Shown here: piece by piece, positions 1-53,725 of the stretch
How the letters are laid out: each line of letters begins with the position of its first letter
How positions within the stretch are numbered: position 1 is the first letter of the stretch
Virus record (IMG/VR): IMGVR_UViG_3300037845_000029
Location: 1 to 53,725 of that record
Reading direction: 5' to 3' (one strand)
DNA: 53,725 nucleotides
Source of the DNA: a virus
The notes under the pieces: model-generated
What the model was told of the DNA's origin: nothing
Database searches by the model: none
Seen by the model: the letters and a program-made list of their open reading frames with translations, nothing else
Made by a program: the position numbers and the translations under genes

Positions 1-240
1 ACCAAGGTCGACGCGAGCCAACTGGCGGAAATCGTCAGGAACGGCAACGCCGCCACGAACGGCGGCACACCCTTGAACGGCTTCAGCGGCGCGATGGGGG
101 CCTACAACGTGCAGGGCTGCTTTCTCGAGGACGAGGCGGACTTGGACCCGCTCTTGTTCCCGGAAGTGGCCCCGCTGAAACGCTACGTGACGAGGCTGAG
201 ATTTTCGCTGTGGTTCGACCAAACTGCCACCAGCGGATGA
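1..240 (+). CDS. Partial phage structural protein (C-terminal 79 residues)
   Basis: The reading frame is open from the first base and ends at TGA 238-240, so the start lies outside the window. The visible part ends in a beta-rich stretch (RYVTRLRFSLWFDQ). It lies directly upstream of the tail tube gene, the usual place of a head-tail connector or tail completion protein, but no specific family was recognised. The 134 bases after it hold no gene. Confidence 0.6.
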   Translation, partial: TKVDASQLAEIVRNGNAATNGGTPLNGFSGAMGAYNVQGCFLEDEADLDPLLFPEVAPLKRYVTRLRFSLWFDQTATSG

Positions 241-374
241 CGACGACGAACCAAACGCCGGTCTAGGGTCGCCCCCGAAGCCCCTGAACCGCCAGGCTGG
301 CCGGCTTTGGTAAACGAGCGGATGGCGCCTTGCGGAAGGCGCGATGAGTTGAAAACGAACAAAGGACTAGCGCC

Positions 375-785
375 ATGTCGCTTTTAGGTTTCGGGACATC
401 AATCACCTTCGCCTCGGGCTTCATGGCCGAGATCACCGACGTAGACTGGGACGGCATCGACCGCGGCGACGTGGATACGACCAGCATGGCGACCACCAAC
501 AACGCCATGACCTACATCCCCGAGGCGCTGTACGATCCGGGTGGCCTGGCGGTAGGCTTGCTCTTCAACCCCGACACCCAACCGCCCTTGCTGAGCCCGA
601 CCACGAACGCGCCGGAGACCATTACCGTCACGTTCAGAAAGCCGCTTGGCAAGACGAACGCGGCGAACTGGCAGGCGCTGGGGTACATGAGCAAGTACAA
701 GTGGATGGGCAAGGTCAAAGGTCTTTATACGGCCAACGCGAACCTGAAATTCAGCGGGCCGATCACGTTCACACCATCGAGCTAG
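375..785 (+). CDS. Tail tube (major tail) protein, probable
   Basis: 136 residues. The length, the beta-rich composition (MSLLGFGTSITFASGFMAEI, then TITVTFRKPLG and LKFSGPITFTPSS) and the position immediately before the tail chaperone pair and tape measure gene fit a siphophage tail tube protein, which polymerises into the tail cylinder. An AAAGGA ribosome binding site precedes the ATG. The assignment is by gene order and character, not by a diagnostic motif. Confidence 0.6.
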   Translation: MSLLGFGTSITFASGFMAEITDVDWDGIDRGDVDTTSMATTNNAMTYIPEALYDPGGLAVGLLFNPDTQPPLLSPTTNAPETITVTFRKPLGKTNAANWQALGYMSKYKWMGKVKGLYTANANLKFSGPITFTPSS

Positions 786-794
786 GAAGAACAC

Positions 795-1055
795 ATGGCC
801 GAGCAGGAAAAGAAGTACCATCCCGCGCCACTGAGCCATGATGGGCTGCAAAAAATGCACGCCTATCTGAAAACGCTCCCTCCCGAGAAAACTTCGATTG
901 CCGTCACGTACCTGGTCGACGTGACCGCTCCCGATTTCAAGGTAGGCGAGAAAGGCCAAACCAAGGAAGTCGAGCGGCACTGGGCCGAGCAATTGATGGC
1001 AGACGGTTACTGCGTGCCAGCCGGCAGCGCAGCACCGGCCGGTAGTCTGACATGA
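795..1055 (+). CDS. Hypothetical tail-module protein
   Basis: 86 residues, charged N-terminus (MAEQEKKYHPAP), no membrane segment or known motif. It starts 9 bases after the tail tube gene with an AGGAAG ribosome binding site, so it is probably in the same transcript. In many siphophages a small protein of unknown role sits between the tube and the chaperones. Function not recognised. Confidence 0.6.
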   Translation: MAEQEKKYHPAPLSHDGLQKMHAYLKTLPPEKTSIAVTYLVDVTAPDFKVGEKGQTKEVERHWAEQLMADGYCVPAGSAAPAGSLT

Positions 1056-1068
1056 TCCGCCGCACAGC

Positions 1069-1611
1069 ATGATTCGTAGGACAGTCCGAGACCGCACCGG
1101 CATCTACGCGCACGTCTCGACATCGAGCGACGATCCGCAAGACTGGGAAGCCATTTTCGCCGCCAAGTCCGGAGAACTCGATCAGGTCGAGCGCTTGGCC
1201 GCTTTGGAACGCTTCGCCAGGAGATCGCTGGGAACCGCACCGGAAGGCTCCCCACAAGAGCAAGACGCGAGCGATCTTCTGGCGAGCTTGCGGTTCATCC
1301 GGTACTGGATCGACGCGGGAGACGCCATCTCAGCGGCAATGGAAGGCATTCGGGCTGGCTCCATCGCCGAACGGATGCAGGTACGCTCGTTCGAGCCGCT
1401 GGTCGAGCGCGGCCGGCGGGCCGCCAGCGCCGCCCAGCGTGCCGGCCGCGCTCGCAGCGAGAATCTCGCACCAAAACGGCGGAAAATACGCGAGCGCTTC
1501 GCCATCGTGCATCCAGCGGAGGTCAAAAGCCGCACGGCGGCGGTCCATCGCGTGGCCCGCGAACTGGGAATCAAGCCGCGGACGGTCTGGCGGGCCCTGG
1601 AAGCCTGCTAA
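1069..1611 (+). CDS. Hypothetical protein with C-terminal helix-turn-helix
   Basis: 180 residues. The last 25 or so (VARELGIKPRTVWRALEAC) read as a helix-turn-helix of the kind found in replication or regulatory proteins. The middle is alanine and arginine rich and probably helical. A DNA-binding protein between the tail tube and tail chaperone genes is unexpected; it may be a regulator carried in the late operon or a morphogenesis factor. No family assigned. Confidence 0.55.
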   Translation: MIRRTVRDRTGIYAHVSTSSDDPQDWEAIFAAKSGELDQVERLAALERFARRSLGTAPEGSPQEQDASDLLASLRFIRYWIDAGDAISAAMEGIRAGSIAERMQVRSFEPLVERGRRAASAAQRAGRARSENLAPKRRKIRERFAIVHPAEVKSRTAAVHRVARELGIKPRTVWRALEAC

Positions 1612-1703
1612 ACCGCTGTCAACCCGCCAATCTGGCACAAAACAGCCGGTAAACTGCCTGCTGCGGACTATTTTGCGGAACCAAGCACAGCGGAGCGACC
1701 GAA

Positions 1704-2123
1704 ATGAGCGAATCCGACACCAACGGCGCGCCTTCCGAGCCGTTGACGGCCGAGCAGATGGGCCAAAAGGCCCTGGCTTTTGAAGACCGAGACCACGAAT
1801 TCACCACGGCCTTCGGCATGAAGGTCTGGGTCTGGCAGATGCCACTGGAAAACCGCGACAAATTCGACCTGTGGAACGCGGAATCACGGCAAAAAGAGGA
1901 CATCACGGCCTTCCGCACGCGGCTGGTCGTCGAAACCTGCTGCGATGAGCAGGGCAACCCGATTTTCAAGCTCGACGACATGCCGGCGCTGGCCAAAAAG
2001 GGCCACACGATCCACCGCCTGAGCAAAATGGCATTGCGGATCAACAAGATGCGGACGCAGGACCTGGAGGACGAGGAAAAAAACTCCGAAAGCGCTACCG
2101 CAGGCTCTTCGCCCTCCGGCTAG
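1704..2123 (+). CDS. Tail assembly chaperone, unshifted product (gpG-like)
   Basis: 139 residues in the zero frame, ending at TAG 2121-2123. By analogy with lambda gpG, this short form would coat the tape measure protein during tail assembly while the frameshifted long form recruits tail tube subunits. It is acidic, lies directly upstream of the tape measure gene and carries a heptanucleotide slip site (2078-2084) near its 3' end, the three hallmarks of the tail chaperone pair. Sequence similarity to lambda gpG is not claimed. Confidence 0.75.
   Translation: MSESDTNGAPSEPLTAEQMGQKALAFEDRDHEFTTAFGMKVWVWQMPLENRDKFDLWNAESRQKEDITAFRTRLVVETCCDEQGNPIFKLDDMPALAKKGHTIHRLSKMALRINKMRTQDLEDEEKNSESATAGSSPSG
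2078..2084 (+). other. Programmed -1 ribosomal frameshift site
   Basis: The heptamer A AAA AAC, in phase with the upstream chaperone gene (codons GAA AAA AAC), fits X XXY YYZ exactly. The downstream -1 frame is open from 2084 to 2503 and encodes a recognisable chaperone T-like domain. No clear stimulatory hairpin was worked out by eye. Confidence 0.8.
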
Positions 2124-2503
2124 CGCTGGCCCTTGGCCGTTACAACGTCGATGAGATGCTCGCCGAGGCGCCGCCCAGGCAGCTCGACGAGTGGTTGGCC
2201 TATAACCGCATCGAACCCTTCGGCGCGCTGCGGGGCGACATGCAGGCCGGCATGATTTGCAACCACATCATCGGCGCGGCCGGCGGAGACTTCCGGCCGG
2301 TTCACGAGTACATTCTGAAATTCGGCCGCGACCCTGAAGACCAGATGGACCCCGACGAGATCGAACACCAACTGATGCTCTTCGCCCAGGCACACAACGC
2401 CCGGCTGGCGGAACAGGCCGGCGGCGCGATGAACGTCGATGTTCAGGGGATTCAGCGCGAGATTGCGGCGGCAAGGACCGTCGCGAGGGACGCCGCGCCA
2501 TGA
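2084..2503 (+). CDS. Tail assembly chaperone, frameshift extension (gpT-like domain)
   Basis: This -1 frame has no good start of its own at its 5' end, but continues the upstream gene if ribosomes slip at 2078-2084. The joined product would be 127 + 139 = 266 residues. The extension begins KRYRRLFALRLALALGRYNV and continues DEWLAYNRIEPFG, which matches the pattern of the phage tail T-type chaperone domain (ALRLG...ELxEWxAYxRxEPFG). An internal ATG at 2156 would lose the conserved start of that domain. The gene ends in an ATGA overlap with the tape measure gene at 2500. Confidence 0.8.
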   Translation, partial: LRKRYRRLFALRLALALGRYNVDEMLAEAPPRQLDEWLAYNRIEPFGALRGDMQAGMICNHIIGAAGGDFRPVHEYILKFGRDPEDQMDPDEIEHQLMLFAQAHNARLAEQAGGAMNVDVQGIQREIAAARTVARDAAP

Positions 2504-5283
2504 GCACGATTGCAAATATCACCGTCGCGCTCTCTGCCGACATCTCGAACTTCATTTCCGGCACGAAGAAGTCGGCCACGGCCATCAACGACCTGATGCG
2601 TGCGGCGAACAAGGCGACGACCGAGGGATTGTCGCCGCTTCAGCGCTACGAAGCGGCGATGGACCTGCTCGGGACGAAACTCTGGGAAGGCCAAGCCGCC
2701 GTGTTGGCTTACGACAAGGTCACGAAGTTTCTGGCCGAGACACTTGCCAAGGAAACTGCGGCTGTGAATGCCGCCGCAGAGGCTACTGCCAGGCTTCGCG
2801 CCAAACAGGAAGCTACGTTGCAAGTCGCTGTCGCAATGATGGCACAAATGGGCCAGGGTCGCTGGAACTCCTGGGAAGCCGGACTAGCGAACATTTCCAA
2901 TGCAACGCTTGCCGCAGAAGCAAGAACGAAGGCGCTATCTGCTGCTGCGACGGCAATGATGGCGCAAATGTCCAAGGGTTCATGGAACTCATGGGAAGCT
3001 GGGCTAGCTAATATCGCAAATGCCACTGCCGCAGCCGAAGCAAGAACGAAGGCACTGTCCGCGGCTGTGACGACAATGATGGCGCAAATGGGCCAAGGGC
3101 GTTGGAGCTCGTGGGCCGCAGGTCTGGCAAATATCACGAATGCCACGAACGCCGCCGCCGCCGCAAACCAGCGACTTGCGACAGTTGTTGTGCCAATGAT
3201 GGCGCAGATGGGCCAAGGTCGCTGGAACTCGTGGGCCGCAGGCTTGGCAAACATCACGAATGCTACCGCCGCTGCCAAAGCACGAATGGACGATGTCTCT
3301 AATGCGGGCCGCGGCGGTTTCCGAATGATCGCGTCGGCGATCAGCCCAACCATCGGCCAAATGGCGTCCTTCGGCGTCGGCGTCGGCGCGGCGATCTTGG
3401 CCATCAACGAGTTTAAGAACGCCATGTCGGCCATCGTCTCGACCGGCGTGAACCTGATGGTAACGTTCGAGAACGTCGAGGTATCGCTCTCGACGATGTA
3501 CAAATCCGCCGGCAAGGGAAAGGCGGTCTTGGAAGAGCTGAAGGACTTGGCCGCCAAGACGCCGATGGAGTTCCCTGAAATCGCGCGCTCGGCGAAGTCT
3601 CTGGCAGCCGTTGGCATCGAAGCGAGGGACCTGCAAGGTCATTTGAAGCTGATGACCGAACTGGCGGCTGGTTCGGGAACGAGCATCGAAGAATTGACGC
3701 GCATCTATACCCGCAACCTGATTCAAGGGCGGCAGTACACTCGCGACATCAACGAGTTCAGCAACGCCGGCATCCCGATTTGGACGCAACTCTCCAAGGT
3801 GATGAAGGTCTCCAATGACGAAGTGCATCAGATGGTGACGGACGGCAGGATCGGAGCGCACGAATTCCAAATGGCGCTGATCGAACTGGTAGACGCTGGC
3901 GGACGATGGCACGGCGCTTCCGAGGCCGCGCAGAAGAGCACGCAAGGGCTGATGGCGACCTTGAAGGATTACACAGGGTTCATTTTGGAGGGCATGACGA
4001 AGGCCACTGCGGAAGCCCTGCACTTCAAGGATGTCATTGGCGGAATCAACCAGTCGATGGCGCGAGAACGCGACGTATGGCAGACGACGACGGCCGACGC
4101 ATTTGGTTTCTTCGATGTTTTCGGTGCCGGATTAGGCTCGTTTTTGAGGTTCAATGAAACCCAAAAGAAAATCGCCGCCCTGCAAAAGATGGACGCGCAG
4201 GAGCGTTTGGATTACGACGCCGCAAAGAAGGCCAATGACCACGACGAAATGGATCGGGCGGCAAAGAAGATTCGCCAAATCCAGTTGATGATTGCCTTAC
4301 ATCAGGGTGAGATGCTGAGTGCGCAGGACGTAAAACTGCTGGCCGAGCGCGGCAAGGAAGAATTACCGACTCCCTTCAAGGGCGGCGACGCCGCCGCACG
4401 TGCCGAATTGGAGAAGAACAAGGAGTCGTTTGACAAGCTGCACGATGCGATGATTAAGGCGTGGGACGCAGCACGGTTCGGCAAGGAAGCGATGGACCGA
4501 CTCGCCTACGCCAACGCGGCGATCGCAGCCGGCAATCGGACAAGCATCGGCGAAATCATGGGTCATTACGACATGGTCGTAGCCGAGACGAAGGCGGCTG
4601 AAGAACGGACGAAGGCAGAAAAGGACGCCGACGCCGAACGAAAGAGACACACGGAGACCTATGACAAGTTGATCTTGAGCCTCAAGCTGAAGATCGCGCT
4701 GCTCGATAAGGATGCCGAAGCTGAGAGGGCTGCGCAATTGGCGGCCGAAGGAAACAACGAGACTGAAGTTCGTCGCATCCTGCTCCTAGAAAAGCAATTT
4801 CGAGTCAGGAAGGAGATGCTTGATGCCCAGAAGGAAGCCGCCGACAAGAACAAAAAGGATTTCGACGACATGAAGAGGCGGGCCGATGAACTCAAAAAGT
4901 CCCTCGAAACACCCGAGGCGGCACAGCAACGCAAGGAAAAGGAACTAGACAAGCTCTTCGACAAGGGACTGCTGACGCCCGATGAACGAGACGCCTTGCA
5001 AAACAAGATCGACCTGGAAATGCAGGAGGCACTGGAGCGCGATAAGAAAAAGACCTTCGGCCCGGCCGCCAAAGCGTTCACCCCCGCCGCCGAATTCGGT
5101 TCCAAGGAAGCCTACAGCATCATGGTCCGGGCGATGGGCGGCTTCGGCGGCAAGAACGAGGCCGAGAAGCAACGCAAGCGGATCATCGAAGAGTTGCGGC
5201 AGGCGAACATCGAAAACCGTCGGCGACACAACGAGAACAGGCAACCCAAGGTCATCAACATTGCCGGCGGGGGTGTGTTCTGA
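2500..5283 (+). CDS. Tape measure protein
   Basis: 927 residues, the longest gene in the window and directly after the chaperone pair, as usual for the protein that sets tail length. Residues about 300-500 hold the common tape measure domain (KTPMEFPEIARSAKSLAAVG, followed by IEELTRIYTRNLIQGR and INEFSNAGIPIWTQLS). A hydrophobic glycine-rich segment lies near residues 270-310. Residues 113-272 are four 40-residue tandem repeats. The C-terminal third is strongly charged and probably coiled coil. The protein is likely ejected with the DNA. It overlaps the next gene by a TGATG junction. Confidence 0.92.
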   Translation: MSTIANITVALSADISNFISGTKKSATAINDLMRAANKATTEGLSPLQRYEAAMDLLGTKLWEGQAAVLAYDKVTKFLAETLAKETAAVNAAAEATARLRAKQEATLQVAVAMMAQMGQGRWNSWEAGLANISNATLAAEARTKALSAAATAMMAQMSKGSWNSWEAGLANIANATAAAEARTKALSAAVTTMMAQMGQGRWSSWAAGLANITNATNAAAAANQRLATVVVPMMAQMGQGRWNSWAAGLANITNATAAAKARMDDVSNAGRGGFRMIASAISPTIGQMASFGVGVGAAILAINEFKNAMSAIVSTGVNLMVTFENVEVSLSTMYKSAGKGKAVLEELKDLAAKTPMEFPEIARSAKSLAAVGIEARDLQGHLKLMTELAAGSGTSIEELTRIYTRNLIQGRQYTRDINEFSNAGIPIWTQLSKVMKVSNDEVHQMVTDGRIGAHEFQMALIELVDAGGRWHGASEAAQKSTQGLMATLKDYTGFILEGMTKATAEALHFKDVIGGINQSMARERDVWQTTTADAFGFFDVFGAGLGSFLRFNETQKKIAALQKMDAQERLDYDAAKKANDHDEMDRAAKKIRQIQLMIALHQGEMLSAQDVKLLAERGKEELPTPFKGGDAAARAELEKNKESFDKLHDAMIKAWDAARFGKEAMDRLAYANAAIAAGNRTSIGEIMGHYDMVVAETKAAEERTKAEKDADAERKRHTETYDKLILSLKLKIALLDKDAEAERAAQLAAEGNNETEVRRILLLEKQFRVRKEMLDAQKEAADKNKKDFDDMKRRADELKKSLETPEAAQQRKEKELDKLFDKGLLTPDERDALQNKIDLEMQEALERDKKKTFGPAAKAFTPAAEFGSKEAYSIMVRAMGGFGGKNEAEKQRKRIIEELRQANIENRRRHNENRQPKVINIAGGGVF
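2836..3315 (+). repeat. Four 120-bp in-frame tandem repeats in the tape measure gene
   Basis: Copies start at 2836, 2956, 3076 and 3196, exactly 120 bp apart. Each encodes 40 residues beginning MMAQM and carrying G(R/S)W(N/S)SW, AGLANI and NAT. Third-position differences show they are not an assembly artefact. Unit gain or loss would change tail length by a fixed step. Confidence 0.9.
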
Positions 5284-5624
5284 TGATCGACCTGCGCAGC
5301 ATGGAAAAAGGAACCGCCAAGGTCGAGCGCCCCAGCCGCACGACGGACCTGGCCAAGCTCTTCAAGGCCGCGCCGTCCCGCGAGCGCGAAGCTGCGCTCA
5401 TCGCATTCGTCAAGCGAACCAGCGTGACCTGCATCGGCATTGCCAAGGAAGAGCCGGGCAAGATCACGTTCCAGTGCGGCGTGCCCGACCCCGACGCGCC
5501 GCCAGATCAGCCGCGATTCATGCCAGCGCATTACGAATGGACCTACGACCTCGACACCGGCATCCTGAAAGCGGCGAAGCTTATCCCGCTCTGGCAGCCT
5601 AGCACGCAGGGAGGCCAGCCATGA
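5283..5624 (+). CDS. Hypothetical tail protein
   Basis: 113 residues, start ATG overlapping the stop of the tape measure gene, end overlapping the next gene by 4 bases. The second half is beta-like (VTCIGIAKEEPGKITFQCGV). Position just after the tape measure is typical of distal tail or baseplate components. No motif recognised. Confidence 0.7.
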   Translation: MIDLRSMEKGTAKVERPSRTTDLAKLFKAAPSREREAALIAFVKRTSVTCIGIAKEEPGKITFQCGVPDPDAPPDQPRFMPAHYEWTYDLDTGILKAAKLIPLWQPSTQGGQP

Positions 5625-6535
5625 GCGTTGTTTGGGCACATGAGCGAGCCGGCGGGCGCGGAGGGCGAGAAAGCCTCACCCCAGCGCGGACCTGGGCCAC
5701 ACGGAACTATACCCGTCACTTTCAGGTCTACACCAGCGACCAGAACGATGGGCCGCAGACCATCAGCGCCTCGGGGGCGCTCCCGTCGCTTCTGGACCTC
5801 TATATCGCCGGCAACGACGTCGACCTGGGGGCCGTCTGCTCGAACATCAGCTACAACCAACCCAACAACAACCAGCCGAAAATTTGGGAAGTTGTCTGCG
5901 AGTACGAGGGTGCCGACAACCCTCTGACCAGGCCGCACTTGATCCGCACGGGGTTCGCCACCCGCGAGCGGATCGTCTGGCAGGACGTGTACCAAGGCCC
6001 GCGCGGCAACGCCGTGCCGATCGTCAACTCGGCCGGGGTCTATTTCGACCCCCCGGTGACGATCAACGAGAACCAGCCGCTCGTCTCCATCGAGCGCAAC
6101 GAAGTCATCACCATCGACCCGGTGGCCTTGGACCTGGCCTACGGCAACACGACCAACGCCGACTTCTTCTTCGGTGCGGCACCCAATACAGTGCTTTGCC
6201 TGGGGATCACCGGCGGCGACGCCTTCGAGGGCGGTATCTGGTACTGGAATATGCACTACGAATTCTGCTACCGTTCGGATGGCTGGGTGAGATACCTGCT
6301 CGACCAGGGCTTGATGTGGTGGGATGCAACGATCCCAGCCGGCGGCACGAAACCCAACGGCTACACGGATGCTACTGACTCCAAAGGAAACGTCACCACG
6401 GAGCCGCAAGCCCTCGACGGAAAGGGTAAGCTATTGGCGACGACGCTTGGGCGATTGCCTGGCCCGAACGACTTCATTTTCCTTCCCTACAATGTTTTCG
6501 TCAGCGTGCCCTTCGCGCCGCTGGCACTGCCATAA
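5621..6535 (+). CDS. Putative distal tail / tip protein
   Basis: 304 residues, rich in aromatic residues, Asn and Gly (GGIWYWNMHYEFCYRSDGW). It follows the tape measure gene and an accessory gene, where distal tail and tip proteins are found. It starts in an ATGA overlap with the previous gene. The composition suits a secreted or virion beta-protein. No catalytic motif is seen; the role is inferred from position. Confidence 0.6.
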   Translation: MSVVWAHERAGGRGGRESLTPARTWATRNYTRHFQVYTSDQNDGPQTISASGALPSLLDLYIAGNDVDLGAVCSNISYNQPNNNQPKIWEVVCEYEGADNPLTRPHLIRTGFATRERIVWQDVYQGPRGNAVPIVNSAGVYFDPPVTINENQPLVSIERNEVITIDPVALDLAYGNTTNADFFFGAAPNTVLCLGITGGDAFEGGIWYWNMHYEFCYRSDGWVRYLLDQGLMWWDATIPAGGTKPNGYTDATDSKGNVTTEPQALDGKGKLLATTLGRLPGPNDFIFLPYNVFVSVPFAPLALP

Positions 6536-6548
6536 AAGGAACCGATTC

Positions 6549-7070
6549 ATGGCCGCGTCAATCAGCTATCAAGGAACGAATCTCGTTGGCATCGGCACGC
6601 TACAATGTAACGCTCTATCAACTGTCGTTGGCTTGGGTGACGCCAACATTAGCGCCGCCGCCGCGATCCAAGCCAGCAAGATCATTCAATACTGGGGCAT
6701 CGGTCACGAACTGGCAAACTCGACGACCGCAGTTACCGCGCTGACCAGGCTGATTCACAGCACGCACGGCTCGACCTGCGCATTGGTGGCATTTCAGGCG
6801 TTCATCATAACGCCCGCGACTGGGGCTGACCGGACAGTCTCGGTTGATCTTCGAAGATCGACGTTGCAAGGCGCGTTCACAACCGTTTTGACATCGCCTA
6901 TTTCGTTCACGAACACGTCGGCCGGTTTGACGGTGGTCAGCGGCGTCATGTCAAGCTTGACGCTGGTCGTCAACGACCTCTTGGAAATCGTCGTCAGCGT
7001 TGCTGGGGTGGCCGGCAATCAGGCTCTTGGACTTCACGCCGCTTGCTTCCTGAGTGAGAGCATCAATTAA
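6549..7070 (+). CDS. Putative tail protein, small and Ala/Thr/Val rich
   Basis: 173 residues from ATG 6549, chosen because AAAGGA lies just upstream and because the longer frame from 6324 lies entirely inside the previous gene. The sequence alternates small and hydrophobic residues (LTSPISFTNTSAGLTVVSG), as in virion beta-sandwich proteins. It would be a structural component at the tail tip. No family recognised. Confidence 0.6.
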   Translation: MAASISYQGTNLVGIGTLQCNALSTVVGLGDANISAAAAIQASKIIQYWGIGHELANSTTAVTALTRLIHSTHGSTCALVAFQAFIITPATGADRTVSVDLRRSTLQGAFTTVLTSPISFTNTSAGLTVVSGVMSSLTLVVNDLLEIVVSVAGVAGNQALGLHAACFLSESIN

Positions 7071-7075
7071 CAGCC

Positions 7076-7840
7076 ATGCCCGTCGAATCCTACGGCATCA
7101 CGCTGGACACCGGCCGCAAGATGGCCGAGATGTGGGAGTGGTACAAGCGCTTCCCCAAGAACCAGTTCACCTACCGGCGTCGGCCTGTTTCCGTCGGCGG
7201 CAATCCCCTTCAAATCGGCAAGCCCACCGCAAATATCGCCTCGCGATCAAGCGGGATAGTCGAGATTTGGAGCGGCACGGCAGGATCGGAGACCGACAGC
7301 AATACTAGCGGAACATTCTTCAATCAACTACCCCAGACCGTGACCAAGGGCTGCTGGGTGGAGATGATGGGCCAGTACATCATCCAGGTCATCAACCCCG
7401 CCAGGATCATCAAGGTTACGCTGACGATGGACCTCATCACCGGCGGTCAATCCGGTGGACCACCAACGGTCGCGGCTTCATTTGACGGAGTTCCAGCAGC
7501 CGGCATGACTGCACTGCTCATTTCCGGCGGAAGTGGCTATATCTCGGCGCCGACAGTGATGATTACTGGCGGCGGAGGCGCGGGAGCTACAGCAACGGCG
7601 ACGATCAACGCAAGTGGTGCCGTCAACGCCGTCATCATGGGAGCGTTCGGAACAGGCTACACGTCAAATCCCTCAGTGTCGTTCAGCGGCGGCGGAGGCA
7701 TGGGGGCGAGCGCTAGTATCCAGGTCCTCATCATTTATCCGTCCTGGGTCCAACAGACGACGATCAAAACAGGTGCCAAAGTCACGGCGATTTGGAACGA
7801 CGTGCTGCAACGATATGAAGCCCTCGACTGGACCTGCTGA
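7076..7840 (+). CDS. Putative tail fibre/adhesin with glycine-rich repeats
   Basis: 254 residues. Residues about 140-235 contain two copies of a motif reading GSGYISAPTVMITGGGGAGA and GTGYTSNPSVSFSGGGGMGA, a repeat type frequent in phage tail fibres and receptor-binding proteins. The N-terminus would attach to the tail. It overlaps the next gene by one base (TGATG). Likely role: host surface contact; inferred from the repeat and position. Confidence 0.65.
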   Translation: MPVESYGITLDTGRKMAEMWEWYKRFPKNQFTYRRRPVSVGGNPLQIGKPTANIASRSSGIVEIWSGTAGSETDSNTSGTFFNQLPQTVTKGCWVEMMGQYIIQVINPARIIKVTLTMDLITGGQSGGPPTVAASFDGVPAAGMTALLISGGSGYISAPTVMITGGGGAGATATATINASGAVNAVIMGAFGTGYTSNPSVSFSGGGGMGASASIQVLIIYPSWVQQTTIKTGAKVTAIWNDVLQRYEALDWTC

Positions 7841-8850
7841 TGGTTCATCACCGTAAATGCGATGGTTGCGAATGCCCGAAGTGCGGCGGCTGCGGGCCTC
7901 TCATGCCGGCGCAGATCACGGCCACGATTTCCGGCGTGCCGCCGTCTTCCGGCGCGAACTACTGCGCGCACTGCGATCTTTTTAATGGAACCTACACGCT
8001 AAATCTTGTCGATCAATGCACCTACGAGGCCATCATCGGCAACACCGGGCAGCCGAAGCCATGCGGGCCATTCATGCTCACGGTCAAGCCAGCTTGGACG
8101 GCTACGATTAGCCCCCTCAACCCGTTCTTCGTCTCTGATGCTCCTCTGAGCGGCCTCCGCGACATGGCGGATCTGGTGTGGAACTTGACGCCGCCGGATT
8201 GCCTTACACCGGTCAGTGCGACTGGCGCGACTGGCGGCGGCGTGCGCATGGACTGCGATTTCAGTGCAGCGACTATTTCGTTGGTTCCATCGGCAACAAC
8301 TGTGGAAAATCCGCCCTGCCGTCCCTGCGCAGGTTGCATGTGTCTCGACAATGACAACAATCGAATCTACATTTGGCCTGACGAGTTCGACGTTGATTTC
8401 GGTGCCGTGTCGCTCTCGCAAAATCCTGCCGTTCCATGTCCGTGTAGCACGATAACCGGAGTCTTCACGCTCAAGAAGTGTGAGCCTTTGAGCTGTCGCA
8501 AGTACGGTGCAGGCGCCTCGCCTATCTGTGCATGGCAATACTACAACTCTTCCTGGTGCCTCGGAAATGTGAATTGCCAGAATTTTCCGAGCCCAAGCAA
8601 CGTTGCAGCCGCCTCTGAACTGGTGATTTTTCTGACATTCGATGGAACGATAGCAACGTTGACGATTCAAAGCGTGTGCGGAGCCTTGATCGCTAGCTAT
8701 CAACAAATCTTGCAGAGCAACCCGACTACCTGCGTTAAACTGTTTGATGGGCCGACCATCCTTTCACCCGTTGGAAGCGTGTTAGGCGTCCTTTGCTCAG
8801 GATCGTTTCCAAGCGCCACGATCACACCGCTCCCAGCCACCACGCCATGA
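7840..8850 (+). CDS. Cysteine-rich putative virion protein
   Basis: 336 residues with about 30 cysteines, including CDGCECPKCGGCG at the N-terminus and PCRPCAGCMC in the middle. No heme CxxCH run and no signal peptide is obvious. The Cys pairs may bind metal or form disulphides outside the cell. It is encoded in the fibre region and overlaps both neighbours, so it is probably a tail tip or surface protein. No family recognised. Confidence 0.6.
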   Translation: MVHHRKCDGCECPKCGGCGPLMPAQITATISGVPPSSGANYCAHCDLFNGTYTLNLVDQCTYEAIIGNTGQPKPCGPFMLTVKPAWTATISPLNPFFVSDAPLSGLRDMADLVWNLTPPDCLTPVSATGATGGGVRMDCDFSAATISLVPSATTVENPPCRPCAGCMCLDNDNNRIYIWPDEFDVDFGAVSLSQNPAVPCPCSTITGVFTLKKCEPLSCRKYGAGASPICAWQYYNSSWCLGNVNCQNFPSPSNVAAASELVIFLTFDGTIATLTIQSVCGALIASYQQILQSNPTTCVKLFDGPTILSPVGSVLGVLCSGSFPSATITPLPATTP

Positions 8851-9182
8851 TCGAAGCCGATTGTCAATTCGATCGAACCGAAGTCGGAATCCGCTGTCGG
8901 CAATGCGGATATGAGCGCAATTGGAATCGGCCAGATTTGCCAAAGCGGAACTGCGGCAAGTTTGTCAGGTCGACCGATACGACATCTTCCACCCGCGCCA
9001 AGTGCCGCCACCTCGGCGACGAGCTACGCCGCCAGGAATGCCCGACCTGCCAGGGGACCGTCAAGCTCAAGGTCTTCGCCTGCGCGATTCACGGAGAATG
9101 CACGCCCGAGACGCCGCTGGAAGGCGTGGCCTGCTGCGCGTCGTGCCCGGACTGGGCGAATCCCGCCACATCCGATTCGTAG
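8847..9182 (+). CDS. Small zinc-finger-like protein at the end of the tail operon
   Basis: 111 residues from ATG 8847 (ATGA overlap with the previous stop). Several Cys pairs: CRQCG near residue 17, ECPTCQG near 64 and ACCASCPDW near 100. The C-terminal half (KVFACAIHGECTPETPLEG) resembles small Cys-rich proteins often found beside planctomycete phage tail genes, which is recall and not a search. It converges on the minus-strand gene ending at 9067, overlapping by 116 bases. Confidence 0.6.
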   Translation: MIEADCQFDRTEVGIRCRQCGYERNWNRPDLPKRNCGKFVRSTDTTSSTRAKCRHLGDELRRQECPTCQGTVKLKVFACAIHGECTPETPLEGVACCASCPDWANPATSDS

Positions 9183-9711
9183 GCGGGTCGTCGTCCACAA
9201 ACGAGCCGTCCTCGTTGCGGATTTGGTCGATGCGCCGGCCCAGCCGGACGGATAGGACGCACGCGCCGGAGTGCGGCTCGAGCGGAAGCTCGCCGAATCG
9301 CGCCTCGTCGCGCCGGCGCTGTTCAAGCAACTCCTCGCGGGCGTCGTGTTGCTGTTGCAAATAGGGATCGTTGGTCATCATAGGTTCGCCTTCTCCAACT
9401 ATGGCATCAAGGACATAATCAAGTTCTCCAAGGGCCATCGCGTGCGAACCGAGCGTCTGGTACAGTCGGTCGCCAGAGGCCCAAACGATCTTCCCGTCGA
9501 CGACGACGGCAACAAGTGGCGAGCACGACCGTAGCGGTTCCGGCACGCTCGCGCCGAAACCACAGGACCACATGCGCGGCACGTATCCTGACTTGCAACC
9601 CTCGGCGTTGAACCAACGGAGGCAGTAGGCACGGTCCTCTTGGCAGAGCGACCAGAACGCCACGCGATCGCCGTACTTCTGATGGGCTTGAACCAAGCCG
9701 CGGGTTGCCAT
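9067..9711 (-). CDS. Thioredoxin-fold protein, part after the in-frame TGA
   Basis: 214 residues if started at ATG 9711. The first 110 continue a thioredoxin-like fold from the upstream frame: after the TGA come PGYGMATRGLVQAHQKYGD and RVAFWSL, then VVVDGKIVWASGDRL. It is in phase with the upstream ORF (9724-10080); only TGA 9724-9726 separates them. After about residue 112 the sequence becomes Gln/Arg/Glu rich; an internal ATG near 9379 with a GGAGAAGG site could start a separate small protein. The last 40 codons overlap the opposite gene and look non-coding. Confidence 0.6.
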   Translation of the reverse strand: MATRGLVQAHQKYGDRVAFWSLCQEDRAYCLRWFNAEGCKSGYVPRMWSCGFGASVPEPLRSCSPLVAVVVDGKIVWASGDRLYQTLGSHAMALGELDYVLDAIVGEGEPMMTNDPYLQQQHDAREELLEQRRRDEARFGELPLEPHSGACVLSVRLGRRIDQIRNEDGSFVDDDPPTNRMWRDSPSPGTTRSRPRLPAASRACILRESRRRRP

Positions 9712-9726
9712 CCCGTAGCCCGGTCA
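9685..9726 (-). promoter_or_regulatory. Candidate selenocysteine TGA with bacterial SECIS-like hairpin
   Basis: TGA at 9726-9724 is followed, 24 bases later, by a perfect 6-bp stem GGCTTG/CAAGCC with loop GTT (9699-9685, read on the minus strand). Loop distance from the TGA (about 30 bases), a short loop and a G at its start fit the published bacterial SECIS pattern. A 4-bp CGGG/CCCG hairpin lies between them. No selA, selB or selC is in the window. Confidence 0.4.
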
Positions 9727-10080
9727 CGTGTAGGTCCAGAGGTCTAGCACCACGACGCGCGACCAAGTTGGCTTGCCTTTGATCCAGCCGGCCACTGGAA
9801 AGTCCTCCGGGCACACCAGCGTCCCCACGAGCGGATCGCGACTGCCGATGATGTCGATGGGCCGCAACGCCTTCAGTTCCGCATTGGCCTCATCAAGCTC
9901 TTTTTGGAGAGTTTCGATACGGCGGATCGCCTCCGCGTGGAGAATCCGTTCGTTACGGGGTTCGTTTCGCCATCGCCATATCTGTTTCGTTCCAAGGCAC
10001 GCGGTAACTACAATGGTGAGCACGACCGCAATTGCCTTGGCAACCAGGATAGATCGCGAGAATTGAAAGCGGGGGTTCAT
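9724..10080 (-). CDS. Thioredoxin-fold protein, N-terminal membrane-anchored part
   Basis: 118 residues from ATG 10080. Residues about 10-32 form a membrane segment (ILVAKAIAVVLTIVVTACLG), followed by a helical charged linker and then GWIKGKPTWSRVVVLDLWTYT, the classic lead-in of TlpA/AhpC-type redoxins (WxxxC). The codon that should be the first active-site Cys is TGA (9724-9726), and the rest of the domain follows in the same frame. Either the gene encodes selenocysteine, or this is a nonsense mutation. The expected place of the protein is the periplasmic face of the membrane. Confidence 0.65.
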   Translation of the reverse strand: MNPRFQFSRSILVAKAIAVVLTIVVTACLGTKQIWRWRNEPRNERILHAEAIRRIETLQKELDEANAELKALRPIDIIGSRDPLVGTLVCPEDFPVAGWIKGKPTWSRVVVLDLWTYT

Positions 10081-10319
10081 TGTTTGGCCTCGGCCACAGG
10101 TCGCGGCCAGGGCCCGAAACGCCTTGGGCGCCCTCGCTTTGGCGCCGTCTTGAGCAACTCCCGGCATCGTTCCATGTCGGCATCGTCCAACAGTGTCGAA
10201 GGCGGGATCATGTTCGGCTTCCGCTTGCCGATGCCGTGCGCGAGGCAGAGGCGTTCGAGTCGCTTGTGGTGAACGCCTATGAGTGCGGCCGAGGCTCGGA
10301 TGCTGAGTCGTTTTTCCAT
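10077..10319 (-). CDS. Small helix-turn-helix protein
   Basis: 80 residues from ATG 10319. RASAALIGVHHKRLERLCLA reads as a MerR/excisionase-like helix-turn-helix, followed by a basic tail (KRGRPRRFGP). It is one of a set of similarly built small HTH proteins in this window (18306, 20445, 35553, 47791). It overlaps the redoxin gene start (10080) by 4 bases, so the two form one minus-strand unit. It lies next to the divergent control region and could regulate it. Start at 10334 is also possible. Confidence 0.6.
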   Translation of the reverse strand: MEKRLSIRASAALIGVHHKRLERLCLAHGIGKRKPNMIPPSTLLDDADMERCRELLKTAPKRGRPRRFGPWPRPVAEAKQ

Positions 10320-10486
10320 AGTGGTTTGGAACATTGCAACCCATGTGCCGAAATAGGCAAAAAAACGTGCGCGTTGGGTACACGGTCGTCGGCCGGCCAT
10401 CCACCAAAATGATGACCCGCCTATGGGTGGTTTAGTCGCAACACGTTGTCACTAGCCTAGTTACGACATTTAGCCTTTCGTCTAAT

Positions 10487-10513
10487 CGTCGTAAGCCTAT
10501 GCGCCGTAGAATC
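10487..10513 (+). repeat. Control-region repeat, copy 1
   Basis: Begins CGTCGTAAGCCTATG and shares CGTAAGC plus the following T/A-rich step with copies at 10796 and 10861. It overlaps the inverted repeat at 10507-10527. Confidence 0.4.
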
Positions 10514-10527
10514 TTCCGACGATTCTA
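10507..10527. repeat. Inverted repeat, possible operator
   Basis: TAGAATC (10507-10513) and GATTCTA (10521-10527) are perfect inverted arms separated by 7 bases. This size suits a dimeric repressor site. Confidence 0.45.
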
Positions 10528-10795
10528 AACTCATAACGACAATCGGAACTAACATTGTACCGATTCCAGCATCGAAAACCGGCCGAAAACAGCCCGAAAG
10601 GTTGCGGCAGCCCCAGGCTGGCGGCGGGCTGATTGGTCCTGCTGGGCGAGCTGGTGCCGGTTGCGGTCGAGAATCGACACCAGGCCGCGGCAGCAGGCAC
10701 GGTAGGCGACCAGGGGGGATTCTGTCGGACGGTCGCGACCGACAGTATATAGCAGCCGATCGGCGATCTATGCTGCCGTTCCAAAATGAGACTGT

Positions 10796-10826
10796 CGCCG
10801 TAAGCGTATGACGTACATATCGTTAC
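10796..10826 (+). repeat. Control-region repeat, copy 2
   Basis: Starts CGCCGTAAGC and ends CGTTAC, with CATA in between. It aligns without gaps over 31 bases with the copy at 10861-10891. Confidence 0.55.
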
Positions 10827-10860
10827 GTGCAGTCAGCCTGGCGTCAGTGCTGCCGTGTCT

Positions 10861-10891
10861 CGCCGTAAGCCTAATGCCAGCATAGCGTTAC
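10861..10891 (+). repeat. Control-region repeat, copy 3
   Basis: Starts CGCCGTAAGC and ends CGTTAC, like the copy 65 bases upstream. Repeated sites spaced this way near an operon start are typical of operators or origin iterons. Confidence 0.55.
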
Positions 10892-11019
10892 ATATCTTTC
10901 CCATTTTGAGAAAAAGTGTCGCATAATTGAGTACACGATTAGGTAAGATAGGTAATGGTCTGGACGATTGCGGACGTTGGCAAGCGTGGATAGCGGCAGT
11001 CTACCTATACTTCCGAAAA

Positions 11020-11049
11020 TTGTCCCATTGGCACGATACCTGCTATATG
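11020..11049 (+). promoter_or_regulatory. Candidate promoter of the accessory operon
   Basis: TTGTCC at 11020-11025 and TATATG at 11044-11049, spacer 18. If used, the ATG at 11047 lies inside the -10 box, which supports GTG 11080 as the start of the AAA+ gene. Confidence 0.45.
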
Positions 11050-11079
11050 TTGCTGGCATCAACCCAACCGGAGAATCCC

Positions 11080-11742
11080 GTGCAACTAAACGAAAAGTAT
11101 CGTCCGACGACATTCTCTCAAGTCGTCGGGCAAGAGAAGGTAGTCAAGTCAATCGAGCTCTTGCGTTCCCGCGGAGGTTTGGGCGGCCGCGCGTTCCTCT
11201 TGATCGGCCAGTCTGGAACGGGAAAGACGACGATCGGCCGGCTTATCGCTCAAGAGGTTGCGGACGTTGGCGCGACCGAAGAGGTTGACGCCGAATCCCT
11301 GACTCCAGCCCGCATTCTTGAGCTCGAGCGCCGCGCTTCTGGCAAAGTGCTTTGGGGCCGCGGCGGTTGGGCAGTAATCTGCAACGAGTGTCACGGGCTC
11401 TCCGCGGCCGCTATCCGCCAGCTACTCGTTACGCTTGAACGCATTCCGTCGCACGTTGTTTGGATTTTCACCACAACCAACGACGGCGCCGAAAACCTCT
11501 TCGACAAGCGGATTGACGCCAGCCCGCTAACCTCTCGTTGCGTCGAATTCAAGCTTTCGCGCCAGGGTCTTACCGCCGCTTTCGCGCGGCGGGCGCAAGA
11601 AATTGCGGTTGCCGAAGGCTTGGACGGCCAGCCGATCAAAGCATACGAGCGATTGCTCAAGGATTCCCGCAATAACCTCCGTACCGCGCTTTCCGCAATC
11701 GAGCGCGGCGCCATGCTCGTTTCCGATTCGACCGACGAATAA
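11080..11742 (+). CDS. AAA+ ATPase resembling a clamp loader subunit
   Basis: 220 residues from GTG 11080, chosen because GGAG lies 6 bases upstream and the protein then begins QLNEKYRPTTFSQVVGQEKV, the standard start of RFC/DnaX clamp loader ATPases. Walker A is GQSGTGKT (residues 43-50). The Walker B region reads VICNECHG, with Asn where most have Asp-Glu. Sensor 1 is WIFTTTN and the SRC motif appears as LTSRCVEF. It lacks the C-terminal collar domain of full clamp loaders. With the sliding clamp at 40508 it may form a phage-encoded clamp-loading system. Confidence 0.8.
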   Translation: MQLNEKYRPTTFSQVVGQEKVVKSIELLRSRGGLGGRAFLLIGQSGTGKTTIGRLIAQEVADVGATEEVDAESLTPARILELERRASGKVLWGRGGWAVICNECHGLSAAAIRQLLVTLERIPSHVVWIFTTTNDGAENLFDKRIDASPLTSRCVEFKLSRQGLTAAFARRAQEIAVAEGLDGQPIKAYERLLKDSRNNLRTALSAIERGAMLVSDSTDE

Positions 11743-11751
11743 CCACCATTT

Positions 11752-11766
11752 CCCTAGCCTTTGGAG
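11752..11766 (+). promoter_or_regulatory. Start-associated motif 1 (CCCTAGCC plus GGAG)
   Basis: CCCTAGCC at 11752-11759 followed by GGAG at 11763-11766, then GTG 11772. First of seven similar pairs in 11.7-16.5 kb. Confidence 0.7.
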
Positions 11767-11771
11767 TCACC

Positions 11772-12071
11772 GTGAAAACCTGCCATTGCAAACCGTGCAC
11801 CCTCCCGATTCCGCGCCCGTCGCCGATCTTGCGCGACGTGCGCGAAGCAAACCGTATCGCCGATTCGCTCGCGATTCTTCGCGTCGTCAGGACCCGCACC
11901 GATCTTGTCGCCGCGCACCAAAACGGCTTTCGCGTCAACGTGTGCGGGATGCTGGGCACGGTCGAGTCTCTCGAATTCCGGCCGGACGGCAATGCTGGCG
12001 TCAGGCTGCTTTGCCCGTCGGGTGCCTACCGTTTCTTCGTCGTCCGTTTCGGTGGCCGGCGCGCGGCCTGA
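11772..12071 (+). CDS. Hypothetical protein
   Basis: 99 residues from GTG 11772 with GGAG 5 bases upstream. N-terminus has three cysteines (KTCHCKPCTLP), then a helical part (VREANRIADSLAIL) and a beta-like C-terminal half (VNVCGMLGTVESLEF). Preceded by the CCCTAGCC motif shared by this operon. No family recognised. Confidence 0.65.
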   Translation: MKTCHCKPCTLPIPRPSPILRDVREANRIADSLAILRVVRTRTDLVAAHQNGFRVNVCGMLGTVESLEFRPDGNAGVRLLCPSGAYRFFVVRFGGRRAA

Positions 12072-12083
12072 CGTTTCCGACTA

Positions 12084-12145
12084 CCGCGCGGCTTAACCTC
12101 CGCGCGGAAGCCCGCAACGTCGCGGTAATACCCCCTAGCCTGGAG
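12084..12145 (+). promoter_or_regulatory. Hairpin plus start-associated motif 2
   Basis: Two CCGCGCGG arms (12084-12091, 12100-12107) form an 8-bp hairpin. CCCTAGCC follows at 12133-12140 and GGAG at 12142-12145, then ATG 12154. Confidence 0.65.
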
Positions 12146-12153
12146 ATACGACC

Positions 12154-12567
12154 ATGAAAACCGTCATCCTTTCCGACAACCGGCCAGGCCGCCGGCGCAC
12201 TCGCATCGTGGACCTCGACAACGTTGCCCAGCGCGCCGCAAATCGCGCGCTGGAATCCAAAGGCGCCGGTTTCGCCTGCTCGCACGGTGGCGCGGTGGCA
12301 AACGCCTACCGCTATCCTGCTGGCACCGATGCCGTTTTCGCCGTTGCCGTTCCCGCGCGCGACGGCGAGGTTATCGTTGCCGTATTCGCCGAACGGATTC
12401 CAGCGAACAAGGCGACTTTGGCCGGCGCCGCAACCGCCGCTTTTGGCGGGATGGCGCGCCCGATTTTCGACGATCGGTATGGCGATGAGGCGAGGCGCGC
12501 GGCACGCATCGCAGTGCGCGCCGCGGTCGAAGAACAATTGGCGCGCGAGCTCGCCGTTGCGGCCTAG
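12154..12567 (+). CDS. Hypothetical protein, Ala/Arg rich
   Basis: 137 residues with a GGAG site 8 bases before the ATG. It reads as an alpha/beta protein (DAVFAVAVPARDGEVIVAVF) ending in a helical, Arg/Ala-rich tail. No catalytic motif, membrane segment or known family. The gene is one of the cassette-like units between GC-rich hairpins. Confidence 0.65.
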   Translation: MKTVILSDNRPGRRRTRIVDLDNVAQRAANRALESKGAGFACSHGGAVANAYRYPAGTDAVFAVAVPARDGEVIVAVFAERIPANKATLAGAATAAFGGMARPIFDDRYGDEARRAARIAVRAAVEEQLARELAVAA

Positions 12568-12574
12568 CTTGCGG

Positions 12575-12651
12575 CCGACACTCCGCGCGGGTTGCGCCGC
12601 GCGGGTATGTCGGTCGGAGTCACCGGCCGGAATCCACCCTAGCCCCAGGAG
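12575..12651 (+). promoter_or_regulatory. Hairpin plus start-associated motif 3
   Basis: Outer arms CCGACA/TGTCGG (12575-12580, 12608-12613) enclose two CCGCGCGG arms (12583-12590, 12597-12604). CCCTAGCC at 12637-12644 and GGAG at 12648-12651 precede ATG 12659. Confidence 0.65.
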
Positions 12652-12658
12652 TCAACCC

Positions 12659-12766
12659 ATGTCCCTTTCCGATCTTTTCCTTGTCGCTTCCCGCTACGCT
12701 TTGGCCCGCGGAGATTGGTTCGCCGCGCGCGAGCTGGCCCGCGCAGCCGATCGTATCGGCGAGTAG
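12659..12766 (+). CDS. 35-residue protein
   Basis: Starts ATG 12659, reads MSLSDLFLVASRYALARGDW and ends ARAADRIGE. It has the complete start-associated motif and a good ribosome binding site, the main reason to believe it. One amphipathic helix is likely. Function unknown. Confidence 0.6.
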   Translation: MSLSDLFLVASRYALARGDWFAARELARAADRIGE

Positions 12767-12810
12767 CACGCGCTTTCATCCCGCACACGACACACGATGG
12801 AGGTTTCCCG

Positions 12811-13476
12811 ATGACAACCCGCACGATTCACCGTTGCTCTTGCGGGAAGCGCCGCAACCGCTACTCCACGCAATGCAATGCTTGCTCCGCCGCGCGGCAC
12901 CTGGCTTGCGTCACCGCGGCGCAAGCCATCGTCGCAACCGGCCAATGTCCCGATTGTGGGCGCGCACTCCGCCGCAACTCCGCTCTTACCGGCTGGTGGT
13001 ATCGCCCAGCGCAGCCCCGATTGCCCGACGGCTTTCGCTCGCCGTCGCACGACAGCGCTAATCGTGCATCCCGTCAGCCGTCCCGAGATGAAACACACTT
13101 ACGAGGTTTCGACCGCCGACATCCCCTTGCCGAAAACCATCACGGGCAGCCCCGCTTGACGACGTACCATCCGCGCGCCGGCCTCACCGCCGGCGCGCCA
13201 TTGTCCGCCGTCAACCCTAGCCGAAGGAGAAACAATGCTTTACCGCAACCATTTCACCGAACCGCGCCGACAAACGCCCCGCAAACAGCGCCCGAAGGCG
13301 CCCGAGCCGCAAACGGTTCGCCGTATCGCGAAGGCGAACAACGGCACGCAGCAGACCTATTGGCTTTACACGGATGGACTCGTTTGGCTTTGCGAGATCC
13401 GCCGGTTGTCGAATTGCGGCACGCTGGCCGAATTCATGGACGCCGTTTCCAATGGGCACTTCCGAGTCGAGCTTGA
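12811..13476 (+). CDS. Zinc-ribbon protein, C-terminal part doubtful
   Basis: ATG 12811 with TGGAGG 10 bases upstream. The first 85 residues look real: two Cys pairs (CSCG, CNAC) and CPDCGRALRRNSALTGWWYR form a zinc ribbon with a Gly-Trp-Trp step. The frame stays open to 13476, but from about 13060 its composition is Arg/Pro/His rich, and the 3' end overlaps the next gene (13235) by 242 bases in another frame. A small indel that destroyed the true stop is likely. Confidence 0.45.
   Translation: MTTRTIHRCSCGKRRNRYSTQCNACSAARHLACVTAAQAIVATGQCPDCGRALRRNSALTGWWYRPAQPRLPDGFRSPSHDSANRASRQPSRDETHLRGFDRRHPLAENHHGQPRLTTYHPRAGLTAGAPLSAVNPSRRRNNALPQPFHRTAPTNAPQTAPEGARAANGSPYREGEQRHAADLLALHGWTRLALRDPPVVELRHAGRIHGRRFQWALPSRA
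13173..13229 (+). promoter_or_regulatory. Hairpin plus start-associated motif 4
   Basis: GCGCGCCGGC (13173-13182) and GCCGGCGCGC (13189-13198) form a perfect 10-bp stem with a 6-base loop. CCCTAGCC at 13215-13222 and GGAG at 13226-13229 precede ATG 13235. Confidence 0.7.
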
Positions 13477-13495
13477 TCCGCAACCAACCGCTTGA
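13235..13495 (+). CDS. Hypothetical protein
   Basis: 86 residues. Basic N-terminal third (RRQTPRKQRPKAPEPQTV), then a compact domain (TYWLYTDGLVWLCEIRRLSN). Start set by GGAG 5 bases before the ATG and the CCCTAGCC motif. No family recognised. Confidence 0.65.
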   Translation: MLYRNHFTEPRRQTPRKQRPKAPEPQTVRRIAKANNGTQQTYWLYTDGLVWLCEIRRLSNCGTLAEFMDAVSNGHFRVELDPQPTA

Positions 13496-13564
13496 CAGCT
13501 TGGCGGACTGTAACGCGAGGTTTCGCGCCGCGCCGGTTGTCGAACCCGATCCCTACGACAACCG

Positions 13565-13603
13565 CCCGCAACTTCGCGGGAACAACCCCTAGCCCAGATG
13601 GAG
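13565..13603 (+). promoter_or_regulatory. Hairpin plus start-associated motif 5
   Basis: CCCGC/GCGGG (13565-13569, 13576-13580) form a small hairpin. CCCTAGCC at 13587-13594 and GGAG at 13600-13603 precede ATG 13613. Confidence 0.6.
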
Positions 13604-13612
13604 AATCACAGC

Positions 13613-13915
13613 ATGACCAGCGCTCAAGAAATCGTGGAACGCGCGACGCGCGACAACCCCGGCCGACACTTCGCGATCAACCACGACGAAAGCCTCATCG
13701 GCGTATGGTCGCCGGACCGCGGACGGTACGTTGCGGTCGCATCCCTGGCAATTACTGGCGAATGGGTGGCCATGCCTTACGAGATCCTGGCGAACGGCCA
13801 GCCGATGCACCTTCCAGCCGATTGGCCGGCACCGCCAATCCCGCAGCCAAAGGGATGGCCGCTATCACTCCGGCCGGGCAGGGCGAAGCGCGGCATCGTC
13901 GACGGAACAGTCTAA
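13613..13915 (+). CDS. Hypothetical protein
   Basis: 100 residues from ATG 13613. ATG 13598 in the same frame overlaps the ribosome binding site GGAG 13600-13603, so 13613 is preferred. Residues 25-60 look beta-rich (LIGVWSPDRGRYVAVASLAI); the C-terminus is Pro-rich and basic. No family recognised. Confidence 0.65.
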   Translation: MTSAQEIVERATRDNPGRHFAINHDESLIGVWSPDRGRYVAVASLAITGEWVAMPYEILANGQPMHLPADWPAPPIPQPKGWPLSLRPGRAKRGIVDGTV

Positions 13916-13949
13916 CCGCCAGTCTAACCGCAACCCCCTTTTCACCTTT

Positions 13950-13963
13950 CCTAGCCCACGGAG
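13950..13963 (+). promoter_or_regulatory. Start-associated motif 6
   Basis: CCTAGCC at 13950-13956 and GGAG at 13960-13963 before ATG 13975. No hairpin is evident upstream of this copy. Confidence 0.6.
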
Positions 13964-13974
13964 AACCCCTGCCC

Positions 13975-14679
13975 ATGACCGACAAATCGAGAATGACCGA
14001 CTGGACCAGCACCGCCGGACCACGGCAAACAAAAGCCGCCACGGAGGCGCTATCGCAACTCCGCTTCCGCGGGAAATTTCATGTCGAGATTACCGACCAC
14101 GGACGGACGGAACTCATGCCGTTCACCGCCGAGCCGTGCCAAGCCTGCCTTGACGCCCTGGCAGCGATCCACGCCAAGCACGCCGGCACCATCACCGTCG
14201 AGAACTATCGGGCCATCGTCGCCGAAGCCGACGCCGCGCGCGTCGCCCTGGTCCTGCCGGAAGTCGACGCACGGCCGGACGACGCCGAGCGCGCCAGCCG
14301 CGCCGCCTACGCAGCCGAGCGCGCGGCCGAAGATGAGAAAGCCGAAGCCGAGCTTGCCGCCAGCAAGGCGCGCTTTGCCGGGCGCATCCCGCAATGGGCT
14401 GATGCCTTGATCGTCGCCCACCTCCACGAGAACACGTCGGACAGCATGACCGATTACCACGGGCACACCACCGCGCGCACCGTGCTTATCGGTTTCCGCA
14501 AGGGGAAGCGCGAGGACTTCCGCCAACTCCGCGCGGCCGCCGCAACGTTCCTCGAGACCGCCCATCTTGGCCCCGGTTGCGGGTCGTACACGATTCGCGC
14601 CTACTGGACGGCGCGCACTTCACGACGCTGGCCGAAGCTACCGCCGCAATCGAAAACAGCGCCGAGGACATGCGATTGA
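13975..14679 (+). CDS. N-terminal part of a probable larger polyvalent protein
   Basis: 234 residues as read. Residues 1-205 look coherent (a Cys pair EPCQACLDAL and a long Ala/Glu helix). After GCGSYTIRAYW near base 14606 the frame turns into an Arg/Pro-rich tail, while the +1-shifted frame continues DGAHFTTLAEATAAI and runs into the 616-residue methyltransferase gene. One missing base near 14606-14610 would join the two into a protein of about 817 residues. It has the start-associated motif. Confidence 0.55.
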   Translation: MTDKSRMTDWTSTAGPRQTKAATEALSQLRFRGKFHVEITDHGRTELMPFTAEPCQACLDALAAIHAKHAGTITVENYRAIVAEADAARVALVLPEVDARPDDAERASRAAYAAERAAEDEKAEAELAASKARFAGRIPQWADALIVAHLHENTSDSMTDYHGHTTARTVLIGFRKGKREDFRQLRAAAATFLETAHLGPGCGSYTIRAYWTARTSRRWPKLPPQSKTAPRTCD

Positions 14680-16427
14680 GTGACAGCGGAATCGAGGGGC
14701 GGATTGAGTACCGCATTCAAGAGGAGCAAATCGAACACCGCGAAGTCTACAGTATGGGCCACGGGAACTACCTGAAACACGGCCATAGCGATAGCTCCGG
14801 CTGGTCGGTCGAATCCGAACCGCTCGACTACCTGAACCGCCGCCCCCTGGAAGATGGCTTGCCCGTCGCACCGCCGACGACCTCGACCACGCCGAACAAA
14901 GCTTACGAGATCCAGAAGCACCACCACACGAAACGCGGTTTCGACTTTTGGCTGATCGTCCTGGCCGCCAAGGTGGACCGCGCCGAATTCGAGCGCCTGC
15001 GCGCATCGTGCGAGACCGCCGGCGGGTGGTATTCCCGGCAATGGGGCCGGACGCCGGGCGGGTTCGCCTTCAAATCGCAGCACACCGCCGAGGAGTGGGC
15101 CAGCTCCGCGCTGGACGGACAACCGGCCGAGCCCAAAGCCGCCCCTCCACGCGAATCGTGGGGCGTTTGCGAGCGTTGCAAGGCAGCCCAAGGCTACGCC
15201 GTTGGGTACGCGGCGCGGATGCTCTGCCTTTGCGACGACTGCCGCGGGCCAGCGCTGACGTGCCTTTCCGCCTCATTCGGCGGGTCGATGTTCCCGATGC
15301 CGACGAGGGAGTCGAAGCCGACGACGGCACCGACCTACGACGCCCAGCAGAAGGCGCGCCGCTTCCGCGACTTGGCCGACGCCATGCAAAAGGACGTCGA
15401 CCACGCACTGCGCCACATGACCCAGAACCCCACGCCGAAGCGCCTGCGCGAGTATGCTAGCCGCAAACTGGACGGCGCGAACCTTGAACGTGGCCAGAAG
15501 GCACTCCGCGCACTGGCCGACGCGTGGGACGCCGGCACCGTGCCCGCAATCCTTCAAAGCCTGCGCACCAAGACGGAGATCCTGCCTTTGGTCCGCCATG
15601 CGAGCGAATCGAGCGGATACTACGATTGCCACGACTCAGGCAAGTATGCCGACACGTCACCCGTCGCCGTCGCCTTGCAAGAGTTGACGGACGGAGCCGC
15701 GACCGCCGAGCAGCGCGCCGACCAAGCCGAACGCGAGCGGCGCGACACCATCGAACGGATGGAGCACGCCCTGCACGGTTGCGACATCCCCGGATTTTTC
15801 CCCACGCCGCCCGCGCTCATCCAGCGCATGCTTGCCGCCGCCGACATCCGCGAGGGGCAACTCATCCTTGAGCCCAGCGCCGGCAAAGGCGACATCGCCG
15901 ACGCAATCCGTGCCCGCCACGGCGCGACCGTTGCCGTTACTTGCGTCGAACGGTCGTACAAGCTTCGCGAGATCCTGGCAGCCAAGGGGCACGACCTGGC
16001 GAAGCACGACGACATCATGGAATGCGACGCGCACGACTTTTACGACGCGGCGATTATGAATCCGCCTTTCGAGCGTGGCAGCGATGCCGACCACGTGCGC
16101 AAAGTGTACGACATGCTGAAACCGGGCGGCCGATTGGTGGCGATCGTTTCCGGTGGCACGCTCCAGCGCTCAGACCGGAAGGCGACGGACTTTCAGAATT
16201 GGCTTTCCGACCTGGACGCCTACACCGAGACCATCGACGCAGGAAGCTTCACCGGTCCCGAAGCTTTCCGCCAAACGGGAGTAGCCAGCGCCCTTGTCGT
16301 GATCGACAAGCCACCGACGCCGGCGCAACTCGCCGAGGCGCCCCGCGCCAAGCTTAACCCCGAGGTTTCGACCACGGCCGAACGCGCGACCGGAATCTTG
16401 CGGATGGCCAACATGCTGTTGTTCTGA
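14577..16427 (+). CDS. Polyvalent protein with C-terminal N6-adenine DNA methyltransferase domain
   Basis: 616 residues counted from TTG 14577; the true N-terminus is uncertain because it may be the continuation of 13975. Residues about 120-185 (AKVDRAEFERLRASCETAGG, then WYSRQWGRTPGGFAFKS) resemble small domains found in large polyvalent phage/plasmid proteins. A CERCKAAQG...CDDC zinc ribbon follows. The C-terminal 220 residues are a class I methyltransferase: motif I LEPSAGKGD (about 431-439), motif IV NPPF (about 495-498), then VYDMLKPGGRLVAIV. NPPF predicts adenine-N6 methylation, perhaps to protect phage DNA from restriction. No own ribosome binding site is visible at 14577. Confidence 0.75.
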   Translation: MRVVHDSRLLDGAHFTTLAEATAAIENSAEDMRLSDSGIEGRIEYRIQEEQIEHREVYSMGHGNYLKHGHSDSSGWSVESEPLDYLNRRPLEDGLPVAPPTTSTTPNKAYEIQKHHHTKRGFDFWLIVLAAKVDRAEFERLRASCETAGGWYSRQWGRTPGGFAFKSQHTAEEWASSALDGQPAEPKAAPPRESWGVCERCKAAQGYAVGYAARMLCLCDDCRGPALTCLSASFGGSMFPMPTRESKPTTAPTYDAQQKARRFRDLADAMQKDVDHALRHMTQNPTPKRLREYASRKLDGANLERGQKALRALADAWDAGTVPAILQSLRTKTEILPLVRHASESSGYYDCHDSGKYADTSPVAVALQELTDGAATAEQRADQAERERRDTIERMEHALHGCDIPGFFPTPPALIQRMLAAADIREGQLILEPSAGKGDIADAIRARHGATVAVTCVERSYKLREILAAKGHDLAKHDDIMECDAHDFYDAAIMNPPFERGSDADHVRKVYDMLKPGGRLVAIVSGGTLQRSDRKATDFQNWLSDLDAYTETIDAGSFTGPEAFRQTGVASALVVIDKPPTPAQLAEAPRAKLNPEVSTTAERATGILRMANMLLF

Positions 16428-16448
16428 CCGACCCGACGACTCCCGGCA

Positions 16449-16505
16449 CCGCCACGGTAGCGCGTGGCGGACCTGGCAGCCGTTTGAAACCCCTAGCCCA
16501 CGGAG
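16449..16505 (+). promoter_or_regulatory. Hairpin plus start-associated motif 7
   Basis: CCGCCACG/CGTGGCGG (16449-16456, 16463-16470) form an 8-bp stem with a 6-base loop. CCCTAGCC at 16491-16498 and GGAG at 16502-16505 precede ATG 16516. Confidence 0.7.
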
Positions 16506-16515
16506 AACCCACGAC

Positions 16516-17055
16516 ATGACCGCGACCTCACACACCTTGACTTGCCAAATGGAAGACGGATGCACCGCGCCCGTTACCCACATCGACAACAAGGGATACA
16601 TCTATTGCGAGCGGCATGGCATCGAGCGGCGCGACGTGCGCCCATGCCGGAAGCTGCTGGCCCGCGAATTGCGCTTGCTCCGCGCCGACCAGGCGATCCA
16701 CTGGGATAGCAAGCTGAACGTCGAGACGACAACCACCACGCCGCACACCACCGGCAAATGGGAATTCAAAGGCGAATGCGAACCATTGCCAAACGACGGC
16801 AGCTCGCAATTCCAGATTTGGCAAGGCAACCGCGTCATCGCCGTTGTCGTTTCCACGGAAGAAGAGTCGATCGGCGTGAGCGAGGGTATCGCCAACGCGA
16901 GGCTCTTGGCGGCCGCGCCGGATTTGCTCGAAGCCTGCGAGCTTGCCCTTAGCCGGCTGAAACCCGCCGGCAGCGTTAAGAAAGACTTTTCAGGCCACGT
17001 AGCACACGCGGCATTGTCAAAGGCCATCGCCCGCGCGAAAGGGGGTGACGCATGA
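16516..17055 (+). CDS. Hypothetical phage protein
   Basis: 179 residues. N-terminal Cys/His region (LTCQMEDGCTAPVTH, then YCERHG) suggests a small zinc finger. The C-terminal part (GIANARLLAAAPDLLEACEL) is a motif common in uncharacterised proteins of many phages. It overlaps the next gene by 4 bases. Function unknown. Confidence 0.75.
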   Translation: MTATSHTLTCQMEDGCTAPVTHIDNKGYIYCERHGIERRDVRPCRKLLARELRLLRADQAIHWDSKLNVETTTTTPHTTGKWEFKGECEPLPNDGSSQFQIWQGNRVIAVVVSTEEESIGVSEGIANARLLAAAPDLLEACELALSRLKPAGSVKKDFSGHVAHAALSKAIARAKGGDA

Positions 17056-17429
17056 CGACGGCCTGGACCTACCGCCCGCATCCCGAACCGGATGAACGCC
17101 CGATCGGCTTTTGGGTCGATCGAACGAACCTAGACGGCGGATGCTCGCCCGTCGCCGACGTGTACGACGGAGAGGAAGGCGAGCAGTGGGCACGCCTCAT
17201 CGCTACGGCACCCGAAGCAGTGGATTTCCTCATCCAGTACCTTTGGAGCGAACACGGAATCTGCGCAGCCGACGACGAGGCCGCGCCGTACTCGCCAGAA
17301 CAACTCCGCGACATGGCCCAAGCGATCGTCGCCAAGGCCCGCGGGCAATCCGCAGCCGAACGCGACCTGGATTGCATCGCCGGACACGACGCGCGGGAAG
17401 CGCGGCGCGCAGAAAGGCGGGACGGATGA
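17052..17429 (+). CDS. Hypothetical protein
   Basis: 125 residues, starting in an ATGA overlap and ending in another. IGFWVDRTNLDGGCSPVADV and LIATAPEAVDFLIQYLW suggest a small alpha/beta protein related in style to the preceding one (both carry the NARL/ATAPE-type helix). Function not recognised. Confidence 0.7.
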   Translation: MTTAWTYRPHPEPDERPIGFWVDRTNLDGGCSPVADVYDGEEGEQWARLIATAPEAVDFLIQYLWSEHGICAADDEAAPYSPEQLRDMAQAIVAKARGQSAAERDLDCIAGHDAREARRAERRDG

Positions 17430-17665
17430 ACTCAACGCAAATCAACCACGTCAAGGGACTCGCGGCGCGGATGCTCGAAACACTCGACCATACGCCACGC
17501 GGGCCGCAAAAGGTGCTCGACGAATTGTTGCCGTGCGCCGAGTTTTTCAACGGCATCACCGCGCCGAACGACCGACCGCCGGTTGCCGTCTACCTCACGC
17601 TTGGGGGGCGGCAATATCGACGTGTCCGAGGCAAGAACCGCTGGCTCACCACGAGGAACCCATGA
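17426..17665 (+). CDS. Hypothetical protein
   Basis: 79 residues from ATG 17426, overlapping the preceding stop by 4 bases. Helical first half (GLAARMLETLDHTPRGPQKV), beta-like end (PPVAVYLTLGGRQYRRVRG). Also overlaps the next start by 4 bases. No family recognised. Confidence 0.65.
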   Translation: MNSTQINHVKGLAARMLETLDHTPRGPQKVLDELLPCAEFFNGITAPNDRPPVAVYLTLGGRQYRRVRGKNRWLTTRNP

Positions 17666-17883
17666 CACCCCGCGATGGACTGGCCGAGATGATCCGCCAC
17701 CACTACCGCACCGCCGGAGAATCGGCTACGACGGAGGCAGCCGAAAAGGGACTGGCCGCTTTCGACGCGATGCTGGCCACGCTTGAACGAATCGTCAAGC
17801 TGGGCAACAGCGAGGACACGAGCCTAGCCGATTTTTACTTCGCCGCCGAGGATGCCGAAAAAGCTCTCGATGAGACGACATAA
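17662..17883 (+). CDS. Hypothetical small helical protein
   Basis: 73 residues from ATG 17662 (ATGA overlap). Acidic and almost entirely helical (EKGLAAFDAMLATLERIVKL). Last gene of a four-gene coupled block. Function unknown. Confidence 0.65.
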   Translation: MTPRDGLAEMIRHHYRTAGESATTEAAEKGLAAFDAMLATLERIVKLGNSEDTSLADFYFAAEDAEKALDETT

Positions 17884-17896
17884 TCACCGACTCCCC

Positions 17897-17940
17897 GGCT
17901 AGGGAGCACCGCCGCGCCCGGCAGCTCGTTGCGGCCGGGC
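17897..17940 (+). promoter_or_regulatory. Inverted copy of the start-associated motif with hairpin
   Basis: GGCTAGGG at 17897-17904 is the exact reverse complement of CCCTAGCC. GCCCGGC/GCCGGGC arms (17916-17922, 17934-17940) form a 7-bp hairpin after it. It lies between two gene blocks. Confidence 0.5.
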
Positions 17941-17976
17941 CGGCGGGTTTCAAAACGCGAAAGGACCACGACCACC

Positions 17977-18078
17977 ATGAACAGTCCACGACCAAAGCAG
18001 CCCAACGGTGCCCATCAAAAGGCATGTTCGGTGCCGATTGCCCGTGATGCGTCGCACCATCCCCAGGGAACCCCATGA
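17977..18078 (+). CDS. 33-residue leader-like peptide
   Basis: ATG 17977 with AAAGGA upstream; the product starts MNSPRPKQPNG and has no hydrophobic segment. Its TGA overlaps ATG 18075 of the membrane protein gene, so it could couple translation of that gene. Low complexity makes it uncertain. Confidence 0.45.
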   Translation: MNSPRPKQPNGAHQKACSVPIARDASHHPQGTP

Positions 18079-18299
18079 CCCCCGCCGAAGTCCACGCCCT
18101 GATGATCGGCTGCGCCGCGGAGCGCGAACGCGAGGGCAGCCCGTTTCGACCGCCGCCGAGCGCGATGGCTCGATTGATCGTTGCCGCCGTCGTCGTCACC
18201 GTGATCCTGGCAACGACACTTCGATTCGCCGTGGCATTGACGAATTGGACTAGGCCGAGACCGACTGAACCGGCCACGGCACGGAGATTGCACGAATGA
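18075..18299 (+). CDS. Small membrane protein
   Basis: 74 residues with one membrane segment at about residues 31-51 (ARLIVAAVVVTVILATTLRF) and a basic C-terminus, so a single-span inner-membrane protein. Size and topology are similar to phage superinfection-exclusion or holin-like proteins, but there is no specific evidence for either, and no endolysin is nearby. Confidence 0.6.
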   Translation: MTPAEVHALMIGCAAEREREGSPFRPPPSAMARLIVAAVVVTVILATTLRFAVALTNWTRPRPTEPATARRLHE

Positions 18300-18305
18300 T
18301 GAGAT

Positions 18306-18530
18306 ATGAGCACCAAATCCATGACACTCAGCCAAGCCGCCGAGGCGCTCGGAATCAGCGTCAGCACGGTTGCGAGACGGGCCGCCACGCTGAAACTTGG
18401 CACGCGACTGGCCGACAATTTCGTGCTACTCACCCCCGCCGAAGTCGAGCGAATCCGCAAATTCAAGGGCGAGCGCGGGCCGAAGTCCGCCGACGTTGTA
18501 TCGAAAAGTGATACACGCGCCGCGGTTTAG
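18306..18530 (+). CDS. Small MerR/excisionase-like HTH protein
   Basis: 74 residues. LSQAAEALGISVSTVARRAA is a winged helix-turn-helix of the excisionase/MerR type; LTPAEVERIRKFKGERGPK is the following wing and helix. Same build as the proteins at 10077, 35553 and 47791, all ending in a basic Gly-Pro-Lys tail. Such proteins regulate excision or early transcription. No integrase is in the window. Confidence 0.7.
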   Translation: MSTKSMTLSQAAEALGISVSTVARRAATLKLGTRLADNFVLLTPAEVERIRKFKGERGPKSADVVSKSDTRAAV

Positions 18531-18625
18531 ACACACCGTTTCGGGTGGCATCGTCCAGCGATTATAGTTTTCAGCCGGTTTTACGAATCGAAGAAACTGG
18601 CACACGTATTGCAATATGTCGGTCG

Positions 18626-18638
18626 TAACCGGGGCCAA
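18626..18638 (+). repeat. Direct repeat left of the tRNA-like element
   Basis: TAACCGGGGCCAA occurs here and at 18786-18798, bracketing the tRNA-like segment. Both copies are followed by purine-rich RBS-like sequence. Confidence 0.6.
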
Positions 18639-18654
18639 GAAAGGGAAACGACGA

Positions 18655-18775
18655 GGGGATCTCTGGGCATGGCCGGTGCGCGATGGCGGCCGGTTGGGTT
18701 GGCCGAGTTTGGAGAAATCCTAAACGAGACTCGGCACGGCACATCCGTGACAGGTTCGAGTCCTGTCCATCCCCA
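18655..18775 (+). other. tRNA-3'-end-like segment, possible attachment core or decayed tRNA
   Basis: 18749-18767 forms a T-arm (GACAGG / CCTGTC around TTCGAGT), followed by ATCCCCA, which can pair with GGGGAT at 18655-18660. A CACGG/CCGTG variable-arm-like stem lies just before. The length (121 bases) and lack of a normal D-arm and anticodon loop argue against a working tRNA. Such 3' halves are typical phage attachment cores. A 39-residue ORF (18669-18788) covers the same bases and may be fortuitous. Confidence 0.4.
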
Positions 18776-18785
18776 GCGATCCCTA

Positions 18786-18798
18786 TAACCGGGGCCAA
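18786..18798 (+). repeat. Direct repeat right of the tRNA-like element
   Basis: Second copy of TAACCGGGGCCAA, 160 bases after the first, immediately before the ribosome binding site of the gene at 18811. Confidence 0.6.
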
Positions 18799-18810
18799 AC
18801 GAGGAAAGAC

Positions 18811-19116
18811 ATGAAGACGACACGACGCGTAGTAGCGGGTCCGGCCACGATCGGTGGCCAAGAGATCCGGGGGGGGCAGTACGCCCTGGTCTGTCGATCC
18901 TACGGGATCGACAGCGTTAACTGGGTTTCCGACTCGGCCGGTGCGGTCGAGTCGGAAATCGAAAAAATGGCCGCGAAAGACGCGGCCGACGAGCAGGAGC
19001 GGCGGGCCGCGATGGCCCGCCCGCACACCCTGGCGGCCGAGTGCGCCGCCTCGGCGGCGCCCCGCGACCGGGACGACATCGCCCTGACCGGGCGAATCGG
19101 GATGTATTACGACTGA
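18811..19116 (+). CDS. Hypothetical protein
   Basis: 101 residues, start supported by GAGGAAAG just upstream. Beta-like first half (GPATIGGQEIRGGQYALVCR), acidic helical second half. No Cys motif or membrane segment. Function unknown. Confidence 0.6.
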   Translation: MKTTRRVVAGPATIGGQEIRGGQYALVCRSYGIDSVNWVSDSAGAVESEIEKMAAKDAADEQERRAAMARPHTLAAECAASAAPRDRDDIALTGRIGMYYD

Positions 19117-19189
19117 GCCACGTCGGGCCGAGGGGCTCCGCGAGGGAGTAATGACACGGGGCGACGCGACCACCACGAAAGGAAAAGAC

Positions 19190-19339
19190 ATGACGACCAA
19201 CGAGACTGCGACCAACGACCGGACCTCCGAATACTTCCCGTGCTGGCACTGCGAGGGCACCGGCACCATCGAAGATGCCGAGCACGGAGATTGCGAGTGC
19301 TCGGCGTGCGATGGCACCGGCGAAGCAAGGGAAGAGTGA
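19190..19339 (+). CDS. DnaJ-type CxxCxGxG zinc-finger protein
   Basis: 49 residues from ATG 19190 (AAAGGA upstream; ATG 19151 is the alternative). CWHCEGTGTI and CSACDGTGEA are two CxxCxGxG motifs, the zinc-binding repeats of DnaJ. One such pair binds one zinc. Many phages and plasmids carry small proteins of this type with unknown partners. Confidence 0.65.
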   Translation: MTTNETATNDRTSEYFPCWHCEGTGTIEDAEHGDCECSACDGTGEAREE

Positions 19340-19829
19340 GACAATAGCTGCTTTACAAGAAGTCCGCCCCGCGCGCGGTCCGCGATTCGTTGACCACGCT
19401 GGGAAAGATTATGGAATCTGGCACGTCGTCGGATTGGCCGGATTTGCGCGAGGCGGTTACGCGTGCTGGCTTGTCCGTTGCCGTGGTTGCGGCAAAGAAA
19501 TCGTCACGCGAGCGCATACGCTACGGACGCTCTCCGGTAAGTGCCGCCATATCCGCAAGGTTCCCCAAAAGCGACAGAAGCCGGTCAAATGCAAACTCTG
19601 CAATAGAGCTCCGGTCGCCAAGGGGCTTTGCCGATCGCACTACCAAGTCGAGTGGGCGAGACTCAATCAAAAGAAGAAGCCGGGTTCCGAAGTCGTTGTC
19701 CGTGGCAGTCTCGCACGATTCATTCGCGAGGCGGCAAAAGCCGATGGAGCGGGAATATCAGAATGGTTGCGCAAAAAGTTGCTGCAAAAACGGGATACGG
19801 GGCGACCAAAAACGAAAGGGAAAACATGA
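19311..19829 (+). CDS. Zinc-ribbon DNA-binding protein, homing-endonuclease-associated type
   Basis: About 172 residues; the start is uncertain (ATG 19311 overlaps the previous gene). Residues about 40-75 (CWLVRCRGCGKEIVTRA ... GKCRH) match the Cys-rich N-terminal module seen in HNH-family proteins. A second finger follows (CKLCNRAPVAKGLCRSHY). The C-terminus (SLARFIREAAKADG, ISEWLRKKLL) is helical. No HNH core is present, so it is probably a DNA-binding remnant or regulator. Confidence 0.6.
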   Translation: MAPAKQGKSETIAALQEVRPARGPRFVDHAGKDYGIWHVVGLAGFARGGYACWLVRCRGCGKEIVTRAHTLRTLSGKCRHIRKVPQKRQKPVKCKLCNRAPVAKGLCRSHYQVEWARLNQKKKPGSEVVVRGSLARFIREAAKADGAGISEWLRKKLLQKRDTGRPKTKGKT

Positions 19830-20089
19830 AGACGACACTTGAGGCTCAACTGAAACGCCTGAACGTCAACACGACTCACCGGCGTCCCGAGGGAATCGCC
19901 GTCTACGCCGACGACAATCTTCCGCGAGGGTGGGTCCGGCTTTCGGACGGCACAGGCACCGTCTACGGTGACGCGGCCGAAATTGCCGCGGTCCTTGAGG
20001 ACGTTGATGCCGAAGAAGTCACGACCGAATCTTGGGATGCTGTGTGGGACGCCCTTGGCGAATTCGAGGACAATGCTCCCACGACTTGA
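19826..20089 (+). CDS. Hypothetical protein
   Basis: 87 residues from ATG 19826 (ATGA overlap, GAAAGGGAAAA upstream). Acidic C-terminus (VLEDVDAEEVTTESWDAV). PRGWVRLSDGTGTVYGDAAE suggests a small beta domain. Function unknown. Confidence 0.65.
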   Translation: MKTTLEAQLKRLNVNTTHRRPEGIAVYADDNLPRGWVRLSDGTGTVYGDAAEIAAVLEDVDAEEVTTESWDAVWDALGEFEDNAPTT

Positions 20090-20100
20090 GCGAGTGAGCG

Positions 20101-20508
20101 GTGGCGGGCATCGGAAGGCATTTTGGCACGAAGGGGCGGCCGAGTCTCAAACGCAAGAGATTCTGCCGCCTCGTCGTGCTGGGCATGGCGGCCCGCGAGG
20201 GGCTGCGAAATGCTCGCGTGACCGGGTGGCTGTGTCGCTGCGACTGCGGGAACGAGAGGATCGTTGCCGCCAACGACTTGAAGGGCAATCGCGCGCTGGA
20301 CTGCGGGCGTGGCTGCCCGCTGAAAATCCGGTGCATCGTTTGCGGGCGATGGTTCGCCTTTCGGAGCAAGGGGAAACGCGAGACCTGCTCGGACAAGTGC
20401 AAGGCAACGAACGATCGGCGCATTCACGCAAGAGGAAAAGCGAAATGGCGAAAATTAAAACGCTCGGGTTCCTCGGCGTCCGCGCCGCGGCCGCCCGGCT
20501 CAACCTGA
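20101..20508 (+). CDS. Zinc-ribbon protein, HNH-associated N-terminal type
   Basis: 135 residues from GTG 20101. WLCRCDCGNERIVAANDLKG is the same zinc-ribbon module as in the protein at 19311 and in the homing endonuclease at 46357. A second finger (CIVCGRWFAFRSKGKRETC) resembles a post-SET or MYND-like Cys cluster. No catalytic HNH follows. Probably binds DNA; exact role unknown. Confidence 0.6.
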   Translation: MAGIGRHFGTKGRPSLKRKRFCRLVVLGMAAREGLRNARVTGWLCRCDCGNERIVAANDLKGNRALDCGRGCPLKIRCIVCGRWFAFRSKGKRETCSDKCKATNDRRIHARGKAKWRKLKRSGSSASAPRPPGST

Positions 20509-20588
20509 CTCGCCAGCGTGTGCTGGTGCTCATCGCGGCCGACGCCAACCTGGCGCGCATGGCTGCGGAAGGACCGAGGAAAGCGTGA
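20445..20588 (+). CDS. Small helix-turn-helix protein
   Basis: 47 residues from ATG 20445 with AGAGGA upstream. FLGVRAAAARLNLTRQRVLV is a helix-turn-helix of the same small paralogous set as 18306. It overlaps the 3' end of the previous gene in another frame by 64 bases. Confidence 0.5.
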   Translation: MAKIKTLGFLGVRAAAARLNLTRQRVLVLIAADANLARMAAEGPRKA

Positions 20589-20785
20589 AAATCCGCATTA
20601 CCTTCACGCTCACGGAGAAGCAGCGCCGGGCCATCGGCTGCGCCATGGAACTCGGCCGCGTGCCGACCTACGAGGAATGCCGCTTCTTCCTTGAATCGCA
20701 AGGGATGATGGGCGTTGAACAAGCGATGGGCGACTACGACGAGCCGGAACTGGAAGCGCGTATGCCACCGGAAGGAAAACGATGA
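20585..20785 (+). CDS. Hypothetical protein
   Basis: 66 residues from GTG 20585, overlapping the previous stop by 4 bases. RITFTLTEKQRRAIGCAMEL and YEECRFFLESQGMMGVEQAM look like a small two-helix domain. Overlaps the next start by 4 bases. Confidence 0.6.
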   Translation: MKIRITFTLTEKQRRAIGCAMELGRVPTYEECRFFLESQGMMGVEQAMGDYDEPELEARMPPEGKR

Positions 20786-20886
20786 CCGACGAAGAATTAC
20801 GCGACGTGGTTTTGCGGGCGCTCGAGGCTGGCCTGACCGCTGACCAAATCGTGCGCATCGGCAAGAACACGACGGCCGAGTCGTGA
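20782..20886 (+). CDS. 34-residue protein
   Basis: ATG 20782 in an ATGA overlap. MTDEELRDVVLRALEAGLTA followed by DQIVRIGKN suggests one complete small helical hairpin. Too short for family assignment; the coupling supports that it is translated. Confidence 0.5.
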   Translation: MTDEELRDVVLRALEAGLTADQIVRIGKNTTAES

Positions 20887-20889
20887 CCC

Positions 20890-21003
20890 ATGCTCTACGA
20901 GGCTGCCGGGTCCGGCGGCATGGCACGGTACTTCGCGGCGCTGGAAGTCTGCCGGGCCGTGAAGCTCGTCAGGGGTGCCCACGACATCCCGAAGGGAAGT
21001 TGA
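20890..21003 (+). CDS. 37-residue protein
   Basis: ATG 20890, 3 bases after the previous stop. Sequence MARYFAALEVCRAVKLVRGA suggests a helix; no clear ribosome binding site. Weak support. Confidence 0.35.
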   Translation: MLYEAAGSGGMARYFAALEVCRAVKLVRGAHDIPKGS

Positions 21004-21019
21004 CGGGGTAAATCGACCG

Positions 21020-21048
21020 TTGACCGCACAACGGCAAGCCGCTAGAAT
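21020..21048 (+). promoter_or_regulatory. Sigma-70-type promoter, leaderless
   Basis: TTGACC at 21020-21025, spacer 17, TAGAAT at 21043-21048. The ATG (21055) lies 6 bases after the -10 box, so transcription would start at or within the start codon. Confidence 0.75.
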
Positions 21049-21054
21049 CGCTCC

Positions 21055-21255
21055 ATGCCAAGAAAGAACGCGTCAGCACAGGCCCTTGCGAAACTCCGCT
21101 GGAAGGACAAGACCCAGGCAGAACGGGCCGCAACCGGGCAACGACTCAAGAAGGCCCGCGCCGCGTCGAAGAAGCTAACGCCGAAGCGCCGGAAGGAAAT
21201 CGCCGAGATCGCTGCCAAGGCACGGTGGGCCAAGCACAGGAATGGAGCAGCTTGA
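21055..21255 (+). CDS. Small basic protein
   Basis: 66 residues, very Lys/Arg/Ala rich (SAQALAKLRWKDKTQAERAA, KKLTPKRRKEIAEIAAKARW). All helical and strongly basic, so nucleic-acid binding is likely. The start sits directly at the predicted transcription start of the 21020 promoter. A T-rich tract (21259-21265) follows. Confidence 0.65.
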   Translation: MPRKNASAQALAKLRWKDKTQAERAATGQRLKKARAASKKLTPKRRKEIAEIAAKARWAKHRNGAA

Positions 21256-21276
21256 AAGTTTTTTTCGGATTTGCTA

Positions 21277-21306
21277 TTGACCGCATTACGGCACATCGTC
21301 TAGAAT
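21277..21306 (+). promoter_or_regulatory. Sigma-70-type promoter before parB-like gene
   Basis: TTGACC at 21277-21282, spacer 18, TAGAAT at 21301-21306. Sequence around it (CGCA.TACGGCA) resembles the 21020 promoter, so the two may be duplicates. Confidence 0.7.
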
Positions 21307-21338
21307 CCGGCCGGGCAATGGATGAAGGAGCGACACGC

Positions 21339-22193
21339 ATGGCAAAGAAAGTCGAGTTTCACCCTCTGGCCAACGCCTTCCCCTTGATGGACAAGAAGGA
21401 ATTCGATGCGCTCGTTATGGACATCGAGGACAACGGCTTGGCCGAAGACATCATCAACCACGACGGGCGAATCTTGGATGGGCGCAACCGCTACAACGCC
21501 TGTCTTGAGGCCAAGGTTGAGCCCAGGTTTCGCGATTGGGATGGGGAGGGCAAGACGCCGCTTGGGTTCGTCGTTATGAAGAACTTGCACCGCCGGCATC
21601 TGTCCGAGACGCAACGCGCATCGGTCGGAGCGGCGCTAGCTTTGTTCAAAAACGGAGAAATCCCCGAAGAAGGCGACGATTCGGCAAATTTGCCGCCTTC
21701 CGATGAGGAGGGATCGACGCTCACGCAAGAGGACGCCGCCGACCTCTTGAACGTCAGCGAACGAAGCATCCGCAGCGCCGCCAAGGTGCTACAGGATGGA
21801 TCAAAGGAACTCCAAGAGGCGATGAAGGCCGATGAGATTCCGGTCTCTAAAGCTGCTGAACTCGCGAAGTTGTCGAAGTCCGAGCAGAACGCCGAGCTTC
21901 GCCGAATCCGCGAGGAGCGCGAAGAGAAGGAACGCGAGAAGGCGGAACGCGAAGCCGAGCGACAAGCCGCCAAGGAAGCTGGCGAGGCGCCCAAACAGCC
22001 TACCGCCGCACAACGCAAGGAGACGATTCGCGCCGAATGCGACCGCGTAATTGCCGCCATCGAGTCGTTGCACAAGCGCGCCGAGAAGCTTTCGGAGATG
22101 TGCGGCGCCGACGACAAGTTTGTGAAGGGTATCTTCAAGGGGCTCGACACCGCTTCGCAAAACGCCTTCGACCTCAAACGGAGCAAGAGGTAG
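21339..22193 (+). CDS. ParB-like nuclease/partition domain protein
   Basis: 284 residues from ATG 21339 (GGAG 8 bases upstream). Residues 1-95 are a ParB N-terminal domain: EFDALVMDIEDNGLAEDI, ILDGRNRYNACLE and FVVMKNLHRRHLSETQRA. A central HTH follows (TQEDAADLLNVSERSIRSAA). Residues 180-225 are a very charged coiled coil. Phage ParB-like proteins may bind DNA, nick it or act as regulators; partner ParA is absent from the window. A second ParB domain occurs in the gene ending at 27565. Confidence 0.85.
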   Translation: MAKKVEFHPLANAFPLMDKKEFDALVMDIEDNGLAEDIINHDGRILDGRNRYNACLEAKVEPRFRDWDGEGKTPLGFVVMKNLHRRHLSETQRASVGAALALFKNGEIPEEGDDSANLPPSDEEGSTLTQEDAADLLNVSERSIRSAAKVLQDGSKELQEAMKADEIPVSKAAELAKLSKSEQNAELRRIREEREEKEREKAEREAERQAAKEAGEAPKQPTAAQRKETIRAECDRVIAAIESLHKRAEKLSEMCGADDKFVKGIFKGLDTASQNAFDLKRSKR

Positions 22194-22196
22194 CCA

Positions 22197-23021
22197 ATGG
22201 AAGTCCCAGCCATCGACCTTGCCGCCATTGCGATTCGCCGAGCCTATCGGCAGTACCGCAACTTGCTGGCCGCCGGGCACTACGCGGACTTCTACGAGAC
22301 CGCGAAGATGATCGGCGCTCACCTGGACACGGCGCGAACCGTGTTGAAGAAGGAAAGCGGCGGAGAATTGACTGGGCAATTTTCGGCGTTCGTTGGCAAA
22401 CTGGAATTCGATCTTGTGTCATCGTATGCCCTGCTGAACGTCCACCTGCTCCGAGAATTCATCAACTTCCACGGCGTCTACTTCATCCAAGCCGGCAAGG
22501 ATGGACCAATCAAAATCGGCTGGACCAATGACCTCGCAAATCGGCTGTCTACCTTTCAGGTTGCGAACTATCGGACCCTTCATGTCCGCGCCGTGATGCT
22601 TGGAAAGGCCGCGATCGAACGACCGACGCAACGACTTTTCCGCAACGACCGCATTCGCGGAGAGTGGTTCAAGCCGAGCGACGGGTTGCTTGAGTACGTG
22701 TCTGACCTGAACCGCAACCGGGTTGACATGGAATTTGTGCCAGACGGCCTGCAACCCGCCGACCCTCAAATCCCAGAAGCTATGATGGAGGCGTTCAACT
22801 GTCTGTCCGTTTTCATATTCCGCCACAAGGCGACCGGAGGCTCAGAGGCCGTTCTAAAGCGGATTCTGTACGAGATTGACTACACACGATACATCGTCGA
22901 TGGGATGGGCGAGCGAGAATCGCAATTGATGGGGATGGTCTATGGCCAGTCCCGCAAGCAGTTGACCTACACGCCGAGCGCATGCTGGCCTGCATCGACC
23001 AGCTACGTGACCGAGTGTTGA
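22197..23021 (+). CDS. GIY-YIG superfamily protein (T5orf172-like)
   Basis: 274 residues. Residues about 93-158 match the T5orf172/MUG113 branch of GIY-YIG nucleases: GVYFIQAGKDGPIKIGWTND, NRLSTFQVANYRTLHV, a Glu in AAIERPTQRLF and the closing RIRGEWF. The N-terminal 90 residues are helical; the C-terminus is unassigned. Likely a DNA endonuclease, perhaps mobile or active in phage DNA processing. It starts 3 bases after the parB-like gene. Confidence 0.75.
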   Translation: MEVPAIDLAAIAIRRAYRQYRNLLAAGHYADFYETAKMIGAHLDTARTVLKKESGGELTGQFSAFVGKLEFDLVSSYALLNVHLLREFINFHGVYFIQAGKDGPIKIGWTNDLANRLSTFQVANYRTLHVRAVMLGKAAIERPTQRLFRNDRIRGEWFKPSDGLLEYVSDLNRNRVDMEFVPDGLQPADPQIPEAMMEAFNCLSVFIFRHKATGGSEAVLKRILYEIDYTRYIVDGMGERESQLMGMVYGQSRKQLTYTPSACWPASTSYVTEC

Positions 23022-23037
23022 AGAAGCCGAGGGACGC

Positions 23038-23352
23038 ATGAGCCAATACTGGATTCTGGACGAGCAGCGCAAGCCGAAGCCGGTAACTGATGTTATCGAA
23101 TGGGCGACGTGGTTCGAGCACGGCGAGCGCAAGATCAAGCAAAGCGACATCGGCGGCGTGCATGTCTCGACCGTGTTCATTGGCATCGACCACCAATTCG
23201 GCAACGGACCGCCGCTCCTCTACGAGACGATGATTTTCGGAGGACCACGCGACGAGTCGCAAGCACGCGCCAGCACCGAAGCCGAAGCGTTGGATCAGCA
23301 CGAAGAAGCTTGCCGCCTTGCACGAGAGAAAGCCGAGATCAAGCGGCCGTGA
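23038..23352 (+). CDS. Conserved phage hypothetical protein
   Basis: 104 residues. WATWFEHGERKIKQSDIGGV followed by STVFIGIDHQFGNGPPLLYE and TMIFGG is a widespread phage protein of unknown function (recalled, not searched). No catalytic motif proposed. The 128 bases after it hold no convincing gene. Confidence 0.75.
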   Translation: MSQYWILDEQRKPKPVTDVIEWATWFEHGERKIKQSDIGGVHVSTVFIGIDHQFGNGPPLLYETMIFGGPRDESQARASTEAEALDQHEEACRLAREKAEIKRP

Positions 23353-23480
23353 AACCCATCTTGATTCTGCCCGGCCGAGACGATTACGAACACGATTTTT
23401 CTTGAGCTTGAAGTGTATGACCGATTGACGAAGTACGTGGCGCGGGCTCTGCAAACCGAAAAGGCAAATCGAGGCGACTG

Positions 23481-23807
23481 ATGACCAATGACCAAAAGAA
23501 AACGCTCTGCGCCGGCTGCCGAGACAACTTCTACAACATCCCCGGCAACAGCACGACCGGCGAATGCTGGTTGCTGGCGAACGCCAAGCCCGTCGAACGC
23601 ACGAGCGTCGGCACCTGGCAGAACCCGCCGTATCACTGGCAGCCACAGCAGACCTTGAGTTGCCATCATCCCGAAGGGCGCCACTGGATCAAGGACGACG
23701 ATCCGAGGCTCGACACCGATCCGTACTGGGTCGCAAAACGCAAGGAGATTGACGGGGCGCTAGGCGCCGACTCCGTTCCCGACGCCAAGCGAGGATACAC
23801 CCCATGA
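23481..23807 (+). CDS. Hypothetical protein with Cys motif
   Basis: 108 residues. LCAGCRDNFYN and ECWLLANAK ... LSCHHPEGRHW give four Cys and two His that may bind a zinc. Ends in an ATGA overlap. No family recognised. Confidence 0.65.
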   Translation: MTNDQKKTLCAGCRDNFYNIPGNSTTGECWLLANAKPVERTSVGTWQNPPYHWQPQQTLSCHHPEGRHWIKDDDPRLDTDPYWVAKRKEIDGALGADSVPDAKRGYTP

Positions 23808-24088
23808 CGACCGACAAGAGCGAGACCCCACTGAACGGCCACCTGCGCCGCTTGGCAGGGCTGATCGACTACGACTGGGGCTGCTACCTGATTGAAGCAG
23901 CCGAGGAAATCGAGGCGTTGGTTGAAGCCGTGAAGCTCGTTCAAGGATTCGACTGGCGCCTCGACGAGAGCGCCTACGGCATTGAAATCAAGAGGCGAGC
24001 CGAAGCCGCCGTCACTAGGGCAACTACGGCCTATCGCTCACCTGCCGCCATGCTCGCCGAGAAGAGACGAAGGGATGCCGCAGAATGA
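23804..24088 (+). CDS. Hypothetical helical protein
   Basis: 94 residues, ATGA overlaps on both sides. Acidic helix (LIEAAEEIEALVEAVKLVQG) and a basic C-terminal helix. Function unknown. Confidence 0.65.
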   Translation: MTTDKSETPLNGHLRRLAGLIDYDWGCYLIEAAEEIEALVEAVKLVQGFDWRLDESAYGIEIKRRAEAAVTRATTAYRSPAAMLAEKRRRDAAE

Positions 24089-24330
24089 TCCGAACCTACT
24101 GCGACGGATGCGAAAAGGAAATCACCGAGGCCAATGCCTGCGCCGGAGGGCCGATCCATTGCGATTGGCGGCTTGGCACGACCGTCAAAAAGCGAGGCAA
24201 GAAGCTTCTAGTCGAAGTAATCATAACGACGGACGATGTTGCCAATACTGGCCACTGGTGCAAGTATTGTGTGCTCGACGCCTTATACGCGCTCGACGAC
24301 CGAGTAAAGCAGGCGAGGAACAAACGATGA
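24085..24330 (+). CDS. Small zinc-binding hypothetical protein
   Basis: 81 residues. YCDGCEKEITEANACAGG and HWCKYCVLDALYALDDRVKQ give two CxxC pairs separated by a beta segment, a zinc-ribbon layout. Coupled to both neighbours by 4-base overlaps. Confidence 0.65.
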   Translation: MIRTYCDGCEKEITEANACAGGPIHCDWRLGTTVKKRGKKLLVEVIITTDDVANTGHWCKYCVLDALYALDDRVKQARNKR

Positions 24331-24719
24331 CCGACTTCTCCACCATCCTGGCCCGCGACATCACAGCGCGGCGGATTAGCGTCGAGCTAGTCCGTGAGGC
24401 GTACAGCGTAAGCGGGCTGAAACCGCAAGCGTTTTGTACCGTCTCGCACGACTTTCAATGTGGTTGCCCAGTAGGCGCCATCCACCTGTGCTCTAAACCG
24501 ACTCAGGATGACGCGACCGAAATATCGAACGAGGCGACGATCTGGGCGGCAGAAACGTTCGGCAAGTCATACACCAGAGGGTTTATGACCGGTTTTGATA
24601 CGCATAGTGCCGGATGGAACCCATACGACGGCGGCAGAGAGGGCTTTATCGATGGCCGTGCCGCCCGTGAAGCCGTGCTGGGGAAGGGAGAGGCGGGAAC
24701 CCAAGGGGCGACCAAGTGA
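24327..24719 (+). CDS. Hypothetical protein
   Basis: 130 residues from ATG 24327 (ATGA overlap). Middle has HDFQCGCPVGAIHLCS; C-terminal FMTGFDTHSAGWNPYDGGRE with GFIDGRAARE. The 'GF..GF' glycine-aromatic pattern is common in small phage proteins of unknown function. Confidence 0.65.
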   Translation: MTDFSTILARDITARRISVELVREAYSVSGLKPQAFCTVSHDFQCGCPVGAIHLCSKPTQDDATEISNEATIWAAETFGKSYTRGFMTGFDTHSAGWNPYDGGREGFIDGRAAREAVLGKGEAGTQGATK

Positions 24720-24976
24720 GCATCCGCGACGGCCGAGTAACGCTCTGGTGCGATACCGAGGATTGCGACGAGAACATCGACGCTTCGCTCGTCGCGCTGG
24801 CACGACCAGGAAACCACAAGCAGCTTTGGGAGGAGCCTGATTACGATTACGCAATTCGTATTCGCGGCTGGTCAATCGTCGGACCACGGCAGGAGACCTA
24901 CTGCCCGTCCTGCACGAAGAAGCGAGCCAGGGCAGCCAAGAGAGCGGCGAACAAGACCGCGAGGGAGGCCGGATGA
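24716..24976 (+). CDS. Hypothetical zinc-binding protein
   Basis: 86 residues from GTG 24716 (overlap of 4 bases). WCDTEDCDENI and YCPSCTKKRARAAKRAANK give two Cys pairs and a basic tail. Function unknown. Confidence 0.65.
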   Translation: MSIRDGRVTLWCDTEDCDENIDASLVALARPGNHKQLWEEPDYDYAIRIRGWSIVGPRQETYCPSCTKKRARAAKRAANKTAREAG

Positions 24977-25140
24977 ACGATCGCGAAATCGCAACGACGC
25001 GCGGCGACCGAGAGATTGCCGACCGCGTGCGGTTCCACTACGCGATGCACTTGGCAGCATGGGTCACGCACCTAGCATCTATCGCTATGCCGGTGGAAAT
25101 CATCGACGCTCAAATGGCTTTCGAGGCGAACGCGACATGA
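24973..25140 (+). CDS. 55-residue hypothetical protein
   Basis: ATG 24973 in an ATGA overlap, TGA overlapping the next ATG 25137. RFHYAMHLAAWVTHLASIAM is a hydrophobic helix, but with His and Arg it is not a clear membrane segment. The coupling on both sides supports it. Confidence 0.6.
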   Translation: MNDREIATTRGDREIADRVRFHYAMHLAAWVTHLASIAMPVEIIDAQMAFEANAT

Positions 25141-25322
25141 CACGCAACGGCAAGCCACAGGACTACCGCCGCAAGCTGAAGCGCCTGCTGGCCCGGATGA
25201 CCCGCCGCGAGTTGGCCGACGAAATCGGCGTGACCGTTGGCGCGGTTGACCACTGGACCCGCGGACTTCGCAAGCCGAGCGGGCCGTCGAAAAAAGCGAT
25301 TGACCGGCTTTTGCAGGCTTGA
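25137..25322 (+). CDS. Small Xre-like helix-turn-helix protein
   Basis: 61 residues from ATG 25137. MTRRELADEIGVTVGAVDHW followed by TRGLRKPSGPSKKAIDRLL is a complete HTH_3/Xre-type DNA-binding domain with a basic N-terminus. Last gene of the coupled block before the exonuclease promoter, which it may regulate. Confidence 0.7.
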   Translation: MTRNGKPQDYRRKLKRLLARMTRRELADEIGVTVGAVDHWTRGLRKPSGPSKKAIDRLLQA

Positions 25323-25347
25323 CAGGGCGAACTACTCCGTATAGGTT
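25319..25347 (+). promoter_or_regulatory. Candidate promoter of the exonuclease gene
   Basis: TTGACA at 25319-25324 and TAGGTT at 25342-25347 (spacer 17; TATAGG at 25340 with spacer 15 is the alternative). The ATG follows 6 bases later. Confidence 0.5.
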
Positions 25348-25353
25348 GACCAC

Positions 25354-26358
25354 ATGAGCGTCATCCTCACGAAGCCTGAGCACGCTTTCGAGAAGTGCCA
25401 ATCGTGCGGCAAGCCCCCCGACCAACTCACCGCCGCTTGCCCACAGGCCGAGACGATCGACGAGCGCGCCGCCTGGCTAGCGCTTCGCCAGCAGTCGATC
25501 GGCGCTTCGGAGACGGCCGCCGCGCTGGGGGTCGATCCCTATCGCTCGCCAACCGATCTTTGGATGACCAAGACTGGGCTTGCCGAGCCCGAGGACATCG
25601 GCGGCAAGCTGCCTGTCAAAATCGGCAACCGTCTGGAACAACTCATCATCGAGGAGTTCGCCGAGCAGAGCGGCCGACTTGTGACGCCCTGGCCGGCGTT
25701 CCACCTCGTGCGCCATCCGTCGCGGCCTTACGTTTCATGCACGCCAGACGCCGAGGAGTGGAATCCGGATTGCCTGGAAGAACGCATCGGACTTGTGCAG
25801 GTCAAGGCGGTTTCGGCCTACATGGACCGGCACTGGAAGCCGGGCGAGGCGCCGTTGCACTACCAGGTGCAATGTCAGGCCGAGCTTGCCGTGGTCGGTT
25901 GCGACCATTCGACGCTCGTGGCGCTAGTCGGCAATAGCCATCTAAGATGGCTGGACCTGCCGCGCGACGACCACTTCATCGGCGTCATGCTCGACCGCCT
26001 GGAAGAATTCTGGCACCACGTCGAGACGCGAACGCCGCCGGCAATCGACTGGTCGGAAAGCTGCACGCGAGCGCTCGAGCGACTCCATCCGAAAGATCAA
26101 GGGCATTCCGTGGAACTGCCGCCGGAAGCCGCCGAGTGGGACGCCGAGCTTGCCGAGATCAAGGGGCGAATCAAGGAGCTTGAGCAGGCCCGCGACCTGC
26201 GCGAGAACCAACTACGGGCCGCTATCGGCCCGGCGTCGTTCGGCGTGCTCCCGGACGGCGGCAAGTGGTCGTGGAAGTGGCAGGAGCGGAAGGGGTACGT
26301 CGTTCAGCCGACAGAATTCAGGAAGTTGAGCCGTGTCAAAGGCAAGTCGAAGGAATGA
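25354..26358 (+). CDS. YqaJ/lambda-exonuclease-type recombination nuclease
   Basis: 334 residues. RQQSIGASETAAALGVDPYR is the signature opening of YqaJ-family exonucleases. KIGNRLEQLIIEEF follows, then Asp in SCTPDAEEW (about residue 132) and LVQVKAVSAY (about 148-157). Here Gln takes the place of the usual catalytic Glu before VK; some family members tolerate this. Role: 5'-3' digestion of dsDNA ends for recombination with the RecT-like protein at 29073. N-terminal residues 15-35 have two Cys pairs. The C-terminus holds a coiled coil. Confidence 0.88.
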   Translation: MSVILTKPEHAFEKCQSCGKPPDQLTAACPQAETIDERAAWLALRQQSIGASETAAALGVDPYRSPTDLWMTKTGLAEPEDIGGKLPVKIGNRLEQLIIEEFAEQSGRLVTPWPAFHLVRHPSRPYVSCTPDAEEWNPDCLEERIGLVQVKAVSAYMDRHWKPGEAPLHYQVQCQAELAVVGCDHSTLVALVGNSHLRWLDLPRDDHFIGVMLDRLEEFWHHVETRTPPAIDWSESCTRALERLHPKDQGHSVELPPEAAEWDAELAEIKGRIKELEQARDLRENQLRAAIGPASFGVLPDGGKWSWKWQERKGYVVQPTEFRKLSRVKGKSKE

Positions 26359-26986
26359 GCTTCATCGCATCCCGAGGCCAGAGCCATCCGCCCATTCCAC
26401 GGCGGCCACGCCGTTTCGGCTGCTGTTTTCCGCCAGGCCAGTCGGGACGATGCTGGCCAAAGTCCTTTGCGTCGTCCAGCGGGATGTACAACCAGATATC
26501 AGCCGTAACGAGTTGCGATTCGCGTTGCAAATCCATCGGGGTCATCGTTTCGTTGAGAACGATGAAAACCTGTGCGGCGCTTCGCTCTTGCACTTCTTCG
26601 TAGCCTATCAGCAGCGAGTAATCGCAACCGTGTTCCCATCTTGGCCCTGGCGCAAGCCGTCGCCATGTCGGAGCAGCCTTGGCCTTCACTTCGTTCCATT
26701 GAACGCCCTTCGAGCCGCCCATCAATAGCAAGTCCGGCGCGACCAGAAGTCCGTCGTTCGCAATCAACATCGGCGCTTTTGTTTCTGGTACGTTGTCCTC
26801 GAATCCGTAGACCGGTAACACGATCCTGCCGCGACGTGCCTGCGCCTCTGCCCATCGCTTTTGCGCGCCGTCACCCATTTTCCATTCGCGCGTTTCGCAG
26901 AACGGGTCGACTCTGGGAAGCTCAGGCGATTCTTCACGCCGCTCTAACGGCGAGTCCCACGGCAATTCAAGCTGACTCGTCGCCAT
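26336..26986 (-). CDS. PD-(D/E)xK-type nuclease-like protein
   Basis: 216 residues. DGLLVAPDLLLM, a beta turn, then VQWNEVKAKAAPTWRR gives the PD...ExK pattern of the restriction-nuclease fold. SLLIGYEEVQ and AQVFIVLNE supply the remaining core strands. The N-terminus is Pro/Glu rich. Likely a DNA nuclease of unknown target. It lies on the minus strand with the HNH gene (20-base overlap) and converges on the exonuclease gene (23-base overlap). Confidence 0.65.
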   Translation of the reverse strand: MATSQLELPWDSPLERREESPELPRVDPFCETREWKMGDGAQKRWAEAQARRGRIVLPVYGFEDNVPETKAPMLIANDGLLVAPDLLLMGGSKGVQWNEVKAKAAPTWRRLAPGPRWEHGCDYSLLIGYEEVQERSAAQVFIVLNETMTPMDLQRESQLVTADIWLYIPLDDAKDFGQHRPDWPGGKQQPKRRGRRGMGGWLWPRDAMKLIPSTCL

Positions 26987-27560
26987 GCCCTTTGATCTTC
27001 CGCTTCAACCAATTTGCTACAGTCGACAGTTCTTTCCAGGTCGCATCACGCTTGATGCAATTGCACCTCCAGCAGAGCAACGCCACGTTGCCGACGACGT
27101 ATCCAAGACTTCCGATGATCCTGTCGATACTAGGCGAGTCATCATGACCTTTCCCGTCCGTCTTGAATCCAATGTCGAGCTTTCTCCCGCAACATTCGCA
27201 ATTTGGTGATCGCAAAAGCCAATCGCTGATGAAGCCGGAAGTAAAGACAGCCGCATCAAACGGCAACCTGCTGGCACTGCTGCGGTCGCGCATTCCTTGC
27301 CGTAGCACATTTACTCGCGCTCTCAATGGCCGCGATTCTCGGAATCTCTCTTTTCTAATCCGATCTTTCTCGCCGTTGTGAATTTTGTAAAGCTCTCTCC
27401 GTCGCAACGCTAGTCTTTTCCTGTGTTTTTTGCGCCATTTGTGTTTGTATCTTGCCGAGCAACGAAGGCAAGTGCGAGCATGACCGCCGGCGCAGACCTT
27501 GTTCTTTATGAATTGATCAAGATCGAGCCACCTGCGACACTTTGAGCATTGCCGTTTCAT
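26967..27560 (-). CDS. HNH-family endonuclease-like protein
   Basis: 197 residues. N-terminal zinc finger (CSKCRRWLDLDQFIKNKVC then CLRCSARYKHKW). C-terminal nuclease core: CECCGRKLDIG, then SPSIDRIIGSLGYVVGNVAL and LCWRCNCIKRDA, matching HNH enzymes in which Asp-Arg follows Ser-Pro-Ser-Ile. Likely a free-standing nicking or homing enzyme. The gene has lower GC than its neighbours, which suggests recent transfer. Confidence 0.75.
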   Translation of the reverse strand: MKRQCSKCRRWLDLDQFIKNKVCAGGHARTCLRCSARYKHKWRKKHRKRLALRRRELYKIHNGEKDRIRKERFRESRPLRARVNVLRQGMRDRSSASRLPFDAAVFTSGFISDWLLRSPNCECCGRKLDIGFKTDGKGHDDSPSIDRIIGSLGYVVGNVALLCWRCNCIKRDATWKELSTVANWLKRKIKGHGDESA

Positions 27561-27564
27561 GCCA

Positions 27565-28722
27565 TCATTCTATCTCGTCTCCCCAATAATTCCAAGATGC
27601 TCCCGTTCGTTTTTTTCGTGCGAACATTTCGAGTTTCGAGCCAGGGCAGAGCTTTTCGATCATCGCGTAGAATTCTTCCGGCTTGGCCGAATGCTTGCCG
27701 GAATCGGCGATCAGCAACGTCGTTTGATTCGTGAGCCGGATGGTCGGCTTACCGCGAACACACATCAGGCAATGTTCGGTCTTGCCGCGCAGCCAGTCGC
27801 CCGTACCCATCTTCTGTTTGCCCCAGGTGAGCATCGTCTTGTAAGTGAAGCCCCACGCTTCGACTACCTCGAATGCTTCTCGCAAGTGCGCGTTGGTCGT
27901 CCAAAGCCAAAGCACGGAATCGTCATGGGCTCGCGCGCCAACATCGAGAGCTTTGATTTTTGCGATGGACATGGACGGGTACGGATTCGCGGCGCGATGG
28001 CTTGGGTCTTCTTCTCTCGCATCGTATTGCCACGGCGGGTCGGCGACGATGACGCGATACTGGCCTTCCGGCAAAGGCGGCGGCTCGCTCTCGATCGCTG
28101 CCGACTTTTGGGCCACGACGAGCTTTTTGTGGGCGCCGTTCACCTTGCCGGTTCGGTTCATTTCGTCGATGAGATCGCGGTCGCCTGAATTGACGACCGC
28201 CTTTGCCTTCTCGTAAGTGCGACGGTCCATGCCGACGGCGGCGGCGGCCTGCCCCTTTGTCGTGCGCGCTTCTTCGGCTTTTGTGTCGCGGCAATCCTTA
28301 CGGGAAATTCCCGTAAGGTTTTTCTTTTTGCCACGACCGCCGGCCTGCCCATCAGCGCTCTTGCCGGCTTGCTGTGCCTCTCTAGCCAACTTGGCCGCGA
28401 CGGTTTCGATCCGACCGCCTAGGTGGACGGCTTCTTCCGGCGTGTACGGTTCGCGGCAGGTGTTTTCATCCCGCTCCGCTTCTAGCAGCAGGTTCAATTC
28501 GGTCAGATTTCTGGCGATGTTGGCCGGGATTTCATCGCGGCCTAGCTTCTTGAACGCTTCGATTCGCCTGCGCCCGACAACCAGCTTCTTGTCCGAGGTT
28601 AGTACGATGGGATGCAGCAGCGTTACCCGTTCGATGCTGTCGGCTAAGCTGGCAATGTCGCCCATCGCCTTGCGAGAGCGGCCTTTCACGTCGATCTCGG
28701 AAATCGGAACCATCGTGGCCAT
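27565..28722 (-). CDS. ParB domain fused to MT-A70 adenine-N6 DNA methyltransferase
   Basis: 385 residues. Residues 1-75 are a ParB N-terminal domain (VLTSDKKLVVGRRRIEAFKK). Residues 150-205 contain an HTH (KGQAAAAVGMDRRTYEKAKA). From 215 on it is an MT-A70 methyltransferase: VIVADPPWQYD (DPPW 228-231), SVLWLWTTNAHLREAFEV and WGFTYKTMLTWGKQ. The enzyme would put N6-methyl on adenine in phage DNA, with the ParB part supplying DNA binding. AAGGAG precedes the ATG. Its promoter overlaps that of the divergent HTH gene. Confidence 0.88.
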   Translation of the reverse strand: MATMVPISEIDVKGRSRKAMGDIASLADSIERVTLLHPIVLTSDKKLVVGRRRIEAFKKLGRDEIPANIARNLTELNLLLEAERDENTCREPYTPEEAVHLGGRIETVAAKLAREAQQAGKSADGQAGGRGKKKNLTGISRKDCRDTKAEEARTTKGQAAAAVGMDRRTYEKAKAVVNSGDRDLIDEMNRTGKVNGAHKKLVVAQKSAAIESEPPPLPEGQYRVIVADPPWQYDAREEDPSHRAANPYPSMSIAKIKALDVGARAHDDSVLWLWTTNAHLREAFEVVEAWGFTYKTMLTWGKQKMGTGDWLRGKTEHCLMCVRGKPTIRLTNQTTLLIADSGKHSAKPEEFYAMIEKLCPGSKLEMFARKKRTGASWNYWGDEIE

Positions 28723-28737
28723 GCCGTTGCTCCTTGC

Positions 28738-28766
28738 TTGACGTTCGCCAAAACGGCAACTATACT
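28738..28766 (+). promoter_or_regulatory. Forward promoter of a divergent overlapping pair
   Basis: TTGACG 28738-28743, spacer 17, TATACT 28761-28766. ATG 28775 follows after 8 bases, so the HTH mRNA would be leaderless or nearly so. The -10 box overlaps that of the minus-strand promoter. Confidence 0.8.
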
Positions 28767-28787
28767 ACCCGGCTATGCCAACGTCAA
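28759..28787 (-). promoter_or_regulatory. Reverse promoter of a divergent overlapping pair
   Basis: On the minus strand, TTGACG (28787-28782), spacer 17, TATAGT (28764-28759). It drives the ParB/MT-A70 gene; its -35 box lies inside the first codons of the divergent HTH gene. Confidence 0.75.
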
Positions 28788-29008
28788 CACGCAAAAACCG
28801 CCGTTTGCGGCTGCAAATCGCCGCCAGAATCCAGGAGCGACGCTTGGCGGCTGGGCTCACCGTGACCGAGCTTGCCAGCCGCGTAGGAATTTCCCAGCCG
28901 TCCATGCACTACATCGACACGGGCGCGCGCGGAGCCAAGTTGAGCACGCTTGCGGCCATCGCGGCGGCCTTGAAAGTCCCGCTCAAAGATTTACTTCCCG
29001 ACGCTTGA
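28775..29008 (+). CDS. Xre/Cro-type transcriptional regulator
   Basis: 77 residues. RRLAAGLTVTELASRVGISQ followed by PSMHYIDTGARGAKLSTLAA and IAAALKVPLKDLL is a full HTH_3 domain as in Cro/CI repressors. It is transcribed divergently from the methyltransferase, and its own start codon lies between two overlapping promoters. It is well placed to repress one or both. No ribosome binding site is visible, as expected for a leaderless mRNA. Confidence 0.85.
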   Translation: MPTSTRKNRRLRLQIAARIQERRLAAGLTVTELASRVGISQPSMHYIDTGARGAKLSTLAAIAAALKVPLKDLLPDA

Positions 29009-29033
29009 CGGCTCAATAGCCGCCTGCTATACT
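29005..29033 (+). promoter_or_regulatory. Sigma-70-type promoter before the RecT-like gene
   Basis: TTGACG 29005-29010, spacer 17, TATACT 29028-29033. A leader of about 33 bases carries AGGAG before ATG 29073. Confidence 0.8.
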
Positions 29034-29072
29034 TAGACGCGGGCACAACGAATACGCCAGGAGTTAATCTAA

Positions 29073-30047
29073 ATGAGCACCGCAACCCAACCGCAGACGG
29101 AAACGAACGGAACACAACAGCCGGCGCGAGCACCAATTGCCGCCGGGCGCCGCGGCCTGTCCTTGACGACGCTCGACGAGATGTGGCGTTTCGCCCAGTA
29201 CGTCGCATCGTCCGGCTTGGCACCCAAAGGCGTCGAGTCGCCCCAGGCAATCCTGGTGGCCCTGCAAATGGGCGCCGAGGTCGGTCTGACGCCGATGGCC
29301 AGCTTACAGAACATCGCGGTCATCAATGGCCGTCCATCGCTTTGGGGTGACGCCATGCTCGCAGTGTGCCAGGGGAGCGGCATGTTCGACTTCGAATCGT
29401 TCAAGGAGGACTGGTCAGGCGAGAAAGAGGACTTCGGTTGCACTTGCACCGTCCGCCGATTGCCGAACGGTGCGCCGACCACGCGAACGTTCACCGTGGC
29501 GGACGCGCGGAAGGCTGGCCTTTGGGACAAAACCGGTCCCTGGAAAACTTCACCGCGGCGGATGCTCCAAATGCGGGCCAGGTCGTTCGCGCTCCGCGAC
29601 ACGTTCTCCGACATCCTGCGCGGGTTCCACTGCGCCGAGGAAGTCATGGACATCGAGCAGCGCACCGAACGTCCTTCATCGCTTTCAGCGCTCACGGCAC
29701 GCCTTGAGAAGCCGACCGCGCCGGTGTCCACCCGCAGCGAAGAACTGAACCAGTGGGCCGACACGGCGATGGAGCCAGCAGGCGAACAACGCATGGCCCC
29801 CGGCGAGATCCCGCTGGATACGCCAGACCCGCCGGCCGACCCACTCGACGACGTGCGCGCGGCCCTGGCAGGGGCCACGACGCCGGCCGAGGTCTCGAAA
29901 ATCGGCGAGCATTTCGTCGGTCAGGACTCGCCGCTTGCGAGCGAGGAACTGATCGAGCGGGCTCAGGCGCTTGTGATGGCACGCATGCGCGAGGTCGAGC
30001 CGCCTAAGGCGAAGGGCAAGCAAAGCCAAAAGGAGTCGACTCCATGA
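29073..30047 (+). CDS. RecT-like single-strand annealing protein
   Basis: 324 residues. ALQMGAEVGLTPMASLQNIA, VINGRPSLWGDAMLAV and RRMLQMRARSFALRDTFSDI are the conserved core of RecT-family phage recombinases, which anneal single strands left by an exonuclease (here probably the YqaJ protein at 25354). The C-terminal 120 residues are Pro/Glu rich and end in a Lys-rich tail that may bind SSB. It overlaps the next gene by 4 bases. A partial duplicate of its C-terminus occurs at about 30270. Confidence 0.85.
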   Translation: MSTATQPQTETNGTQQPARAPIAAGRRGLSLTTLDEMWRFAQYVASSGLAPKGVESPQAILVALQMGAEVGLTPMASLQNIAVINGRPSLWGDAMLAVCQGSGMFDFESFKEDWSGEKEDFGCTCTVRRLPNGAPTTRTFTVADARKAGLWDKTGPWKTSPRRMLQMRARSFALRDTFSDILRGFHCAEEVMDIEQRTERPSSLSALTARLEKPTAPVSTRSEELNQWADTAMEPAGEQRMAPGEIPLDTPDPPADPLDDVRAALAGATTPAEVSKIGEHFVGQDSPLASEELIERAQALVMARMREVEPPKAKGKQSQKESTP

Positions 30048-30256
30048 GCTTCTTGGATGATATAAGGCTGCGTAGACTCGAACAACGACAAGCCATGATT
30101 GAAAGACACCTCACCGAGCCGCAAACCCATTCCAATGGTAGATTGCTGATCGCTCAATGCGACTTTTGCGGCGGCCCAATCGTCCATTACGGACAGTGCT
30201 ACAACAATTGTCAACTAAGGCTTGGCGTCGCGGTTCGGAAGTTTGTCAAGACATGA
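30044..30256 (+). CDS. Hypothetical protein with Cys motif
   Basis: 70 residues. Charged helix (DDIRLRRLEQRQAMIERHL) followed by CDFCGGPIVHYGQCYNNC, a four-Cys zinc-knuckle-like motif. Coupled to the RecT-like gene by a 4-base overlap. Function unknown. Confidence 0.65.
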   Translation: MSFLDDIRLRRLEQRQAMIERHLTEPQTHSNGRLLIAQCDFCGGPIVHYGQCYNNCQLRLGVAVRKFVKT

Positions 30257-30264
30257 AACGGTCG

Positions 30265-30400
30265 CAAGTCGTCCGAGTTGCCTGCGGAACTGATTGAGGC
30301 CGCGCAAGGTCTCGTGATGGAGCGGTTGCGTCAACCTCGAAACGGCAGACAAGCCGAAGACCAAGGGGCGTTGCTAGGCCAAAGGTTTAGGGAGCCGGCA
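30265..30400 (+). pseudogene. Duplicated fragment of the RecT-like gene C-terminus
   Basis: The plus frame reads AELIEAAQGLVMERLRQ here and SEELIERAQALVMARMRE in the RecT-like protein (about 29938-29991), with clear similarity at the base level. There is no good start or ribosome binding site, so this is probably a remnant of a duplication that inserted or lost the 70-residue gene between the two copies. Confidence 0.5.
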
Positions 30401-30465
30401 ATGGCTACGCATGACACGACGCCGAAAGGCCAACCTATGCCGCCGGCTCCCGCGCGCACAACCTG

Positions 30466-31041
30466 ATGACACCGTACCCGACGATCCATTCCGCAAGAAC
30501 CGCGCTTGATGCCGTCGAAAAATGGGCCGAGTCGTGCTATCTACTACGGGAGACGGAATCATTACGATGCGGAAGGCTGGACGGAATTTTGGTGCCAACC
30601 GCTTGGGACGCGAACATAAAACCGGGGTTGACGGGCATCGAGGTAAAGATCAGCCGGGCCGACTTCCTTCGCGGTCTGAAGTCTGGACAATTTGAGCGCT
30701 ACGAGGAAAAGGTCAACGCCATGTTCATCGTGACCACGCAAGGCATTTGCAAGACAGCCGAAGTTCCGGTGTGCTGCGGTCATTTGATCGTCGGCAACCG
30801 ACCGACCTACGGCCCAACTTGCGTTTGTCGGCGGAAGGCGCGACGAAAGCAGACCGACATCCCGCAAGATGTTCTTTGGCGAGTGCTTTACGATTTGTTC
30901 GACCAGCAGGAGCGGTTGCACCGCAAGGAGATCGAACGCCTGATGAAAAGCGTGCTCCGCGTGTCCGAGTCGATCGGAGACCGCGTTCATGCCGCCGTGT
31001 CAAAGATCATCAACGAAAACGAACCGAGGCCAGTGTTGTGA
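30466..31041 (+). CDS. Putative PD-(D/E)xK nuclease, MmcB/RecB-like
   Basis: 191 residues. CGRLDGILVPTAWDAN, then GLTGIEVKISRADFLRGLKS, give Asp-x(n)-ExK of the nuclease fold; YEEKVNAMFIVTTQG supplies a later strand. Residues 100-125 carry a Cys cluster (CCGHLIVGNRPTYGPTCVC). The C-terminal 60 residues are a coiled coil. Probably a DNA repair or recombination nuclease acting with the RecT/exonuclease pair. Confidence 0.65.
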   Translation: MTPYPTIHSARTALDAVEKWAESCYLLRETESLRCGRLDGILVPTAWDANIKPGLTGIEVKISRADFLRGLKSGQFERYEEKVNAMFIVTTQGICKTAEVPVCCGHLIVGNRPTYGPTCVCRRKARRKQTDIPQDVLWRVLYDLFDQQERLHRKEIERLMKSVLRVSESIGDRVHAAVSKIINENEPRPVL

Positions 31042-31249
31042 AACGCTCGCCCATGAGACTTGGCCCGATCCAGATTTGTCCGTGGTCGTGGTGGCGATTC
31101 GTGCTGAAAGGCCCAAGGCGTTCCGCAATCGTCGCGGCATTGTTCCTGGTCGCTGGGGATTCTACGTGCTCGGCTTTGAGTTTGGCTCGCGGAATTCCGG
31201 GAACTGGTTTGGCGTGTTCCTGAAACGAATCGGTTTGTGGCCGTGGTAA
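31038..31249 (+). pseudogene. Small protein gene with a probable frameshift
   Basis: GTG 31038 opens MRLGPIQICPWSWWRFVLKG but then degrades. The +2 frame from about 31125 reads RNRRGIVPGRWGFYVLGFEF and GSRNSGNWFGVFLKRIGLW and ends at TAA 31249. The two parts read as one small protein if one indel near 31115-31130 is corrected. Either a disrupted gene or an assembly error. Confidence 0.45.
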
Positions 31250-31307
31250 ATTCACAAATGAACCCCAAAGGAGGAAACCGGCGACCAATGAAAACATAAG
31301 GAACCTG

Positions 31308-31350
31308 CCGGCGGCGGCAACGCTATTAGGTAGGAGCCGCCGCCGGTTTT
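31308..31350 (+). terminator. Rho-independent terminator
   Basis: CCGGCGGCGGC (31308-31318) and GCCGCCGCCGG (31336-31346) form a perfect 11-bp stem with a 17-base loop, followed by TTTT (31347-31350). The next gene starts 22 bases later with its own AAGGAG site. Confidence 0.75.
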
Positions 31351-31371
31351 ACAACCCAAGGAGATGAACCG

Positions 31372-32058
31372 ATGCGACCGTTTTACGAGACACACGACAA
31401 GGGCGACCACGTTTTCGCGGAAACGATGGCCGGCTCGAGCATCGACGAATGCGCGAGAGAGGCCATCGAAATGTGCGGCAACAAGCCGGTGCGATTCGAG
31501 TTCAACGAGATCATGCTTGAGGCTAAGGCCGGCGTCACGTCAGGTGACATCGTGGCGGAATACTGGCGCGAGTCGAACCGCCGCCACGAAGAATACATCA
31601 AGTCGCCCGAGTACAAGGCGCAGCAAGAGCGGTACGAAGCCAAGGAATCGTCGCGGCGGTCAGCGCTGGCTGACGCACTCGCCTGCGCGCCGGCGCAAAT
31701 GACCGTCAACCCCGGCAAACTCAACGATTGGAACACCTGGTGCGCGACGAATTCCAAAGATGGCTATAGCGCGGCCGTAGTCGCCTACGCCGAGCGCTGG
31801 GCCAGGATCATGGAGAGCCGAATTGGCGGTGGCGCGACCGTCGATGAATGTGCCGATGCCACTTCGACGCTCGCCGATGAGGAAGGCGTCACCGGCTTCA
31901 TGTACGGGTGCGCCGTTGGCGGACTGGCCAAGTTTTGGATTCACGGCGAGGCGCTTCGACGCTGGCACAACCTGAAAACGCAGGTCGGCAATGAGGGCGA
32001 GAAGGCCAATGAGAACGGCGGTGTGCTCAATCCGGCAATGCTCGTGGTGGGAAAATGA
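31372..32058 (+). CDS. Hypothetical protein
   Basis: 228 residues, start set by CAAGGAG upstream. N-terminal domain (SIDECAREAIEMCGNKPVRF, EFNEIML) is alpha/beta; the C-terminal half is helical (ADEEGVTGFMYGCAVGGLAK). No motif recognised. It overlaps the HNH gene by 4 bases. Confidence 0.7.
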   Translation: MRPFYETHDKGDHVFAETMAGSSIDECAREAIEMCGNKPVRFEFNEIMLEAKAGVTSGDIVAEYWRESNRRHEEYIKSPEYKAQQERYEAKESSRRSALADALACAPAQMTVNPGKLNDWNTWCATNSKDGYSAAVVAYAERWARIMESRIGGGATVDECADATSTLADEEGVTGFMYGCAVGGLAKFWIHGEALRRWHNLKTQVGNEGEKANENGGVLNPAMLVVGK

Positions 32059-32498
32059 AACGCTCACCCCTCAAGCGCACGACGCCCCTTACCAGCAAGT
32101 CGCCGATGGTCCGCAAAAGGCGAAAGGGCGACCGGCCGGAATTGCGCACACGATGGCTCAAGACCCAGCACCGTTGCATGGCCTGCTGGATGCCGAAGTT
32201 CCTCAACCTGCCGCTGTTCGTCCATCATATTTTGCAGGCGGCGAAACGGATCGACAACGAAGCCAATTTCTTCGCGCTCTGCCGCAACTGTCATGGGCGT
32301 TACCACGGCGAGAGAATTTTCGTTGGCGACAGCTTGACAAGACTTTGGCCGGCGCTGACGCTCGCGCAAATCCTGGGCCTCAAGGCCGAGCAAGACCCGA
32401 CCGCGTTGGCGTGGCTGGCCCAGCACGCGACCAGGCAATTGCCGGAGCCCGAGCCGATCGGCGCGGAGTTCCTGGCGTTGAGGAGGAGGTGGGCGTGA
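32055..32498 (+). CDS. HNH-type endonuclease
   Basis: 147 residues. HRCMACWMPKFLNLPLFVHH, then NEANFFALCRNCHGRYHGE, show the HNH core: two Cys pairs (CxxC, CxxC) holding zinc, a catalytic His in LFVHHI, Asn and a final His in HGRYHGE. The N-terminus is basic. Size resembles NinG/HNH proteins in phage recombination modules. Likely DNA nicking or Holliday-type processing; the substrate is not known. Confidence 0.75.
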   Translation: MKRSPLKRTTPLTSKSPMVRKRRKGDRPELRTRWLKTQHRCMACWMPKFLNLPLFVHHILQAAKRIDNEANFFALCRNCHGRYHGERIFVGDSLTRLWPALTLAQILGLKAEQDPTALAWLAQHATRQLPEPEPIGAEFLALRRRWA

Positions 32499-32767
32499 GC
32501 ACCGAATACGAACTGATCGAGCCGTTTGACATCGACGACGGGCAACTTGACGGCGTGCGACCGCAAGTCGTTTTTTCGTTAGGCGTTGAGTGGGAGATGC
32601 TTCGGCAGGAGCTTGACGCCGGCCGTGAAATGAAGAGAACCATCCACGCCGAGAACCTGGCGCGTTTCGTGAAGATGTGCGAGCGCCGCGGCCGTGCGTG
32701 CGTCGTCGGCGAAATGGATTCCGAGTACGCAAACGAGTGGGCATCAATTTCCGTGGAGGCCATGTAA
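32495..32767 (+). CDS. Hypothetical protein
   Basis: 90 residues from GTG 32495 (4-base overlap). Acidic first half (IEPFDIDDGQLDGVRPQVVF), helical second half with NLARFVKMCERRGRACVV. Function unknown. Confidence 0.65.
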   Translation: MSTEYELIEPFDIDDGQLDGVRPQVVFSLGVEWEMLRQELDAGREMKRTIHAENLARFVKMCERRGRACVVGEMDSEYANEWASISVEAM

Positions 32768-32964
32768 TGCCAATCGTTGGAACGTGCAGCCGTTGCGGGG
32801 GACAAGTCAGCCGCGACATGGACGGCAATCTTGGTTGTCGAAGTTGCGGCTCCCACAAGGCAATGGGGCCGGTGATCGACATGCCCGCGCCGCCATCGGA
32901 CCACAAGACCGATGCCGACAAAAAGGAGGCCGTTCGCAAGTGGCGGGAAAGGCACTCGGCATGA
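32767..32964 (+). CDS. Small zinc-ribbon protein
   Basis: 65 residues from ATG 32767 (one-base TAATG overlap). CSRCGGQVSRDMDGNLGCRS ends in CGSHK, a four-Cys zinc ribbon, and the C-terminus is basic. Function unknown. Confidence 0.65.
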   Translation: MPIVGTCSRCGGQVSRDMDGNLGCRSCGSHKAMGPVIDMPAPPSDHKTDADKKEAVRKWRERHSA

Positions 32965-33149
32965 CAGAAGAACAAGAGTTGCGAGTTAAAATCAAGCGTG
33001 TTGTCGATGACTTGCTCGACTGCATCGAGTCAGACGTTCCGTACCCTCCAGATGCGTTGGGGACTGATGCAGGATTGTGGACGAATGGCGAACTGGCTGA
33101 TTATCTACGGCGAGTGAGCGAAGCTGTGGGCATGAGACTTGTTACTTGA
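32961..33149 (+). CDS. Small hypothetical protein
   Basis: 62 residues from ATG 32961 (ATGA overlap). Acidic, helical (ELRVKIKRVVDDLLDCIESD). No motif recognised. Confidence 0.6.
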   Translation: MTEEQELRVKIKRVVDDLLDCIESDVPYPPDALGTDAGLWTNGELADYLRRVSEAVGMRLVT

Positions 33150-33167
33150 AATCGAAGGCGAACCGAC

Positions 33168-33449
33168 ATGACCCACACCGAGTACGCCTACATCGCCGCG
33201 TTCCTGGGCCGGCTCAGCGAGCGCATGAGCAACGACGGCTGCAACGATATGTTCCTGGCCGACACGCCGGAGAACCGCGAACTGGTGAAGGCGGCCGAGC
33301 ACGAGACTGTTGGTCCTGGCGAGACGTGGCAACCGATGCTCCACGGCGGTAAGCTCTGCACGTCGAACTACATGGTAGTCGAGCACGTCAAGGACAAGCT
33401 GATGCAGGAGCAGGGCATCAAAGAGGATGAGTTACCGGAGGACTTCTGA
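33168..33449 (+). CDS. Hypothetical protein
   Basis: 93 residues. YIAAFLGRLSERMSNDGCND and LVKAAEHETVGPGETWQPML look like a compact helical protein. Its stop overlaps the next ATG (TGATG). Function unknown. Confidence 0.65.
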   Translation: MTHTEYAYIAAFLGRLSERMSNDGCNDMFLADTPENRELVKAAEHETVGPGETWQPMLHGGKLCTSNYMVVEHVKDKLMQEQGIKEDELPEDF

Positions 33450-33661
33450 TGCCCAGCGAAATCACGCCGGAGTTATTCGAGGCGGCTTTTGACCGAAGGT
33501 GGAAGGAGTTTTCTGATTCGCTGCCGCCGTAGTCGCTTCCCAGTCTTGTCGAAGCGATGAAGAAGGTGTGGCGACATGGGTTCGCGACTGGTTTCCTTGA
33601 TCGGCATCAGTGGGATGACGTCGACCAGCCGAAGCTGGTGCGAGTGGGGATTTACGACTAA
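33449..33661 (+). pseudogene. Small gene interrupted by an in-frame TAG
   Basis: ATG 33449 overlaps the previous stop and reads MPSEITPELFEAAFDRRWKE, then SDSLPP, then TAG (33530-33532). The same frame continues SLPSLVEAMKKVWRHGFATG and ends at TAA 33659-33661, overlapping the next ATG. The continuous coding character and intact junctions on both sides suggest one 70-residue protein with a nonsense codon or suppressed amber. Confidence 0.55.
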
Positions 33662-35556
33662 TGATCGGCCGTGACCTATCCAAGTGGTTCGACGAGGCCA
33701 AGCAGGACGGCAACCCGTACCTAACGGAGTGGTTCGCCGCCGCCTTCATCACCGAGCGCGACCACGAACTTTTTATGACCGACCGCGCCGCGTGGATGAA
33801 ATCGCTCCCTCAGCCAACCGAACATGGCCTGCGCAGACAACTCGCCGGGAAATACTCCTGGGCGATCCCCTGTGACGCTGCCTTGCGTTCGATTGCCGAT
33901 CTCGGGCCAATCGTCGAGATGGGCGCGGGTTGCATGGTTGGCGACACTCTCGTTGCCACATCAGAGGGCATAGTTCGCTTGGACGAGATTGCGGCGTCAT
34001 CGACAATTTCGGGACGCAACGGACCATCTCTTGTGGTTCGCAAATGGAACAAGGGACCACAACTGACCATTCGCCTCACGCTCGACGGCGGCCATCAGGT
34101 CACTGTTTCTGAGCGCCATCGCGTGTTGTGCCATGACGACGCCGGCCATCAGCTATGGAAGCGCGTCGTCGACTTGAAAAAAACGGATCGAGTGCTAATC
34201 CCAATCGGTGCAGATTTATGGGGACCACCGCAAAAGGTTCCACAGCCAAAGCGACTTGGCGGTCGTGCCACACAATTCAAGGTGAGCCAGATTTTCAATG
34301 AAGACATGGCTGAGATGATCGGAATTATGATTGCTGACGGTGACTCCGACAAGAACAGAATTCGGATAAGCAACAGAGAACATGCTGATCGCATCGCCGC
34401 GCTAGGCGCAAATGTCTTTGGGTGCCGGCTTCCGTTTATCGACAAAAAACGGCCATCCAGCGCAACGTATTTCATCGGTCGCGCACTATCGCAGTGGGCA
34501 ACCGAAATCGGAATGGTATGGGGCGCGGAACATAAGGTAGTACCCGGCGTCGCGTTAAGATCGCCGCGCGGGTGTCAATTGAGGTTATTGGCCGGTCTCT
34601 CTCTCGACTCGACATACGAACCAAAACGACACCGATGGTGTTTTCGGTCGAGAAGTTACAAGGTCGCGGATGTAGTCGCAGCGATTCTCCTGAATCTTGG
34701 TATCTTTTGTTGCAGAATAATCGGAAAAGAACGCAGGCCCGCAGGAACCCGTCGCGCCGCTCATGGTGACACGTTTGGAGTAACCGTCACCGGAGAATGG
34801 CTTGACAAGTTATCTCTTATTGTTCCTTTACAGCATTCGATCGAGCGGCAATGCCGAGCACAATCGCCCTATGTCGAGCGCATCATAGCGCCATCGCTTT
34901 TTGACGAACTAAGAATAGAAAACGGCTGGGCGGAACGATTGACAGCGGATCAGGTAAAACGAGGCATGGGGGCGTCTCGCAGAAAAGTTGAATCGCTCCT
35001 TGAAAAGTCGCGCCCCTGTGCCGCGAAAGACCGCCTGAACGCTCTTCATATCGCTGGAATCTGGTCCGGGGTGCGTTCGGTTGTGCCGTCTATATTGCGT
35101 CCAGTGTTTGATTTAACTGTGCCAGATGGACAAGCGTACGCAGCGACGACCATGAACCACAATACCGGTTATTGGGCTTGGCTGTTGCGCAAGCGGGGTG
35201 CCGACGTGTTGGCCTACGACGAGCTTCCGCCAGGGCCGAATTCCGGCAACCACTACCATGAGGAAAACCCCTGCTGGATTCAGGTCCAGCGCGGCAAACC
35301 GAACGCGCTCAAGGAACACGCCGACCGGGCGCTGATGCTCTGCTGGCCGCCGTACAACGAACCGATGGCGTGGCAGAGCCTTTGCAAATATCGTGGTCGG
35401 CATGTGGTTTTCATCGGCGAGGGACAAGGCGGCTGCACCGGAGACGAGAGGTTTTTCAAGAAGCTCGACCGGGAGTTCCGCGAAGTGGCCGAGGTCGAGA
35501 TTCCGCAGTACGAGGGGCTGCACGACTACCTGACGATTTACGAGAGGAAGAAGTGA
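33661..35556 (+). CDS. SAM-dependent methyltransferase-like protein split by an intein
   Basis: 631 residues as translated, 220 after splicing. Extein parts are residues 1-90 and 502-631. Joined, they read PIVEMGAG-TGYWAWLLRKRG, the glycine-rich SAM-binding motif I, then DVLAYDE (motif II acidic residue) and ADRALMLCWPPYNEPMAW, where CWPP may replace the usual NPP. The target could be DNA, RNA or protein. Until the intein leaves, the SAM site is broken, so splicing controls activity. TAATG overlap with the preceding gene. Confidence 0.8.
   Translation: MIGRDLSKWFDEAKQDGNPYLTEWFAAAFITERDHELFMTDRAAWMKSLPQPTEHGLRRQLAGKYSWAIPCDAALRSIADLGPIVEMGAGCMVGDTLVATSEGIVRLDEIAASSTISGRNGPSLVVRKWNKGPQLTIRLTLDGGHQVTVSERHRVLCHDDAGHQLWKRVVDLKKTDRVLIPIGADLWGPPQKVPQPKRLGGRATQFKVSQIFNEDMAEMIGIMIADGDSDKNRIRISNREHADRIAALGANVFGCRLPFIDKKRPSSATYFIGRALSQWATEIGMVWGAEHKVVPGVALRSPRGCQLRLLAGLSLDSTYEPKRHRWCFRSRSYKVADVVAAILLNLGIFCCRIIGKERRPAGTRRAAHGDTFGVTVTGEWLDKLSLIVPLQHSIERQCRAQSPYVERIIAPSLFDELRIENGWAERLTADQVKRGMGASRRKVESLLEKSRPCAAKDRLNALHIAGIWSGVRSVVPSILRPVFDLTVPDGQAYAATTMNHNTGYWAWLLRKRGADVLAYDELPPGPNSGNHYHEENPCWIQVQRGKPNALKEHADRALMLCWPPYNEPMAWQSLCKYRGRHVVFIGEGQGGCTGDERFFKKLDREFREVAEVEIPQYEGLHDYLTIYERKK
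33931..35163 (+). mobile_element. Intein with LAGLIDADG homing endonuclease
   Basis: 411 residues (91-501 of the precursor). Starts with Cys in CMVGDTLVATSEGIVRLDEI (splicing block A). Block B-like is GGHQVTVSERHRVL. Two dodecapeptide motifs mark the endonuclease: EMIGIMIADGDSDKN and LLAGLSLDSTYEPKR. The end reads FDLTVPDGQAYAATTMNHN, with His-Asn at the junction and Thr as the first C-extein residue. AT content is higher than in the flanks. All splicing residues appear present. Confidence 0.9.
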
Positions 35557-35747
35557 CCCGCCTTTTTACCGTTACCGAAGCCGCCGCCGAGCTCGACATT
35601 TCGACCGGGCGCGTCCGGGCGCTGTGTCTGGCGATGGGCCTGGGGACCAGGTATGGCGAACGCCTGCGATTGCTGACGGCGGCCGACATTCGGCGGTTGA
35701 ACGCCCGCAAGAAAGTGCCGGGGCCGAAGGCGAAAAAAACCGCTTGA
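35553..35747 (+). CDS. Small MerR/excisionase-like HTH protein
   Basis: 64 residues from GTG 35553 (4-base overlap). LFTVTEAAAELDISTGRVRA followed by LGTRYGERLRLLTAADIRRL, then a basic Gly-Pro-Lys tail. Very close in design to the proteins at 18306 and 10077, so likely paralogues that diverged in the recognition helix. Confidence 0.7.
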   Translation: MTRLFTVTEAAAELDISTGRVRALCLAMGLGTRYGERLRLLTAADIRRLNARKKVPGPKAKKTA

Positions 35748-35772
35748 CGACGATAACGGTATCGTCTATGAT
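35744..35772 (+). promoter_or_regulatory. Sigma-70-type promoter
   Basis: TTGACG 35744-35749, spacer 17, TATGAT 35767-35772. The spacer contains a perfect inverted repeat (ACGATAACGGTATCGT), a possible operator. The ATG at 35768 lies inside the -10 box. Confidence 0.75.
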
Positions 35773-35971
35773 TGGCACGAACAAGGATGACGACGCCGCG
35801 ACCAAGCCCCGCTCGACGACGCTCTGCGCCGGCTGCCGGCACTTGGAAGAACGGCCGAGGACCGACTTCTGGCCCGCTGGAGCGGAGTACGTCTGCGGGC
35901 GGAACGGCCGCTGGATCGGGTTCATCGGCGTGACGCCGGAGTGGTGCGAGGGGCGGGAGGAAAACGCATGA
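35768..35971 (+). CDS. Small Cys-containing hypothetical protein
   Basis: 67 residues from ATG 35768. LCAGCRHLEER, YVCGRNGRW and EWCEGREE give four Cys spaced like a zinc-binding fold. The start is uncertain: transcripts from the overlapping promoter would begin after this ATG, so this start would need upstream transcription, or a non-ATG start is used. Confidence 0.55.
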   Translation: MIGTNKDDDAATKPRSTTLCAGCRHLEERPRTDFWPAGAEYVCGRNGRWIGFIGVTPEWCEGREENA

Positions 35972-36438
35972 AATTCACGACCTGCTCAGGCAAGCGGCTT
36001 TCCGACCACCAGCTTCGCGTCCTGGCGGCGCTGCTGGCGCTCGAAAGCAAACACGGCTGGCGATGGTGGCCGCGTACCGCAATCGGATTCGTCGTCGGCG
36101 CGGGCGGCTACCACGGCGTTATTCAGCGGTCAACCATGTCGATCTTGAAGGAAGCCTGGCTCGTCAAGACGGAACGTGCATCGTTCGGCGAAGAGTTGTG
36201 CGACATCGTTCGTTGCACCTGCGCGTGTTCCCAGTGGGGCCTGCGCCGCGCCGGACGTTCAATCGCGGAGTCAGCGGCGATTCGCTGGCCACCGGATGCC
36301 GTTGAACGTGTCGCATCGCTTGCCTACCATCGACAAGGACCCTTCCGTGACGAAGATGAAGGCTGGGGCGACGATGGAGACGACGACGATCCTGGGCCGC
36401 TATCGCCCGTCGGGAGCGGCGACCTGATTCATGCCTAA
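35968..36438 (+). CDS. Putative winged-helix protein
   Basis: 156 residues from ATG 35968 (ATGA overlap). RLSDHQLRVLAALLALESKH, YHGVIQRSTMSILKEAWLV and WGLRRAGRSIAESAAIRW suggest a winged helix like those in replication or regulatory proteins. The C-terminal 40 residues are Asp-rich. Function not recognised. Confidence 0.6.
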   Translation: MKFTTCSGKRLSDHQLRVLAALLALESKHGWRWWPRTAIGFVVGAGGYHGVIQRSTMSILKEAWLVKTERASFGEELCDIVRCTCACSQWGLRRAGRSIAESAAIRWPPDAVERVASLAYHRQGPFRDEDEGWGDDGDDDDPGPLSPVGSGDLIHA

Positions 36439-36594
36439 GCGCGGCACGCCGAATACGCTCGCCTGTGGATTGGTGCCGAGTCGCGGCTAGGAATTCGCTT
36501 TCGTCCGAAGTGGCGAGAGGCCGAGTTCGTGGACATTGGGGCCGGGATTTGACGGTTCGACAGGATTGAAACCGCCGCAAGGCAAGGAGGTCAC
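36439..36594 (+). other. Intergenic segment with coding-like remnant
   Basis: The frame after the TAA at 36436-36438 continues RHAEYARLWIGAESRLGIRF and ends FVDIGAGI at TGA 36552. It reads like protein but has no clear start; it may be a lost C-terminal extension of the upstream gene or a small gene with a rare start. AAGGAGG before 36595 belongs to csrA. Confidence 0.4.
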
Positions 36595-36777
36595 ATGCTG
36601 TGCCTTACACGCCGGGAAGGCGAACAGTTGGTCATCAACGGCAACATCAGGATCATCGTCAACCGGATTTACAAAGGCCGCGTGAGCCTCGGCGTCATCG
36701 CCCCGGACGACGTTCGCGTGCTCCGCGGCGAGCTTTGCGAGGATGAACCGCAGGAAGATGAGAAGATTTCCGCTTGA
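36595..36777 (+). CDS. csrA: CsrA-family RNA-binding regulator
   Basis: 60 residues, full CsrA length. LCLTRREGEQLVING, IRIIVNRIYKGRVSLGVIAP and DDVRVLRGELCEDE follow CsrA strand by strand; Leu4 and the Arg/Val-rich basic edge near residue 43 (VRVLR) that contact RNA are kept. AAGGAGG lies 6 bases upstream. CsrA dimers bind GGA in hairpin loops near ribosome binding sites. In a phage it could redirect host translation or tune the phage's own GGA-rich starts. Confidence 0.9.
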   Translation: MLCLTRREGEQLVINGNIRIIVNRIYKGRVSLGVIAPDDVRVLRGELCEDEPQEDEKISA

Positions 36778-36802
36778 CGGCTGGGGCCGGAGCTGCTAAG
36801 GT
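36774..36802 (+). promoter_or_regulatory. Sigma-70-type promoter before the replication genes
   Basis: TTGACG 36774-36779 (overlapping the csrA stop), spacer 17, TAAGGT 36797-36802. It would start a transcript at about 36810, the first base of the structured leader. Confidence 0.65.
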
Positions 36803-36809
36803 GGCGAGC

Positions 36810-36913
36810 GTTCAAAGTCGGGCTTGTTCTTTTTCCAGCCATTCGTCGAAACCGCCGGCCTAAAATTCTTGCCCACCTCGGGCGGACGGCTTTGAACACC
36901 GGGCCGGCGGTTT
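36810..36913 (+). ncRNA. Structured leader RNA with pseudoknot topology (candidate)
   Basis: Two perfect inverted repeats interlock: GTTCAAAG (36810-36817) with CTTTGAAC (36890-36897), and AAACCGCCGGCC (36849-36860) with GGCCGGCGGTTT (36902-36913). Order A-B-A'-B' is an H-type pseudoknot, with a GCCC/GGGC hairpin (36871-36883) inside. It begins where the 36774 promoter should start transcription and ends 13 bases before the replication gene. It could be a riboswitch, an attenuator or a small RNA. Confidence 0.5.
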
Positions 36914-36925
36914 TGTCGGGTGGCT

Positions 36926-37861
36926 ATGCCCAAGGATGGCCAGCGAAGATGCTGGGTGGACGTGGCAGAGGGATGGATCAAGATCAGAGGGAACCTGATG
37001 TCTTCCCTGAAGCTCATCAGGCTCGCAAGGCGGCTCGGCGAGCAGTCTGAATTCCGCCTATGGCTGTCTCCAATCGGCGATCCGCGCAACAACGGCGCAA
37101 CATCCGCGCAACAAATAAGTGAGCCGGCGTTGCGCTGTGTTGCGCTTTCTTTACTAACCGTGACGTGGAGCGAGGCAAGATCACAAGGCAAATTTGACGG
37201 CGACGACTTGATCCTTGAAGGATTGTATCTTTCCGATCTTGACCAGCTTGCCGGGGCGCCAGGACTTGGTAAGGCGATGGAAACGGTTGGTTGGGCGGTT
37301 CAAATGAAAAACCCGACGTGCGTTAAGTTGCCTAATTTCAAGGAGTTCAACGCTCCGATGACGCCTGCTGAACGCATGAAAAAGATGCGTTCTGGTCGTG
37401 AAGATGACCGCGACGACCGCGCAACAAACGCGCAACATGGCGCGCAACCTGAGAAGGAGAAGGAGAAGGAGACTAAGAGAAAGAGATCTCAGGAGACTCC
37501 TGAGTCTCATTCGTCTCCCGTTTTTGATTTTTCTTCGGCATGCGCACCCATCGCCGAGAGGCTCTACGAAGTCACAGGATGCACCAAGCCGAACGACCCG
37601 TTCCTTTGGCAAATAGCCGTCCTCGTGAACGAAGGCGCAATCACGGAACTAGCCATCAAGGAATCAATCGAGAGTGTCGGCTTGTGCGCAACCGGCGAGC
37701 GCGTGCCATACCTTCGCGTCTGCCTTGAGCGGCACGTCGGCGGAAAACCGAAGCTCAAGGAAATGCTCGCAAGGGTCCGGCTGACACGCGCCTTTCCGCG
37801 GTCGCCGCCGCAACCGAGTGAACCCTGGATTACTCCCGCGACCAAGAGGCCAAACCCATGA
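36926..37861 (+). CDS. Replication initiator / helicase loader-like protein
   Basis: 311 residues from ATG 36926 (GTG 36920 possible). Two-domain design of phage O/DnaD/DnaT proteins: an N-terminal winged-helix region (LAGAPGLGKAMETVGWAVQ, VKLPNFKEFN), a highly charged linker at about 160-200 (EKEKEKETKRKR) and a C-terminal helical domain (FLWQIAVLVNEGAITELAIK). Directly upstream of dnaB with an ATGA overlap. It would bind the origin and load the helicase. Confidence 0.75.
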   Translation: MPKDGQRRCWVDVAEGWIKIRGNLMSSLKLIRLARRLGEQSEFRLWLSPIGDPRNNGATSAQQISEPALRCVALSLLTVTWSEARSQGKFDGDDLILEGLYLSDLDQLAGAPGLGKAMETVGWAVQMKNPTCVKLPNFKEFNAPMTPAERMKKMRSGREDDRDDRATNAQHGAQPEKEKEKETKRKRSQETPESHSSPVFDFSSACAPIAERLYEVTGCTKPNDPFLWQIAVLVNEGAITELAIKESIESVGLCATGERVPYLRVCLERHVGGKPKLKEMLARVRLTRAFPRSPPQPSEPWITPATKRPNP

Positions 37862-39312
37862 CGGACGAATCCGAAACTCGCCTTCCAGCCCAGAACCTCG
37901 ACGCCGAGCGTGGCGTGCTGGGGGCGTGCCTCCTCGACCACGAGCGCATCGACGACGTAGCAACCGTGCTACGCGTCGAGGATTTTTACCTGCCGCCGCA
38001 CGGGTTCATCTTCCAGGCGATGCTCGAAATGTCGCGTGACAACAAGCGGCCGGACCCAACGCTGTTGGCAAACTACCTCAAGAAAAAGGGGCAGCTTTCG
38101 GAACTGGCTGACGTTCACGAAGTCGCCGACGCCGGTGAAAAGAACATCGCCGGCCGGCTGTTCCTCGACGAGCTTTCGCAGTGCGTGCCGACGGCGCACA
38201 ACGCGGTATGGTACGCGAAGCTCGTGGCCGAGGCGTCCCAGATGCGGCGGCTTGAGATGGCCGGGTACGAGATCGTGCGGGTGTCGCGGTTCGACGACAT
38301 GGAACCGGCCGAGCGGTTGGCCAAGGCCGAGTCTGAAATCTTTCGGGTGGGCGAGCTTCACGCTGGCAAGGAAGCGAAGCATGTCGGCGACGTGTTGTCG
38401 GCGGCGGTGGCGTCGATCGAAGCGCGTCAGGACCGCGAGGGCCTATCCGGTCTTTCGACTGGATACGCCGACGTCGACAAACTGACGGGCGGCTTGAAGA
38501 ACGGCGAACTGGTGATCTTGGCCGGCAAGCCCGGCATGGGAAAATCGGCCTACGCGACGAACGTTGCTCATCGCACGACGATGATCGGCGACATCAAGGC
38601 GTCGGTCCTTTTTGTATCACTCGAAATGAGCGAAGGGGAGCTTGGCGAGCGGCTGCTCTGCACGCACGGCCGCATTGACGGGCACAAGTGCCGCAACGGA
38701 TTCCTGGGCGAGATGGAGCGTGTAAAGATCCGCGAGGCCAACAACGCGCTTGCTGGGGCGAAGCTCTACATCGACGCCACGCCTGGTCGGTCGATGCCGG
38801 AAATCTCGTCGCTCTGCCGGCGGCACAAGCGGCGGCATGGGCTCGACCTGGTGATCGTCGATTACCTGCAAATCATCGCGGCCGAGGACCGCCGAGCGCC
38901 GCGCGAACAGCAGGTTGCAGCGATCGCGCAACGGCTTAAGAACATGGCGCGAGAACTCGACCGACCCGTGCTCTGCCTCGCGCAGTTGAACCGGCAGACC
39001 GACGCGGCCCGCGGCAACCGGCCGACGTTGACGCACCTCAGAGAATCTGGTGCGATCGAGCAGGAGGCTGATCAAGTCTGGTTCGTCCATCGCGACGACT
39101 ATTTTTTGCCGGCGGGCGAAGAAAGAGAAAGGGTCAAGGGCACTGCCGAGCTGATCGTGGCCAAGAACCGCAACGGCCCGACAGGTGAGGCGAATCTCGT
39201 TTGGCTTGACTACTGCACGCGGTTCGAGTCGATGTGCAAGAACGAGCGCACGTATGACGAAAGCGATTGGCCGAAGCATGAAGAACCAGGAGGCAACTGG
39301 TGGGAACGCTGA
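37858..39312 (+). CDS. dnaB: DnaB-type replicative helicase
   Basis: 484 residues, full DnaB length. N-terminal domain begins PAQNLDAERGVLGACLLDHE. The RecA-like domain has GLSTGYADVDKLTGGLKNGE, Walker A AGKPGMGKSA (about 222-231), Walker B VIVDYLQIIA, then AIAQRLKNMARELDRPVLCL, AQLNR and LRESGAIEQEADQVWFVHRD. It forms a hexameric 5'-3' helicase at the phage fork. Its 3' end overlaps the next gene by 13 bases. Confidence 0.95.
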   Translation: MTDESETRLPAQNLDAERGVLGACLLDHERIDDVATVLRVEDFYLPPHGFIFQAMLEMSRDNKRPDPTLLANYLKKKGQLSELADVHEVADAGEKNIAGRLFLDELSQCVPTAHNAVWYAKLVAEASQMRRLEMAGYEIVRVSRFDDMEPAERLAKAESEIFRVGELHAGKEAKHVGDVLSAAVASIEARQDREGLSGLSTGYADVDKLTGGLKNGELVILAGKPGMGKSAYATNVAHRTTMIGDIKASVLFVSLEMSEGELGERLLCTHGRIDGHKCRNGFLGEMERVKIREANNALAGAKLYIDATPGRSMPEISSLCRRHKRRHGLDLVIVDYLQIIAAEDRRAPREQQVAAIAQRLKNMARELDRPVLCLAQLNRQTDAARGNRPTLTHLRESGAIEQEADQVWFVHRDDYFLPAGEERERVKGTAELIVAKNRNGPTGEANLVWLDYCTRFESMCKNERTYDESDWPKHEEPGGNWWER

Positions 39313-39494
39313 CCGACGACGACCGCGACAACATCGAAGCCTGGAAGCAGGCCGTGAAGCTCCGCGACTACTGGGCGCGGGTCGAAGCCGGCGAGGAAAA
39401 CGCGAAGGACGAGCAACGCCTGATGGCTGCGACGATCATGGCGGCGATCGAGTTGTTTCACGACCGGGGGCTGGACAAGGAACTGCTGGCATGA
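39300..39494 (+). CDS. Small hypothetical protein
   Basis: 64 residues from GTG 39300, with GGAGG upstream inside dnaB. Acidic helical protein (DNIEAWKQAVKLRDYWARVE). Overlaps the next gene by 4 bases. Function unknown. Confidence 0.6.
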   Translation: MGTLTDDDRDNIEAWKQAVKLRDYWARVEAGEENAKDEQRLMAATIMAAIELFHDRGLDKELLA

Positions 39495-40084
39495 ACACTG
39501 CTGAGAAGCATCCACTCGAAACGAGCGTGCGCCGTGTGAACACGTCGGGCTACGAAGAACCGTCGCGCCTGCTGCGGTCGTGGTGGGCCGTCAAGCGGTT
39601 TCTGCGCGAGGATGTACCGGGCGGCCGGCCGGTTCACGACGCATGGATTCGGTTTCGAGATTTCACATGGTGCCGATGGACGACGATCAAGCCACGAACG
39701 GTCGGCCATGAGTTTCACAACTACGGCGACTTGATCGCGCCGTTGGCGTTCGAGTGCCTTTGCCGCTACATGGAGGACGACGGCGGAAATGAGACCGAGT
39801 TAGGATCGTTCGACTACGCCGATCCAGACGACGACCCGGTGGCCGAGCTTCGCGACCATTACCATTGGTGGACCACGGTTTACCAGAAAGCCGAGAACGA
39901 CCTGTGGAAAATCGAAGTGGCCACGCCGAAGAGCGCAACGGCAATTTTTGACGAGGACGACCCACTGACGGCACCGTATCGCGCAGCGCTCGAAAAGTGT
40001 CGCAAAGATGAAGAGGCGCTGCACGCCGAGTTGATTCGCCGGACGCATCGACTCATCGAACTTTCGGGTTTCATGTGGAGTTGA
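39491..40084 (+). CDS. Hypothetical protein in the replication block
   Basis: 197 residues from ATG 39491 (ATGA overlap). WIRFRDFTWCRWTTIKPRTV, DLIAPLAFECLCRYMEDDGG and ELRDHYHWWTTVYQKAENDL are Trp-rich. C-terminal helix LHAELIRRTHRLIELSG. No motif recognised; position suggests a role in DNA metabolism. Confidence 0.65.
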   Translation: MNTAEKHPLETSVRRVNTSGYEEPSRLLRSWWAVKRFLREDVPGGRPVHDAWIRFRDFTWCRWTTIKPRTVGHEFHNYGDLIAPLAFECLCRYMEDDGGNETELGSFDYADPDDDPVAELRDHYHWWTTVYQKAENDLWKIEVATPKSATAIFDEDDPLTAPYRAALEKCRKDEEALHAELIRRTHRLIELSGFMWS

Positions 40085-40089
40085 ATGAA

Positions 40090-40275
40090 ATGATGGGAAA
40101 CCACGGACTTCGCGGCTACAAGCTCTGCAAGGAATGCGGCCAGCCGCTCTTGAAGAAGGGCCAGAAGCGGAAGCACAAGGACGACTACCGGCATGCGAGG
40201 GGATGCCCGGCGGCGTCGAAGCGCGAGCACGACGCGACCGAAAGGTTCTGGGCGGAATACGACGCCGCCAAGTGA
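40090..40275 (+). CDS. Small zinc-finger-like protein
   Basis: 61 residues from ATG 40090 (other starts 40075 and 40093). KLCKECGQPLLKKGQKRKHK and ARGCPAASKREHD give Cys/His pairs in a basic context, a small C2HC-type finger. Function unknown. Confidence 0.6.
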   Translation: MMGNHGLRGYKLCKECGQPLLKKGQKRKHKDDYRHARGCPAASKREHDATERFWAEYDAAK

Positions 40276-40286
40276 GGGAGACGACG

Positions 40287-40511
40287 ATGGCTGCAACGAC
40301 CGAATGCGTTACGCCCTGGCACGCTCGCGCGGTTGAGCTTGAGCCGAGCGGGGGGCCATATTGCGAGTTCGCCGCCTGGCATGAATGGATGGAGGAACAC
40401 GTCGGGGAGTTCCGCGAGTGCTGGGAGTCAATCGACTTGATTGACCGGGTGTTTTTGTTTTCGCTGTTTGAAAAAGCGGCCGAGCCTTCGACCGTGGGAG
40501 CGACGAAATGA
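40287..40511 (+). CDS. Small hypothetical protein
   Basis: 74 residues from ATG 40287 (GGGAG upstream). Acidic, Trp-rich (FAAWHEWMEEHVGEFRECWE). Overlaps the clamp gene by 4 bases. Confidence 0.6.
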   Translation: MAATTECVTPWHARAVELEPSGGPYCEFAAWHEWMEEHVGEFRECWESIDLIDRVFLFSLFEKAAEPSTVGATK

Positions 40512-41107
40512 AAATCACCAATCCCAAAGCCGTGGCCGCGCTACAGAAGATCGCTGACGAAGCGAAATCAACCGGCAGCCAGCGCTACGCCCTTTCAGGC
40601 GTGCGTCTGCGGCGCACAGACGAGGCCAGCGCAGCGGCGACCGATGGCCGAATTCTGGCGATCATGCAATGGCCGCACGACGAGCAGCCAGGAGATTCGT
40701 TCGAGCGCATCGTGGACCTGAGCAAAATCGGACCCGACCCGCGACCCGTCGAACTCAGCGAGACGCCGGACGCGGCTGGATTCCTGCGCGTCTCGCCGGT
40801 AGACAAACGTCCCGACGCGCCATTCAAGGGCGAGTACAGCGTCGGACCTGTCGTTGAAGGCCGTTTCCCGCAAGTCGAAGTCTGCGTACCGGACTACGGC
40901 GCGCGCAACGCGGTCAGCATTTCGGTCGACCCGGCATTGCTCGCTAGACTCTTGACCGTGGCTGCCGAGACGACAATCGATGCGCGGCGCGGCGTGCGGT
41001 TGACGATCCCGCGCGACCCGACGAAGCCGATTCGGATTGACAACGAGCACGACGGGCTGACGTTTGTGGGAATCATCATGCCGATGAGCGACGGAGACGC
41101 GACATGA
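40508..41107 (+). CDS. Sliding-clamp-like protein (DnaN-type, short)
   Basis: 199 residues. AAATDGRILAIMQWP, VVEGRFPQVEVCVPDY, VSISVDPALLARLLTVAAET and LTIPRDPTKPIRIDNEHDGL ending FVGIIMPM follow the strand order of bacterial beta clamp domains. It has about half the length of DnaN, so a two-domain subunit that trimerises, or a dimer with fewer domains, is expected. It would tether the host or phage polymerase. With the AAA+ gene at 11080 it suggests a phage clamp/loader pair. Confidence 0.75.
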   Translation: MKITNPKAVAALQKIADEAKSTGSQRYALSGVRLRRTDEASAAATDGRILAIMQWPHDEQPGDSFERIVDLSKIGPDPRPVELSETPDAAGFLRVSPVDKRPDAPFKGEYSVGPVVEGRFPQVEVCVPDYGARNAVSISVDPALLARLLTVAAETTIDARRGVRLTIPRDPTKPIRIDNEHDGLTFVGIIMPMSDGDAT

Positions 41108-41394
41108 CCGACGAACGACTCGCGGAGATCGAGATAGGCGTCATACGGAAGCGGCACGGTTCAATCGTGATGACCAAAGAGGACTTCGACGAGTTGACGT
41201 GTGCGATCCTTCGCCAGCGCCGCGAGATCGAGTTGCTGCGGGCGGTGGTCAAGACGACGGCCGAGCGCGAGGCGATGGAGGAACGCTGGTCAAATCATCC
41301 AGAGCCACTTTGTACCGAGGAGCAAATGACGAACGCTGGCTACGCTTGGGAAGCAGCCGTCGCGGCCCTGGAAGCGTTCGACGCGGAGAACTGA
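41104..41394 (+). CDS. Hypothetical protein
   Basis: 96 residues (ATGA overlaps on both sides, TGATG at its end). Two helices (RQRREIELLRAVVKTTAERE; AGYAWEAAVAALEAF). Function unknown. Confidence 0.65.
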   Translation: MTDERLAEIEIGVIRKRHGSIVMTKEDFDELTCAILRQRREIELLRAVVKTTAEREAMEERWSNHPEPLCTEEQMTNAGYAWEAAVAALEAFDAEN

Positions 41395-41603
41395 TGCTCA
41401 ACTTGAAGCTTTGGAATCCGAAGGACATGCGAGGACGGCCGAACGGCAACAAGCGCCGTAAGGACATCCCGCGTTGCCGATGCGGCTGCGGTCGGATCGC
41501 TCGCTGGCCACTCGAAAGCAACGAACCGGTTTTTTACACGCGGCTGTGCGGCTACAAGATGGCCTTGAAAATCGTCCGTGATCTAGAGTTGGAGCAGGCA
41601 TGA
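41394..41603 (+). CDS. Small Cys-cluster protein
   Basis: 69 residues from ATG 41394. KDIPRCRCGCGRIARWPLES and FYTRLCGYKMALKIV show a CxCGCG cluster like those of phage transcription or DNA-binding fingers. Function unknown. Confidence 0.6.
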   Translation: MLNLKLWNPKDMRGRPNGNKRRKDIPRCRCGCGRIARWPLESNEPVFYTRLCGYKMALKIVRDLELEQA

Positions 41604-41791
41604 GCACACTGTGTAACTTCGCCGTCGCGCCGGACCGGAAGCTGCGCCGCGTCTGCCCCGGCTGCAAGCGCCGGCAGACTGCCAGGTTCCGCGAGTGCTA
41701 CGATGGGTATTATCTGTTTTTTCCGTGTGGAACGTTCATTGACCAGGAACGGGAATTCACGCGCGGCAAGGAGTGCAAGAGGCGAAGATGA
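41600..41791 (+). CDS. Small zinc-binding hypothetical protein
   Basis: 63 residues (ATGA overlaps). RRVCPGCKRRQTARFRECYD and GKECKRRR give CxxC and further Cys in a basic protein. Function unknown. Confidence 0.6.
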   Translation: MSTLCNFAVAPDRKLRRVCPGCKRRQTARFRECYDGYYLFFPCGTFIDQEREFTRGKECKRRR

Positions 41792-42321
41792 GTACCCAGC
41801 AGACACTTTCCATCGACGAAGTGCGGAAATTGGCCAAGAAGCCACGCAAGGCGAAGGACCTCAGTCACGGCAAGGCCAAGCGGCACGAATTGAAGATTCC
41901 AGCCGAAGCGCACATCACGCGCGAAGAAGGCGTCGTCTGGGCTGTGCTGCCGTGGCCGCCCAGCGACAACGGGCTTTTGCAGTACACGGCCAAGATGATT
42001 CGTGGCAAGCTTCGCGTGTTTGACTACGCTTCACCGGACAAAAAACAGTACACGAAGGTAATCGCGAAGCTGGCGAAAGGCTCGGACTGCACGCCGCTCA
42101 AAGGCGAGTTATGGTTTGACGCCACCCTTTATCGACCACGGAAGATCGGCGACGTGTACCGATTGAAACTTTTGCTCGACACTTTGCAGGGCGTGGCGTA
42201 TGACGACGATAAGCAAATCCGCAAGCTGACAATCGAACGACGCGACGACAAGGCGAACCCAAGAGTCGAAATCGTCGTGCGGACGGTCGAACCGGAGGGG
42301 CTGCTGGGAAGCGAGACATGA
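41788..42321 (+). CDS. rusA: RusA-family Holliday junction resolvase
   Basis: 177 residues from ATG 41788. VLPWPPSDNGLLQY is the Pro-Pro-Ser-x-N opening of RusA. GELWFDATLYRPRKIGDVYR, LKLLLDTLQGVAYDDDKQIR and LTIERRDDKANPRVEIVV match the core with its metal-binding Asp residues (GD, LLLD, YDDD). The usual D-x-D-N step reads D-V-Y-R, a small departure from the family. Resolves four-way junctions made during phage replication and recombination. N-terminal 45 residues are an extra basic extension. Confidence 0.85.
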   Translation: MSTQQTLSIDEVRKLAKKPRKAKDLSHGKAKRHELKIPAEAHITREEGVVWAVLPWPPSDNGLLQYTAKMIRGKLRVFDYASPDKKQYTKVIAKLAKGSDCTPLKGELWFDATLYRPRKIGDVYRLKLLLDTLQGVAYDDDKQIRKLTIERRDDKANPRVEIVVRTVEPEGLLGSET

Positions 42322-42695
42322 ATTACCTCGAACGACGCGAAGAAGATCGGAGACGACGCGAATCGCAATCGCCAAACGACGAAGGAATCTGCGAGCCGTG
42401 CGGCCACGCTGCTGATGCCCTTGAATACGCCGTGCTGGTCAAGCATCCCGGATTCGTTGATCGGTTCATCAAGGACGATGTTCCCCCGCAGAACATCGAC
42501 ATGAACATCTCGTGGTATGCCATGTTGTACGATGAGCCGAACATTTTGCGTTTCAGGCGCAGGGAGTCGGCGGAGCATTGCAAGAGGCGATACGAACTGC
42601 ATTTTGCGGCCCGGCAAGAGCCGCAGTATTCGTTCGCGCTGATGAAGCTCATCACGATCACCAAATGGGTCCCCGACCAAGAGGTGATTCCATGA
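42318..42695 (+). CDS. Hypothetical protein
   Basis: 125 residues (ATGA overlap). PCGHAADALEYAVLVKHPGF, NISWYAMLYDEPNILRFRRR and SAEHCKRRYELHFAARQEPQ suggest a helical protein. No family recognised. Confidence 0.65.
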   Translation: MNYLERREEDRRRRESQSPNDEGICEPCGHAADALEYAVLVKHPGFVDRFIKDDVPPQNIDMNISWYAMLYDEPNILRFRRRESAEHCKRRYELHFAARQEPQYSFALMKLITITKWVPDQEVIP

Positions 42696-42880
42696 CACGC
42701 GGCTATCGGTGTGACAACTGCCATCGGTTCACGGAAGCGCTGCACTGGATTTTCGATTGCATTTGGTGCGGCAAGGAAATTTGCGAATCGTGCATGCACG
42801 GGGACGCAGCGTGCAAAGAATGCGCAAAAGGCAAAAGCAATTCCGAACTTGCGACGAAGTTCGAGGAGTCGTGCAAATGA
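42692..42880 (+). CDS. Small RING/B-box-like zinc protein
   Basis: 62 residues from ATG 42692. CDNCHRFTEALHWIFDCIWC, then CESCMHGDAACKECAKG, give eight Cys in CxxC pairs, a cross-brace-like layout. Coupled on both sides. Function unknown. Confidence 0.65.
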   Translation: MTRGYRCDNCHRFTEALHWIFDCIWCGKEICESCMHGDAACKECAKGKSNSELATKFEESCK

Positions 42881-43173
42881 AACTCGGCACCGTCAAACGT
42901 CTGGGATACGACGACAAGGGCTACGAGCGCAGGGAGCGACTCGACGCGATCGCCGAGTGCCCGAAGTGCGGCGCGGAAATCGAATGCTGGGCCGACACCG
43001 AGGAATGGACCAGGGACTACGACATATCCGACCCGACCGTGCCAGCAAAGGGCTACTGGATTCACTCACAGTATGGCGGCGCTCAGGGCGTGTGCGAGGC
43101 GTGCAGGATTCTGATTGCGGACTGTTTGAGCGACGGGTTTCGATGCTTCAACTTGCGGGAGGACGCGACATGA
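42877..43173 (+). CDS. Hypothetical zinc-binding protein
   Basis: 98 residues from ATG 42877. ECPKCGAEIECWADTEEWTR and GVCEACRILIADCL supply two CxxC pairs around a beta segment. Function unknown. Confidence 0.65.
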   Translation: MKLGTVKRLGYDDKGYERRERLDAIAECPKCGAEIECWADTEEWTRDYDISDPTVPAKGYWIHSQYGGAQGVCEACRILIADCLSDGFRCFNLREDAT

Positions 43174-43403
43174 CGCGGGCCCAGCGCAGACTGACCGACC
43201 TGATGCGTGCCGGCAATGAACTTTGGTGGTTCGGTGACCACGGCCCGCAACTCGACGGGCTCGACGACGGCGTGTACTGGCCGCAAAGGCGGACGGTCCG
43301 CGCATTGCTGCGTGCTGGCGTCCTCCGCTGGTGCGACTACCTGAATCAGACGCAGAGAGAGTGCGGGATCTGCCGGATCGAAATGACGGAGGCGACGACA
43401 TGA
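43170..43403 (+). CDS. Hypothetical protein
   Basis: 77 residues from ATG 43170 (4-base overlap). TDLMRAGNELWWFGDHGPQL and RRTVRALLRAGVLRW look like a small winged-helix domain. Ends CGICRIEMTEATT. Function unknown. Confidence 0.6.
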   Translation: MTRAQRRLTDLMRAGNELWWFGDHGPQLDGLDDGVYWPQRRTVRALLRAGVLRWCDYLNQTQRECGICRIEMTEATT

Positions 43404-44491
43404 AGATTGGCTTTAACGAGGCAACGCTGATCGCTGGGTCGTGGTATGACATGGGCCGAGCCAAGGCCGCAGCGGAGAAGCCGAAGGAACGAGCCTACTA
43501 CGTGCATTTAGACCACGGTCGCCCGACTTGGGTTCGAGTTGACATGCCGTGGGATGATCCGGCACCAGGCTGTGAATGGATTACGGTCGTCGAACTCCGC
43601 GACGACGAGAAGATCGTGGGGCCGAAAGAGTGGCACAGGATGGCACGCGCGGCAACCGAGGCAGAGGGACAGGTCGATCCCGATATTCGCGACGCAGCGC
43701 TGCAATGTGCCCGCTGCATCGGCGGCGAAGAAAGCGTTGCCCAACGGCTATTGAATTCGGCGACGTTCTATCGCGAGAATCGCTACATGTTCCAGTTGCA
43801 AGTTTCCGCGACCGAGATTGGCCTGATGGACGGCTGGCATTCGGGCGGTACGTTGGGCGTCGAGCTTGACGCCGCGCGCCGGCAAATCGCAGAGTTGAAA
43901 GCGGAACTTTCCGAATTCGAGCGAGAGGATCGTTGCGGCATCGAACTGGCTGCGGAACATCGCGACAAACGGGAAACCGCCGAGAACCGCGTCAAGGAAC
44001 TGGAAGCGACGTGCGCGGCAATGCGAGAGGCATTTGACCACTGTGAGAAGAGCGTTGACCGCAACAATGTCTTTGTGCAACATTCGAGCAAAACCCACTT
44101 CGCTGTTGTCGGATGTAGATGGGAAAAGTTGAAAGAGGCAATGAAAACCGACGCTGAACTCATCGAGGAAATGGAGGAGAAAGGCGTGCTCGGCCGCCCC
44201 GTGCCCAGAGTGGAAGATACCCACTCCACTCGGCCTCCGGCTAGCTCGGCAGGCGCGGATGGGCCGCAACCACCGGATGAACTCGTCGACACCGGCACGG
44301 CGTTCCAGTCGAAGCGCCGCTGGATTTGCCCGGAGTGCAAGGCCCGCAACGAAGGCCCAGCAGACGAGCCAGGTTCGTGGTCCTGTTTCAAGTGCGGTTA
44401 TCGCCAGCCGGGGCCAGCGTCGAAAGCGGGACTACCGCCAGTCTCATCGACATCGACACGAAGCGATGGAGGGATGGACGATGGGATTTAA
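43400..44491 (+). CDS. Hypothetical protein with coiled coil and C-terminal zinc ribbon
   Basis: 363 residues from ATG 43400. Residues 160-230 form a coiled coil (RRQIAELKAELSEFEREDRC). Residues about 310-340 form a zinc ribbon of the RanBP2/SCAN type (WICPECKARNEGPADEPGSW, SCFKCGY). N-terminal part unassigned. It overlaps the next gene by 11 bases. Confidence 0.65.
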   Translation: MKIGFNEATLIAGSWYDMGRAKAAAEKPKERAYYVHLDHGRPTWVRVDMPWDDPAPGCEWITVVELRDDEKIVGPKEWHRMARAATEAEGQVDPDIRDAALQCARCIGGEESVAQRLLNSATFYRENRYMFQLQVSATEIGLMDGWHSGGTLGVELDAARRQIAELKAELSEFEREDRCGIELAAEHRDKRETAENRVKELEATCAAMREAFDHCEKSVDRNNVFVQHSSKTHFAVVGCRWEKLKEAMKTDAELIEEMEEKGVLGRPVPRVEDTHSTRPPASSAGADGPQPPDELVDTGTAFQSKRRWICPECKARNEGPADEPGSWSCFKCGYRQPGPASKAGLPPVSSTSTRSDGGMDDGI

Positions 44492-44807
44492 CTCAACGCT
44501 TTTCGTGCTCAACGACCGGCTGCACGACATCGCCGAGTACAAGAACCTCGGCGAGCAGTTGCGGTATATCCTCGGCGGTTGCCCGCGGCCAGGTCAAAAG
44601 ATTTGCGACGGCATGACCGTCGTCGAGTGCCACCACGCGGATTACACGGCCATCATCGCTGCTGGCGGAAACTGCGCGAGTCTACTGGGCACGCTCTGCG
44701 ATGCGCACCACCACACGCCGGAAGCCCGCGTTAATGTGCTACGCGACCTTGCCGACGCAATGGGGTTCGACCTTGTGGCCAAGCCGAAGCGACGGAGGCG
44801 AGCATGA
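44481..44807 (+). CDS. Hypothetical protein with conserved His/Cys
   Basis: 108 residues from ATG 44481. FVLNDRLHDIAEYKNLGEQL, VVECHHADYTAIIAAGGN and TLCDAHHHTPEARVNVLRDL; phages often carry related small proteins (HHAD + GN motifs), function unknown. Basic C-terminus KPKRRRRA. Confidence 0.65.
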   Translation: MGFNSTLFVLNDRLHDIAEYKNLGEQLRYILGGCPRPGQKICDGMTVVECHHADYTAIIAAGGNCASLLGTLCDAHHHTPEARVNVLRDLADAMGFDLVAKPKRRRRA

Positions 44808-45004
44808 CACTCACTCCCGAAGAAGCCCTCGACCGCGAGCGCGCGGCGAACCGCAAGCTGCTCATGGCGATCAACTCGTACCAGGTGCTTTTCGACCAGC
44901 GCGGCGCTCGTGAGTTGTCGGCGGCCAGAATGTGGCTCGTGCGCCGCTCGGAAGTGCTCGACCGCGAGGCCCAGCGCCAACACGAAGCGGAGGCAAAACC
45001 ATGA
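44804..45004 (+). CDS. Small helical protein
   Basis: 66 residues, ATGA overlaps both sides. Highly charged helix throughout (EEALDRERAANRKLLMAINS). Function unknown. Confidence 0.6.
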   Translation: MTLTPEEALDRERAANRKLLMAINSYQVLFDQRGARELSAARMWLVRRSEVLDREAQRQHEAEAKP

Positions 45005-45273
45005 ACCTCGACCGCCAGAAATACGCCAGGTTCGCCGAGTTGGTGGAACCGCCGCCGGCAGTCGGCACCTTCAAGCCCGTGGGCGTCGTGCCGGAGCCAG
45101 CGCCGACGGACCCAGGCAAATCGCATGGAGTGCTCACCCAGCGAGATGTTGCGGCCATGCTCGGAATAACCCAAGCCGCCGTAAACAACGCAGAGCAGCG
45201 GGCCCTGCGCAAGCTGCGGGCCGATCCTGTCTTGAGGCAGTTGGCCGTGGACTTGGGGGTTATTGCCGCATGA
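45001..45273 (+). CDS. Sigma-region-4-like HTH protein
   Basis: 90 residues from ATG 45001. LTQRDVAAMLGITQAAVNNA followed by EQRALRKLR is the HTH of sigma factor region 4 (TQxEVAxxLGxSxxxVxxxExRALxKLR). The N-terminal half is Pro-rich and unstructured. It might act as an anti-sigma-like or promoter-specificity factor for later phage genes. Coupled to the methyltransferase gene. Confidence 0.7.
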   Translation: MNLDRQKYARFAELVEPPPAVGTFKPVGVVPEPAPTDPGKSHGVLTQRDVAAMLGITQAAVNNAEQRALRKLRADPVLRQLAVDLGVIAA

Positions 45274-46088
45274 CGCCAACCTGGGAAAGCGACGGCGTGA
45301 AGCTGTACCACGGCGATGCGCGCGAAGTCTTGCCGAAGTTCGCCGGCTCGTCCATCGACCTGCTGCTGACCGATCCGCCCTACGGCCACAACAACAACAA
45401 TGGCGACCTGATTCACCGCTGGGAAGCCGCCCTCGGTCGGCTTCCCTGCGGTTCGGATTCACCGCTGGTTTCTCGACCAATCGCCAACGACGGCAAAGAA
45501 GCGAACCCGCTGATTCGTTGGATGTTCGGCGAGGCGGCGCGCGTTCTTGCGCCTGGCGCTTGCTGCTGCTGCTGCTGCTGCGGCGGCGGCGGCCCAGACC
45601 CACAGTTTGCGCGCTGGTCACTTTGGCTCGACGAAGCGCTCGATTTCAAGCAAATGGTCGTTTGGGACAAAGGACCAATGGGCATGGGTTGGCACTATCG
45701 ACGCAGCTACGAAACGGTGCTTGTCGCGCAAAAGCCTGGCGCGGCGTGTCGTTGGTTTGACGAAACAGATTCGGTCGAGAACATCATCCGGCACATCCCG
45801 AAGATCATCCCGCAAGCCGACGATCACCCGACGGTCAAGCCCGTGCGGCTCATGGCGCACTTCATCGGCTTGCACACGCGGCCCTGTGACTTGGTGCTCG
45901 ACCCGTTCATGGGCTCGGCCACAACGGCGGTCGCGGCCTTGCGCGGAGGCCGGAGATTCCTTGGCGTCGAGTGCGACCAAGGGCATTTTGACCACGCCGT
46001 GCGCCGCATCGAAGCCGAACTTTCACGGCAACCGCTCTGGGAACCGCGTCCGGTCATCCAGCGCAGCTTCACGGAGACCGAAGCATGA
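45270..46088 (+). CDS. DNA methyltransferase, DPPY type (beta-class order)
   Basis: 272 residues from ATG 45270. Motif IV DLLLTDPPYGH is near the N-terminus and motif I VLDPFMGSATTAVAALRGGR with FLGVECDQ near the C-terminus, the order of beta-class N4-cytosine/N6-adenine enzymes. VKPVRLMAHFIGLHTRP is the conserved motif X region. A central TGC/GGC microsatellite encodes seven Cys then four Gly. Probably protects phage DNA against host restriction; no partner endonuclease is adjacent. Confidence 0.88.
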   Translation: MTPTWESDGVKLYHGDAREVLPKFAGSSIDLLLTDPPYGHNNNNGDLIHRWEAALGRLPCGSDSPLVSRPIANDGKEANPLIRWMFGEAARVLAPGACCCCCCCGGGGPDPQFARWSLWLDEALDFKQMVVWDKGPMGMGWHYRRSYETVLVAQKPGAACRWFDETDSVENIIRHIPKIIPQADDHPTVKPVRLMAHFIGLHTRPCDLVLDPFMGSATTAVAALRGGRRFLGVECDQGHFDHAVRRIEAELSRQPLWEPRPVIQRSFTETEA

Positions 46089-46285
46089 CCGCCCTCATCG
46101 CCCTTCACCCCTGCTGCGGCGGAATAGCCGGCGTGTGCCTGCCCCAGCCGGGCACCGACGAGCCAGTGAAGAACTGGCGTGCGTACCACGAAGAGCGCGG
46201 CGAGAAAATCGAGGAGGCCGAGTACGAAAGTTTGGTCGCGACGAAAAGATTTGGGTGCCATTGCAATCAAAAGGCAGCGCGGTAA
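46085..46285 (+). CDS. Small hypothetical protein
   Basis: 66 residues (ATGA overlap). Three Cys and one His scattered (LHPCCGGIAGVC; CHCNQK), acidic middle. Function unknown. Confidence 0.55.
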   Translation: MTALIALHPCCGGIAGVCLPQPGTDEPVKNWRAYHEERGEKIEEAEYESLVATKRFGCHCNQKAAR

Positions 46286-46292
46286 AATAAAC

Positions 46293-46326
46293 GAGCCGCA
46301 TCGGTCGATCAGAACCGAGGCGGCTC
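46293..46326 (+). terminator. Hairpin, possible terminator
   Basis: GAGCCGC (46293-46299) and GCGGCTC (46320-46326) form a 7-bp stem with an inner CGGT/ACCG stem. No long T run follows (TTGG), so termination is uncertain. Confidence 0.45.
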
Positions 46327-46356
46327 TTGGCACGAAAACCTTGTTGGAGGTTTTGC

Positions 46357-47334
46357 ATGACCGCGATCAACTCTAGCACATCCCTGCGCCTTGCTCTACG
46401 GCGCAAAAAGACCGTGAAGATCGGGGAGCCGTTTGACAGACTCACGGTTATTGGGCTTCCGTTTTACCTCAATGGAAAAATCTGCGTCGTCTGTAAATGC
46501 GCCTGCGGAAAAATACACCTTGCGAAGCAGGCGTACTTGAGGTTGAGGCAATGCCGGTCGTGCGGATGTCTCAGGATTAAGTCTAGTACGAAGCATGGGT
46601 TGGCAGGCACGGCACTTCATGGGATTTGGCAAGGGATCAAAAGGCGATGCTACGGAAAAGAAGATACGGCGTACCCAAGGTACGGCGGTCGCGGAATCAT
46701 CATGGACGCGGCTTGGCGTAGTGATTTCGTGACGTTTGCCGATTGGTGCATGTCTCATGGGTACGCCCCCGGTCTCGAAATCGACCGCATTGACACAAAT
46801 GGCCACTACTCGCCTGAAAATTGTCGGTTCGCAACGAGAGCGCAGAACGCGCAGAACATTCGCAAGAAAAAACACGCCGTTCATTCTAAGTACAAGGGCG
46901 TCGGAAAAACGGGTGGCCGACACAACGGCGTCCGCTGGCGTAAATCTTATTGGCGCGCAAGGATCATGGCGTTCGGTGTCGATCACACGCTCGGCTATTT
47001 TAAGACCGAACTTGAGGCAGCTATCGCGTTTGACAAAGCAGCCGTTAAGCTTCACCGCAACTTTGCCGTGCTGAATTTTCCAGAGAACCTACAAGCCTAT
47101 CTTGACTCGCCGGCATCTGTTCGCGTGAAACTTACGTTCGATGAACTCGCGGCGTTCGCAAACTCGCAGCGGGGTTTAACGCTTGAGCGCTGCGACCCGC
47201 AATCGCATAACAGGTTTTGTTTGACCGGGCAATTTCCTGGGCAGCGCCATTCATCTCGTAGGTTCCGAACCTTGAAAGATGTAGCTGTGATATTGCAGTT
47301 CGAGCAGCACCACTGCGCAAGGAAGGCCGAATGA
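46357..47334 (+). CDS. HNH-AP2 homing endonuclease
   Basis: 325 residues from ATG 46357 (TTGGAGG 6 bases upstream). Order: zinc ribbon (CKCACGKIHLAKQAYLRLRQ, then CRSCGC) at about 45-70; HNH core at 80-160 with YPRYGGRGIIMDAAW, WCMSHGYAPGLEIDRIDTNG and HYSPENCRFATRAQNAQNIR; AP2 DNA-binding domain at about 180-240 (KSYWRARIMAFGVDHTLGYF, TELEAAIAFDKAAVKLH). Free-standing mobile nuclease. Its lower GC than its neighbours suggests recent arrival; the hairpin before it and the intact flanking genes show an intergenic insertion. Confidence 0.88.
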   Translation: MTAINSSTSLRLALRRKKTVKIGEPFDRLTVIGLPFYLNGKICVVCKCACGKIHLAKQAYLRLRQCRSCGCLRIKSSTKHGLAGTALHGIWQGIKRRCYGKEDTAYPRYGGRGIIMDAAWRSDFVTFADWCMSHGYAPGLEIDRIDTNGHYSPENCRFATRAQNAQNIRKKKHAVHSKYKGVGKTGGRHNGVRWRKSYWRARIMAFGVDHTLGYFKTELEAAIAFDKAAVKLHRNFAVLNFPENLQAYLDSPASVRVKLTFDELAAFANSQRGLTLERCDPQSHNRFCLTGQFPGQRHSSRRFRTLKDVAVILQFEQHHCARKAE

Positions 47335-47759
47335 GCATCCACCTTCTTCCGCCCGGCATCGCGTGCATCATCAACGGCGAGGTCGTCACCGTCGAAGAAG
47401 CCCGGCGCAACCGCCGTGAGTCTCAAGCCGAGCACCTTCGCCGAAAGTTGGCCGTAGAACGCGAGACGCACGCCTGGAAGCTCTGGGTGGCCTACTTCGA
47501 CCAAAGGCTCATGGGCGGCTGGCAAGCGTTCCTTGAGCGACAGGGCGAACGGGTGTGGATCGACCGCGACAGGAAGTGGCTGATGGAGCCGCTGATGAAG
47601 TTGTTCCCGACAGGCGCGCTGTTCGATGACTGGCACGATTGGAAACGGGTGTTCGCCAAACGGTTCGAGCGACGACGGCAAGACCGGAGACCGCTGGGCG
47701 TTGCGTTCGTTTGGTGGGACGGCTGCAACGAAAATCCGACGCTCGAAAAATCTGCTTGA
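47331..47759 (+). CDS. Hypothetical protein
   Basis: 142 residues (ATGA overlap). IACIINGEVVTVEEARRNRR, AWKLWVAYFDQRLMGGWQAF and DWHDWKRVFAKRFERRRQDR make a basic, Trp-rich helical protein. Function unknown. Confidence 0.65.
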   Translation: MSIHLLPPGIACIINGEVVTVEEARRNRRESQAEHLRRKLAVERETHAWKLWVAYFDQRLMGGWQAFLERQGERVWIDRDRKWLMEPLMKLFPTGALFDDWHDWKRVFAKRFERRRQDRRPLGVAFVWWDGCNENPTLEKSA

Positions 47760-47784
47760 CGCCGTTTGTCACACCTGTTACAAT
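47756..47784 (+). promoter_or_regulatory. Sigma-70-type promoter, leaderless
   Basis: TTGACG 47756-47761 (overlapping the previous stop), spacer 17, TACAAT 47779-47784. ATG 47791 follows after 6 bases, so the mRNA would begin at the start codon. Confidence 0.75.
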
Positions 47785-47790
47785 CCCGCG

Positions 47791-47979
47791 ATGTGCTTGA
47801 CCGACGTGCTGCAAAAGCTGGCCGACGATGGATTGCCGCTGACGAAACGGCAAATCCGCTACGCGATCAAGGCCGGGCACGTCTCGCGGCCCAGGCTCAA
47901 CGGCAGCCGCGCGTTCGACTTCACGGCGGCGGATGTCGGCGAGCTGCGAAGGCACTTCAAGCGGAAGGCGAAACGATGA
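47791..47979 (+). CDS. Small HTH protein
   Basis: 62 residues. LQKLADDGLPLTKRQIRYAI followed by SRPRLNGSRAFDFTAADVGE and a basic tail (RRHFKRKAKR) is a MerR/excisionase-like winged HTH. It follows a leaderless promoter and opens the last operon, which ends with the Cas12-like gene, so it may regulate that operon. Confidence 0.65.
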   Translation: MCLTDVLQKLADDGLPLTKRQIRYAIKAGHVSRPRLNGSRAFDFTAADVGELRRHFKRKAKR

Positions 47980-48938
47980 CCGATTTTGAAAAATACGTTG
48001 CGGCCTGCACTTATCCCGGCGTACTCGACGAGCGAGCGGTTGACCGGCATCTTCGCGAGTACCTTTCCGCGATAGGTGTCGAGCGAAAGGTCATTCGGCT
48101 GAATCGTGGATGGTCGGTCGACGATCATCCTGAGCTACGCGGCTACGTCAATGCTATTCTGGACGATTTTGCGACGCGCGCCGCCCTCGACGCCCGCGAC
48201 GCCCGCGACGCCCGCGCCGCCCTCGACGCCCTCGACGCCCGCGACGCCCGCGACGCCCGCGCCGCCCTCGACGCCCTCGACGCCCTCGACGCCCGCGCCC
48301 GATTCTGCTCATGGTGCATCCATCGAAGCAACTGGTACTATTCGTTCGACTTGTCATGGATCGCGACGACGCAATTCGGTGCCGCCCAGCTTGGTAGGCG
48401 GATACCCTGGGCGCGACCAATCTTCGACGCATTTTTAGCGGGAGTTTGGTTTCTGCACTGGACCGAAGGCGCATTGTTTTGGGTCTCAAAACCGACGATA
48501 CGACTTGAGACAATCGGCGGCACTCGACGCCCGCACTGCGAAAGCGGCCCAGCGTTGGAATCGGATATCGAGCCGCTATACTTTTGGCATGGTGTGCTCG
48601 TCGATTCATACGTGGTCACAGAACCATCGCGCATCACGACGGAGGAAATCCGAAGTGAGACGAGCGAAGAAGTCCGCCGCGTGTTGATCGAACGCTTTGG
48701 CTGGGAGCGTTGGCTCCAAGAGGAAAAGGCAAAAATCCAGCACATGAGATTCAACGAGCGGGACGGGCAGTGGGAGCGGCTGTATCGACTCGACGACGGG
48801 CAGCAGCGCGTCGTATTGACGGACCCTTCGACGGGACGCCGTTATGCACTTGGCTGCCCAGCGGAGATAGCGACGTGCGAAGAAGCACAAAACTTTTTTT
48901 CACACGGCCTTGACAAGTTGGCCATTCACCGCAGCTGA
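47976..48938 (+). CDS. DUF6745-like protein with inserted DAR repeats
   Basis: 320 residues from ATG 47976 (ATGA overlap). C-terminal half: CESGPALESDIEPLYFWHGV followed by ITTEEIRSETSEEVRRVLIE and RFGWERWL matches the recurring pattern of DUF6745 proteins (recalled, not searched). Residues about 68-109 are Asp-Ala-Arg/Ala-Ala-Leu repeats, probably a single straight helix. No known function; such proteins occur in bacteria and phages with many paralogues. Confidence 0.65.
   Translation: MTDFEKYVAACTYPGVLDERAVDRHLREYLSAIGVERKVIRLNRGWSVDDHPELRGYVNAILDDFATRAALDARDARDARAALDALDARDARDARAALDALDALDARARFCSWCIHRSNWYYSFDLSWIATTQFGAAQLGRRIPWARPIFDAFLAGVWFLHWTEGALFWVSKPTIRLETIGGTRRPHCESGPALESDIEPLYFWHGVLVDSYVVTEPSRITTEEIRSETSEEVRRVLIERFGWERWLQEEKAKIQHMRFNERDGQWERLYRLDDGQQRVVLTDPSTGRRYALGCPAEIATCEEAQNFFSHGLDKLAIHRS
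48178..48300 (+). repeat. 9-bp in-frame tandem repeats (DAR / AAL / DAL)
   Basis: Units GACGCCCGC, GACGCCCTC and GCCGCCCTC alternate about 13 times. They keep the reading frame, so copy-number change alters helix length in 3-residue steps. Slippage during replication is expected. Confidence 0.85.
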
Positions 48939-48979
48939 GCATGAAAATTCCACTTTGTCAAAGACAGGAGTTACTGCAA

Positions 48980-49432
48980 ATGAACAAGACGCGAGGAGTC
49001 AAAAGAACCGTTCGCCACGAGCGCATTGTCAACAACGAGCCGAAGCTATTCGCCTTGTTCGACGTGGGATCTGTCTCGCATCAAGGCGACCTGATTATCG
49101 TGGCGATTCCGTCGCTGCCGAAGTCGTCGAAGCCGCGCAAGAACCGGCAACTGGCGGAAGGCGAGTCGCAGGGGTCGCGGCACATTCTGGAGCGTGGCGA
49201 AGTCTTCGACGCCGATCCAGAAGAGACGGCAGCGCTGATCGCCAAAGCGACCGGCTGCCTCGTCGAAGCGAAGTACATCGGCCCCGTGTTTCGCTCGCCG
49301 AGCAATCCGACCGCGCATGACTTGAGCCATCCGGAACACGGGGCGCAAGGTTTTCCGTCCGGGTCGCTCTGTGCCATCGTGTACCAGCGGAACTTGGACC
49401 AGGATTTGCGCGAGCAACGAGTTGTTGACTGA
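48980..49432 (+). CDS. Hypothetical protein
   Basis: 150 residues from ATG 48980, preferred over ATG 48941 because AGGAG lies 9 bases upstream. DLIIVAIPSLPKSSKPRKNR and EETAALIAKATGCLVEAKYI suggest an alpha/beta fold. No family recognised. Confidence 0.65.
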   Translation: MNKTRGVKRTVRHERIVNNEPKLFALFDVGSVSHQGDLIIVAIPSLPKSSKPRKNRQLAEGESQGSRHILERGEVFDADPEETAALIAKATGCLVEAKYIGPVFRSPSNPTAHDLSHPEHGAQGFPSGSLCAIVYQRNLDQDLREQRVVD

Positions 49433-49445
49433 GCGAGGCGACAGC

Positions 49446-50042
49446 ATGACCCCGACGCAAATCACCGACCTTCCATATCGCTTGAGGGAGCTATCGAAGC
49501 TCCGCGCTTTGGTGGCCGACATCGCCCGCGACCGCAACCTGTCTCCCGACGAGAAAACCGGCGCGTGGATGTGCGACAGCGAGTTGTTCCACCGCATGAC
49601 GGCCTTGAGTTCATCGGCCGACTGCGGGGGCGTGCAGACCTGCCTGTCGTTGCGCGAGGCCGGGCAAATTGAATGCGGGTTGTTCGCCGTCGCGTTGGCC
49701 GAGTTGCGCCGAGCCGAGTGCTTGAACGACGGCAAGCGCAGCGGAATCCGCGAAGTGCTGATTGCAGTCGAGTCGCGGATGCTGATGATGGCTGAAGGTC
49801 CGAAGCTGCTTATCGCGGCGATGACCGACCAGGCCGACGCACGCGAGAACATGCAACGGCTGGCGGAACGCATGGCGAACCAGGAGACGGCCACCGAGGG
49901 CCGGCGGGCTGATGATGGAGCGATAGCCGCGCACGGCCAAGATGGACGATGCGCGGCATTGGTTCGCTGGACGGCTGTGGTTTTTCTGCTGACCGCGCTG
50001 AGCGGCGCGGCCGTGTTGGTCGAATGGTTTGCCGGGAGGTAG
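49446..50042 (+). CDS. Hypothetical membrane-anchored helical protein
   Basis: 198 residues from ATG 49446. Mostly helical (LRELSKLRALVADIARDRNL; AVESRMLMMAEGPKLLIAAM), with one membrane segment at about residues 172-194 (RWTAVVFLLTALSGAAVLVE) just before the C-terminus. Topology: cytoplasmic body, tail-anchored. Function unknown. Confidence 0.6.
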   Translation: MTPTQITDLPYRLRELSKLRALVADIARDRNLSPDEKTGAWMCDSELFHRMTALSSSADCGGVQTCLSLREAGQIECGLFAVALAELRRAECLNDGKRSGIREVLIAVESRMLMMAEGPKLLIAAMTDQADARENMQRLAERMANQETATEGRRADDGAIAAHGQDGRCAALVRWTAVVFLLTALSGAAVLVEWFAGR

Positions 50043-50044
50043 CG

Positions 50045-50365
50045 ATGCCGACGAAGGTTTACGGATCGAGCGACGACCTGATCGAAGTCGAAGGCGGCAA
50101 GTGCGCAGGCGAAGTCGGATGCTACGGCACCGATGACCGCGAGCATGGCGTGCTTTTGCTGTTCAGCGACGGCACGCTGCTTGAGGTCAAGTACGGCAAG
50201 AACGACGATGCGATTTGGGAGGTCAAACTCGTCAAGAAGGGCAAGCAGTTCGACCGTATCGACCAATGCGACGACGCTGATGCCGACCCCTATAGCGACG
50301 TGGCGCACTTCAAAGCCGATTTGGATTGGTGCTACGCGGCCAAGGAATGGGAAAAAGTCGCATGA
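50045..50365 (+). CDS. Hypothetical protein
   Basis: 106 residues. DDLIEVEGGKCAGEVGCYGT and HGVLLLFSDGTLLEVKYGKN make a beta-rich domain; acidic C-terminus. Related proteins occur widely in phages and bacteria without known role. Overlaps the GNAT gene by 4 bases. Confidence 0.7.
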   Translation: MPTKVYGSSDDLIEVEGGKCAGEVGCYGTDDREHGVLLLFSDGTLLEVKYGKNDDAIWEVKLVKKGKQFDRIDQCDDADADPYSDVAHFKADLDWCYAAKEWEKVA

Positions 50366-50859
50366 CCCCCTCGACACCCGCGACCAACATGACTCCGCAC
50401 CTACGCTGGATGATCCGCAGAGATCTCGTCGAAGTTCTCGAAATTGAGCGGCAGGCGTTCGACCATCCGTGGAGCGAAGACGACTTCATGCGCGTGCTCC
50501 GTCAGAAGAACTGCATCGGCATGGTGGCGGAATTCGACGAGCAAGTGATCGGCTTCATGGTCTACGCGCTCGACAGGACCGACATCACGATCCTCGACTT
50601 CGCGGTTGAACCGGAGCACGTCCGCAAGGGAATCGGCCGCGCGATGGTCGACAAGCTGAAGGCCAAGCTCTATCCAGGCCGCAGACGACGGCTGAACTTG
50701 CTGATCCGCGAGACGAACATCGGCGCGCAACTGTTCTTTCGGGCAATGGGGTTCAAGGCCATCAAGGTCGTGCGCGACGCCTTCAAGGAACCTGCCGGCG
50801 AGGCGGCCTACCTGATGCAATACAGGCTGTCAGTCGAAGCGGGGAGACAGACAGCATGA
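50362..50859 (+). CDS. GNAT acetyltransferase, RimI-like
   Basis: 165 residues from ATG 50362. RRDLVEVLEIERQAFDHPWS is the RimI-type opening; ITILDFAVEPEHVRKGIGRA carries the acetyl-CoA loop (R/Q-x-x-G-x-G/A as RKGIGRA), and NIGAQLFFRAMGFKAIKVV is motif B. It would acetylate N-terminal amines of a protein. Located two genes before the Cas12-like effector in a coupled operon; a role in modifying host or phage proteins is possible. Confidence 0.85.
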   Translation: MTPSTPATNMTPHLRWMIRRDLVEVLEIERQAFDHPWSEDDFMRVLRQKNCIGMVAEFDEQVIGFMVYALDRTDITILDFAVEPEHVRKGIGRAMVDKLKAKLYPGRRRRLNLLIRETNIGAQLFFRAMGFKAIKVVRDAFKEPAGEAAYLMQYRLSVEAGRQTA

Positions 50860-51320
50860 CCACAACTCGCCCACCTTTGACCGACCGCCAGCGCCAGGTG
50901 CTCGACCTGATCCGCGCCGGCAACGGCTATCCGCCGAGCGTCCGCGAAATCGCAAGGAAGATGGGCACGCGATCGGCGAATGGGATGATGGTTCATCTGC
51001 GCGCCCTGGAGCGCAAAGGCTACATCCTTCGCGAGCAGTTCGCGAGCCGCGCGATCATGCTGGTACGACCGGAGCGGTTTTTTCCCGACGTCGACGGCCA
51101 GCCGGCCGTCCCAATGCGGCAGTCGGAACTGGCGCCGATGATGGACCTCGACGGGGAGACGCATGGAGTTTACAAGATGATCGACGGGAAGTGCGGAATC
51201 CCGCACATTCGCGAGGGAGACATCCTACTCACAGAGCGCGGCTTCAATCATTTGCGCAGACCCATAAGTCTCGGCGCGATCAAGGCTCGTTCGCTGGCCG
51301 TCATCCGGGTGCTCCCATGA
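50856..51320 (+). CDS. LexA-like DNA-binding protein lacking the protease active site
   Basis: 154 residues (ATGA overlap). LTDRQRQVLDLIRAGNGYPP followed by SVREIARKMGTRSANGMMVH, then LRALERKGYILRE, is the LexA winged-helix N-terminus. The C-terminal half (GVYKMIDGKCGIPHIREGDI) lacks the Ser-Lys dyad and Ala-Gly cleavage site of LexA/S24 repressors. It is probably a constitutive or ligand-controlled repressor, possibly of its own operon, which contains the effector. Confidence 0.75.
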   Translation: MTTTRPPLTDRQRQVLDLIRAGNGYPPSVREIARKMGTRSANGMMVHLRALERKGYILREQFASRAIMLVRPERFFPDVDGQPAVPMRQSELAPMMDLDGETHGVYKMIDGKCGIPHIREGDILLTERGFNHLRRPISLGAIKARSLAVIRVLP

Positions 51321-51493
51321 GTTTCAGTTTCCTTTGGCGGCACGCCGGCTTGATCTCGCTTTGGACGGAACGCTGGTCACTGCACATCGGCGTCAAGTTT
51401 CAATTCTGGCAGTGGGAGCCGCATGACCGAGACCTGCTTTACACGACAACGGGTGTTGGACCGGCGCTGCTGCTGGCGTGGGAGAACGGATGA
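51317..51493 (+). CDS. 58-residue protein upstream of the effector
   Basis: ATG 51317 in an ATGA overlap with the LexA-like gene; TGA 51491-51493 overlaps the effector start. SFLWRHAGLISLWTERWSLH and IGVKFQFWQWEPHD are Trp-rich and beta-like. The coupling makes translation likely. Function unknown; an accessory or inhibitor of the effector is only a guess. Confidence 0.6.
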   Translation: MSFSFLWRHAGLISLWTERWSLHIGVKFQFWQWEPHDRDLLYTTTGVGPALLLAWENG

Positions 51494-53361
51494 TGGCAAA
51501 ATTTCACGACTCCGACCCGTCGATCAACTGGCTGGCCCACGCGAAAGCGCCGACGACCGGCAAAGAGCTGGTCGAGGCGCAGTTCTCGGCGGCTCATCGC
51601 TACTACAACACGCTTATCGAAATCGAGCGCTGCCGCCAGCAAAAGTACCTTGAGCTGCGACGCAAGCTATTCCCGGCGTTGGAAGCCGCCGAGGTCGAAT
51701 ACGCCAGGCTTGACGGCGAGTTGTCGGCGGTTCGAGACGAGATCAAACAGGCCAACGCCAAGACGCACAAACGCTCGACCGGCACGTCGGAGCAGCGCGC
51801 CGAGATCAAGAGGCTCAAGGGCGAGCGAACGGCGTGCGCGAAGGTCGCCAAGGAAGTCCGCGAGAGGGCCAAGGATTCGGCCGCGCTGGCGAACGGCGCC
51901 GAGGCCATCAACGACGAGGCCCGCGCCGCCGTGCGCGCGGCACGGGCTGCGACTGAAACATTCTGGTGCTCATATTTGCAGGTGGAAGCGGCCGTCCAAC
52001 AGGCGAGCAAGGATTCCAAGCCGCTCCCGCCGCGCTTCAAGCGCTGGACCGGCGACGGAACCGTGTCGGTGCAACTGCAAGGCGGCCTGTCATGGTCCGG
52101 GCTGCTTGCCGGCGACGACACGCGCGCCAGGCTCGTCGCGCGAGATTGGTCAAGCATCGAGGCGAACACGCGGGCGCCGAATGGGAAACACGACAAGCCG
52201 AGTCCCAGCGGCAGGCGCGCCAAGCGACGATTTGATCTTTGGCTTCGCGTCGGCAGCGACGGTCGCAAGCCGGTCTGGGCCGTTTTTCCGATCGTCCTCT
52301 ATCGTGAACCGATAGGCGCGGATGAGTTGCTGGTTAAGTGGATTCACGTCGACCGCATCAAGCGGGCCACCGCGTATGTCTGGCAGGCTCGTTTCGTATT
52401 GGCCAAGAAAAGCGGCTGGGCCAAGACCTGTTCGCCGTCCGGCACGGTCGGCGTCGACGTCGGCTGGCGATTGGTGCCCGATGGCCTGCGCGTCGCGTAC
52501 TGGGTAGGTAGCGATGGACGTGAAGGGCAACTTGTCTTACCGCAGGAGTTGCTCAACGCCAAGGACGACATGGAGGCCATCCAGACGATTCGCGACAAGA
52601 ATTTCAGCGCGATGAAGCTGCGCTTGGCGCGCTGGTTCAAGCGTGCGCAGGGCGAACTCGTAATGGAGGGCGAGCTGCGGCTGCCGACGGTGGCCGCCAA
52701 GTTGCCAGCGTGGATGACGGATTCGCCTGGACTGGACAGGGACGGAAAGCCAAAAGCGTCGATCGTCGCCGGTATGCCGCATTGGAAGAGCCCTGGCCGG
52801 GCGGAATCGCTCTATCGTCAATGGCGCGACAACCGTTTCACCGGAGACGACGATGGCTTTCGCATGTTGAGCGACTGGCGCAACGGCAGCGGACGGTCGC
52901 ACGAGCACGGGGACTTGCACCTTTGGCGCTTCCAAACGGGTAGGCGGATTCGGGCCTTGAAGCGGCGCAAGGACATCTACCGGAAGTTCGCGCGCGAGTT
53001 GGCCCAGAATTACGCCGTCTGCCGCGTGGAGAAACTGAATCTGGCGGAGATGCGGCGGCGACCGGAAGCCGAAGATGACAAGGCAAGTGGCGCAGTGGTC
53101 ATGTTCCGCAACCTGGCGGCCAATGGCGAGCTGCTGGAATGCCTGCGGCAAAGCGGGATGGCGGTCGAGGCATTGCCGGCGGAGAACACGACGCGCATGC
53201 ACTTGGCCTGCGGCCACATCAGCAGTTGGTCGGATGAAGAGCGCGCGGCGGTGATGGTGACGTGCCAATCGTGCGGTGAAAGCTACGACCAGGACGCTCA
53301 AAGCGCTGCTCTTTTGCTGGCCGGCGGTGTCGCGAGCGTCGAGGTGGTAGGCACTGTTTGA
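51490..53361 (+). CDS. Compact Cas12/TnpB-type RuvC effector (type V, subtype unassigned)
   Basis: 623 residues from ATG 51490 (ATGA overlap, GGGAG upstream); ATG 51478 and 51493 are alternatives. Residues 20-155 are helical/coiled coil (HRYYNTLIEIERCRQQKYLE). The split RuvC nuclease is complete: RuvC-I TVGVDVGWRLVPDGLRVAYW with Asp323; RuvC-II AVCRVEKLNLAEMRRR with Glu514; zinc finger HLACGH (Cys574, His576) with CQSCG (Cys592, Cys595); RuvC-III YDQDAQSAALLL with Asp602. The CGH half replaces the usual first CxxC. A CRISPR-like array follows 91 bases downstream, so an RNA-guided nuclease is more likely than a transposon TnpB. No cas1/cas2 is visible. Confidence 0.85.
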   Translation: MMAKFHDSDPSINWLAHAKAPTTGKELVEAQFSAAHRYYNTLIEIERCRQQKYLELRRKLFPALEAAEVEYARLDGELSAVRDEIKQANAKTHKRSTGTSEQRAEIKRLKGERTACAKVAKEVRERAKDSAALANGAEAINDEARAAVRAARAATETFWCSYLQVEAAVQQASKDSKPLPPRFKRWTGDGTVSVQLQGGLSWSGLLAGDDTRARLVARDWSSIEANTRAPNGKHDKPSPSGRRAKRRFDLWLRVGSDGRKPVWAVFPIVLYREPIGADELLVKWIHVDRIKRATAYVWQARFVLAKKSGWAKTCSPSGTVGVDVGWRLVPDGLRVAYWVGSDGREGQLVLPQELLNAKDDMEAIQTIRDKNFSAMKLRLARWFKRAQGELVMEGELRLPTVAAKLPAWMTDSPGLDRDGKPKASIVAGMPHWKSPGRAESLYRQWRDNRFTGDDDGFRMLSDWRNGSGRSHEHGDLHLWRFQTGRRIRALKRRKDIYRKFARELAQNYAVCRVEKLNLAEMRRRPEAEDDKASGAVVMFRNLAANGELLECLRQSGMAVEALPAENTTRMHLACGHISSWSDEERAAVMVTCQSCGESYDQDAQSAALLLAGGVASVEVVGTV

Positions 53362-53452
53362 CCACGAGAAATAAGGAGTTACGTCACGAAAAAAAGCACC
53401 GCTCGCAAATTGCTACTTGGCGCTTTGGTACGAAAGGACTTATGGTAGGAGC
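53362..53452 (+). other. Leader between effector and array
   Basis: 91 bases, less GC-rich than the flanks. I see no anti-repeat matching the array, so no evident tracrRNA. It holds the promoter-like pair described separately. Confidence 0.5.
53417..53446 (+). promoter_or_regulatory. Candidate promoter of the array
   Basis: TTGGCG 53417-53422, spacer 18, TATGGT 53441-53446. Transcription would begin about 7 bases later, at 53453, the first base of the first repeat, on the same strand as the effector. Both boxes are imperfect. Confidence 0.4.
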
Positions 53453-53725
53453 GTTGCAGTGCCTGCGCGGAGGCTTTGTGTCTGCGACGTTGTGGGCATG
53501 GAGCATTTCGTCGATTGCGACGATTGTTGCAGTGCCTGCGCGGAGGCTTTGTGTCTGCGACGTTGTGGGCATGGAGCATTTCGTCGATTGCGACGATTGT
53601 TGCAGTGCCTGCGCGGAGGCTTTGTGTCTGCGACGTTGTGGGCATGGAGCATTTCGTCGATTGCGACGATTGTTGCAGTGCCTGCGCGGAGGCTTTGTGT
53701 CTGCGACGTTGTGGGCATGGAGCAT
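53453..53725 (+). CRISPR. CRISPR-like array, 73-bp period, cut by the window edge
   Basis: Three complete identical 73-bp units start at 53453, 53526 and 53599; a fourth (53672) is truncated after 54 bases. A 36-bp repeat is inferred: its ends GTTGCAG and CTGCGAC pair (one G-U), and GCCT/AGGC form an inner stem. The remaining 37 bp would be the spacer. All visible spacers are the same, so the repeat/spacer boundary rests on the dyad and the left edge only. Position beside a RuvC effector supports a CRISPR array; identical units at a contig end may also be an assembly loop. Confidence 0.7.

Follow-up and report, generated by a model that had tools for sequence, protein, structure and literature searches.

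The closest described counterparts of the locus analysed here are the thioredoxin-like proteins of the TlpA/ResA/DsbE and DipZ types (WTYTCINC/WATWCxxC), the thioredoxin-like bacterial selenoproteins (UxxC thioredoxin, Prx-like, TlpA-like UGC and UxxS/UxxT, as listed in PMC13188914) and three huge phages that carry tRNA-Sec genes, for which no selenoprotein is reported (PMC10747093). According to PMC13188914, most selenoproteins display a thioredoxin-like fold and motifs devoid of a resolving Cys are known (UxxS, UxxT, UxxG, UxxV), both of which count in favour of a selenoprotein at the present locus. The rules given there for a bacterial SECIS are a loop of 3-9 nt with a G in the first two positions, a stem of 4-16 bp, a spacing of 16-37 nt and an energy of at most -7.5 kcal/mol. 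In one test, ~13% of the known selenoprotein genes were missed by the canonical SECIS model (PMC12013277), and the lack of a canonical SECIS is therefore compatible with selenocysteine. The standard selenoprotein filter requires at least 2 Cys homologues, and single-sequence cases are treated as candidates only because of possible sequencing error (PMC1088965). No report of a phage-encoded selenoprotein was found in the literature searched.

The window, i.e. the whole stretch of DNA analysed, corresponds to an entire IMG/VR record (53,725 bases). It carries genes for a tape-measure protein, a tail assembly chaperone, RecE/RecT-like proteins, a DnaB-like helicase, RusA and a Thoeris-inhibitor-like protein, and is therefore attributed to a tailed phage. 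On the plus strand, 31372-32058 encodes a protein with a longer N-terminal part whose C-terminal half matches the type I Thoeris inhibitor Tad4 (E 5.8e-27 to Pfam PF25186); an anti-defence role of this gene is likely. The protein of 33661-35556 (plus strand) is distantly similar (20-26% identity) to DNA polymerases of phages, and its residues 125-501 give a weak match for intein splicing (E 2.5e-5). The sole match of the 627 residues encoded by 51478-53361 (plus strand) is a C-terminal TnpB/Cas12f-like TNB domain, the N-terminal part being without match.

Reading frame and its in-frame TGA

The gene under study is a thioredoxin-like frame of the minus strand (9067..10080), defined by sequence, codon usage and profile comparison. 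It starts at ATG 10080, spans 337 codons plus a stop and contains one in-frame TGA at codon 119 (9724..9726), the next stop being the TGA at 9069-9067. The start is credible because a GAGG lies 7 nt 5' of the ATG (CGAGGCCAAACAATG) and because the ATG overlaps, as ATGA, an upstream ORF of 107 aa (10077..10400, minus strand). This ORF is helix-turn-helix-like, by eye only, and gave no family match with Pfam or NCBIfam.

Codon-usage scores were trained on the 13 larger frames of the window and calculated in 150-base steps. The thioredoxin-like frame outscores the other five frames from ~9150 to 10050, the TGA included, and its scores are near their peak at the TGA itself (9.0 for 9600-9750 and 8.0 for 9675-9825). 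The codon-position GC is similar on either side (0.61/0.44/0.69 before the TGA and 0.68/0.52/0.72 after it). Five in-frame stops of the window, the codon-119 TGA among them, have coding-like flanks that outscore the other frames. Another of the five, at 22191, simply marks the border between two genes that share a frame; the codon-119 TGA sits within a motif and not at such a border. Direct observation thus covers the frame, the coding character of the sequence flanking the TGA and the place of this codon in the motif, and an in-frame TGA inside a coding frame, as found in selenoprotein genes, is present. TGA is also the stop of 11 of the 13 larger frames checked, several of them with overlapping starts. 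Since it is the normal stop of the contig, a global reassignment of TGA was ruled out, a point in favour of an interrupted gene.

The coding signal fades near 9190 and the frame itself is open to 9067, its last ~116 bases overlapping an opposing Cys-rich gene (8853..9182, plus strand) whose product shares 53% identity over 59 residues with a protein of locus L001, found in a search for related phages by neighbouring genes. Decay is suggested because the 3' end runs into a gene conserved in L001; the run-on past 9190 to 9067 has the look of a lost stop, bearing in mind that phage genes can overlap. No match to the thioredoxin-like gene was found in L001.

The preferred reading, held tentatively and at a little under even probability, is that of a phage accessory gene interrupted at its active-site codon by a point substitution to TGA. 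The product would have been a membrane-anchored thioredoxin-like protein, composed of an N-terminal hydrophobic segment, a coiled coil and a thioredoxin-like domain. One base substitution would have turned the active-site codon into TGA; translation would most likely end there and leave a 118-residue membrane/coiled-coil fragment without the redox site, the downstream half being the remnant of a presumably recent loss. A possible restart, ATG 9711, has no ribosome-binding site and is located inside the strong hairpin described below. Against an interruption, a random nonsense change seldom strikes the nucleophile codon exactly, and, the TGA aside, ~335 codons of the frame are intact and score well for codon usage before and after it.

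Likeness to the thioredoxin active site

The first-pass annotation had aligned VVVLDLWTYT with the thioredoxin/TlpA motif and placed the TGA on the first redox Cys (WTYT-TGA-PGY), a placement borne out by the frame, by codon usage across the TGA and by profile comparison. The profile was assembled from ResA, DsbE, DipZ, SOQ1 and NHLRC2 domains and one hand-written consensus. With the TGA read as Cys, VVVLDLWTYTCPGYGMATRGLVQAHQKYGDR was aligned to this ResA/DsbE/DipZ-type profile with an hhalign probability of 94.5 over 32 columns; the probability was 74 with an X at the TGA and also 74 for the pre-TGA part alone, and the best of 100 shuffles reached 5.7. In a genome-wide control, all 466 TGA sites of the window that are flanked on either side by 20 or more open codons were scored alike. 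The codon-119 TGA obtained 47.0 and the next best context 19.6, and the motif is therefore considered real and not a product of chance. The TGA falls on the redox-active Cys of a known fold at the level of this motif only.

The second active-site Cys position is occupied by Tyr122 (TAC, 9715..9717) in both the sequence and the alignment, as had been noticed at first, and the active site reads TGA-P-G-Y instead of CxxC. As the second redox position is lost too, an interrupted gene is favoured; the same Tyr counts against a selenoprotein. The frame had further been said to continue through the thioredoxin fold. It does run on with a coding signal, and a continuation of the fold is plausible, but the post-TGA part is not recognised by the profile: taken alone, it gave no significant match and 53 of 200 shuffles were equally good. 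No thioredoxin match was obtained for the family profiles of Pfam and NCBIfam up to E=10, nor in PHROG or PDB sequences. Two single-sequence AlphaFold models, with pLDDT of 41 and 39, are unusable for the fold; a helix at residues 46-71 is modelled with confidence (pLDDT 86-94 for most of its length).

This helix, the N-terminal hydrophobic segment, the good start site and the coupling to the upstream ORF would all suit a 118-residue product that is functional itself, or a leaky TGA read through as Trp to give little full protein. Such an outcome is judged very unlikely: the short product would stop within the strand of the motif (VVVLDLWTYT), where a functional terminus would be unusual, and the downstream half is still coding in character.

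Hairpins, Sec genes and related sequences

A 6-bp stem with a GTT loop ~30 bases past the TGA had been proposed in the first-pass annotation as a fit to bacterial SECIS spacing. The hairpin exists (GGCTTG-GTT-CAAGCC, 9685..9699, minus strand, loop 30 nt past the TGA) and its loop, G and spacing agree with the SECIS rules, but its own energy of -6.4 kcal/mol misses the -7.5 kcal/mol limit and it passes the rules in one of 7 fold lengths. A hairpin equal to it follows ~12% of the 1,382 TGA sites of the window. Since the same rules, applied to predicted folds, are satisfied at 10-16% of all TGA sites of this GC-rich contig, the GTT hairpin carries no weight, and its background frequency is a point against a selenoprotein.

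A stronger hairpin (9691..9725, minus strand) begins in the TGA and is built of 13 bp with one mismatch and a 7-nt loop, ATGGCAA (-19.2 kcal/mol). It excludes the GTT hairpin and displaces it in 40-60 nt folds. Its z is -3.35 over 40 nt and weakens to between -0.9 and -1.5 when other lengths are folded; an equally stable hairpin follows only 0.65% of the TGA sites (40 nt), in a comparison where the hairpin was chosen post hoc. This stability speaks for a selenoprotein and against an interruption. Conversely, a spacing of 12 nt and first two loop positions without G depart from the 16-37 nt and G rules of PMC13188914, which weighs against a selenoprotein. The Rfam SECIS models gave no match.

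The first-pass annotation had also called for a check of selA, selB and selC in the phage or its host. On the contig, no SelA, no SelB and, by ARAGORN, no tRNA were found. The best tRNA-Sec candidate (18682-18771) was not accepted, as it scored 17.6 bits against a cut-off of 47 and no UCA anticodon was visible. The interruption is favoured because no canonical SECIS rises above background and no Sec genes were found on the contig. The surrounding segment (18656-18783, plus strand) specifies a tRNA-like RNA with a T-arm (ACAGG-TTCGAGT-CCTGT), an acceptor-like pairing (GATGG/CCATC, then CCCA), an extra arm (CACGG-CACAT-CCGTG) and a GAAA-tetraloop hairpin in place of the anticodon loop. This RNA is enclosed by an outer stem (MFE -66.6, z -3.5) and flanked by repeats of AACCGGGGCCAA; it was missed by ARAGORN and gave no match in phages.

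A planctomycete host is suggested, as a guess only, by the Cys-rich gene next to the frame and by a prepilin-like protein of L001; a plasmid search did not confirm this link. Some planctomycetes possess a full Sec system and others do not; Sec genes are present in Gemmata, Isosphaera and two further planctomycetes, which counts for a selenoprotein (PMC4807772).

No homologue was retrieved by tblastn from phages and plasmids, even with the E limit raised to 10 for the core, or by pattern-based searches of viral and genome contigs, and all 17 matches of a degenerate-DNA search of viral contigs (WTYT-TGN-PG, D[LF]WTxT-TGN-P) were unrelated. The comparison initially suggested, Cys in place of the TGA among homologues, thus yielded nothing in the viral, phage, plasmid and genome collections, and the gene does not pass the filter of at least 2 Cys homologues (PMC1088965); the lack of a Cys or Sec homologue there counts against a selenoprotein. 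A second contig spanning the codon-119 TGA was not found either, which leaves room for a metagenome consensus error or minority variant, the true codon being TGC, TGT or TGG in a gene for a thioredoxin-like protein that is either ordinary or redox-dead. One base would then explain everything, and single-sequence cases are held to be candidates only (PMC1088965). Such an error is judged improbable; it is made less likely by IMG/VR contig L002 (4,792 bases), 100% identical to window positions 1270-6061, away from the TGA and possibly assembled from the same reads.

Balance of readings and comparison with known systems

The exact position of the TGA on the redox Cys and the unbroken coding signal across it also suit a functional selenoprotein, in which host SelB and tRNA-Sec would decode the TGA as selenocysteine. 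The product would be a membrane-anchored thioredoxin-like selenoprotein with a single selenol (U-P-G-Y), and might act as a one-selenol peroxidase or reductase. With its unusual U-x-x-Y site, its non-standard SECIS starting at the UGA and its reliance on host Sec machinery, this reading is regarded as possible though doubtful. Selenocysteine insertion at codon 119 is a candidate reading only. The weights are judgements and were not computed: the largest, short of one half, goes to the interrupted gene, a clearly smaller one to the selenoprotein, a low one to a base error and a marginally lower one to all other explanations. An interruption by a single substitution, or an erroneous base, is accordingly considered somewhat more likely than a selenoprotein. 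If TGA does encode selenocysteine, the phage would encode a selenoprotein and its host range would be tied to selenium metabolism. Should the gene prove to be simply interrupted, the case is one of ordinary decay of an accessory phage gene and calls for caution on SECIS-like hairpins in GC-rich DNA.

With the three huge tRNA-Sec phages (PMC10747093), the present contig has in common the phage context and a possible Sec link; it differs from them in having no tRNA-Sec above the cut-off. Like the thioredoxin-like bacterial selenoproteins of PMC13188914, the gene has a TGA at the catalytic Cys, whereas UxxY is absent from the consulted rows of the motif table there. It further differs from them by its phage location and by its lack of a canonical SECIS and of a homologue. 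In comparison with the TlpA/ResA/DsbE and DipZ-type proteins, the phage gene has TGA for the first Cys and Tyr for the second, some six further Cys residues within the domain and no Pfam or NCBIfam match, and the identity is 19%, over 32 residues only. The same hydrophobic strand, the W-T-x-T-C motif and the start of the following helix are nevertheless shared with these proteins, as is the N-terminal hydrophobic anchor.

What the first reader, a model, noticed from the sequence alone, without database searches (positions are those of the whole stretch)
51490..53725. Minimal phage-borne type V system: compact RuvC effector plus array, no other cas gene
A 623-residue protein with a complete split RuvC site (Asp323, Glu514, Asp602) and zinc finger is followed within 91 bp by a 73-bp periodic array. 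The rest of the window has no cas1, cas2 or cas4. The effector is translated in a coupled block with GNAT, LexA-like and 58-residue proteins, so it is under phage control. I could not place it in a named Cas12 subtype; the Cys-Gly-His half of the zinc finger is unusual. It could be a new or rare compact subtype used against competing phages or host DNA.
Basis: partly seen in the sequence, partly recalled or inferred. Interest (0 to 1): 0.92.

Follow-up and report, generated by a model that had tools for sequence, protein, structure and literature searches.

The report
Phage-borne type V-M CRISPR (Cas12m) locus
This virus of bacteria carries its own tiny CRISPR silencer (a Cas12m protein plus its guide-RNA array), a known kind of system that probably blocks target DNA by sitting on it rather than cutting it; the unusual points are an array that repeats a single guide and, in related viruses, arrays made of already guide-sized units.

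Summary
A 623-aa RuvC protein (51490-53361) with Asp323/Glu514/Asp602 is followed after 91 bp by 3.7 exact 73-bp units that run into the contig end, and no cas1, cas2 or cas4 was found in the window. It can be placed: sequence and fold searches put it in Cas12m, subtype V-M (formerly V-U1), not TnpB and not a new subtype. The 'odd' zinc finger is the HxxC...CxxC type of Cas12m2. The array is a CRISPR array: its deduced 36-nt repeat matches, 33 of 36, an array with varied spacers beside another viral cas12m, and its last 28 nt form the V-M crRNA pseudoknot, strongly covarying across 14 repeats. All copies carry the same 37-nt spacer, with no target found. Published D-E-D Cas12m proteins bind without cutting, so crRNA-guided blocking is more likely than cleavage. 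Unusual: Tyr271 replaces a His found in the 15 others aligned, and the array has one guide. Phage-borne V-M without acquisition genes is already reported, so this is a new member of a known kind. In passing, a 180-kb viral contig carries 28 mature-crRNA-sized, mutually divergent units beside its cas12m, possibly the more novel lead.

The parts
51490..53361 (+). cas12m-like gene (P0001, 623 aa), type V-M effector
   Evidence: PADLOC Cas12u1 9e-73 and Cas12f_SPE 2.3e-74; PDB Cas12m 23vw 4.1e-51, Cas12m2 8hhl 9e-23; Foldseek top four hits Cas12m
52456..52458 (+). codon of RuvC-I Asp323
   Evidence: aligned with the first catalytic position in 16 Cas12m proteins
53029..53031 (+). codon of RuvC-II Glu514
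53293..53295 (+). codon of RuvC-III Asp602
   Evidence: invariant in all rows
53200..53274 (+). zinc finger His571-x2-Cys574 ... Cys592-x2-Cys595 (HCCC)
   Evidence: alignment; same arrangement as His549/Cys552/Cys569/Cys572 of Cas12m2 (PMC10442227)
52300..52305 (+). Tyr271-Arg272, in place of the His-Arg of the other 15 aligned Cas12m (His269-Arg270 in Cas12m2)
   Evidence: role of His269 in reading C(-1) of the crRNA: PMC10442227
53453..53488 (+). CRISPR repeat 1 (36 nt); the last 28 nt are the pseudoknot core
   Evidence: 33 of 36 identical to the repeat of the viral cas12m locus L012; structure counts
53489..53525 (+). spacer 1 (37 nt) GTTGTGGGCATGGAGCATTTCGTCGATTGCGACGATT
   Evidence: register set by L012 and Pelobacter repeats
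53526..53561 (+). CRISPR repeat 2
53562..53598 (+). spacer 2, identical to spacer 1
53599..53634 (+). CRISPR repeat 3
53635..53671 (+). spacer 3, identical to spacer 1
53672..53707 (+). CRISPR repeat 4
53708..53725 (+). first 18 nt of spacer 4 (identical), cut by the contig end
53362..53452 (+). 91-bp gap between cas12m and the array; no consensus promoter or terminator found
50326..50859 (+). GNAT acetyltransferase (RimI-like), upstream gene of the overlapping block
   Evidence: Pfam PF00583 1.4e-13; TIGR01575 1.6e-23
50856..51320 (+). protein with a LexA-type DNA-binding domain; its stop and start codons overlap those of its neighbours
   Evidence: PF01726 7.4e-21
51317..51493 (+). 58-aa ORF; its stop overlaps the cas12m start

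Best explanation
A type V-M CRISPR locus on a tailed phage: one Cas12m effector and a short array, no acquisition genes. The array RNA is most likely cut into crRNAs whose repeat part folds into the V-M pseudoknot; Cas12m loads one, opens target DNA next to a PAM, and stays bound as a roadblock to transcription or replication of the target rather than cutting it. As assembled, every crRNA would carry the same guide (GTTGTGGGCATGGAGCATTT...), so the complex would silence a single target, plausibly a competing element or a host gene. Shown here: the protein family, the triad, the repeat and its conserved structure, the missing cas1/2/4 in the window, the single guide in the assembly. Inferred: expression, processing, binding without cleavage, and the kind of target.
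For: Full-length matches to V-U1/Cas12m profiles and solved Cas12m chains. AlphaFold model (pLDDT 79, pTM 0.46) finds Cas12m2/Cas12m first, 2e-28 to 6e-22, ahead of Cas12f at 7e-11. It falls with the D-E-D-rich group of phage proteins and MsCas12m, 100/99 support for the split from four plasmid proteins. Repeat 33 of 36 identical to that of viral locus L012, which has 36-37-nt varied spacers beside its own cas12m. 28-nt pseudoknot: 99.2% of cells paired in 14 distinct cores, covariation 0.894 against 0.245 in shuffles, slid versions 30-48% paired. The near-invariant G, A and final C are the bases Cas12m2 reads (PMC10442227). D-E-D Cas12m variants bind and do not cleave (PMC11013384). Phage context: tape measure, major tail protein, RecE, RecT, DnaB helicase.
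Against: No activity is tested for this protein or any close one (best identities about 30-38%). Tyr271 replaces the His that reads the last repeat base in Cas12m2, and the first WED strand diverges, so crRNA binding may differ. The Arg pocket of Cas12m2 (Arg111/112) is not evident in the alignment, though a coiled coil aligns unreliably. One guide only and no target found.
Confidence: 0.72

Rival explanations
1. Cas12m effector that does cut DNA: the complete Asp-Glu-Asp site is used, and the phage destroys competing DNA.
For: All three acidic residues are present and kept in most phage relatives, while several plasmid relatives have lost them. Omura et al. considered hydrolysis possible for D-E-D clades (PMC10442227).
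Against: D-E-D Cas12m variants tested by Bigelyte et al. showed no dsDNA cleavage (PMC11013384). Restoring D-E-D in Cas12m2 did not restore cutting (PMC10442227).
Confidence: 0.15
2. Dedicated one-target repressor: the repeated identical units raise the dose of a single guide, so the phage uses Cas12m as an RNA-guided transcription factor against one gene, in the manner of the TnpB-derived TldR repressors.
For: All 3.7 units carry the same spacer; the gene sits in an overlapping block with a LexA-type DNA-binding protein; phage-encoded RNA-guided repressors are known (PMC13418256, abstract).
Against: No target found; viral relatives have many different spacers; the identity may come from assembly.
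Confidence: 0.25
3. The identical units are an assembly product: the true array has one copy of this spacer (or other spacers beyond), and the assembler went round a loop until the contig ended. This concerns the copy number only, not the identity of the system.
For: The array is exactly periodic and runs into the contig end; relatives L012, Rctr197k and L017 have differing spacers.
Against: Cas1-less arrays can also grow by tandem duplication; 273 bp is longer than a simple k-mer overlap would be expected to give (inference).
Confidence: 0.4
4. A decaying or non-functional locus.
For: Tyr271 in place of a His kept in the 15 others; divergent N-terminal strand; no varied spacers.
Against: Intact 623-aa frame with normal codon-position G+C bias, triad and zinc ligands kept, repeat structure fully paired.
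Confidence: 0.1
5. A TnpB of IS605/IS607 type with a chance tandem repeat.
For: Weak C-terminal matches to TnpB profiles (17-24 bits) and phrog transposases.
Against: Scores far below cut-offs; Cas12m matches are full length; repeat belongs to the V-M type.
Confidence: 0.01

Closest known systems
Type V-M CRISPR, Cas12m with D-E-D site (Allomeiothermus silvanus MsCas12m, PMC11013384)
   Same: RuvC triad D-E-D, compact single effector, array just downstream, no acquisition genes nearby; repeat with the same pseudoknot
   Different: About 28-31% identical; thermophile plasmid, not phage; 37-nt repeat; zinc finger CCCC instead of HCCC; His instead of Tyr271
Cas12m2 of Mycolicibacterium (8HHL, PMC10442227)
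   Same: Overall fold by Foldseek, HCCC zinc finger, 36-nt repeat-derived scaffold with pseudoknot
   Different: H-D-D triad; His269 at the place of Tyr271; Arg-rich pocket not evident here
Virus Rctr197k cas12m/CRISPR locus (KX853510)
   Same: Phage-borne D-E-D Cas12m, array 34 bp after the gene, no Cas1 found in the record
   Different: 30-34% identical; array of many different spacers; repeat sequence differs (CTCACAAGAGAAGCTCAGATCTTTGGGTTCTGAGAC)
Viral contigs L012/L013 (IMG/VR 3300025568, 3300004003)
   Same: Repeat 33 of 36 identical, 36-37-nt spacers, D-E-D Cas12m
   Different: Protein 31% identical and 65 residues shorter; spacers all different
Virus-encoded Cas12m-like effectors beside arrays reported from landfills (PMC12607003) and V-U variants in huge phages (PMC7162821)
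   Same: Virus-borne, compact, without spacer acquisition genes
   Different: Sequences not compared here; single-guide array not mentioned in the passages read
TldR repressors (TnpB-derived, phage-encoded; PMC13418256)
   Same: Would work alike if the single guide is real: RNA-guided repression of one gene
   Different: TldR descends from TnpB and (from general knowledge) uses a TnpB-type guide RNA, not a CRISPR array; not the same family

Membership tests
Type V-M (Cas12m, formerly V-U1) | Full-length sequence relation to Cas12m | tested here: met
   PADLOC Cas12u1 9e-73 over residues 25-612; PDB Cas12m 4e-51
Type V-M (Cas12m, formerly V-U1) | Cas12m fold with helical REC insertion, WED, RuvC, TNB | tested here: met
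   Foldseek best four hits all Cas12m; four long helices in 25-154. Model pTM 0.46, so domain placement is uncertain
Type V-M (Cas12m, formerly V-U1) | RuvC triad of a V-M kind (HDD, NDD, DED and others) | tested here: met
   D323/E514/D602; D-E-D is one of the known V-M kinds (PMC11013384, PMC10442227)
Type V-M (Cas12m, formerly V-U1) | Adjacent CRISPR array with V-M repeat ending in pseudoknot and ...GAC | tested here: met
Type V-M (Cas12m, formerly V-U1) | No cas1/cas2/cas4 in the locus | tested here: met
   whole phage genome not available
Type V-M (Cas12m, formerly V-U1) | crRNA-guided, PAM-dependent DNA binding without cleavage | not testable with these tools
   needs protein and crRNA
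Type V-M (Cas12m, formerly V-U1) | His269-Arg270 of WED (conserved contact with the crRNA; a conserved trait, not a definition of the subtype) | tested here: not met
   Tyr271-Arg272 here, His-Arg in the 15 others
CRISPR array (general) | Identical repeats separated by different spacers | tested here: inconclusive
   In the window all spacers are identical; a near-identical repeat in L012 separates different spacers
Type V-F (Cas12f) | Best match to Cas12f sequence and fold | tested here: not met
   One PADLOC profile named Cas12f (PDLC01692) scores like the Cas12u1 profile, but other Cas12f profiles give 5e-15 or 0.002, no Cas12f chain at E<=1, Foldseek Cas12f 7e-11 against Cas12m 2e-28
TnpB (IS605/IS607) | TnpB profile over its curated cut-off | tested here: not met
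   23.6 bits against 350, 17.4 against 100
TnpB (IS605/IS607) | Transposon ends and right-end guide RNA | not tested
   not searched for, given the results above

The most novel reading that the evidence does not exclude
Phage V-M arrays without Cas1 may grow by tandem duplication of whole guide units, followed by divergence of guide and repeat with paired changes in the pseudoknot. The window would show the first stage (fresh identical units, one guide, effector with altered crRNA-contact residue Tyr271), and the 180-kb viral contig L015 the late stage (28 mature-sized, mutually divergent units).
Probability: 0.2. Interest if true: 0.75.

Novelty: new member of a known kind. Interest (0 to 1): 0.45.

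Why it matters
It adds a well-supported phage-borne V-M locus with an intact D-E-D site, useful for asking whether phage Cas12m ever cuts, and what phages use a DNA-blocking CRISPR effector for. If the single-guide array is real, it would be a CRISPR effector used as a one-gene repressor, and its target would be directly testable. The related arrays of mature-sized, covarying units raise the question of how CRISPR arrays evolve without acquisition genes.

Tried and rejected
The Rctr197k protein and a degenerate repeat pattern worked. Exact repeat, spacer and intergenic patterns found nothing in viral contigs. Spacer matches in phage and plasmid records are at chance level, E 1-6, and the window has no self-target. 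The Rctr197k and L012 arrays gave no convincing targets among phages. Rfam gave only a chance miRNA match below its threshold. No promoter was recognised before the array. TnpB, Cas12f and 'new subtype' readings were rejected (see membership test). The idea that Tyr271 would abolish crRNA processing was dropped: H269A/R270A hardly changed processing in Cas12m2 (PMC10442227); an effect on crRNA recognition remains open. The relatives do not share the GNAT, LexA-like or 58-aa neighbours. The phage's host could not be named (searches give only distant matches in many phages).

Full report
What is in the sequence. The window (a linear IMG/VR virus record of 53,725 bases) ends with a 623-aa ORF at 51490-53361 and, 91 bp later, 3.7 copies of a 73-bp unit at 53453-53725 that are 100% identical and run into the contig end. 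Upstream, a GNAT protein, a protein with a LexA-type DNA-binding domain (PF01726 7e-21) and a 58-aa ORF overlap each other and the effector by start/stop codons. The record is a tailed phage: tape measure, major tail protein, RecE-like exonuclease, RecT, DnaB-like helicase, clamp loader. Cas1, Cas2 and Cas4 profiles find nothing in the window.

The protein is Cas12m. PADLOC's Cas12u1 and one of its Cas12f profiles, of near-equal length, match full length at 9e-73 and 2e-74. In the PDB the only five matches at E<=1 are Cas12m chains (one deposited under the name 'Transposase' but solved as Cas12m, 8pm4), best 4e-51. An AlphaFold model from seven sequences (pLDDT 79, pTM 0.46, so domain placement is unsure) finds four Cas12m entries first (2e-28 to 6e-22), Cas12f at 7e-11 and TnpB at 1e-7. 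TnpB profiles score 17-24 bits against cut-offs of 100-350. Asp323, Glu514 and Asp602 sit in the catalytic columns.

Relatives. tblastn found phage Rctr197k (30%, 91% covered; annotated 'similar to transposase', with an annotated CRISPR 34 bp after it) and plasmid V-M proteins including MsCas12m. With the Rctr197k protein as query, eight more viral loci came up, and a degenerate repeat pattern gave two further viral contigs, L012 and L013. None of the nine relative records searched has Cas1. A 16-row tree separates four plasmid proteins (N-T-D, D-K-D, N-D-D) from the window protein and the remaining rows with 100/99 support; inside, most forks are open. Phage relatives are mostly D-E-D.

The array is a V-M CRISPR array. 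Because all units in the window are identical, relatives set the boundaries. L012 has eight exact copies of GTTGCAATGCCTGCGCAGAGGCTTTGTTTCTGCGAC with different 36-37-nt spacers. The window's GTTGCAGTGCCTGCGCGGAGGCTTTGTGTCTGCGAC differs at 3 of 36 positions. Its last 28 nt form two interleaved helices (GCC/GGC and CGCGGA/TCTGCG). Across 14 distinct cores from phage and plasmid repeats, 99.2% of cells pair, 8 of 9 pairs show changes on both sides, and the covariation score is 0.894 against 0.245 in shuffles; sliding the partners drops pairing to 30-48%. Some cores (those of L015 and L020) were first picked with the help of complementarity, so cells-paired is inflated; the plasmid, L012, L017 and Rctr197k repeats were found as plain repeats. 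The same architecture, with a G:A pair next to the pseudoknot and a final C, is seen in the Cas12m2 crRNA (PMC10442227). In the rest of the window, both strands, one chance site satisfies the same rules.

How it probably works. D-E-D Cas12m proteins were tested and bound PAM-bearing DNA without cutting it, and Cas12m effectors blocked plasmids and phages (PMC11013384). The simplest reading is that this phage makes crRNAs from the array and uses Cas12m as a roadblock. The target is unknown: the spacer matches nothing convincing in the window, phages, plasmids or viral contigs. All assembled units carry one guide. That could be real (a one-target silencer) or an assembly loop; the data here cannot decide. 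One residue is unusual: Tyr271 replaces a His present in the 15 other rows. In Cas12m2 this His reads the last base of the repeat; alanine there hardly changed processing, so an effect, if any, would be on crRNA recognition.

Known or new. Koonin and Makarova note V-M in plasmids and some prophages (PMC11656645). Huge phages carry V-U variants mostly without acquisition genes (PMC7162821), and a landfill survey lists 24 virus-encoded effectors that group with Cas12m (PMC12607003). So this is a new member of a known kind, with two open oddities: the single guide and Tyr271.

A stronger lead nearby. Viral contig L015 (180 kb, terminase match 9e-20) has, right after its D-E-D cas12m, 28 units of 28-nt pseudoknot core plus 17-23-nt guide (one of 32), most often 20 nt, without the 5' part of the usual repeat. 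In the 21 units picked by bases outside stem II, all differ from one another, and stem II pairs at 5.67 of 6 against 4.59 when partners are swapped between units. Other stretches of the locus give none at the same score. Two guide pairs are more alike than column-shuffled guides give (15/17 and 13/17), which hints at duplication and divergence. L018/L021 show similar short units on both sides of cas12m. A pattern scan for such mature-sized pairs found only this same phage group. I did not find this described in the papers searched, but that search was limited.

Noticed in passing
L015:9752-11110 (IMGVR_UViG_3300024243_000005; same in L014, L016): Array after cas12m of 28 mature-crRNA-sized units (28-nt pseudoknot core plus mostly 17-23-nt guide), mutually divergent, stems covarying; two guide pairs are near-copies.
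   Followed up: partly
L018:7700-7970 and 9849-10490; L021: Similar short V-M units (29-nt core, period about 46-55) on both sides of an N-E-D cas12m.
   Followed up: partly
G007 (152.9-kb viral record, L020/L027), 8817 and 57382: Two separate cas12m genes in one viral record.
   Followed up: no
KX853510.1 (L005) 2887-4755: The phage Rctr197k cas12m is deposited only as 'similar to transposase' although its frame is open and a CRISPR is annotated beside it.
   Followed up: yes
window 48177-48297: Nine-base tandem repeat (13 copies) inside ORF 47766-48938, coding an Ala/Asp/Arg-rich stretch.
   Followed up: no
window 2834-3286: 120-bp imperfect tandem repeat inside the tape measure gene.
   Followed up: no
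window 27565-28722, minus strand: ParB-like domain joined to a DNA methyltransferase, on the opposite strand to most genes.
   Followed up: no
window spacer, 53508-53523 and its copies: The PAM-distal half of the spacer holds a perfect hairpin TCGTCG-ATTG-CGACGA; it could reflect a palindromic target site or chance.
   Followed up: no
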